Shown here: positions 1 to 27,453 of the stretch, piece by piece | How positions within the stretch are numbered: the first letter of the stretch is position 1 | How the letters are laid out: the number at the start of each line of letters is the position of its first letter | Virus record (IMG/VR): IMGVR_UViG_3300021495_000015 | Location: 1-27,453 of that record | Source: a virus | Strand: one strand, 5' to 3' | Length of the DNA: 27,453 bases | Notes under the pieces: generated by a model | The model's input: only the letters and a program-made list of their open reading frames with translations | What the model was told of the DNA's origin: nothing | Database searches by the model: none | Translations under genes and position numbers: made by a program

Positions 1-330
1 TCTGGAGTTGTAAAGTATAAGCAATGGCTAACAGCTTATGATGATAGGGTTTGTCCAGAGTGTGATAGTATGAATGGGGAAGTTACCCCAATTGGCCAAT
101 CATTTTCTAGTGGTGAATTAATGCCTCCATTACACCCTAATTGTCGTTGCACAGCTATTCCTTATACTAAAGAAGTTAAAATGGCCTTTACTGATAATTA
201 TCAACCGAGTAGGGAGTTAAAAGTCAAAACTCTAGAAGAGAAGTATTCAAGAGTATTATTATCAAACTTCAAAAAGGCAAATACACAAATTATACGCAAA
301 TTAGAGGTTTGGTGGAAGTATATAAGATAA
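1..330 (+). CDS. Head morphogenesis protein, Mu gpF/SPP1 gp7-like, 3' end (partial)
   Basis: This frame is open from the first base, so only the C-terminal 109 residues are present and the start lies outside the window. The visible part carries the family signature: a K-Q-W segment, then D-D-R-V-C-P-E-C with its CxxC pair, a G-E-L-M-P-P-L-H-P-N-C-R-C block, and a short basic tail. In phages such as SPP1 and Mu this protein is a minor capsid component made next to the portal and needed for head assembly; the Cys/His residues suggest a metal-binding knuckle. Its position just before the capsid genes fits. The gene is followed directly by one copy of a 52-bp sequence that recurs, inverted, at 21,454-21,505. 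The family is assigned from motif memory, without a search. Confidence 0.85.
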   Translation, partial: SGVVKYKQWLTAYDDRVCPECDSMNGEVTPIGQSFSSGELMPPLHPNCRCTAIPYTKEVKMAFTDNYQPSRELKVKTLEEKYSRVLLSNFKKANTQIIRKLEVWWKYIR

Positions 331-380
331 ATAAAGGTAAATAAATAAATAAATAAAATTATTAATATTATTATTAAATA
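329..380 (+). repeat. 52-bp sequence, left copy (inverted relative to 21,454-21,505)
   Basis: Bases 329-380 are the exact reverse complement of 21,454-21,505 over 52 bases. The sequence is AT-rich with an AAAT tandem run, but also has a non-repetitive part (AAATAAAGGT and TATTATTATTAAATA). Looser similarity continues on both sides, for example ATATTAATAAATAAT at 385-399. Both copies lie just downstream of a stop codon and read the same way relative to the upstream gene. Confidence 0.8.
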
Positions 381-449
381 AAGAATATTAATAAATAATC
401 TACTATACCCCTCTTACTATTTTATTCTAAAAATTTGGGAGGTTACATA

Positions 450-776
450 ATGGGGAGTAATGCTATTGTTTTAAAGAATTTAGCTGGTGTTCAAAAATTA
501 ATTGAGGGTGTAAGTGAGAAGAAGTTAGATAAGTTACTTCAGGTTATTTCAGTAAATATAGTGAATGAAGCCAAGTATTTATGTCCAGTTGATACTGGAA
601 GATTACGGGCTTCAATCCATTATAAGCAAGTTGGAAGGTTACATTATTTAGTAGGGACTAATGTGGAGTATGCTCCTTACGTGGAGTTTGGAACTAGGAA
701 AATGAGTGCACAACCTTATCTTCTCCCTGCGGGAAGGAAGGTTGTAGAAAGAATAAAATTAGGGGAGTTATTGTAA
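450..776 (+). CDS. HK97 gp10-like head-tail joining/tail completion protein
   Basis: A 108-residue protein with the hallmark of the HK97 gp10 family: C-P-V-D-T-G-R-L-R-A-S-I at about residues 46-57, followed by G-T-N-V-E-Y-A-P-Y-V-E-F-G-T near 70-83 and a Q-P-Y-L-L-P-A block. These proteins sit at the neck or join the tail to the head. The ATG at 450 is chosen because GGGAGG lies seven bases upstream; the in-frame TTG at 435 overlaps that ribosome binding site. The stop codon overlaps the next ATG (TAATG), so translation is coupled. The position is unusual: this gene normally follows the major capsid and connector genes, but here precedes the protease. Confidence 0.85.
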   Translation: MGSNAIVLKNLAGVQKLIEGVSEKKLDKLLQVISVNIVNEAKYLCPVDTGRLRASIHYKQVGRLHYLVGTNVEYAPYVEFGTRKMSAQPYLLPAGRKVVERIKLGELL

Positions 777-1063
777 TGGCAGAAAATTATGATAAGTGGT
801 TTGGAGAAATTTTTAACGAATTACGAACCCATAGGCAACTCCTCTCCGAAATTAAAAGTGATATTAAAGTTGGAAATGACCAAGTGATAAAAATTGATAA
901 GCGTGTAGTTTCATTAGAGAAATGGGTTGTTTCTCACGAGAAAGAGCATAATTACTTGGAGAATAACATTTCAATTAGTAAGGGGTCAATTATACTATTA
1001 TTTTCAGCGTTAATTACTAGTGGCATGATTGGGTATTTAATTAAACATTTAGTAGGTGGGTAG
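776..1063 (+). CDS. Small coiled-coil protein with C-terminal membrane anchor
   Basis: A 95-residue protein. Residues about 8-60 are charged and heptad-like (alternating E, K, L, I, V), as in a coiled coil; residues about 68-92 form one hydrophobic helix (I-I-L-L-F-S-A-L-I-T then G-M-I-G-Y-L) that should cross a membrane. The layout recalls XhlA-type phage proteins, which have a similar size, a coiled coil and one C-terminal membrane segment, but the resemblance is architectural only. It overlaps the previous stop by one base and is followed one base later by the protease gene, so it is co-translated with head genes. A lysis role would be odd here, so a membrane-associated assembly role is equally possible. 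Confidence 0.6.
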   Translation: MAENYDKWFGEIFNELRTHRQLLSEIKSDIKVGNDQVIKIDKRVVSLEKWVVSHEKEHNYLENNISISKGSIILLFSALITSGMIGYLIKHLVGG

Positions 1064-1064
1064 T

Positions 1065-2384
1065 ATGAAGGAAGTTATTAAATTATCAAAAGAATTATCT
1101 ATTGGAGAATTAAAAGAGGATGATATGTTAATTAAACTTCCTACTTCTACTATTCTTACGGCAGGAGAGCATAATGGTATAACTTTTCTCCAAGAAGAGA
1201 TAATTAAAGCTAAAATTCCAAAAGTTTTCCCACTAACTTTAGACCATTCAAGGTCAGTTACTGACGAAGTTGGGTGGTGGGAGGACGCTAAAGTTGAATT
1301 AGGGAAGTTAAAAGCTATTCCAATTATTAATTTAAATACTGAAAAGGGCAAGTCAGCATTAGGTTATGTTAAGAATAGGTTTTCAGCAGGCCTTACCCCT
1401 GAGGTTTCAGTTGAAATATGGATTACTCCTGAAAAGGGAGATAATAAAATTATTGCTAGGGATATTGAATTAATTAAAGCTTCATTAGTTGATAAGGGTG
1501 CTAATAGCCCAGAAGAGGGAGCTGGTATTGGTTTACAGAAAATAGAGTTAGGGTATATACCTAGTAATCCTTCAAAGTATGGAAAAGACGCTACTGGGTC
1601 ATGGAGTAGGCCTAAATTATCAGATTTTACATCTAAGAGTTTTGAAGAACTTTCTGATGAAGAAAAAAGGAAAATTGCCTCTGTTTTTGCATGGAGTAAG
1701 AGTAATCCACCTCAAAGTTTCGGTGATTTAAAGTTACCCCATCACAAACCTAACGGAACTTTAGTTTGGGCTGGAGTTAAAGCAGCAATGGGTGCTTTAT
1801 TAGGTGCAAGGGGTGGAGTAAGTATTCCATCAGAGGATAAAAAGAGAGTTTATGCTCACTTAGTAGCTCATTATAAAGAGTTTGATAAAAAACCACCAGA
1901 GGCTAAGTTTTCAGATGATGGAGAAATTTTGGAGGTTATTTGGATGGAAGAAGAGGAGAAAGTTATGGTTGAAGAGAAAGAAATTAAGGGAGAAGTCTTA
2001 AAAGAAGACACTAAAGTTACTGAAAGTGCAACTAAAGAGGATGTAATTGAGAATGAACTTGATTATAAAACCCTTTACGATGATGCAATTAAGCAATTAA
2101 AAGTAGTAGAAGGCGAGTTAAAGGAAGTTAAAGCAAGGTTAATGATTTATATTGAAGCAGAAAAAGAAGAGTTACTTACAGAAATTAAAGAATTTAATCC
2201 AGATTTTTCTGGAGAGGAAAAATCAATTGAAGAGTTAAGAGAGTTCGCTGATTTTGTGAAAGGTATTAAATTAAGTTCTGGGCGTAGAAGTTTAGTTGTT
2301 TCGCCTGAAAAGGAAAGTAAAGACCCCGTAAGGGAGTATGAATTAAGAATTAAAAAGAAAATTGAGGAATTAAGGAGGGCATGA
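1065..2384 (+). CDS. Prohead protease fused to scaffold-like C-terminus
   Basis: A 439-residue protein just before the major capsid gene, as expected for a capsid maturation protease. Residues about 20-160 look like the HK97-type prohead protease fold: the likely catalytic His is in L-D-H-S at about 61 and the likely Ser in P-E-V-S-V-E-I at about 115. A second domain (about 170-285) carries K-L-P-H-H-K-P, W-A-G-V-K-A-A-M-G-A-L-L-G and H-L-V-A-H-Y-K-E-F, a segment I recall alongside phage head maturation proteases. The C-terminal ~140 residues are highly charged and coiled-coil-like, suggesting a scaffold that the protease later removes. ATG 1065 follows the preceding stop by one base and has GGTGGG upstream; the GTG at 1056 is less likely. 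Confidence 0.8.
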   Translation: MKEVIKLSKELSIGELKEDDMLIKLPTSTILTAGEHNGITFLQEEIIKAKIPKVFPLTLDHSRSVTDEVGWWEDAKVELGKLKAIPIINLNTEKGKSALGYVKNRFSAGLTPEVSVEIWITPEKGDNKIIARDIELIKASLVDKGANSPEEGAGIGLQKIELGYIPSNPSKYGKDATGSWSRPKLSDFTSKSFEELSDEEKRKIASVFAWSKSNPPQSFGDLKLPHHKPNGTLVWAGVKAAMGALLGARGGVSIPSEDKKRVYAHLVAHYKEFDKKPPEAKFSDDGEILEVIWMEEEEKVMVEEKEIKGEVLKEDTKVTESATKEDVIENELDYKTLYDDAIKQLKVVEGELKEVKARLMIYIEAEKEELLTEIKEFNPDFSGEEKSIEELREFADFVKGIKLSSGRRSLVVSPEKESKDPVREYELRIKKKIEELRRA

Positions 2385-2387
2385 AAA

Positions 2388-3317
2388 ATGGTTAGTGAAT
2401 TGGATGTTAAAAGAGAGTTTGAAGAGTTAGCAGATACTACTAAAAGTGATATTTCAGCTATAATTAAATCCGAAGTATTTAGTAAACTTATTATAGAGGA
2501 AGCTGAGAAGGGTAGTAAACTAAAAGGCGTTATAGCCGCAAGAGAAGAAGATTTAAAGAAGGGTGATAGTGATACAGTTAAAGTTAGAATTTACCCAATT
2601 ATAGCTGTAAGTGCATCCTCAGAAGCTGCAGCTTTATCTGAAAGTGCAGCGTATAAACCTATAGCTTCGGAAGTTACTTTGGGTAGGTATGGTGTTAGTG
2701 TTCCATTGACTGCTGAAAGTATTTTCCACGCTAGTGATAATATAGTTGCTAGGGTAGCTTCAGCTATTGGTAAAGGTTGGAGGAATTTGTTAGATGAGAC
2801 TATAGCGGGAGTATTATTTGGTGATTATACTCCAGCAGTTAAGAAGGAATTAGCCGCAGCAGGTGATTTAGCTGACTTTTATGACAAGTTAAAAGCAGTA
2901 GTTGATACTATGCTTTATGAACAAGGTAAAGACCCAGATTACCTTATTTGCGGGAAGGATATTGCAGAGAAACTAGTTCTATTATATGAGGACGCTAATT
3001 ATAGGAATATAATTAAAGTAGATGATGATGGTAGGATTAAGAGTGTTTACGGCCTTAAAGTAATAGTTTCAGCTTATGCACCAGCTGTAGATGATACAGC
3101 AGGTAAAGTTTTGGCTGCCGTTATAGATAGTTCACAAGCTTTAGTTGAAGCTTCAGGGATACCAGCTAAGTTTGTTGAAAAGTATGAACCAGAGTATGAT
3201 AAGTATAAGGAAATATTCCAAGCTTACTGGGGTGTTGCTAGAGTAGAAGCAGACCTTGATGAGGATGATACAGCAGAAGCAATAGGAATTGGCCTTATAG
3301 TGAACCCTGCAGCGTGA
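2388..3317 (+). CDS. Major capsid protein, HK97 fold
   Basis: A 309-residue protein following the protease-scaffold gene, the standard place and size for an HK97-fold major capsid protein. It has a charged N-terminal helical stretch, an alanine- and serine-rich region (S-A-S-S-E-A-A-A-L-S-E-S-A-A-Y), then a segment reading V-T-L-G-R-Y-G-V-S-V-P-L-T-A-E-S, typical of the family's N-arm to E-loop part. V-Y-G-L-K-V-I-V-S lies in the likely A domain. Three bases separate it from the previous stop, and AAGGAGG lies about nine bases before the ATG, so expression should be high. No Cys pairs or crosslinking signature are obvious. The assignment rests on pattern and position; a structure prediction would settle it. 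Confidence 0.85.
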   Translation: MVSELDVKREFEELADTTKSDISAIIKSEVFSKLIIEEAEKGSKLKGVIAAREEDLKKGDSDTVKVRIYPIIAVSASSEAAALSESAAYKPIASEVTLGRYGVSVPLTAESIFHASDNIVARVASAIGKGWRNLLDETIAGVLFGDYTPAVKKELAAAGDLADFYDKLKAVVDTMLYEQGKDPDYLICGKDIAEKLVLLYEDANYRNIIKVDDDGRIKSVYGLKVIVSAYAPAVDDTAGKVLAAVIDSSQALVEASGIPAKFVEKYEPEYDKYKEIFQAYWGVARVEADLDEDDTAEAIGIGLIVNPAA

Positions 3318-3360
3318 TTTTAAATTAAATCCCCTCTCTCTTTTTGTTATTTAGGGTTAA
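3318..3360 (+). terminator. T-rich intergenic stretch after the capsid gene, possible terminator
   Basis: After the capsid stop the sequence runs through a CCCCTCTCTC-TTTTTG pyrimidine tract without a clear hairpin. Archaeal RNA polymerase can terminate on such T-rich tracts, so partial termination after the capsid gene is possible. The next ribosome binding site (AAGGAGG) starts at 3,359. Confidence 0.35.
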
Positions 3361-3372
3361 GGAGGTAACGTG

Positions 3373-3972
3373 ATGATTTACGGTAATATTATGGATATTA
3401 CAGCAATAGCTGGATTATCAGAAGAGGATATAAGTAATGAAGAGTTAAGCGTTATTTTAGAATTAGCAAGAAGAATAGTTTTTGATAGGGTTAGTGCTAA
3501 AGTTTTTAGAGAAAATCCAGAAAGAATTGACGCTAATTATTTAGTTTACCAAGTTAAACATTACCCTATTGCTGATTTAAACGGGGATGGGGTAGTTGAT
3601 GCAAAGGATGTTAAAGTTGAAGTTAAAAATCCAGTATCCAGTTTTGATATGTGGGGAGAGGTAGAAGTTGAAACAGTAAAACCTGATTATGGCCTTATTA
3701 AATTAGTTAATCCTGTCGATAATGCAAGTAGTGTTTTTGTAACTTACGCTTACTTACCTCCACAATTACGTAATCAAGATTTAGATGATGCTGTTAATTT
3801 AATGGCTGCTCATATTTTAACAGTTAGACTTCAAAATCCAGATACTATTGCTATTTCAGACTTTAATAAAAATGAACTTATTGTAAGGGAGGATGCTAAT
3901 AAATTTTTAAAATTGTATAAGTTAAAAGAGCAAATTATTTTATCCCATCACTCTTTCAGGTGGTCCTTATAG
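3373..3972 (+). CDS. Head-tail connector-like protein with EF-hand-type calcium loop
   Basis: A 199-residue protein between the capsid and tail genes, where the head-tail adaptor (HK97 gp6/SPP1 gp15 type) is expected. The N-terminal helical part (E-E-D-I-S-N-E-E-L-S-V-I-L-E-L-A-R-R) and the later helical D-D-A-V-N-L-M-A-A-H-I fit such adaptors. Near residues 68-79 it has D-L-N-G-D-G-V-V-D-A-K-D, a dockerin/EF-hand-like D-x-N-x-D-x-x-x-D loop that probably binds calcium and is not a usual part of the adaptor fold. ATG 3373 is chosen because GGAGG lies seven bases upstream; GTG 3370 is the alternative. The stop overlaps the next GTG (TAGTG). Confidence 0.65.
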   Translation: MIYGNIMDITAIAGLSEEDISNEELSVILELARRIVFDRVSAKVFRENPERIDANYLVYQVKHYPIADLNGDGVVDAKDVKVEVKNPVSSFDMWGEVEVETVKPDYGLIKLVNPVDNASSVFVTYAYLPPQLRNQDLDDAVNLMAAHILTVRLQNPDTIAISDFNKNELIVREDANKFLKLYKLKEQIILSHHSFRWSL

Positions 3973-4415
3973 TGTTAGGGTTTAAAGAGTTTATTAGGCC
4001 TTTACTAGAAGGTATCACTTATACGGATGTTCATGGGGATACTCAAAATGTAAATGTATATTCTGAATCAGATATTATTAATGGTAAAATAAGAATGGTA
4101 ACCCCTGCGTTGGTTATTAGAAGAGTTGAAGGATACTCTTCACCAGCTGTAATTTCATGGAAACTTTATAATTATAGGGAAATTATTTCCGTATCATTAT
4201 ACCTCTCTAAGAGAGCTAAGTTTTATGACCCATTCGAGGTTAAACAAGAAATTTTAGACAATATGGAGGCAGTAGTTAAGGCCAATGCTAATGGAAGTGG
4301 TTCTGTAATGTATGTGAAGATTAATTCTTTTATGGAGTTAGATTACTTAGAAAAGCCTAATGCGGGGTTAAGTAGAGTTGATATTGAGATTGAAGGATTT
4401 GGAAGGGAGGTTTAA
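3972..4415 (+). CDS. Tail terminator/minor tail protein-like
   Basis: A 147-residue protein immediately before the tail tube gene, the usual position of the tail terminator that caps the tube. It begins G-F-K-E-F-I-R-P-L-L and has a mixed alpha/beta pattern ending in R-V-D-I-E-I-E-G-F-G, compatible with the terminator fold, but no diagnostic motif is visible. GTG 3972 is preferred: AGGTGG lies eight bases upstream and the start overlaps the previous stop (TAGTG), the same coupling as at 776. The GTG at 3960 would lie inside that ribosome binding site. The role comes from gene order. Confidence 0.6.
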   Translation: MLGFKEFIRPLLEGITYTDVHGDTQNVNVYSESDIINGKIRMVTPALVIRRVEGYSSPAVISWKLYNYREIISVSLYLSKRAKFYDPFEVKQEILDNMEAVVKANANGSGSVMYVKINSFMELDYLEKPNAGLSRVDIEIEGFGREV

Positions 4416-4417
4416 AA

Positions 4418-5326
4418 ATGAAACAATGGTTAAAAATAGGGAATATTTCAGGTGGAGATGCTTACTTAGGTTTATTGTCTAAAGGAGATGATTTGGCGAT
4501 AGAGAAAGACATTAAGGAGGAGTATTATATTCATAATGTTCATCCTTTTGTGCCTATCGACCCAAAAGTAGCTGCTGGTGGTAGTATTACATTACCATTT
4601 AAGTCTGAAGATGGACTTGATGAATTATTATACGCTTTCTTTGGGGTAGTAACCACAACAGATAACGGAGATGGGAGTTATACACATAAATTCACAATAA
4701 AGGATGATGCTCTCCCTGAATTTGAAGTTATAAAGAGTTTAGGGAATATTCAAGAGAAGTATGAAGGGTGTAAAGTTAAAAGTATAAAGTTATCAGCTAA
4801 GGGTAATGGTGAGGTTGAAGCTGAAGTTGAAATTGTAAGTAAAACCGGTTTAAGTGTTACTGGAGAAGTTGAAGGGAGTTACTCCTTATCAGAAACTTTT
4901 TCAGTTAAACAAGCTATTATAACTTGGGGAGCTTCCGAGTATGGGATTGTTGGAGTAGATATTACTTTAGAAAGAGATTTAGATGAGGGTGGTTTCCTAT
5001 TAAATTCTGATGCTGGAAGGAGTGAAATTCCAGAGGGGAATTTTAAGGGGAGCGTTAAACTAGACGTTGTAGCTGATGATGTAATATTCTTACAAGACTT
5101 TTTAGCAGGTAATAGTAAGGCCCTTGTGCTACATTTAGAAACAGCTGGTGGGGCCATTTTTGAAGTAACTTTGCCTTCAGCGTTAATTACTAGTAGGGCC
5201 AAATCAACGGAAGTTGATAAGAAGCTAATCATCGAGGGTGTAGAAGTTGTGGGGTTATATGATGCCACGGATGGTAGTGTAATTGTTAATTTAACTAACT
5301 CAATTACAGCTTACCCTAGAACTTAA
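4418..5326 (+). CDS. Major tail tube protein
   Basis: A 302-residue, beta-rich protein with long runs of alternating residues (K-S-I-K-L-S-A-K-G-N-G-E-V-E-A-E-V-E-I) of the kind found in siphovirus tail tube proteins, where each subunit adds strands to a hollow tube. It starts with an N-terminal arm (W-L-K-I-G-N-I-S) and ends with a repeated beta-sandwich-like pattern. It lies between the terminator-like gene and the chaperone/tape-measure genes, the standard order. GGGAGG lies eight bases before the ATG. A T-run follows the gene, suggesting a transcript end that would help make the tube protein abundant. Confidence 0.75.
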   Translation: MKQWLKIGNISGGDAYLGLLSKGDDLAIEKDIKEEYYIHNVHPFVPIDPKVAAGGSITLPFKSEDGLDELLYAFFGVVTTTDNGDGSYTHKFTIKDDALPEFEVIKSLGNIQEKYEGCKVKSIKLSAKGNGEVEAEVEIVSKTGLSVTGEVEGSYSLSETFSVKQAIITWGASEYGIVGVDITLERDLDEGGFLLNSDAGRSEIPEGNFKGSVKLDVVADDVIFLQDFLAGNSKALVLHLETAGGAIFEVTLPSALITSRAKSTEVDKKLIIEGVEVVGLYDATDGSVIVNLTNSITAYPRT

Positions 5327-5378
5327 AGGGGTTTTCTTTTTTTTATATATTAAATAAACTTTTATTGGAGGGGTTTTA
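5327..5378 (+). promoter_or_regulatory. T-run terminator followed by TATA-like promoter and RBS
   Basis: A T-rich run at 5,332-5,344 follows the tube gene and could end transcripts. It is followed at once by TTTTATATATTAA (5,341-5,353), a good archaeal TATA box about 25 bases before a possible start site, then by TGGAGGGG six to seven bases before the next ATG. The stretch may separate tube expression from that of the tail-assembly genes. Confidence 0.4.
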
Positions 5379-5651
5379 ATGGAGGAAGTTATTATTCAAG
5401 GTGAAACTTTTATTGGGGATGAACCAAGCGGGTATGAATTATTACAATTTATTGATATGTATTTAGAAGAGGACGGGAGTATAAAAGAAGGTGTATTATT
5501 AGCAGAGATGACTGTGGATTTAATTAAAATTGTATTCCATATTCCTAGAGAAAAAATTATAAGTTTAAAATGGTCTGACCTTTCAAAATTAAGTAATACT
5601 GCAGGTAAGATTTTAGCAGAAAATTTACAAGGGGAGAATCAAAAAAAGTAG
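5379..5651 (+). CDS. Tail assembly chaperone, zero-frame product
   Basis: A 90-residue protein between the tail tube and tape-measure genes, the position of the tail assembly chaperone (lambda gpG type). It contains a helical region (E-L-L-Q-F-I-D-M-Y-L-E-E-D then L-L-A-E-M-T-V-D-L-I-K-I-V-F). The last codons read CAA AAA AAG TAG. The A AAA AAG heptamer in this frame is a classic -1 slippery site (the same heptamer as E. coli dnaX), and a long open frame lies in -1. This gene would therefore make two proteins: the short chaperone, and a minor fusion ending at 5,869. The role is inferred from position and the frameshift arrangement, because chaperone sequences diverge widely. Confidence 0.75.
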   Translation: MEEVIIQGETFIGDEPSGYELLQFIDMYLEEDGSIKEGVLLAEMTVDLIKIVFHIPREKIISLKWSDLSKLSNTAGKILAENLQGENQKK

Positions 5652-5869
5652 AGTTTCTTGCTGAAAGGATTATTTATAACAAACCCTATATAATGTTTTG
5701 TTCTGAAGGGGAAGCGTCTTTAATTTCATTAAAAATTCAAGCAGTAATTATAGCTAAGTATTTTGGTATTTCACCCTTAGAAGTGTTAAAATGGCCTTTC
5801 TCTAAAATTAATGAAATTTCAACTTTAATTAAAGTTATTGAAAAAGAAGGGAGTAAGAATGGTGAATAG
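5648..5869 (+). CDS. -1 frameshift extension of the tail assembly chaperone (gpGT-like)
   Basis: In the -1 frame relative to the chaperone gene, translation after A AAA AAG continues V-E-F-L-A-E-R-I-I-Y-N-K-P-Y and remains open for 73 codons to TAG at 5,867-5,869, giving a fusion of about 163 residues. No start codon with a ribosome binding site introduces this frame, and the residue pattern (I-S-L-K-I-Q-A-V-I-I-A, then L-E-V-L-K-W-P-F) looks like real helical protein. It overlaps the tape-measure start by 11 bases. Tail assembly chaperones of many siphoviruses make such a fusion, with the extension contacting the tube protein. A sequencing error in the seven-A run is the main alternative. 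Confidence 0.75.
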   Translation, partial: VEFLAERIIYNKPYIMFCSEGEASLISLKIQAVIIAKYFGISPLEVLKWPFSKINEISTLIKVIEKEGSKNGE

Positions 5870-7829
5870 TGAAGTTTTAAGTATTATTGTTTCAGTTAAG
5901 GACCAAGCGAGTAGGAGTATTCAAGGTATTACTAGTAACTTAACAGGAATGCAAAAAGCTGCTTTAATGGCTGGGTCTGCATTAGCAGTAATGGGGTTAA
6001 AATCAGCTATTTCCACTTTCGCTAGTTTTGATGAGCAATTAACTAATTCTCTCTCAATAATGGGGGATGTTAATGAAGAAATGAGGAAAGAGTTTTCAGA
6101 TACTGCTAGAACAATAGCTAAAGAGTATGGTATTGCGGGTGAGAGTGTAGCTAAAGGGTATTATTACTTAGCAAGTGCGGGCCTTTCAGCAGAAGAAAGT
6201 TTAAAAGCAATTAATGAAGTAGCCCAACTTTCAGTTGCAGCTCACATGGATTTAGCCGAAGCTACAGATTTAGTAGTAGGGGCAATGAAGGGTTTTGGTA
6301 AAACAGTTGATGATTTAGTAGATATTAACGATGTTTTAATGACTACAGTAACTAAAACAAATACTAATTTCGCCCAATTAGGCGAAGCTATGAAGTATTT
6401 ATCACCTGTAGCTCATGCTGTTGGTTGGTCAATTGAAGAGATGAGTGCAGCAGTTGGTTTATTAGCTAATCATAATATTAAAGGTGCTCAAGCTGGTGTT
6501 TACTTAAGGCAAAGTATAGCTAGGTTATTAGACCCTACTAATGAAATGAAAGAAATTTTAACTAAATTAGGTTTAACTTATGATGATGTTAATCCTAAAA
6601 CTCACTCTTTTACTGAAATTCTAGATGTTTTAAGTAAAAGTGGTGCAGAAGCTGATGATATAATGAGGTTATTTGGAGTTAGAGCTGGAGGGGCAATTTT
6701 AGCCTTAATACAAGATGGAGTTCCAGCTTTACAAAAGTTTACACAAGAATTAAATAATGCTGGTGGAACTACAGAGGAAGTAGCTGAAAAGCAAATGAAG
6801 AGTTTTTCGGCCCAAATGAGAGTTTTAAAAGAAACATTAAGGGATGTTGCTAGAACTATTGGCGAGGAAGTAGCACCTATAATTGGGGAGTTAGCAACTA
6901 AAATTAAAGGATTATTAGAGAATGAGGAAAGTCAAGAAAAGTTAAAAACTTTTACAGAAGGCCTTAAAGCCAGTTTACAGTTAATTGTTAATGTAATATC
7001 TAAATTAATTGATTTACTTAAATTAATTCCTACTCCTGTTTTAAAAATAGTAGGTGCTTTTTCTGGATTTCTCATAATAATAGGCCCATTAGTAGGGTTA
7101 ATTTCAGTAGTTAGTTCATTATGGGGTATAATTTCAAGTGGGTTAGGAGTTTTAGGAAGTTTTACAGGTTTAAGTGCCTCTTTAACAGGGGTAATTGGTG
7201 GATTATCGGGAGTTTTAGGCAGTTTAATTGGAGTGCTTACAGCAGTAGTTAGTGCAATAGGATTACCAGTTATTGCTATTGGGGCCTTAATTGCAGCTAT
7301 TGGGTTACTAGTCTTTAACGTTGGGGGAGCGAGAGATAAGTTAAAAGAATTCTTAGGCCTTATAAAGGATGCTTTTGTATGGGCCTTTAACCAAATTAAA
7401 GAGAAAGTAATTGAATTTGCTTCTACTATTTATAATAAGGCTTTAGAGATAGGAAAATCTATTTTAAATGGGGTTATAAATGGATTAAAGGCATTACCTA
7501 GTAAATTAAAAGATGCTTTACTTGGGCCTATTCAAAATGCAGTAAATAAAATTAAATCATTATTAGGCCTTCATTCTCCCTCAAAAGTTTTTGAAGATAT
7601 TGGTAAGAATATAGTAAAGGGTTATGAAGAAGGGTTAAATACGGCAAAGAAGATTAAACCAATTCTCCCAGCTCCACAAATTGCTTTACTCTCTCCTGCT
7701 ACTGCTTCTTCAAGTGGTGGGAGTAATATAACAATTAACCTTGATGGGGTAGCTATACGAGAGGATAAGGATATTGATAAACTTGCTAATGAGATTGAAA
7801 AAAGACTTGTAAGAAGGCTTAAGTGGTGA
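5859..7829 (+). CDS. Tail tape measure protein, TP901 type
   Basis: A 656-residue protein. Residues about 45-330 match the TP901-type tape-measure core: F-D-E-Q-L-T-N-S-L, then A-R-T-I-A-K-E-Y-G and Y-Y-L-A-S-A-G-L-S-A-E-E-S-L, and G-V-Y-L-R-Q-S-I-A-R-L-L-D-P. A strongly hydrophobic, glycine-rich segment (about 395-490) should form several membrane-like helices, as is common in tape measures that help DNA cross the cell envelope. The length suggests a tail of about 100 nm by the usual 0.15 nm per residue rule (inference). ATG 5859 is chosen because GAAGGGAG lies just upstream; TTG 5838 is in frame but poorly placed. The start lies inside the frameshift extension of the chaperone. Confidence 0.92.
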   Translation: MVNSEVLSIIVSVKDQASRSIQGITSNLTGMQKAALMAGSALAVMGLKSAISTFASFDEQLTNSLSIMGDVNEEMRKEFSDTARTIAKEYGIAGESVAKGYYYLASAGLSAEESLKAINEVAQLSVAAHMDLAEATDLVVGAMKGFGKTVDDLVDINDVLMTTVTKTNTNFAQLGEAMKYLSPVAHAVGWSIEEMSAAVGLLANHNIKGAQAGVYLRQSIARLLDPTNEMKEILTKLGLTYDDVNPKTHSFTEILDVLSKSGAEADDIMRLFGVRAGGAILALIQDGVPALQKFTQELNNAGGTTEEVAEKQMKSFSAQMRVLKETLRDVARTIGEEVAPIIGELATKIKGLLENEESQEKLKTFTEGLKASLQLIVNVISKLIDLLKLIPTPVLKIVGAFSGFLIIIGPLVGLISVVSSLWGIISSGLGVLGSFTGLSASLTGVIGGLSGVLGSLIGVLTAVVSAIGLPVIAIGALIAAIGLLVFNVGGARDKLKEFLGLIKDAFVWAFNQIKEKVIEFASTIYNKALEIGKSILNGVINGLKALPSKLKDALLGPIQNAVNKIKSLLGLHSPSKVFEDIGKNIVKGYEEGLNTAKKIKPILPAPQIALLSPATASSSGGSNITINLDGVAIREDKDIDKLANEIEKRLVRRLKW

Positions 7830-7839
7830 GGGAGGTTAA

Positions 7840-9342
7840 ATGACTGACTATTCAACTATTATTCAAGAAACCCTTTCACTTGGAGAGGCCTTCCCTACTT
7901 CCATTTTATTTAATATTACAGATAATTTAACCTTTCAAGAGACCCTTTTAAGTATTCCCGAGTATAAGGGTAAAGTAATTAAATTACCAATTACTAAGTT
8001 ATATATTGATGGTGTAGAAAGGGGAATAAAGAGTTTTAACATTCGTAAGGATTTAAATGGCCATTCTGAAATATCAATTTCCACTTACGATACTACAATA
8101 CTTGAAGAGGATATTTTAAAATCCCTTACACTCACAATAACAGACCCAAGTGGGGGAGATACAATAACTCTTTTTGAGGGAGTGTTAATTAATATTGAAA
8201 ATGAAGACCCTAATAAAGTAATAAAATTAAAGGGTAGGGGTTTAGATTATTACCTTGAAAATGATTTATTTATTCAAGGTTCAGATACTGAAACTTTAAC
8301 GGGAGTTTTTGAGTATAATCAAATAAAAGCAAGTAGTATTGCCAATAGTATTCTAGAAGGAACTTCATTTACTTTAATTGAATGCCCAGAGGATAAAATA
8401 AGCTTAAAATTCGATTATGAAAAGAGGTTAAGGGCCTTACAATTAATAGCAGAAATACTTGATAAAATCCTTTGGATTGATAATAATAGGGGAGTTCATA
8501 TTGGGAGTAATTCGGGAGCATTTACCCTAGAGTATTTACTATCAAAAAGACTAGTTAAGAGTGGAGAGGAAACTTTTAATAAAATTATTGTAATTGGAGG
8601 TAATGATGGGCAAGGTAAAGTTCCAATTGCTATTGCAGAAGACCCTGATTTAATAGCTGACCAAGAGGTTAAAGCAAGGAAGTTTACAGTAACTCAAATA
8701 AGGGATAATGAAACAGCTTTATTATTAGCTAAAGCATACCTTAATGTGTATAAAACCGTAAATTATAATTTATCTGTAAGATTACCACCGAAGTTTAGGA
8801 GTTACTTAATTAATGTGGGAAACGTTATTTCCATTAATGAGGTGAATTATCTTATTTCCTCAGTAGATTTAAATAATAATGAGGTTACTCTAGAGGCCTC
8901 ACCTATAAGAAGTAGTGTAACTCTAGCAAATTATTTAGAAAGGCAAATAAATCAAATAGAAACTGCTTCTAACTCTAATACATTTTATAATGAAACTTCT
9001 ACACTTTTAACTGCTTACGAAGTGATAGACCTTGATACGGCCTATTATGGTGGTGGCACTCCTAAAACAATAGTAGCAAATAATGAGAATACTTATACTA
9101 TTCTTAACGTTATGCACTTCTTTATCCCAGATAATTTTACCCCTAAAGAAGGAGCTTTAAAACTTAGGTGGTTTGGTAATGAGGCCCCAGTAACATTTTA
9201 CATTATAGTAAACGGGGAAGTATATACCCCTACAAACGAGGGGACTTCTACTGATGGGGATACGCTTTATACGGTAACAATTGAGGTTTCTTCATTACAA
9301 ACTGGGTGGAATGATATTTATTTTGTTCAAGGAGAGAGTTAA
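7840..9342 (+). CDS. Baseplate hub/tail-tip protein (gp27/Tal-like)
   Basis: A 500-residue protein after the tape measure. The middle part includes I-S-I-S-T-Y-D, K-L-K-G-R-G-L-D-Y-Y-L-E-N and L-R-A-L-Q-L-I-A-E-I-L-D-K-I-L-W-I-D-N-N-R-G, the pattern of phage hub proteins related to T4 gp27, followed by I-I-V-I-G-G-N-D-G-Q-G. The C-terminal ~130 residues are beta-rich (F-Y-I-I-V-N-G-E-V-Y-T) and may be a carbohydrate-binding or fibre-attachment domain. Gene order (tape measure, tip, adsorption proteins) supports this. The start has GAGGGAGG six bases upstream. No peptidase or lysozyme motif is seen. Confidence 0.7.
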   Translation: MTDYSTIIQETLSLGEAFPTSILFNITDNLTFQETLLSIPEYKGKVIKLPITKLYIDGVERGIKSFNIRKDLNGHSEISISTYDTTILEEDILKSLTLTITDPSGGDTITLFEGVLINIENEDPNKVIKLKGRGLDYYLENDLFIQGSDTETLTGVFEYNQIKASSIANSILEGTSFTLIECPEDKISLKFDYEKRLRALQLIAEILDKILWIDNNRGVHIGSNSGAFTLEYLLSKRLVKSGEETFNKIIVIGGNDGQGKVPIAIAEDPDLIADQEVKARKFTVTQIRDNETALLLAKAYLNVYKTVNYNLSVRLPPKFRSYLINVGNVISINEVNYLISSVDLNNNEVTLEASPIRSSVTLANYLERQINQIETASNSNTFYNETSTLLTAYEVIDLDTAYYGGGTPKTIVANNENTYTILNVMHFFIPDNFTPKEGALKLRWFGNEAPVTFYIIVNGEVYTPTNEGTSTDGDTLYTVTIEVSSLQTGWNDIYFVQGES

Positions 9343-9343
9343 A

Positions 9344-10012
9344 ATGGTTAAACGATTAATAGCTAAATTAAAAATAAAAGGAGCATTAAAATCAATTCCT
9401 TATGAAGATATTATAATTGATACTCAGATACCAATATTAAATTGCGAGGTATGGGTTAAAGATGGGGGGGACACAAATGACCTTATCTTTGATTGCTCAG
9501 TCTTAAACGGGAGATATATACGAGATTACTTAGATGAAAACAGATACTCTAATGAATATTATCATCATCCTCAAATCAATTTCCCGGACTATTTGGAATT
9601 TAAACTTAATGCACACGGGTTAGATGCTGTTGCATCTCAATGTGGCTGGTCTATTGAGTTTTTCTTATTTGGCTTTGGAGATGAATATAATGGAACACCA
9701 ACGAAGGATTATGACACAGCTAAATTAAAAAATGGTATCGAATTTACAATGTGGAGTGCTACGTGTATGGGTGCAAAAGTGGAAATAAGAGAAGTCCAAA
9801 ATGGGGAGATAATTAATAGATATACGGTAGGGAATTGTGGAGAATTAACGACATTTTATTTTAAAATCCAGAAAAACGGGACAACTCACGATATTTACGC
9901 TGATGATACATTTATTGCTTCACTACAATTCCCCCCAACACCAAAAGTATTCTTATACGCACATTTAGATAAATTAAGCTATATTAAGGTGTATGATATT
10001 CTAAATGAATAA
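9344..10012 (+). CDS. Candidate receptor-binding tail protein A (shared N-terminal anchor)
   Basis: A 222-residue protein. Its first ~25 residues (M-V-K-R-L-I-A-K-L... G-A-L-K-S-I-P-Y-E-D-I-I) match the start of the next gene's product, while the rest differs. The remainder is beta-rich and ends F-Y-F-K-I-Q-K-N-G-T, then F-I-A-S-L-Q-F and K-V-F-L-Y-A-H-L, resembling a concanavalin/LamG-type jelly roll that could bind cell-surface sugar; this is inference. ATG 9344 is chosen because AAGGAGAG lies just upstream and it follows the previous stop directly; the TTG at 9281 is a spurious extension. Codon choice differs from neighbours, suggesting exchange with other viruses or a host. Confidence 0.6.
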   Translation: MVKRLIAKLKIKGALKSIPYEDIIIDTQIPILNCEVWVKDGGDTNDLIFDCSVLNGRYIRDYLDENRYSNEYYHHPQINFPDYLEFKLNAHGLDAVASQCGWSIEFFLFGFGDEYNGTPTKDYDTAKLKNGIEFTMWSATCMGAKVEIREVQNGEIINRYTVGNCGELTTFYFKIQKNGTTHDIYADDTFIASLQFPPTPKVFLYAHLDKLSYIKVYDILNE

Positions 10013-10025
10013 TAAAGGTGGTAAA

Positions 10026-11384
10026 ATGGTCAAGAGGATAATCGCTGAATTAATCAGTAGCGGAACGTTAAAAGATATTCCAGAAGAAAATATAATAAAA
10101 CCAATAAATTATTTATCCTCTCTTCAAGACCAGATAGGATTTACTGAAACATTAGATACTTCAGTTACTCATTGGAGTGAGTATGCAATATCATATCGTT
10201 TGAAATTAACTGACAGCTATATAGAGCCAACTGCTGTTGCTATATTGCCAAGTGGGGATATTATTATAGCTGGATGTCCAAATAATGCAAGTTCACCTAC
10301 TTGGGTTGCACAAGTTAAACATGATGCTACAATAGTATGGTCAAAAAAATATTCTGGTGTTGGAGATGTTGCAAAAAATATAGCAATTAATGGAACAGAT
10401 ATTATTCTAGTAGGCAATAATTTGATGTGCCTTGATGAATATGGAAACGTAAAATGGGCAAAAAATGTAGCAGGAAACGATGTGGCAATAACCCCAACTG
10501 GAAAGATTTATGTTGCTAGAGAATATGGTAGTGGAGAACCAGCAGTTATTAAATTAGATTCAAATGGAAACTTCTTATGGGCAAGATACATAAATACTCC
10601 AGATTCGGATTATGCTAGAGTTGTAGGAGTATGTGGGGAAGATGTAATTTTAGGTGTTGAGTCATTTTCATTAGGTGATGAATGGACTTCAGGTGGAGGG
10701 AGTATTACCTGTCTTTACAGATTTAATGAGAATGGCAATGTAGTATGGGGAATGGCGTATGCTTTCGCTGACAGTTGGCCTATCGCAATAGAATCATTAG
10801 ATTCAAATATTTATGTCGTAAACGTAGTTAATACTGTAAAGTGTTGGGTTATGAAAATCAAGGATATAGATGGAGGAGTAGTATGGTCAAAGAAACTTAC
10901 GGGAGAGTATGATTATCAACCTAAAGGTACAGGTGTTACTTCAGATGGAATTACAGTTGCTGGCAACGTTTGGAATGATGCAATAGTATCAGGCCGTTGG
11001 CAAGATGACGGATGGGTTGCTTATATAGACTTAGATGGAAATTTGAAATGGGCATTAGACTGGGGGAATATTAATTATGCTACTAGTGATACTGATTGGA
11101 TTAATGACGCAATACCAATAGTAGGAACAGGGTTAATTACTGCGGTTGGATGGGCACGGAGTTATAGTTATTCCTACCCAACAGCTCTCATTATAATTAC
11201 AAAAAGTGGTTATAATTCTTCTTCTTATGCAAGAGAATCAACAATACAACCAAATGATGCAATACCAGAAGTGCATGATATCACTAACTGGGGGTATTCA
11301 TATAATAGTTTTTCATTATCTCCCTCAGATATATCGGTTACAGTAAATGATGAGGTAGTTACACAAGTTGATATTATATTATAA
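10026..11384 (+). CDS. Candidate receptor-binding tail protein B: shared anchor plus beta-propeller
   Basis: A 452-residue protein. Residues 1-25 (M-V-K-R-I-I-A-E-L... G-T-L-K-D-I-P-E-E-N-I-I) resemble the start of the upstream product. The main body contains at least six repeats of the form (D/N)G-N-x-x-W-A-(K/R), e.g. G-N-V-K-W-A-K, G-N-F-L-W-A-R, G-N-V-V-W-G-M, G-N-L-K-W-A-L, spaced about 45-60 residues apart, indicating a PQQ/WD-like beta-propeller. This suggests a tail-tip protein that binds the host surface. ATG 10026 is preferred (AAAGGTGG four to five bases upstream) over 10005. The only GTAC I noticed in the window (10,927) lies here, and the codon use differs from neighbours, so recent acquisition is likely. 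Confidence 0.65.
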   Translation: MVKRIIAELISSGTLKDIPEENIIKPINYLSSLQDQIGFTETLDTSVTHWSEYAISYRLKLTDSYIEPTAVAILPSGDIIIAGCPNNASSPTWVAQVKHDATIVWSKKYSGVGDVAKNIAINGTDIILVGNNLMCLDEYGNVKWAKNVAGNDVAITPTGKIYVAREYGSGEPAVIKLDSNGNFLWARYINTPDSDYARVVGVCGEDVILGVESFSLGDEWTSGGGSITCLYRFNENGNVVWGMAYAFADSWPIAIESLDSNIYVVNVVNTVKCWVMKIKDIDGGVVWSKKLTGEYDYQPKGTGVTSDGITVAGNVWNDAIVSGRWQDDGWVAYIDLDGNLKWALDWGNINYATSDTDWINDAIPIVGTGLITAVGWARSYSYSYPTALIIITKSGYNSSSYARESTIQPNDAIPEVHDITNWGYSYNSFSLSPSDISVTVNDEVVTQVDIIL

Positions 11385-11396
11385 TGGAGGGTAATA

Positions 11397-11672
11397 ATGA
11401 AAGAGCAATTAACAAAACGATGGAAACCCCGGTTAATTTTTTGGATAATAGGCCTTTTTATTTTCCTTATTTTATTAAAGCAGGATTTAATTTGGGCCTT
11501 ACTTTGGGTAACTCCCTTTATCCTTATTGATGAAAAAATAAAAGAAGGCTATTATTTTAATATAAAAGAAGTATTAACGCCTGTAACTCATGAGTTTCTT
11601 ATTTTAATCACGGTTATTTTAAGTATAATCATAGTTTTTGTGAAAAAAATAAGCAGGAGGGAGAAAAAGTGA
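11397..11672 (+). CDS. Small membrane protein, three predicted membrane segments
   Basis: A 91-residue hydrophobic protein with segments at about 13-27 (L-I-F-W-I-I-G-L-F-I-F-L-I-L-L), 31-43 (L-I-W-A-L-L-W-V-T-P-F-I-L) and 65-84 (F-L-I-L-I-T-V-I-L-S-I-I-I-V-F-V), ending in a basic tail (K-K-I-S-R-R-E-K-K). It is the second-last gene of the structural operon, overlapping the next small membrane gene by four bases (GTGA). Such pairs at the end of a late operon are often holin and partner, but nothing in the sequence proves lysis. GGAGG lies just upstream of the ATG. Confidence 0.6.
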   Translation: MKEQLTKRWKPRLIFWIIGLFIFLILLKQDLIWALLWVTPFILIDEKIKEGYYFNIKEVLTPVTHEFLILITVILSIIIVFVKKISRREKK

Positions 11673-11833
11673 TTTTTCCAAATTTAGACGATAAAGATTT
11701 AGCTATGATTTGCTTAACTATTCTAGGGACATTATTAATGGTTTATTTAGGTAAGGACGCTTTAAGAATTCTTGAATTAATAGTAGTTGGTATTTTAGCT
11801 TTAGCTGGGGAAAGGCGAGTAAAGGGTGAGTAA
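11669..11833 (+). CDS. Very small holin-like membrane protein
   Basis: A 54-residue protein read from GTG at 11,669, with AGGAGGGAG eight bases upstream and a GTGA overlap with the previous stop. It has two hydrophobic segments, A-M-I-C-L-T-I-L-G-T-L-L-M-V-Y-L and I-L-E-L-I-V-V-G-I-L-A-L-A, separated by a short G-K-D-A-L-R loop, and a charged C-terminus (G-E-R-R-V-K-G-E). Size and layout match small two-helix holin-type proteins. It is the last rightward gene before a palindrome-rich intergenic region, consistent with the end of a late operon. No endolysin is visible in the window. Confidence 0.65.
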   Translation: MIFPNLDDKDLAMICLTILGTLLMVYLGKDALRILELIVVGILALAGERRVKGE

Positions 11834-11997
11834 TGTATCAATAAGCTAAACGTTTTTATAAAAACATTTGGAAATTTGACACTATTTTAGATATAAGTGT
11901 AGTTATATCTAAAATAATTTTCTATCTACAAAATCAATAACTGTTTAAAAATTATAAATTGATTTATAAAACAATTGCTAAAAATTAGACAAAAAAG
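11834..11997. terminator. Convergent intergenic region with three palindromes
   Basis: This 164-bp region separates the rightward structural operon from the leftward cluster. It holds GTTTTTATAAAAAC at 11,852-11,865; a perfect 14-bp stem at 11,883-11,896 and 11,903-11,916 (ATTTTAGATATAA, loop GTGTAG); and TTATAAAT-TG-ATTTATAA at 11,952-11,969. The middle hairpin, flanked by AT-rich tracts on both sides, would suit a bidirectional terminator. Other roles (protein-binding sites, origin) cannot be excluded. Confidence 0.5.
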
Positions 11998-12225
11998 TTA
12001 CTCCTTACTTATCCACTCTTCAATAAACTCTTCCCCAATTTTACTCATTAATTTATCCTCAATTTCTTGTGCTTTTAATACACCTTCAATTATTTTTAAA
12101 AACCAATCATTCTGCTCCCCATCTGGAAAGAATTTAAGAACACCCCCATATTTTTCAAAAAGTTTATTAAAAGTAGTTATATCCTCTTGTGTAACATCAG
12201 TAATTACAGTATAAACTACCTTCAT
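11998..12225 (-). CDS. Hypothetical protein, 75 aa, end of first leftward operon
   Basis: I do not recognise this protein. It is acidic, begins M-K-V-V-Y-T-V-I-T-D-V-T and seems to have a short beta-strand start followed by helices (T-F-N-K-L-F-E-K-Y, then I-E-G-V-L-K-A-Q-E-I-E-D-K-L). GAGGGGTG lies just before the ATG. A weak hairpin and T-run separate it from the gene upstream, so it may be partly uncoupled from it. It is the last gene of the ligase operon. Confidence 0.6.
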   Translation of the reverse strand: MKVVYTVITDVTQEDITTFNKLFEKYGGVLKFFPDGEQNDWFLKIIEGVLKAQEIEDKLMSKIGEEFIEEWISKE

Positions 12226-12253
12226 TTTACACCCCTCTAAAAAAATAAATAAT

Positions 12254-12270
12254 TAACCCCTTAAAGGGTT
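12254..12270 (-). terminator. Weak hairpin plus T-rich tract between small leftward genes
   Basis: Read on the minus strand, AACCC and GGGTT arms flank a six-base loop and are followed by a T-rich stretch (TTATTTATTTTTTT) just before the ribosome binding site of the last gene in the operon. It could attenuate transcription into that gene. Confidence 0.35.
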
Positions 12271-12274
12271 TACT

Positions 12275-12288
12275 ATTAAGGCCTTAAT
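12275..12288. repeat. 14-bp perfect palindrome ATTAAGGCCTTAAT, copy 1
   Basis: The palindrome covers the stop codon of the 12,284-12,457 gene. The same 14 bases, extended to ATTAAGGCCTTAATCCTTATC on one side, recur at 14,064-14,077 over the stop codon of another leftward gene. Role unknown. Confidence 0.6.
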
Positions 12289-12457
12289 CCTTATCATCAT
12301 CCTTTTTTTCTATCTCAAAGTAGTCAATTTTAACTATAGTTCCATCTTCAAAAGTTAATATTGTCCAATCATACGTTTCTGTAACTTTAACTACTTTTTT
12401 GCCAATAACACTTTTTAATTTGTTAATGTCCAGTATAGGTGTGTTCTCTCCAGACAA
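12284..12457 (-). CDS. Hypothetical small protein, 57 aa, TTG start
   Basis: Read from TTG at 12,457, this 57-residue frame begins M-S-G-E-N-T-P-I-L-D and runs I-G-K-K-V-V-K-V-T-E then W-T-I-L-T-F-E-D-G-T-I-V-K-I-D-Y, a compact beta-barrel or SH3-like pattern, ending in acidic K-K-D-D-D-K-D. A near-perfect Shine-Dalgarno sequence, GGAGGTGAT, lies about five bases before the TTG, and its first codon directly follows the stop of the ligase gene, so the two are translated together. No family is recognised. Confidence 0.65.
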   Translation of the reverse strand: MSGENTPILDINKLKSVIGKKVVKVTETYDWTILTFEDGTIVKIDYFEIEKKDDDKD

Positions 12458-13366
12458 CTATATCACCTCCTTTACTACACTTAAATAAAGTCTATAAGCA
12501 GGTTTAGGTAAAAGTTTATTATATTCCTCTTTAACTTCTTTAGCAATTTCTTTCATAGCAATATTGGGGTTAAGGAACTCTTCTTCAGAAAGTTTAAGCT
12601 TTATTTTATTAATTACTTCTAAAACTTCTACTTTAGTAGCTATATTCTCTTTATTTCGCTTCTGCTTCTTTTTAAGTCCTTTCTTATAGAAAAACTGCTC
12701 ATGAGTAGAAAAGTTAAAGTGAATAGGTTTAATTTTACCTCTTAATAAAATTTCACTATCACAGCCAATAGCTTTTATAACGAACCCCTCATAATCTCTT
12801 ATCCAAGCTAACCATGATAAATATTTCATTGTTTCCTTACCCTCCCCATCTTTAAACCAAGAAGGAGAAAGCGTTTCCTGTATTTCGCCTCCATTAATAG
12901 CCCATATATAATTATTAACCTGAAATGGATAAAAATTCTTAACATCATTATCCCAATATTCGAAAATTATAAAATTACTTGCTTGTGTAATTGGTGTGTA
13001 AGGTGCTTTTAACTTTCCACTTATAAGTTCACCAACTATATAAGAACCATTACCCCAATTTTCATAGAAATACTGTATTTGTCCTATTAAATAAGGATTA
13101 TTCTCTAATGCTTCTTTAAAGAGATTAAAAAACCTCTTTCTAGCATTTTCATTGCGGGTTAGCACATAAATTTTCCCATCCCATTTAACTAATCTAAGGT
13201 TTACCCCATCATACTTTCGTTCTATTATAATATAAAAATAAATATTTTGTTTAATTTTATTAAATTCTTTTAAAAATTGGGCATAATTAATAATTCTAGG
13301 GTAAGGCCTAACTTGTGGTGGGATTAACTCATTACTAAATGTAAGGCCATTTATCCCAAATTCCAT
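12458..13366 (-). CDS. ATP-dependent RNA ligase-like nucleotidyltransferase (Rnl3-like)
   Basis: A protein of about 302 residues with the covalent nucleotidyltransferase motifs in order: motif I K-Y-D-G-V-N-L-R-L with the AMP-accepting lysine at about 51, motif III V-G-E-L-I-S-G near 111-117, IIIa F-I-I-F-E-Y-W near 132-138, motif IV E-G-F-V-I-K near 193-198, motif V K-I-K-P near 211-214. The K-x-D-G-x-N-x-R form of motif I, the A-P-Y-T-P after motif III and the helical C-terminal part resemble archaeal Rnl3-type RNA ligases more than replicative DNA ligases. It would seal RNA ends, perhaps repairing RNA cut by host nucleases (inference). ATG 13366 has GAGG nine bases upstream; ATG 13375 is possible. 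It overlaps the upstream gene by 32 bases. Confidence 0.8.
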   Translation of the reverse strand: MEFGINGLTFSNELIPPQVRPYPRIINYAQFLKEFNKIKQNIYFYIIIERKYDGVNLRLVKWDGKIYVLTRNENARKRFFNLFKEALENNPYLIGQIQYFYENWGNGSYIVGELISGKLKAPYTPITQASNFIIFEYWDNDVKNFYPFQVNNYIWAINGGEIQETLSPSWFKDGEGKETMKYLSWLAWIRDYEGFVIKAIGCDSEILLRGKIKPIHFNFSTHEQFFYKKGLKKKQKRNKENIATKVEVLEVINKIKLKLSEEEFLNPNIAMKEIAKEVKEEYNKLLPKPAYRLYLSVVKEVI

Positions 13367-13661
13367 CCTTACCATCCTCTAATTCTTTTTTTAATTGTCT
13401 TTGATATGCTAAGTATAATTTTCCTAAAATATAAAATGAATGTGGAGCTTTAATAACCCCACCCCAATTAAATAATATTTTGGAGTGAGGAATAAGGTAA
13501 TTAATAGTAATATTTACCCAATTATAATTAAAGTAAACTTCTATTTTATAACCAGCCCCTACTTCCTCAATAAGTCTTGCTTCTACCCACTTACATTCCT
13601 TTACTTCTGGGAAAAGTTCTAAAGTGTAGCCATGCCACTCATAAGGGTTATATTCTTTCAT
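13335..13661 (-). CDS. Hypothetical protein, 108 aa, first gene of ligase operon
   Basis: No family recognised. The protein is aromatic-rich (M-K-E-Y-N-P-Y-E-W-H-G-Y-T-L-E-L-F-P at the start, W-D-K-W-P-Y-I at the end) with a likely beta-rich middle (Y-K-I-E-V-Y-F-N-Y-N-W-V-N-I-T-I-N-Y-L-I). AAGGAGG lies about eight bases before the ATG. It is directly preceded by promoter cassette copy 1 and overlaps the RNA ligase start, so the two are probably made together and may act together. Confidence 0.7.
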   Translation of the reverse strand: MKEYNPYEWHGYTLELFPEVKECKWVEARLIEEVGAGYKIEVYFNYNWVNITINYLIPHSKILFNWGGVIKAPHSFYILGKLYLAYQRQLKKELEDGKDGIWDKWPYI

Positions 13662-13675
13662 TTTTTTAACCTCCT

Positions 13676-13800
13676 TAAATTCCTTTAATTATAAATAAGT
13701 CTTAAATTATATAAACTTTTCTATTATAGTAAAGAATTATCAATAATGTAATAATGTTAATAAATAACTAATTAACTAAAAAATTAAGAAAAGTAAACTA
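13676..13800 (-). promoter_or_regulatory. Repeated promoter cassette, copy 1
   Basis: Reading leftward, the cassette has an AT-rich upstream half (with AGTTAATTAGTTATTTATTA), then CTTTACTATAATAG, a BRE-like GAAAAG, the TATA box TTTATATAA (about 13,707-13,716), and a short leader ending in TTTAAGGAGG. The same order recurs at four other places. Copy 1 drives the ligase operon. It is closest to copy 2 (both AAAGAATTATCAATAAT on the plus strand). Confidence 0.85.
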
Positions 13801-13810
13801 AAATAAAAAC

Positions 13811-14047
13811 TTATAAAAAACATAAACCCCAGCCGAATTCAAATAAATAGCCTACTAAAATACCCTGATAAACTGCATTCTCAAATGTATAAACTTCCAC
13901 GAAATCAGCCTCTCCCAAATTTACTTGCTTTTGTATTTCTTCTTTAGTTAATTCATTAATTAAAATTAACTCTTTTCTAATAGTCTTAACTGTTTTATGG
14001 CCATTGAATAATGTATTCTTTATATAATGCAATTCTATAACTGCCAT
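13811..14047 (-). CDS. Hypothetical protein, 78 aa
   Basis: No family recognised. It begins M-A-V-I-E-L-H-Y-I-K-N-T-L-F-N-G and ends in a hydrophobic, glycine-rich stretch (G-I-L-V-G-Y-L-F-E-F-G-W-G-L-C-F-L), which could be a strand pair rather than a membrane helix. GGTG lies about eight to nine bases before the ATG. It is the second gene of the copy-2 operon, 25 bases after the previous stop. Confidence 0.6.
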   Translation of the reverse strand: MAVIELHYIKNTLFNGHKTVKTIRKELILINELTKEEIQKQVNLGEADFVEVYTFENAVYQGILVGYLFEFGWGLCFL

Positions 14048-14063
14048 TTTTGTTTCACCGCTA

Positions 14064-14077
14064 ATTAAGGCCTTAAT
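14064..14077. repeat. 14-bp perfect palindrome ATTAAGGCCTTAAT, copy 2
   Basis: Identical to 12,275-12,288 and again placed over the stop codon of the upstream leftward gene (14,073-14,330) and ahead of the next gene. Both genes also end in an acidic K-D-D-D-K-D or K-G-D-K-D tail encoded by the shared bases. Confidence 0.6.
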
Positions 14078-14330
14078 CCTTATCCCCTTTTAACTCTTCT
14101 TTAATTAATTCTGTTGGAGGTTCTGCATTAAATAAAATTACAACTCCTTCTTCTACATCAGAAGTTAATTCAAACCTAAAACAAAAAGCTAAAGTTGCCT
14201 TCTCCCCCGGTTTTAAATTTTGTAATTGCTCAGTTAAATAGGGCCATGCTCTTCTAAGATTAACCCCAACTTTTTCTATAATATATGTTGGAAGTAAATC
14301 CAACTTATCTTTACCAAATTTATACTCCAT
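14073..14330 (-). CDS. Hypothetical protein, 85 aa, first gene of copy-2 operon
   Basis: No family recognised. It starts M-E-Y-K-F-G-K-D-K-L-D-L-L-P and has a helix-like N-terminal half (V-G-V-N-L-R-R-A-W-P-Y-L-T-E-Q-L) followed by a strand-rich half (K-A-T-L-A-F-C-F-R-F-E-L-T and G-V-V-I-L-F-N-A), with a charged end. AAGGAGGAGG precedes the ATG. It is directly downstream of promoter cassette copy 2. Confidence 0.65.
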   Translation of the reverse strand: MEYKFGKDKLDLLPTYIIEKVGVNLRRAWPYLTEQLQNLKPGEKATLAFCFRFELTSDVEEGVVILFNAEPPTELIKEELKGDKD

Positions 14331-14342
14331 TTTTATCCTCCT

Positions 14343-14466
14343 CCTTAAATTCCTTTAATAATAAATAGGCTTTAAATTATATAAACTTTTCTATTATAGT
14401 AAAGAATTATCAATAATATACTAACATTAATAAATAACTAATTGATTAAAAAGTTAAAGAAAAGTA
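14343..14466 (-). promoter_or_regulatory. Repeated promoter cassette, copy 2
   Basis: Near-identical to copy 1 through the TATA box (TTTATATAATTTAA read leftward; about 14,377-14,390) and the upstream CTTTACTATAATAGAAAAG. The outer half again contains the TTAGTTATTTATTAA block. It drives the two-gene unit at 13,811-14,330. Confidence 0.85.
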
Positions 14467-14470
14467 AAGT

Positions 14471-14794
14471 TTAACTTATATGGTTACTCCAACCAATTAA
14501 CCAAGTTATATACTCATCTAAATCTATAAGTTCCAGTTCTAAAAGAGTTTTTACTGAAACAGCTTCCCTTCTTTCCTTTTTAGGTTTAAAACTATCCTTA
14601 ATAATTTTATCCGTTTCTTTTATTAATTTTTGGACTACCCCAATAAAATCATCTAAAACTTTTACTGTTTCTTCTGTTTCTGCTATTGACTCGTGTAACC
14701 CCATTTTTCCCTTAGTAGCTACTAAAATTGCATGCTTATATTCTGGTGTTTTCCTAAATTCATATAATTTCTTTTCAATTTCTCTAACTTCCAT
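14471..14794 (-). CDS. Hypothetical helical protein, 107 aa
   Basis: No family recognised. The protein is largely helical and charged (E-V-R-E-I-E-K-K-L-Y-E-F-R-K, V-L-D-D-F-I-G-V-V-Q-K-L-I-K-E-T) with a tail ending Y-I-T-W-L-I-G-W-S-N-H-I-S. AGGAGG lies eight to nine bases before the ATG. Second gene of the copy-3 operon, 12 bases after the previous stop. It could be an adaptor or inhibitor protein, but nothing specific can be read from it. Confidence 0.65.
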   Translation of the reverse strand: MEVREIEKKLYEFRKTPEYKHAILVATKGKMGLHESIAETEETVKVLDDFIGVVQKLIKETDKIIKDSFKPKKERREAVSVKTLLELELIDLDEYITWLIGWSNHIS

Positions 14795-14806
14795 TTTTGT
14801 TACCTC

Positions 14807-15034
14807 CTAAAAAAACCCTTCCTTTGGTTTTGAATTTAAAACTGCATCTATATCCCCATCAGGAAGTTCTTGGTAACTTCCCTCTAGGAATTTCCAAATC
14901 TCATACCTATTCTTCTGTAAGTTCATTACTTCGGCCTTACTCTTTACCCTAACTCTAGTTTTTTGTAGAAGGTTACTTTGAGGGGCAACCTCTACTAAAA
15001 ACCCTTTAAAATCCTTTTCTTCTTCTTTTATCAT
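14807..15034 (-). CDS. Hypothetical protein, 75 aa, first gene of copy-3 operon
   Basis: No family recognised. Charged protein beginning M-I-K-E-E-E-K-D-F-K-G-F-L-V-E-V-A-P with a basic middle (R-V-R-V-K-S-K-A-E-V) and a C-terminal acidic part (E-L-P-D-G-D-I-D-A-V-L). AAGGAGG precedes the ATG, and promoter cassette copy 3 lies immediately upstream. Confidence 0.65.
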   Translation of the reverse strand: MIKEEEKDFKGFLVEVAPQSNLLQKTRVRVKSKAEVMNLQKNRYEIWKFLEGSYQELPDGDIDAVLNSKPKEGFF

Positions 15035-15049
15035 TTTTTTAACCTCCTT

Positions 15050-15175
15050 AAATTCCTCTAATTATAAATAGTCTTTAAACTATATAAACCTTACTATTAT
15101 AATAAAGAACTATTATTAATGAAATAGTTTTAATAAATAACTAATTAACTAAAATATTAAAGAAAAGTAAACTAA
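15050..15175 (-). promoter_or_regulatory. Repeated promoter cassette, copy 3
   Basis: Same layout as copies 1 and 2. TATA box TTTATATAG read leftward (about 15,080-15,088), preceded by TATTATAATAGTAAGG. Belongs to a second subtype with copies 4 and 5, which share AAAGAACTATTATTAAT and AGTTTTAATAAATAACTAATT on the plus strand. It drives the unit at 14,471-15,034. Confidence 0.85.
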
Positions 15176-15177
15176 AA

Positions 15178-15519
15178 TCAATATTCCGAAGGAAGTAATA
15201 AAACTCTATCAATTAAGTAAAGCTTTTGCTCCTCAAATGGAAAATCAGTAAAGGGAATTACTTGCCTAACAATTACAGGTTCATCTGTATCCTCTTTCAT
15301 TGTTAATACTGCTTTATTATCCTTAACTTTTAACTCCCAAATCTGGAAGGGAGTATTTTTTACTTTTTCTTTTATTTGCCATGAAGCTATAGCATCAATT
15401 AGCCAATAGGCCTCTGCATTATCTGCAAGATACTTAACCCCACTAGTGAAAATTATTCCTAATGGGTGCCTGTAATAATCCCCCCCTCCTATAAATTGTG
15501 CTAACTCTTCTTTTTTCAT
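15178..15519 (-). CDS. DUF6876-like protein
   Basis: A 113-residue protein with a pattern I recall from the DUF6876 family of mobile elements: Y-Y-R-H-P-L-G-I-I-F-T-S-G-V-K-Y-L-A-D-N-A near the N-terminus, A-Y-W-L-I-D-A-I-A-S-W-Q in the middle, F-Q-I-W-E-L-K-V and T-D-F-P-F with L-L-L-P-S-E-Y at the end. The biochemical role of the family is unknown to me. ATG 15519 is chosen because GGAGG lies ten bases upstream; the TTG at 15528 is too close to it. The gene starts five bases after the stop of the small gene upstream in the copy-4 operon. Confidence 0.65.
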   Translation of the reverse strand: MKKEELAQFIGGGDYYRHPLGIIFTSGVKYLADNAEAYWLIDAIASWQIKEKVKNTPFQIWELKVKDNKAVLTMKEDTDEPVIVRQVIPFTDFPFEEQKLYLIDRVLLLPSEY

Positions 15520-15524
15520 TTTTT

Positions 15525-15689
15525 TCAAACCTCCATTATTATTACTTCGTCAAAAATATACTCATTTGTATCCACGTAATAAAATAATTTCGTTGCCCAA
15601 GTCCATCTAACTTTTCTACCGCTTTTAAGGTCTTGATACTCTGGTTCTCCCCACCAAGTTTGTCCTATTTTCTTTAAATTTACACTCAT
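15525..15689 (-). CDS. Hypothetical small protein, 54 aa, first gene of copy-4 operon
   Basis: A 54-residue frame starting M-S-V-N-L-K-K-I-G-Q-T-W-W-G-E-P-E-Y and continuing R-K-V-R-W-T-W-A-T-K-L-F-Y-Y-V-D, ending D-E-V-I-I-M-E-V. Tryptophan- and tyrosine-rich, probably a small beta fold. AAGGAGATGAT precedes the ATG by a normal distance, promoter cassette copy 4 lies directly upstream, and the DUF6876-like gene follows, so it is very likely real despite its size. Confidence 0.65.
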   Translation of the reverse strand: MSVNLKKIGQTWWGEPEYQDLKSGRKVRWTWATKLFYYVDTNEYIFDEVIIMEV

Positions 15690-15703
15690 TTTTATCATCT
15701 CCT

Positions 15704-15831
15704 TAAATTCCTCTAATTATAGATAGTCTTTAAACTATATAAAGCTTACTATTATAATAAAGAACTATTATTAATAAAAAAGTTTTAATAAATAACTAAT
15801 TGACTAAAAAGATAAAGAAAAGTAAACTAAA
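15704..15831 (-). promoter_or_regulatory. Repeated promoter cassette, copy 4
   Basis: TATA box TTTATATAG read leftward (about 15,734-15,742) behind TATTATAATAGTAAGC; outer half with AATTAGTTATTTATTAA as in the other copies. It drives 15,178-15,689. Its outer edge abuts the palindrome upstream of the divergent regulator gene at 15,884. Confidence 0.85.
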
Positions 15832-15832
15832 T

Positions 15833-15875
15833 TTTAAATAACAACCGATAACTTTTTTAGCAGTTGTTATTTAAA
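15833..15875. promoter_or_regulatory. Perfect 13-bp inverted repeat, candidate operator
   Basis: TTTAAATAACAAC (15,833-15,845) and GTTGTTATTTAAA (15,863-15,875) are exact reverse complements separated by 17 bases, which include a T-run. The repeat lies between two divergent units and ends eight bases before the start of a winged-helix gene. It may be an autoregulatory operator; an RNA hairpin over the translation start is the alternative. Confidence 0.55.
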
Positions 15876-15883
15876 TTTAAAAT

Positions 15884-16357
15884 ATGAAATTACTAGAAAA
15901 ATTATTTGGAGTTAATCCAGATAAAATTAAGGAGTTAGAAACCAATTTAGTCATTATTCAAGAAAAAATTACGGCCTTAGAGAAAACCCAAGATTTGCTT
16001 TTAAATGAAATGAAAAACTTGAGAAAAGATTTAACAGATAAAGCAAGTAAAGAAACATTAAGACAGATTGAAAGGGAACTTTCTGAAGTGGGAAACTTAA
16101 TACAACTTCTTTCTGTGTATGTTCTACATGAAAAGGAAGCTATAGAAGGCCCGTCTATTAATTCTGAAGTAGAAAGTTTAGAGAATATTATTCTAAACCT
16201 TATTAAGTCTGGTTATGACACTCCCTCTAGTTTAATTCATAAAGTTACTGTAGGAACAGGGAAATTATATGAGGTTTTAAACCATTTAATAGCTAAGAAA
16301 AAACTTAGAAAAATCAAGAAAGGTAAGAGAGTTTATTATGTAGTAGTTGAAGACTAG
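15884..16357 (+). CDS. Coiled-coil plus winged-helix DNA-binding protein (regulator candidate)
   Basis: A 157-residue protein. Residues about 12-105 form long charged helices with heptad spacing (L-E-T-N-L-V-I-I-Q-E-K-I-T-A-L-E, and a later I-E-R-E-L-S-E-V-G-N-L-I-Q-L-L), as in a dimerising coiled coil. The last ~50 residues resemble a winged helix: S-L-I-H-K-V-T-V-G-T-G-K-L-Y-E-V-L-N-H-L, then K-K-L-R-K-I-K-K-G-K-R-V-Y-Y-V-V as the wing. It is the only rightward gene in the leftward cluster. No clear ribosome binding site precedes the ATG, only the palindrome ending eight bases away, so the transcript may be nearly leaderless. Likely a transcription regulator, perhaps of the adjacent cassette promoters. 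Confidence 0.75.
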   Translation: MKLLEKLFGVNPDKIKELETNLVIIQEKITALEKTQDLLLNEMKNLRKDLTDKASKETLRQIERELSEVGNLIQLLSVYVLHEKEAIEGPSINSEVESLENIILNLIKSGYDTPSSLIHKVTVGTGKLYEVLNHLIAKKKLRKIKKGKRVYYVVVED

Positions 16358-16399
16358 AAACCATTTTTCTAAACTAAAAAAAGATTAAAAAAGTAAATT
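16358..16399. terminator. Poly-T/poly-A stretch between convergent genes
   Basis: CATTTTTCTAAAC followed by two A-runs (AAAAAAAG, AAAAAAG) lies between the ends of the rightward regulator gene and the leftward 16,400 gene, giving T-runs on both strands. It is a plausible bidirectional archaeal terminator; there is no strong hairpin. Confidence 0.4.
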
Positions 16400-16552
16400 T
16401 CAAAAAGGCCAACTATAATCATCAAGGGCCTTATACTCTTTATACAATTCATGTATTTGGTCCTTTAAAATTTGCCTAACTATTAAATTATCTGTTTTTG
16501 ATAAGGCCTCTTCCTTCCGTTTAATTACATTAAATAACTCCCTCTTATTCAT
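16400..16552 (-). CDS. Hypothetical small helical protein, 50 aa
   Basis: A 50-residue frame, M-N-K-R-E-L-F-N-V-I-K-R-K-E-E-A-L-S then I-V-R-Q-I-L-K-D-Q-I-H-E-L-Y-K-E-Y, ending Y-S-W-P-F. It looks like a helical hairpin. GGGGTGG precedes the ATG by six bases and the gene starts one base after the zinc-finger gene, as the last member of the copy-5 operon. No family recognised. Confidence 0.6.
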   Translation of the reverse strand: MNKRELFNVIKRKEEALSKTDNLIVRQILKDQIHELYKEYKALDDYSWPF

Positions 16553-16553
16553 T

Positions 16554-16700
16554 TTAATCCACCCCTATAAATAATATAAACTGCTGAAAGTGAGGATTTA
16601 TAAAGTAATTAGGGTGCTTCTCATGTAAGTGTTTTACTGCTTCAACGTAATAATCAAAAGTTTCCCCACAAATAATACACTTCCATTGTTTCTTATTCAT
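16554..16700 (-). CDS. Single C2H2 zinc-finger protein, 48 aa
   Basis: A 48-residue protein built around one classical finger: W-K-C-I-I-C-G-E-T-F then a helix ending A-V-K-H-L-H-E-K-H, giving C-x2-C-x12-H-x4-H (or x14-H-x2-H). Short C2H2 proteins are frequent in archaeal viruses and are usually thought to bind DNA or protein. The ATG overlaps the previous gene's stop region by eight bases, so translation is coupled. The rest is a short aromatic tail (H-F-Q-Q-F-I-L-F-I-G-V-D). Confidence 0.75.
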   Translation of the reverse strand: MNKKQWKCIICGETFDYYVEAVKHLHEKHPNYFINPHFQQFILFIGVD

Positions 16701-16923
16701 GCTTTTCCCTCACTTTATTAAATTCAACGCCTAATAGAAAAACCCGAGCTTCTCTTAAAGATAAGAAAGCAATTATAAATTCTCCCTTATCATTAAGAGC
16801 GTAATACAGATTTTTCTTTCGGTTTTGAGCTTTTCCTGAAGACCCAGCTTTATAAGGTTTTTTTACTAAGTATAAATTACACTTCTCAAACTCTTTTTGC
16901 ATGAAGGAGAAAGTAGGCCTCAT
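16693..16923 (-). CDS. Hypothetical basic protein, 76 aa
   Basis: No family recognised. Basic protein M-R-P-T-F-S-F-M-Q-K-E-F-E-K-C-N with K-A-G-S-S-G-K-A-Q-N-R-K-K-N-L-Y-Y in the middle and E-F-I-I-A-F-L-S-L-R-E-A-R-V-F-L-L-G later. The basic loop could contact nucleic acid. ATG 16923 is chosen because GGAGG sits seven to nine bases upstream; the in-frame GTG at 16968 overlaps the previous stop but lacks such a site. Second gene of the copy-5 operon. Confidence 0.65.
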   Translation of the reverse strand: MRPTFSFMQKEFEKCNLYLVKKPYKAGSSGKAQNRKKNLYYALNDKGEFIIAFLSLREARVFLLGVEFNKVREKHE

Positions 16924-16964
16924 ACTAACTCCTCCAAATAATATTTTTAATGCTATCCATTTTA

Positions 16965-17276
16965 TCACTCCCCATAAACAAGCATTTCTAACATTTCGTC
17001 GATTGTTAAATCTTGGTATTCGTCCACTCTTGGGATTAAAAGGGCCTTTAAGTTTTTATCCCAAACTGCAGTTTTAAGAAACCCCTTCTCCGTTAAAAAA
17101 TCCCTAAGTTGGGATTTGAGTTTCCCATACTTTTTTCTCCCTATGTAAAGAGGGAATTTAACGGCGAACGTATCACTTTCCACTTCTTCAATTACAACTT
17201 TAATGTGCTGTTTTTCAAAGAATTGGCTTAATTCCTCCCTCTCCAAATAGATAGTTTTTATTTTTTCTTCTTCCAC
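16965..17276 (-). CDS. Hypothetical protein, 103 aa, first gene of copy-5 operon
   Basis: No family recognised. Mixed alpha/beta protein with an early E-E-L-S-Q-F-F-E-K-Q-H-I-K-V-V-I, a strand-like F-A-V-K-F-P-L-Y-I-G-R-K-K-Y-G-K-L-K and a C-terminal acidic helix (T-I-D-E-M-L-E-M-L-V-Y-G-E). It starts at GTG 17276, eight bases after GGAGG in the leader element CCTAACGGGAGG, which recurs before the MCM, nuclease and other genes. Confidence 0.65.
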   Translation of the reverse strand: MEEEKIKTIYLEREELSQFFEKQHIKVVIEEVESDTFAVKFPLYIGRKKYGKLKSQLRDFLTEKGFLKTAVWDKNLKALLIPRVDEYQDLTIDEMLEMLVYGE

Positions 17277-17304
17277 TTTATCATCCTCCCGTTAGGTTCT
17301 TAAT

Positions 17305-17410
17305 ATTAAATAGGCCTTAAAGTATATAAACCTTACTATTATAATAAAGAACTATTATTAATGAAATAGTTTTAATAAATAACTAATTGACTAAAAAGTT
17401 AAAGAAAAGT
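17305..17410 (-). promoter_or_regulatory. Repeated promoter cassette, copy 5
   Basis: TATA box TTTATATAC read leftward (about 17,322-17,330) behind TATTATAATAGTAAGG; the outer half matches copies 3 and 4 closely (AGTTTTAATAAATAACTAATTGACTAAAAAG on the plus strand, given here as one aligned block in three parts). Its leader differs, carrying CCTAACGGGAGG. It drives 16,400-17,276 and lies just downstream of the MCM gene. Confidence 0.85.
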
Positions 17411-17412
17411 AA

Positions 17413-19449
17413 TTATAATGCGGAAATCTTAATAAGGCCTCCTACAGTTGAAAAAATCTTTTTCTTTTTCTCTAAAAAGGCAATACCCTTATCCACATCC
17501 TTTTTAGATAACCCTTGCTTTTTAGCTTCTTTTAGTAACTCAATATAACTAACTCCCTGCCCATCATCTAACGCTTTAATTAAATCCATTAACTTTTCAG
17601 CCTTCTGAATACTACTCATACTTTGCCCCATTTCTAAAATCATGTAATCTATTTCCCCAGTTTCAGGGTCAAGTAACATATCCCTCCAAGTATATTCTAA
17701 AAGTTTAATTACTGCTTGGACATCAGACTTTTCCACAATAGGGCTTAACCTCATTTTAGCATAAGCTTCTGAAAGTCTTATTATGGCCTCTAACTGTCTC
17801 GGGGTAATTGGTAACGTTTTAACATTATTCTCCTCTTCTGTATTTTTAGTTCTAGTTCTAACATCCACGTAATACTTTATAGCCTTGTCCATTGCTTCTC
17901 GAGAAAACTTAGGCTTAATATTCCGTTTAGCATAAGCGATATACTTTTTAAGCAGTTCAAAGGGGATTGGGATATCTACCTCCTCTTGTTGCCTTACCTT
18001 AAAAATATGTTGAGCTATTAAACTATCTTTTACAGGGTTAGGCTCATCCCTTAATATAAAAATTAAGTCAAACCTACTAATTAGAGTTGGTGGTAAATCA
18101 ATTTGTTCCGTTAATAATTTCTCTGGTAAAAACTTTCCTGCAATAGGGTTAGCTGCAGCTATAATTGTAGTTCTTGCATTTAAAGTTACAGTTATTCCTG
18201 CTTTGGCTACACTAACAGTATTCTGCTCCATTGCTTCGTGAATAGCTGACCTGTCCTTACTACTCATTTTTTCAAGCTCATCAATAGCTGCAACTCCCCC
18301 ATCAGCTAGAACTAAAACCCCAGCTTCTAAAATCCACGACCCAGTTAATTCATCCCTAACTGCACTAGCAGTAAGGCCTGCTGCTGAAACTCCCTTGCCA
18401 CTAGTATAAATACTTCTCGGTGTAATATTTACAATACTCTTTAATAATTGACTTTTAGCTAAACCCGGGTCGCCTACTAAAAGCACGTGTGAAATTCCCC
18501 TTAACCTTGTTTTATTATTTAATACTACCTCATTACCACCAAATAATGCTAAAGCAAGGCCCAATTTTACCTCTTCATAACCATACACTTCTGGTGCTAT
18601 AGATTTAGTTATTCGTTCTACTATATCAGGCCTTTGGGCCAATTCTAGTATTTTTTCTTCATCCTCTTTTGTAATCTCTATCCTTTCATAATCTTCCGTA
18701 TCCTTTTCAATCCAATTAGCTACTAGAATTCGTTTAAATGTGGAAAATTTAGCCTCTTTTCTTGGTAAAACTTTATAAACTGCTGTAATTCTTACTTTAT
18801 CCCCTGCATTTACTTTATCTACTAAATCATCTAAAATTATTACTTCAACATACCTTGGGGTTTCATTACCTTGTAAATTCTCATATAAATCTTGAACTCT
18901 CACTATTTGGTGAGGCATCCACTTACTCTTTTCTAAATCTAACTCAATATCCCTACTTCCGCAATCTTCACATTTATTAGGCTTAACGAAAGGTAAGTAA
19001 GGTTTTTGTAATAAGGCCATTTCATTCCCGCAATCCTTACAAATAAATACTGAATAATAAGGATAATCTTCGGGGTCTCGTTTTAACACTACAATTCCTT
19101 CAACTTGAACAAACTTATTAATATACTCTGGAGCTAAATCTTTAACTAAAATAGTTTTAGATAAATTATGTATATGGACTTTTATTGGTTTTTTTGGGTA
19201 TTCATATAATACTTCCTCATAAAAAAGCTTTACTGCCTCTTCCATTGCTGAAATAACCTCTTCTGGGTTTTCTAATAGGGCCTCTGCTAACTCTGGTTCG
19301 TATGCACTAATATTTTGGTAATCTATTACAAAAGGCTTATCTAAAACTGCAAAATCTGTTATTAAATTCTTGTATTTATGGCCTTCCTTTTCATTAAAAT
19401 AAGTTCTAAAGATTTTAAGGCTTTTCTCAATTATTTCTTCTCTATCCAT
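17413..19449 (-). CDS. mcm: MCM replicative DNA helicase
   Basis: A 678-residue protein with the full archaeal MCM architecture: an N-terminal OB/zinc domain with C-x2-C (137, 140) and C-x2-C (160, 163); an AAA+ core with Walker A G-D-P-G-L-A-K-S-Q near 326-334, Walker B A-A-I-D-E-L-E near 387-393, sensor 1 A-A-A-N-P near 431-435 and the arginine finger in L-I-S-R-F-D-L-I near 457-464; and a C-terminal winged helix (last ~70 residues). It unwinds DNA 3' to 5' as a hexamer ahead of the fork. All key residues appear intact, so it should be active and lets the virus start replication with its own helicase. ATG 19449 follows CTAACGGGAGG by nine to ten bases. It has its own promoter. Confidence 0.97.
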   Translation of the reverse strand: MDREEIIEKSLKIFRTYFNEKEGHKYKNLITDFAVLDKPFVIDYQNISAYEPELAEALLENPEEVISAMEEAVKLFYEEVLYEYPKKPIKVHIHNLSKTILVKDLAPEYINKFVQVEGIVVLKRDPEDYPYYSVFICKDCGNEMALLQKPYLPFVKPNKCEDCGSRDIELDLEKSKWMPHQIVRVQDLYENLQGNETPRYVEVIILDDLVDKVNAGDKVRITAVYKVLPRKEAKFSTFKRILVANWIEKDTEDYERIEITKEDEEKILELAQRPDIVERITKSIAPEVYGYEEVKLGLALALFGGNEVVLNNKTRLRGISHVLLVGDPGLAKSQLLKSIVNITPRSIYTSGKGVSAAGLTASAVRDELTGSWILEAGVLVLADGGVAAIDELEKMSSKDRSAIHEAMEQNTVSVAKAGITVTLNARTTIIAAANPIAGKFLPEKLLTEQIDLPPTLISRFDLIFILRDEPNPVKDSLIAQHIFKVRQQEEVDIPIPFELLKKYIAYAKRNIKPKFSREAMDKAIKYYVDVRTRTKNTEEENNVKTLPITPRQLEAIIRLSEAYAKMRLSPIVEKSDVQAVIKLLEYTWRDMLLDPETGEIDYMILEMGQSMSSIQKAEKLMDLIKALDDGQGVSYIELLKEAKKQGLSKKDVDKGIAFLEKKKKIFSTVGGLIKISAL

Positions 19450-19484
19450 TTATTTACACCTCCCGTTAGTATAATCTTAATTAG

Positions 19485-19525
19485 AAGTCTATTTATATAA
19501 ACCTTTCTATTAAAATAAACTTTTT
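19485..19525 (-). promoter_or_regulatory. Promoter of the MCM gene
   Basis: Read leftward: GTTTATTTTAATAG, BRE-like GAAAGG, then TATA box TTTATATAAATAG (about 19,489-19,500), about 40-50 bases before the ATG. The TATA and upstream AATAG parts match the cassette promoters, but the far-upstream cassette half is missing. Confidence 0.75.
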
Positions 19526-19560
19526 TAGAAATAATTTTAAAATCCCCTATTAACCGAAAT

Positions 19561-19578
19561 AATAAAAAAATAAAATAA
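19561..19578 (-). terminator. T-rich tract after the nuclease gene
   Basis: Read leftward, the nuclease stop is followed by TTATTTTATTTTTTTATTATT, which would suit T-tract termination before the MCM promoter. No hairpin is seen. Confidence 0.4.
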
Positions 19579-20325
19579 TTAAACACCCCTACAAACATTC
19601 CGATAACTACACATTGAGCACAAAAAGGAGAATTTCCCTTGTGGTTCAACCCCATTAATCATTTGCTTTCGGAGCATTATAATATTATTTAAAACCTTTT
19701 GAATATCTCCCTGTAACCCCGAAGTATAAATTACTTCTTTAACACAATAAGTAGGGCCTCCTAAGAAAACTAATTTTAATTTTAAATCATCCCCATTACT
19801 CCTTCCTGACTTATGCATTAGGATTTTATACAATCCTAACTGTAACATATACTCCTTACTAATACTCCTACTACCCTTACCACTTTTAAAATCCCAAATA
19901 GTATGGTCCACTACTAAATCAGGAGTTCCAACTAATTTAAACCCATCATTTAATTCAAGACTCATTTTTTCTTCAACTAATTTAATTACCTCCCTTTTAT
20001 GTGAATACTCCATTAAATGGGCCTTATAAAACGTTAAGAAATTTCTCCACTCCAAATTAAGTTCTTCTTTTAACTTACTCTTAAGTAACTCAGATAAATC
20101 TAATTCATCTACATTTTTAGAAATATCCCAATACCGATTTACTCCTTTTTTAATTAAATTAGCTTTTAAAAATTCCTCAATATGGCTATGGAGTAAATGA
20201 CCCCTAAGAATATAATAATGTTCTGGGGCTTTAGGAAACCCTTTAACCCTAAACCACGCTGGTTTTGGGCAGGAGTAACTTTCAGTTACTGAAATATTCC
20301 TTAAACTTTCAATATTATACTCCAT
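19579..20325 (-). CDS. Cas4/RecB-like Fe-S nuclease
   Basis: A protein of about 248 residues in the PD-(D/E)xK superfamily. The catalytic core reads G-T-P-D-L-V-V-D at about 133-140 and W-D-F-K-S-G-K-G at 144-151 (Asp, then D-x-K), with a conserved upstream G-H at 42-43 and Q-L-G-L-Y-K downstream. A Cys at 19 and three at the C-terminus (C236-x2-C239-x5-C245) match the Fe-S cluster ligands of Cas4-type nucleases. Such enzymes trim DNA ends in recombination or replication; with no CRISPR array or cas1/cas2 nearby, a replication/recombination role is likelier. ATG 20325 has GAGGGG just upstream; a TTG at 20379, behind CCTAACGGGAGG, would add 18 residues and cannot be excluded. Confidence 0.85.
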   Translation of the reverse strand: MEYNIESLRNISVTESYSCPKPAWFRVKGFPKAPEHYYILRGHLLHSHIEEFLKANLIKKGVNRYWDISKNVDELDLSELLKSKLKEELNLEWRNFLTFYKAHLMEYSHKREVIKLVEEKMSLELNDGFKLVGTPDLVVDHTIWDFKSGKGSRSISKEYMLQLGLYKILMHKSGRSNGDDLKLKLVFLGGPTYCVKEVIYTSGLQGDIQKVLNNIIMLRKQMINGVEPQGKFSFLCSMCSYRNVCRGV

Positions 20326-20416
20326 TTCTATCCCCTCTTTTAAACCATAAATATTATAAACTCTCACTCCAATTATCAAATAGCCTCCCGTTAGGTTAAA
20401 ATTTTTAGAGGCTTAC

Positions 20417-20446
20417 AGGTGGGGGGAGACTTCCCACCCTCCACCT
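20417..20446 (-). other. GC-rich hairpin between nuclease and DUF1599-like genes
   Basis: In an otherwise AT-rich region, AGGTGGGGGGAGAC followed by TTCCCACCCTCCACCT can fold in two ways: GGTGGG with CCCACC, or AGGTGG with CCACCT enclosing a smaller GGGA/TCCC stem. It starts ten bases after the upstream gene's stop. There is no long T-run after it, so RNA processing, transcript stability or a protein-binding site are as likely as termination. Confidence 0.55.
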
Positions 20447-20456
20447 ACTATGAAAT

Positions 20457-20828
20457 TCACTCTTTTAACCCGATATACTCTTTAGGGCCTTTATTAGCTA
20501 TTTCTTCTCTCTGGGAAAGATAATAAGCTAAAATAACACAATAATTAGCTAAATCTAACAAAGTATCCTTAACTGTTTCATTCTGAACTAAAAAATGGCC
20601 CTTTTGTAAGAATACTGATAACCTACTAACTTTATCCATCATTCTAATAAAAATTGCTTTATCCGCAGTAGCAATATTCATTTGTTCTGCTAGTTTAAAA
20701 TTGGATAATGGGTCATCCCCTGCTGAGTAATCTTGATTTTTCTTTTGTAAAATAGCTTCTGCATCCTTATAAAAAGTGTGGGCGAATGCTAAAAAAGTAG
20801 CATTCCCCTTTCTTATATCCTCACTCAT
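20457..20828 (-). CDS. DUF1599/Nmad1-like nucleotide-metabolism protein
   Basis: A 123-residue, all-helical protein with the pattern I recall for DUF1599 (nucleotide modification associated domain 1, distantly MazG-like): K-N-Q-D-Y-S-A-G-D-D-P-L-S-N-F at about 30-44, R-M-M-D-K-V-S-R at 62-69, and E-T-V-K-D-T-L-L-D-L-A-N-Y at 84-96. The acidic and basic residues in these blocks could form a metal/nucleotide site. Members occur in phages and are linked to nucleotide or base modification, but the reaction here is unknown. ATG 20828 is preferred (GAAGGGTG just upstream) over GTG 20837. It is 30 bases after the stop of 20,859-21,206 and probably shares its transcript. Confidence 0.75.
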   Translation of the reverse strand: MSEDIRKGNATFLAFAHTFYKDAEAILQKKNQDYSAGDDPLSNFKLAEQMNIATADKAIFIRMMDKVSRLSVFLQKGHFLVQNETVKDTLLDLANYCVILAYYLSQREEIANKGPKEYIGLKE

Positions 20829-20858
20829 GTTGAACACCCTTCGTTGGAGGCGAAAGAA

Positions 20859-21206
20859 TTAATCCTCATTTATGAAGATATAATAATGCAGTTTATTTTT
20901 TTTACTTAGCCTTTGTTCTAACTTTACTTTAATTGTTTCATCAGGGAAATTAATTGGGAAGTCTAAAAATTGCTTTCCTTGCCCCATTAAAACTTTTGAT
21001 ACTGTATTCATAAAATATTTTTTCCCGTCCTTATCAATATGGAAACTCATGTATTCACTATTAGTTTCAGGGTTTACTCTAGGGAAAACCCCTTCAACCA
21101 CAAAAACCTCCCCAATTAATTCTTCAGGTTTTATTTTTTCTCTTTCTACATCATCTTCTTTAAAAACCTCTTCTACAACTTCATCCATCGTATATTGTTT
21201 ACCCAT
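20859..21206 (-). CDS. Hypothetical acidic protein, 115 aa, possibly OB-like
   Basis: No family recognised with confidence. After a charged N-terminal helix (M-D-E-V-V-E-E-V-F-K-E-D-D) the protein is strand-rich: G-E-V-F-V-V-E-G-V-F-P-R-V, Y-M-S-F-H-I-D-K-D-G-K-K-Y-F-M and T-I-K-V-K-L-E-Q-R-L, ending H-Y-Y-I-F-I-N-E-D. The strand layout and acidic end would suit a small single-strand DNA-binding OB fold in a replication module, but this is inference only. GGAGG lies nine bases before the ATG. First gene of the leftward operon. Confidence 0.65.
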   Translation of the reverse strand: MGKQYTMDEVVEEVFKEDDVEREKIKPEELIGEVFVVEGVFPRVNPETNSEYMSFHIDKDGKKYFMNTVSKVLMGQGKQFLDFPINFPDETIKVKLEQRLSKKNKLHYYIFINED

Positions 21207-21245
21207 TTATACCAACCTCCATAAATTTCTTAATATTAAATTAGG

Positions 21246-21275
21246 CTTATCACTTATAAACTTTTCTATTAAAAT
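21246..21275 (-). promoter_or_regulatory. Promoter of the 20,859-21,206 operon
   Basis: Read leftward: GTTTATTTTAATAG, BRE-like GAAAAG, TATA box TTTATAAGTG, about 50 bases before the ATG. The upstream AATAGAAAAG is the same as in cassette copies 1 and 2. Confidence 0.7.
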
Positions 21276-21453
21276 AAACTTCTTACTAAACTCTTATTAA
21301 AGAACCAAAATTAATTATCAACCTACTTACTTAAAAAATCAAGTAATCATTAGATTATAACCAAGTTATTAAAATCAATAACACAATTATAAAATATTCT
21401 ATTTCAGGAAAAGTATATAGGGGAAAATTTTAAATTATTTATTAATATACTTC

Positions 21454-21505
21454 TATTTAATAATAATATTAATAATTTTATTTATTTATTTATTTACCTT
21501 TATTT
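21454..21505 (-). repeat. 52-bp sequence, right copy (inverted relative to 329-380)
   Basis: Exact reverse complement of 329-380. It lies downstream of the terminator of the leftward 21,581 gene, reading in the same sense relative to that gene as the left copy does relative to the head gene. Flanking bases on both sides remain partly alike. Confidence 0.8.
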
Positions 21506-21545
21506 TACCTATAGTCTTTTCTCAGAAGAGAGTTGATATTAAAAA

Positions 21546-21582
21546 AATGGGCCTTATGTTTAAAAGGAATTTAAGGCCCATT
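21546..21582 (-). terminator. Hairpin-T-run terminator of the RHH-like gene
   Basis: AATGGGCCTTA (21,546-21,556) and TAAGGCCCATT (21,572-21,582) form a perfect 11-bp stem with a 15-base loop, overlapping the stop of the leftward gene. On the minus strand it is followed by T7, the layout of a classic intrinsic terminator. Confidence 0.75.
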
Positions 21583-22144
21583 AATCCCTCAGATAGGGCC
21601 TCAAAAATGCTAATTCTTCACGCTTGTTTATTATTTTATTAATAATTGGGGCTGGTAAGTTTTCACCATAGCATTTAGGCACTTTAATGTATAACCTTGT
21701 ATTAATAGCACCCTTCAAATTCTTAACTTTCTTCTTTAAATTATTAATATTATAATTCTCTTGCTCGAAAGCTTTTAAAATGCATTCAACTATCCTATCC
21801 TCATTATATTGGTTTTCTGCTTCATAAGTTTCTTTAACGTGGTTTAATTCTTCTTCAAGCTTGCCTAATTCTTTTTTAATTTCCTGTATTTGCTTTAATG
21901 TTAAATCTTCTACATTAGTTAATTGCTCTTTTAATTCTTCTATCCTCTTCATTAAAAAATAGATATCTTCATTAACTAAATGGTAATTAGGGCCTTTTAA
22001 AAATTCTGTTAGCAAATCCCTAATTAATTCAGAAAAATTAATATTTCTATTTCTAATTTCTCTATCTTGCCATTCAAGAATATAAACAGTTCGAATAACG
22101 TAAGTGTCTTTCCCTGCCTTCCTTTTCCTTTTAGGTTTTGTCAT
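21581..22144 (-). CDS. RHH-like DNA-binding protein with long coiled coil
   Basis: A 187-residue protein. The N-terminus is basic (T-K-P-K-R-K-R-K-A-G-K), then Y-V-I-R-T-V-Y-I-L-E-W-Q-D-R-E-I-R-N-R-N-(I)-N-F-S-E-L-I-R-D-L-L resembles a ribbon-helix-helix unit (strand, helix, N-x-S turn, helix). Residues about 60-110 form a coiled coil (I-E-E-L-K-E-Q-L-T-N-V-E-D-L), followed by a less clear C-terminal part. Such proteins bind operators or coat DNA. The ATG has GGAGG eight bases upstream within CCTAGCGGGAGG, a variant of the shared leader. It has its own promoter and terminator, and lies divergent from the 22,438 gene. Confidence 0.7.
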   Translation of the reverse strand: MTKPKRKRKAGKDTYVIRTVYILEWQDREIRNRNINFSELIRDLLTEFLKGPNYHLVNEDIYFLMKRIEELKEQLTNVEDLTLKQIQEIKKELGKLEEELNHVKETYEAENQYNEDRIVECILKAFEQENYNINNLKKKVKNLKGAINTRLYIKVPKCYGENLPAPIINKIINKREELAFLRPYLRD

Positions 22145-22437
22145 TTAATCCGCCTCCCGCTAGGTTAATTAATAAATAATTAGTTACTATTATTTATAAA
22201 CCTTATCATTATATTCTTACTTGAATAATAATGAATTATTTAGTTAATTTATGTTGGTATAGAGTAATATAAAGTGTTATACTATATGGGTGTAAATATA
22301 AAAAGTGTATATTTAATAATCTCATAATATTACTATTCCTTTTATTAATACGGCCTTACCAAAAACTTTATATAATAGTATTACAAATTAATATACATGA
22401 ATAGGCTATTAAATAAAAAAGTAAAGGGGTGGGAGTA
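22145..22437. promoter_or_regulatory. Divergent promoter region
   Basis: Leftward promoter of the RHH-like gene: AAGGTTTATAAATA read leftward (about 22,192-22,205). Rightward promoter of the 22,438 gene: AAAAACTTTATATAATAG at 22,361-22,378, about 60 bases before the ATG. Between them, AT-rich sequence contains several more TATA-like strings (around 22,280-22,320) that could be decoys or extra promoters. No gene is supported here. Confidence 0.65.
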
Positions 22438-22752
22438 ATGAAGTCTTATTTGGTAATCAAAATTTACTTTCCAGAAGATATTTCATTAAACTATACCATA
22501 CTAAGGCAAACGTTAGAAGGGTTCGCTAAAAAAATAGAGAATGACGCAGAGTTAGTTGATTATGCATTAATTCGCCAAAAAACTCCTGCTAAAAAGAAGG
22601 GTGCAAAACCACCTAGGGGAGTAATAGCTATTTACCAAGTAAATATTGAAGATGAGAGAGTAATTGATAAAGTCCATGAATTATTAGAAGGAAAGAAACA
22701 ATTTAAGTGGGTTAAAGATTACTCTGTCCTCTTAGGATTAACTACTGCATAA
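22438..22752 (+). CDS. Hypothetical basic protein, 104 aa
   Basis: No family recognised. The protein starts M-K-S-Y-L-V-I-K-I-Y-F-P-E-D, has a helix (L-R-Q-T-L-E-G-F-A-K-K-I), a very basic flexible loop (T-P-A-K-K-K-G-A-K-P-P-R-G), a strand (V-I-A-I-Y-Q-V-N-I) and a C-terminal helix; a small alpha/beta nucleic-acid-binding fold is possible. ATG 22438 follows GGTGGGAG by a normal distance; GTG 22429 lies within that site. It has a strong promoter and overlaps the convergent gene at its 3' end by 34 bases. Confidence 0.65.
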   Translation: MKSYLVIKIYFPEDISLNYTILRQTLEGFAKKIENDAELVDYALIRQKTPAKKKGAKPPRGVIAIYQVNIEDERVIDKVHELLEGKKQFKWVKDYSVLLGLTTA

Positions 22753-23054
22753 ACTTTCCTTTTTTTATTATTGGCAATTATTTTTAACTTCCCCTTTTCT
22801 AACCCATACTTAATAACTTGGTGGGCTTGAGTTATTGATAATCCATACTCTTTTCGTAAATTCTTTAATGTAAAATTAGATTGACAATTATTAAGAATAT
22901 GATTTATATCTGAATTAGATAAAGTTATTTGAGCGTAACATTCTTTAACGCCTTCCTGCATTGAAAACCTTAAATTTAATAATATGCATTCTCTCCAACA
23001 ACCTTTATTCTTCATATAGTTACATCGTGAACATGGACTCTTTACATACTGCAA
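22719..23054 (-). CDS. Cys-cluster plus winged-helix protein, 111 aa
   Basis: The N-terminal half holds C-S-R-C-N-Y at about 8-13 and C-W-R-E-C at 19-23 (plus C39), a probable zinc or Fe-S knuckle. The C-terminal half looks like a helix-turn-helix with wing: F-T-L-K-N-L-R-K-E-Y-G-L-S-I-T-Q-A-H-Q-V-I-K-Y, then K-L-K-I-I-A-N-N-K-K-R-K-V-Y-A-V-V. It is likely a DNA-binding regulator. It starts at TTG 23054, a few bases after AGGGGAT, and has the promoter AAAGTTTATAAATA read leftward (about 23,083-23,097). Its 3' end overlaps the rightward 22,438 gene, so opposing transcription may interfere. Confidence 0.65.
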   Translation of the reverse strand: MQYVKSPCSRCNYMKNKGCWRECILLNLRFSMQEGVKECYAQITLSNSDINHILNNCQSNFTLKNLRKEYGLSITQAHQVIKYGLEKGKLKIIANNKKRKVYAVVNPKRTE

Positions 23055-23168
23055 GTTAATCCCCTTAGTAATAAGTTGTATTAAATATTTATAAACTTTA
23101 CTATAATAATAAAAAAACCAAAAAGGTTAAATAACCCCTCTTTTATTATATTAAAGTGAGGTGATTTC

Positions 23169-24383
23169 ATGGGGTTAAACAGGACACAATTAAAAATCCT
23201 TTCTATTCTGGAAAAGTCTTCTCCAATGGATAGAAAGGCCCTTTTCTTTGAAAGCGGGTTACCTGCTTGTTCTTTTAGGGGACGTTTGTCGGAACTTCGT
23301 AAAAAAGGCCTTATTGATTATAATAAGGAAAAAGTATGGCTAAAAAAGGCAAGTAATAAACCTATAATTTCAGAAAAAGAGGATAATACTTACTCTTTTA
23401 AAAAACAAAAATATGATTTTAATAGTCTTACTTCTATTAAAGAACCAAATAATTTAATAAATAGGAAGCTTACTATTGTGTTAAGTGATTTACACCTTGG
23501 TGATAAAAATGTTATGATTAATACTTATAAAAGCACAATAAGTAATTTACTTAATAAAATAGCAATATTATCTACAGAAGGGCCTTTTGATACGATAACA
23601 GTAATTTTAAATGGGGATGCAGTTTCAGGGAGAAATATTTTTAGAGGTCAAGAGGCCCAAAATATCTTTAACAAGGGAAATATGCAAATTCTATACGCTT
23701 CAGCTTACTTATACCAGTTAAATGAACAGTTAGAGCAATACGCTAATGTAGAGTGGTTTATTATTAAAGGTAATCACGACCAATACTCGGGAGATAATTA
23801 TGCTTGGCTTTTAGCGGATAAACTTAGAGCTTTAGGCCTTGATGCGTTTTATGCTGGGCATGAGTTTATCACAAATTTAGGTAATACAGAGAAACAACAT
23901 TGGGCCTTAATTGAGCACGGTTATGGGGGAGGTAATTATTATCCTTTAAGTTACGAGTTTATTAGGCAAAGCACTAAGAAAGTTATTGAAACTAATATGA
24001 GGCAATGGGAGCAAGGTTTAGGCCCGATTGAGCGAGTTATTGTGGGGCATACTCATTGGCTTAATACTAATTTTCAACAAGATTTAAGATGGGCTTTTGA
24101 TGTTAGTGGTGGTTTCCAAAAAAATAATAGGGTAGAGTTAGGAATGAACCAAAGGCCTCCGGGAGTATTATTATATGCTTTTGATGGTAGTAAGGAAGGG
24201 TTATCTATTTATGATTGGAAGGGTGGGTTAAGATTATTTGAAATTCCACCTGATGGGGAAGTTTTATATAATGAAATTCACGACCCAGCCTTAACTTTAA
24301 ATAATCATTCAGATGTAGCGTCAGTATTAGCTAATTTCTATAAGTTTTTAGTAGAAAAGGGGTTAGTGAAGTATTTTGAGTGA
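23169..24383 (+). CDS. Winged-helix/calcineurin-like metallophosphoesterase fusion
   Basis: A 404-residue protein. Residues 1-60 form a winged-helix-like domain (L-K-I-L-S-I-L-E-K, R-K-A-L-F-F-E-S-G-L, G-R-L-S-E-L-R-K-K-G-L-I-D). From about 100 the protein has all five metallophosphoesterase motifs: D-L-H-L-G-D at 107-112, N-G-D near 148-150, G-N-H-D at 201-204, E-H-G-Y at 249-252 and G-H-T-H at 293-296. All metal ligands are present, so it is expected to be an active phosphoesterase, on DNA ends, nucleotides or proteins; the DNA-binding domain favours nucleic acid. GAGGTGAT just upstream of ATG 23169 is an ideal ribosome binding site. It heads the right-hand rightward module. Confidence 0.85.
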   Translation: MGLNRTQLKILSILEKSSPMDRKALFFESGLPACSFRGRLSELRKKGLIDYNKEKVWLKKASNKPIISEKEDNTYSFKKQKYDFNSLTSIKEPNNLINRKLTIVLSDLHLGDKNVMINTYKSTISNLLNKIAILSTEGPFDTITVILNGDAVSGRNIFRGQEAQNIFNKGNMQILYASAYLYQLNEQLEQYANVEWFIIKGNHDQYSGDNYAWLLADKLRALGLDAFYAGHEFITNLGNTEKQHWALIEHGYGGGNYYPLSYEFIRQSTKKVIETNMRQWEQGLGPIERVIVGHTHWLNTNFQQDLRWAFDVSGGFQKNNRVELGMNQRPPGVLLYAFDGSKEGLSIYDWKGGLRLFEIPPDGEVLYNEIHDPALTLNNHSDVASVLANFYKFLVEKGLVKYFE

Positions 24384-24449
24384 AGTTAGTTAAATTAACG
24401 CTACATTACGGTAAAATCACTTATAAAAACCTAACGGGAGTTGGTATAA

Positions 24450-24653
24450 ATGATTTGGTTAGATAAGCATATTAAATATTTAGCTTTAAGTATTTTAATT
24501 TTTCCAGTAATCCTTAGTATGTTTAGTATTTGGTTTCTTTTAAATCCAATTACGGTTTTTGAGAAGGCTTTAACACTAGTTTTAACCTTAATTATTGGTG
24601 GAATTGTTTTTTCAATAGAAATACTTATTATTGAAGTTATTTCTAAGATTTAA
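24450..24653 (+). CDS. Small membrane protein, two membrane segments
   Basis: A 67-residue protein with hydrophobic helices at about 10-31 (L-A-L-S-I-L-I-F-P-V-I-L-S-M-F-S-I-W-F-L) and 40-65 (A-L-T-L-V-L-T-L-I-I-G-G-I-V-F-S-I-E-I-L). The short N-terminus is charged. The leader is CCTAACGGGAG followed by TTGGTATAA and the ATG. No family recognised; a role in the envelope or lysis is possible but unsupported. Confidence 0.6.
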   Translation: MIWLDKHIKYLALSILIFPVILSMFSIWFLLNPITVFEKALTLVLTLIIGGIVFSIEILIIEVISKI

Positions 24654-24675
24654 ATCAAAACGGGAGGTTAATTAC

Positions 24676-25287
24676 ATGATTAAAAAGAATAAAGGGAAGG
24701 ATAGAGGGGATTTATTTATAAATGGAATTAATAACGGGAATGAAAATGTTGAAGAAGAACTTAATTTATCTAATTGGGATGATTTACCATTATACTTTAA
24801 AGATTATGGCCTTGCTAAAGTTAAATTATATAGGAGTAATGCTTCAACAACTAGTGGTGGCACAGTTAAGAGTGGGGATTTTCACTTATATCTCGAGGAT
24901 GTAGAGGGTTATACTTATATTCAATTAGAGTTAGAGGATATTTCAGTAATTAATTTTTACTTAGAACATATAGCCCGATTTTTAGCTGGAGAGCCTAACC
25001 TCGAAAAGGATAGTAAAGTTTATAGTATTCCTAAAGAGTTACCTAATAAAGCAGATTTAATTATTGGGGTAACTCAAAGTCAAAAACTCCTTTTAATACT
25101 TAAAAATGAAAGTAATATTGTTAAAGTAGAAATGCCATTAAAGGATGTTATTTACTTTTCAACAGTTCTAAAGGTAATTTTTGAGGAAGCGTATAAGGAG
25201 TTTACTAAATTAAGGCTTGACTTATGGAGTAATGTAAAACCTAAAGTTTCTAAAAACCTTAAGTGGGAGGATACGATGTATGGTTGA
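24676..25287 (+). CDS. Hypothetical protein, 203 aa, upstream of TFB-like gene
   Basis: No family recognised. The N-terminus is charged and low in order (K-K-N-K-G-K-D-R-G-D), followed by a repeated strand pattern (F-H-L-Y-L-E-D-V-E-G-Y-T-Y-I-Q-L-E-L-E-D-I) and again K-L-L-L-I-L-K-N-E-S-N-I-V-K-V-E-M-P-L-K-D-V-I-Y-F, so it may contain two similar halves. ATG 24676 is chosen because GGGAGG lies eight bases upstream; the longer frame from 24631 overlaps the membrane-protein gene. The end overlaps the TFB-like start by eight bases, so the two are co-translated and may be functional partners. Confidence 0.6.
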   Translation: MIKKNKGKDRGDLFINGINNGNENVEEELNLSNWDDLPLYFKDYGLAKVKLYRSNASTTSGGTVKSGDFHLYLEDVEGYTYIQLELEDISVINFYLEHIARFLAGEPNLEKDSKVYSIPKELPNKADLIIGVTQSQKLLLILKNESNIVKVEMPLKDVIYFSTVLKVIFEEAYKEFTKLRLDLWSNVKPKVSKNLKWEDTMYG

Positions 25288-25882
25288 TAGGTGTCCGCTT
25301 TGTGGGTCTTATCATTTAATTTTAGACCCTATTAGGGGAGAAACATACTGTCAAGATTGTGGTTTAGTAATTAAAGAGAAAATGGATACAGCAGAAATTA
25401 GCACTTCAAAGAATAATTCAGTTAAGCATATTAATTATTATGTTGGTTCGCATTACTCTACTAAGTATGAACTATCTACATTGCATAATAAGGTGGGTAA
25501 AACACCGAGAGAATGGAAGTATGTTAAAGATTATATTAATACTGTTTCTTCTAAATTATACGTTCCTAAACCTGTTCAAGAAAACGCATTAAAATTATTT
25601 TTAGAAGTATATGAAACTGGGATTTTAAATAAAAAAACTGTAACTTTAGAGGGTGTTAGTTTAACAGCATTATTCATTGCTTCTAGAAGTGAGGGTATTA
25701 CTAGAGTAACCCCACCTAAATTAATAGAGTATGGCTTTATTTCAATAGAAGAGTTTTTACATTCAGCCTTATGGGTTGCTTATTCTACTTCAGGTTATTT
25801 CAATAAATATAATGAAGTTCTCTTTGAGGGAGGGGACTTTAACGAAAGTGAACAAAATGTAAATTATGTAGGGGATGATTAA
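25280..25882 (+). CDS. TFB/TFIIB-like transcription factor, shortened
   Basis: A 200-residue protein. The N-terminus is a TFIIB-type zinc ribbon, C5-P-L-C8 ... Y-C24-Q-D-C27-G-L-V-I (C-x2-C-x15-C-x2-C). After a shortened linker, residues about 80-160 resemble one cyclin fold (Y-V-P-K-P-V-Q-E-N-A-L-K-L-F, G-V-S-L-T-A-L-F-I-A-S-R, V-T-P-P-K-L-I-E-Y). Normal archaeal TFB is about 300 residues with two cyclin repeats that hold the BRE and TBP; here at most a partial second repeat fits, and the end is acidic. It may recruit RNA polymerase to viral promoters or act as a decoy. Its place inside a tail-gene operon suggests late expression. Confidence 0.85.
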   Translation: MVDRCPLCGSYHLILDPIRGETYCQDCGLVIKEKMDTAEISTSKNNSVKHINYYVGSHYSTKYELSTLHNKVGKTPREWKYVKDYINTVSSKLYVPKPVQENALKLFLEVYETGILNKKTVTLEGVSLTALFIASRSEGITRVTPPKLIEYGFISIEEFLHSALWVAYSTSGYFNKYNEVLFEGGDFNESEQNVNYVGDD

Positions 25883-26170
25883 ATGCCAGTCCAAAAAATT
25901 TATGCTGGTTCTTACGGAATTAAATTAACTGCAGAAACTAAATCGGATTTATCAACTGCAGTCCAAGTAAGTTTAATTGTTAAAAAACCTGATGGTTCAG
26001 AAGTAGAGTGGGTTGGGGTAATTAACGGTTCTATAATAGAGTATGTGCTTCAACAAGGAGATATAGATATTGCAGGGAAGTATTTAATCCAAACTAAAGC
26101 TGTTTTTAATGATGGGAGTGTAATTTATGGGCAAACAGATATTCTGCCCATATATGAAAAGTTTGAATGA
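25883..26170 (+). CDS. Small Ig-like tail/baseplate protein (BppU N-domain-like)
   Basis: A 95-residue, beta-rich protein. The pattern Y-A-G-S-Y-G-I-K-L-T-A-E, D-L-S-T-A-V-Q-V-S-L-I-V-K-K-P-D-G-S, I-I-E-Y-V-L-Q-Q-G-D-I and G-K-Y-L-I-Q-T-K-A-V resembles small phage baseplate-associated domains of the BppU N-terminal type. It starts at the base after the TFB-like stop, with GGGGATG as the ribosome binding site, and is followed 15 bases later by another tail-type gene. Likely a structural adaptor in the tail tip. Confidence 0.65.
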   Translation: MPVQKIYAGSYGIKLTAETKSDLSTAVQVSLIVKKPDGSEVEWVGVINGSIIEYVLQQGDIDIAGKYLIQTKAVFNDGSVIYGQTDILPIYEKFE

Positions 26171-26185
26171 AAGGAGGATGTTATA

Positions 26186-26653
26186 ATGAAAGAAAAATTT
26201 GGATTGAAGGGTAAGGTAACTTTAAGAGTTTTTGATAAGGATGGGAAACTTAAGGATATTGAAGAAATTAATAACCTTATAGTAAATGCTGGAAAAGCGG
26301 AAGTAGCAAAGCTCATAGGCTCTGGGCTTGGAGGGACAGCATTTACACATATTGCAATAGGCACAGGCACTACAGCTGCAGCTGTTACAGATACTGAGTT
26401 AGAAGCAGAAGTTATTAGAAAAGCTGCAACAATTACAAGCGTTACAACTAATGTTACGGATGATACGGCCCAATTTGAAGCTAGTTTTAGTTCTGATGAT
26501 GGGCTTAGTGGTAATTCTGCTATTACAGAGTATGGTATTCTAAATGACCCTTCCGCTGGGGATTTGCTAAGTCATGTAGTCCAATCAGCTAAGAACCTTG
26601 ATTGGGATGCTGGGGATAGTTTAACAGTAACTTGGCAGATAATAGTTCAATGA
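26186..26653 (+). CDS. Phage tail-fibre-like structural protein
   Basis: A 155-residue protein with a pattern familiar from small phage tail or virion proteins: K-V-T-L-R-V-F-D-K-D-G-K near the start, N-L-I-V-N-A-G-K-A-E-V-A-K-L-I-G, F-T-H-I-A-I-G-T-G-T, a T-E-L-E-A-E-V motif, and an alternating beta-rich C-terminal half with T-E-Y-G-I-L. AAGGAGG lies eight bases before the ATG. It belongs to the second structural gene set. Its exact place in the virion cannot be told from sequence. Confidence 0.65.
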   Translation: MKEKFGLKGKVTLRVFDKDGKLKDIEEINNLIVNAGKAEVAKLIGSGLGGTAFTHIAIGTGTTAAAVTDTELEAEVIRKAATITSVTTNVTDDTAQFEASFSSDDGLSGNSAITEYGILNDPSAGDLLSHVVQSAKNLDWDAGDSLTVTWQIIVQ

Positions 26654-26694
26654 GGTTTTTTTATTCTTTAATTTTTAAAAAAGGAGGGATATAA
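26654..26694 (+). terminator. T-rich stretch between tail-type genes
   Basis: GGTTTTTTTATTC and TTTAATTTTTAAAAAAGG follow the stop and could allow partial termination before the last gene. AAAGGAGGG then serves as that gene's ribosome binding site. Confidence 0.35.
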
Positions 26695-27453
26695 TTGGTA
26701 ATTACACGAATAAAACCATATCAAGTTAATATTTTAGGAAATATAGAGCAGAGGGAATTAGTAGTTATTTTTAATGCTGATGGGGAAGTAGTAATACAAA
26801 ATGGAAGTAAAGAGTTTAGTTTAGATTTTGGATTTTTAAGGCAAGTATTACCTAAACAAGTTACTTACTCCCTCTTAGAAAATGAGAATGAAGTATATTA
26901 TCGGGGTGAAAAAGGAAGTTTTTGGATTGAAATTGGTATTGATTTTAATTATTACTCTGATAAGCGGCTTAAATGGTTTATTCGTGGGCACTTACCTGAT
27001 AGTTATACGGTTAAAATACCTTTACGGAAATTTAAATATGTTAAACAGGTATTAAATAAGCTTTATTTTAGTGAAATTGAGAATTTAGATGATGATGTTA
27101 AACATTGGATTTTTTATATTGATTTCTCTGATATTAAAGATATTTTTAGCTTCGACAAAGAAAATAAATCTATTGTAATAACTCTTCCAAAAGATTTTAA
27201 TATAGACCCAGTAATTATTTCAGGTAGTTCGTATTTGTTACCATATACTAATCAAAATTTCTTTTTTGCATTAAATGATTATTATTATATATTTTTTACG
27301 AATAAAGACACAGATAGGGTTCATTATGCATATTCAACTGATATGGAGAATTGGACAACTGAATATTTTTCAGATATAGATTTGATGGGTGGGTATGGAT
27401 ATGAAATATCTACTATGGCAACAAACCAAAAAATATTTCTTGTTACTATTGAA
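26695..27453 (+). CDS. Large tail/adsorption protein, 5' part (runs off the window)
   Basis: From TTG at 26,695, with GGAGG about eight bases upstream, the frame stays open to the end of the window (253 codons, no stop), so only the N-terminal part is seen. It begins M-V-I-T-R-I-K-P-Y-Q-V-N-I-L-G-N, is beta-rich throughout, and near the visible end has Y-Y-I-F-F-T-N-K-D then V-H-Y-A-Y-S-T-D-M-E-N-W-T, similar to a sialidase (BNR/Asp-box-like) or other beta-propeller blade. Together with the two upstream tail-type genes this points to a fibre or spike protein. It lacks the M-V-K-R anchor of the 9.3-11.4 kb adsorption proteins. Confidence 0.65.
   Translation, partial: MVITRIKPYQVNILGNIEQRELVVIFNADGEVVIQNGSKEFSLDFGFLRQVLPKQVTYSLLENENEVYYRGEKGSFWIEIGIDFNYYSDKRLKWFIRGHLPDSYTVKIPLRKFKYVKQVLNKLYFSEIENLDDDVKHWIFYIDFSDIKDIFSFDKENKSIVITLPKDFNIDPVIISGSSYLLPYTNQNFFFALNDYYYIFFTNKDTDRVHYAYSTDMENWTTEYFSDIDLMGGYGYEISTMATNQKIFLVTIE

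Follow-up and report, generated by a model that had tools for sequence, protein, structure and literature searches.

The gene at 25280–25882 of the window, by which is meant the whole 27,453-bp linear IMG/VR virus record analysed here, encodes, as its sequence shows, a TFB-derived protein (mini-TFB) in which a zinc ribbon and one complete first cyclin repeat are retained. Viral TFBs as such are known. New here are a conserved truncated TFB in an Archaeoglobi-linked tailed-virus lineage, its strict coupling to a protein of predicted Whirly/PUR fold (protein X) and a virus-enriched promoter core.

Gene context and domain content of the mini-TFB

The mini-TFB is encoded in a rightward late operon with the following features.

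23127–23142 (approximate), plus strand: probable BRE/TATA of the late operon around AAAAAGGTTAAATAAC, without the AATAG motif described below, from sequence reading
23169–24383, plus strand: calcineurin-like phosphoesterase, first gene of the late operon, 53–56% identical in relatives
24450–24653, plus strand: small membrane-like protein between the phosphoesterase and X
24676–25287, plus strand: protein X, 203 aa, predicted Whirly/PUR-alpha fold
25280–25882, plus strand: mini-TFB, 200 aa, with a zinc ribbon (aa 4–34), a short linker (aa 35–75), one cyclin repeat (aa 76–170) and a short acidic tail
25883–26170, plus strand: late gene after the mini-TFB, 62% identical to positions 17300–17016 of provirus contig C21
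26186–26653, plus strand: tail-fibre-type late gene, 74% identical to positions 16992–16534 of C21

The mini-TFB ORF has its own Shine-Dalgarno sequence (GGGAGG, 25265–25270), and its start codon lies inside the 3' end of gene X. The phosphoesterase showed similarity to a phage-exonuclease family. A small protein like that between the phosphoesterase and X was also noted in the related contig L233, the likeness being one of position and type, not of sequence homology. Placement of the mini-TFB gene in a late or structural operon, as described in an earlier sequence-only reading of this DNA, was conserved in relatives and fits a timing role.

That reading had also described a shortened, virus-encoded TFB that keeps the polymerase-docking zinc ribbon, and this was borne out. 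Thus, the first 34 residues passed the curated cut-off of the profile for the TFIIB-type zinc ribbon (Pfam PF08271) with E=1.4e-9, with cysteines C5, C8, C24 and C27 invariant in the alignment and with the C-x2-C ... C-x2-C, RGE and CGLV features of a canonical archaeal TFB ribbon. The further proposal that there was room for about one full cyclin repeat was likewise upheld. Residues 83–142 resembled the TFIIB cyclin repeat (PF00382), weakly and, in the window protein by itself, short of the cut-off (E=0.0016), and all three complete mini-TFBs matched both PF08271 and PF00382, with best E values of 1e-10 and 2e-6, respectively, the latter among the two provirus homologues. A TFB profile aligned with the ribbon and first repeat only (53 bits in total), haloarchaeal TFBs on annotated plasmids were colinear with residues 5–142 in tblastn searches (E down to 2e-9), and a PDB sequence search retrieved the archaeal TFB core (1ais, 1d3u) and the TFIIB ribbon (1pft). 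The AF2 model obtained from the single sequence was weak (pLDDT 48.5) and contained five helices at the position expected for repeat 1. When this weak model was compared with the PDB by Foldseek, the top 26 matches were all TFIIB or Brf chains, and VIA-align of the model with repeat 1 of 1d3u_B gave a Z of 7.6, which falls under the tool's caveat for Z below 8; the cyclin assignment is therefore based on sequence and fold jointly.

In canonical TFB, the B-reader and B-linker serve open complex formation and start-site selection, and the helix-turn-helix of the second cyclin repeat reads the BRE. The B-reader and B-linker motifs (DxGPEWRAF ... RLRKWQ) were absent from the mini-TFB when it was aligned with real TFBs, and its linker comprised 41 aa (about 30 in the proviruses) as opposed to about 75–80 in host TFB. 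Nothing in the mini-TFB or its provirus homologues aligned with a second cyclin repeat, these proteins ending after repeat 1, and the region of the C-terminal BRE-reading helix-turn-helix was missing from the mini-TFB in the alignment with host TFB.

Conservation of the locus and the coupled protein X

Direct protein pattern scans of viral and genome contigs and tblastn searches of phages revealed no close relatives of the mini-TFB. Relatives were reached only via the major capsid protein (2388–3317), two 60%-identical copies of which were found in one 2.0-Mb genome, G369. The MCM, tried as another path, led only to haloarchaeal, rumen-methanogen and other MCMs that were too distant. G369 belongs to the same class as Archaeoglobi MAGs, and encodes a full-length TFB with about 95% identity to those of the MAGs; from these relatives we infer that the host of the window virus is linked to the Archaeoglobi, which are heat-loving archaea.

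Contig C21 of G369 (31.9 kb) is a provirus syntenic with the window virus, its order being phosphoesterase, X, mini-TFB and then, with intervening genes, terminase, genes of the 25883- and 26186-type, tail fibre, portal, capsid and tail genes. The block of phosphoesterase, X and mini-TFB was repeated in contigs C46 and C68 of the same genome, which carry an identical mini-TFB and were counted as one element, and in IMG/VR contig L233. The mini-TFB was accordingly present in four of four independent records that covered the locus (window, C21, C46/C68 and L233), in every case immediately behind X, with the phosphoesterase farther upstream. The provirus proteins (C21 and C46/C68) are 168 aa in length, with one repeat followed by a stop, and that of L233 is cut where it runs off the contig end. 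In a second IMG/VR fragment, L002 (7418 bp), the capsid protein was 99% identical; this fragment starts within the terminase gene, which suggests that the window is without terminase and portal probably because it is incomplete. An RNA-ligase-like nucleotidyltransferase (12458–13375, minus strand) was about 51–55% identical in the proviruses and 68% identical in L233.

Comparison of C21 with C46 gave dN/dS values of 0.10 for TFB, 0.11 for X and 0.075 for two neighbours, and the low values for TFB and X indicate proteins maintained by purifying selection. Identity between the window and C21 was about 25% for TFB and X as opposed to 52–74% for the phosphoesterase, the major capsid protein, the tape measure and the two genes after TFB; on these figures the X/TFB pair is diverging faster than neighbouring genes.

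Gene X, which was overlooked in the sequence-only reading, is probably the part of the locus that matters most for mechanism. Its 3' end overlapped the TFB start by exactly 8 nt in all four records (window, C21, C46 and L233), and in each of these the C-terminus of X was a conserved Tyr-Gly-stop. The identity of this overlap, despite only about 25% identity of both proteins between the window and the proviruses, suggests translational coupling and stoichiometric production of X and TFB.

No Pfam match above chance was obtained for X, and the Pfam Whirly and PurA profiles did not match any of the three X members up to E=10, which places X in neither sequence family. Weak matches to congerin (best E 0.012) covered only part of the protein and were taken as chance. 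The AF2 model of X, made from two sequences, had a confident core over residues 35–180 (pLDDT mostly 80–93, with 44 residues at 90 or above) that consisted of two tandem beta4-alpha repeats, as in the Whirly/PUR fold. The closest structural matches were Whirly WHY1 (Z 12.0 over 128 residues), PUR-alpha (Z 11.0) and MRP1/2 (Z 10.7), the next being at Z 6.7, and PUR-alpha was first in a Foldseek search with the model (E 5e-5). A phage Whirly protein is present in the viral library. Thus, X resembles Whirly and PUR-alpha in its two beta4-alpha repeats, with Z of 11–12 over 120–135 residues, but differs from them in having 8–12% identity and no sequence-family match and in forming a small family confined, in the genomes searched, to this virus group. 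Among 393 genomes from the phylum X was found in one, and it was found in none of 58 other genomes of the class. From the modelled fold we infer that X may bind single-stranded DNA, and a contact of X with DNA or with the mini-TFB is proposed from the fold and the gene coupling only.

Leftward promoters

The sequence-only reading had further claimed that several leftward promoters, including that of MCM, share AATAG plus BRE and TATA with upstream conservation, as a virus-wide motif at which the viral factor might replace host TFB. The features concerned are listed below.

17413–19449, minus strand: MCM helicase gene of the leftward replication module
19494–19511, minus strand: MCM promoter core, AATAGAAAGGTTTATATA
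21253–21270, minus strand: promoter core of the gene at 20859–21206, AATAGAAAAGTTTATAAG
13658–13803, minus strand: 146-nt promoter cassette, copy 1
14328–14473, minus strand: 146-nt promoter cassette, copy 2
15031–15176, minus strand: 146-nt promoter cassette, copy 3 (reference)
15686–15831, minus strand: 146-nt promoter cassette, copy 4
17273–17418, minus strand: 146-nt promoter cassette, copy 5

The sharing of the core was evident from the counts. Thus, AATAG..A..TTTATA occurred in seven copies, all on the minus strand and including the MCM promoter, as opposed to 0.10 expected from dinucleotide shuffles, and nine leftward promoters carried the core G[AT]AA[AG][GC]TTTATA or a near form of it, with the TATA starting 41–56 nt ahead of the start codon in those to which a start codon was assigned. 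The preferred archaeal TFB site has G at -6 and A at -3 of the TATA box (rule quoted in PMC11065993), and this host-type pattern was found in eight of the nine promoters, the one at 22200 having A at -6. The AATAG pentamer was rejected as an element apart from the BRE, its last G being the BRE G at -6. The part of the claim that concerned upstream conservation did not stand as a general promoter feature, this conservation being mostly explained by the five duplicated cassettes (79–92% identity). Outside the cassettes, upstream similarity was at background when the core was set aside, with the exception of 18 nt of 78% identity between the promoters of MCM and of the gene at 20859–21206. Nor was the motif virus-wide, since copies were found on leftward genes only and on no rightward gene of the window, including the operon that holds the mini-TFB. 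The cassettes precede small orphan genes that are candidate early or anti-defence genes.

In the relatives, the same GAAAAG-TTTATA core was noted in repeated cassettes, with a conserved downstream stretch peculiar to the relatives. The 14-mer GAAAAGTTTATAWA occurred ten times in the 2.0 Mb of G369, four times each in C21 and C46, once in C63 and once in a contig with chromosomal-looking genes; C63 matches C46 at 87–88% identity along more than 1.3 kb, and nine of the ten copies were proviral. By these counts the promoter core is a real virus-enriched signature, carried by what look like early genes. On the side of the late genes, no promoter element distinct from normal BRE/TATA was seen to be common to the four records. 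The provirus late operon and the operon opposite to it share a palindromic bidirectional BRE/TATA promoter, CTATATAAgTTTTTCG/CGAAAAAgTTATATAG (L229, C21 at about 24055–24095; L230, C46 at about 3070–3110).

A virus-wide role of the motif in binding the mini-TFB was unsupported, the motif being leftward only and its BRE canonical. It is likely that the motif is an early-gene regulatory signature read by host TBP/TFB together with a virus-encoded repressor or activator and unrelated to the mini-TFB. The restriction to leftward genes and the canonical BRE are consistent with this, as are the core and extended downstream element of the cassettes in relatives and the similar layout reported for other archaeal viruses, in which early anti-defence genes are distinguished by sequence conservation that surrounds a strong core (PMC11065993). 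With the regulatory sequences of SIRV2 and other archaeal viruses, which belong to a different virus lineage, the motif has in common that a strong BRE/TATA core and an extended stretch about it recur at several early-type genes (PMC11065993). Against this explanation, the regulator is only postulated, and the mini-TFB could still act at the core; it is compatible with the accessory role considered below.

Possible roles of the mini-TFB and X

We know of no archaeal virus that encodes an RNA polymerase. The explanation that we tentatively favour, at a little short of an even chance, is that the mini-TFB is a TFB3-like accessory initiation factor that acts on the host polymerase with X, and not a stand-alone TFB; the virus would then probably modulate rather than replace the host transcription start machinery. 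Made together with X from the front of the late operon, the mini-TFB would dock by its ribbon on the host RNA polymerase, either together with host TFB or in exchange with it, would gain from X a contact to (melted) viral DNA and would bias initiation by the host polymerase in the late phase or around the early-late switch. Host TBP and host TFB would keep recognition of viral BRE/TATA promoters, because BRE reading and the B-reader have been lost from the mini-TFB and all viral promoters, early and late, are of host type; a full-length TFB is present in the host genome (G369). The proposed replacement of host TFB at AATAG promoters is unlikely, since their BRE is canonical, the mini-TFB is without repeat 2 and its BRE-reading helix-turn-helix as well as B-reader and B-linker, and its gene lies outside the motif-bearing genes. 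Whether the mini-TFB would activate or inhibit transcription is not readable from sequence. Against an accessory factor stands the apparent lack, in the promoters inspected, of a late-specific element that would need a special factor.

The nearest known system is Sulfolobus TFB3, which combines a ribbon with an abbreviated core and lacks both B-finger and helix-turn-helix (PMC2246294) and which activates in trans on TFB1-TBP-DNA complexes (PMC2246294, PMC7289017, PMC5817253). The mini-TFB is like TFB3 in its kept ribbon, abbreviated core and absent B-finger and helix-turn-helix, the likeness being one of architecture according to the description in PMC2246294. Unlike the mini-TFB, TFB3 is cellular, chromosomal and induced by UV or DNA damage, and no coupled Whirly/PUR-fold partner is known for it.

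The main rival, somewhat unlikely in our estimation, is that the mini-TFB is a decoy or inhibitor, the ribbon of which would fill the polymerase dock, exclude host TFB and turn off transcription of host and early viral genes after activation of the late operon. Isolated ribbon competes in vitro and inhibits initiation, and displacement of TFB1 from the polymerase was the first effect seen with TFB3 (PMC2246294). Host RNAP is attenuated by ATV via RIP, a partial mimic of the TFB B-linker (PMC9501531), and other viral records with an MCM contain small ribbon ORFs that have no TFB core. The late operon, however, itself needs host polymerase at an ordinary BRE/TATA promoter, so that a general block would hurt the virus, and a decoy has no need of a retained cyclin repeat or of a strictly coupled X. 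The same coupling, to a predicted DNA-binding protein, would suit the mini-TFB and X as a complete two-part TFB replacement at late promoters, with X supplying the DNA contact of the missing repeat 2, and location at the front of the late operon and conservation through the virus group agree with such a late specificity factor. This is nevertheless improbable, as the late promoters of the four records have no element distinct from normal BRE/TATA and the mini-TFB has neither B-reader nor B-linker. The functional parallel would be the minimal sigma factor gp55 of phage T4 with its co-activators.

Finally, the adjacent phosphoesterase with its similarity to a phage-exonuclease family, the single-strand-binding-type fold of X and the structural and tail genes downstream would accord with reuse of the TFB fold by the mini-TFB and X in DNA replication, recombination or packaging. 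A role of this kind is likewise improbable, since the ribbon is the best conserved part of the protein and is TFIIB-like in all three complete members, which points to the polymerase. In a further explanation, which we regard as unlikely, the mini-TFB and its Whirly/PUR-fold subunit might together be a two-part viral initiation module of Archaeoglobi tailed viruses that re-programs the host enzyme for late transcription, as an archaeal counterpart of phage minimal sigma factors with co-activators. The two proteins make a small expressible system with which viral switching of host transcription could be probed, and the mini-TFB also bears on the working of truncated TFBs such as TFB3.

Full-length viral TFBs have been described in rudiviruses (ARV2, ARV3, MRV1 and SSRV1), in the Halorubrum tailed virus DL1 and in Aoguangviridae (PMC10768690, PMC9501531). 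The rudivirus TFBs were 281–282 aa and the DL1 TFB 310 aa in length, with 75–90% of cellular TFB aligned, whereas the mini-TFBs have one repeat only, comprise 168–200 aa and are coupled to X. A 2022 review regards neither the function of rudiviral TFBs nor a preference of viral TFBs for viral promoters as established (PMC9501531). ATV ORF145/RIP resembles the mini-TFB as a viral protein that targets the host RNA polymerase and TFB sites but is a four-helix bundle with no TFB homology (PMC5569661, PMC9501531).

Other shortened or altered TFB-like frames were noted in passing. Ribbon ORFs of about 75–185 aa without a TFB core were present in the MCM-bearing viral records L088, L090, L091, L093, L094, L096, L097, L103, L104 and L105; these are a lead only, as the specificity of PF08271 is limited, with matches above cut-off also in 8 of 14 control genomes, many of them bacterial. 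The MCM-bearing contig L089 (1273–1821, minus strand; same DNA within L035) contained a 252-aa frame with a ribbon and one helical, possibly cyclin-like domain, which is perhaps an independent mini-TFB. A mirror-image degeneration was seen around 5970–7015 in L112, L113 and L114, where full-length viral TFBs have retained the B-reader and carry a zinc-ribbon-like extension at the C-terminus, the cysteines of the N-terminal ribbon being absent. Short TFB-like frames in L204 (176 aa, Thermodiscus) and L210 (199 aa, Acidilobaceae) are possible cellular truncated TFBs.
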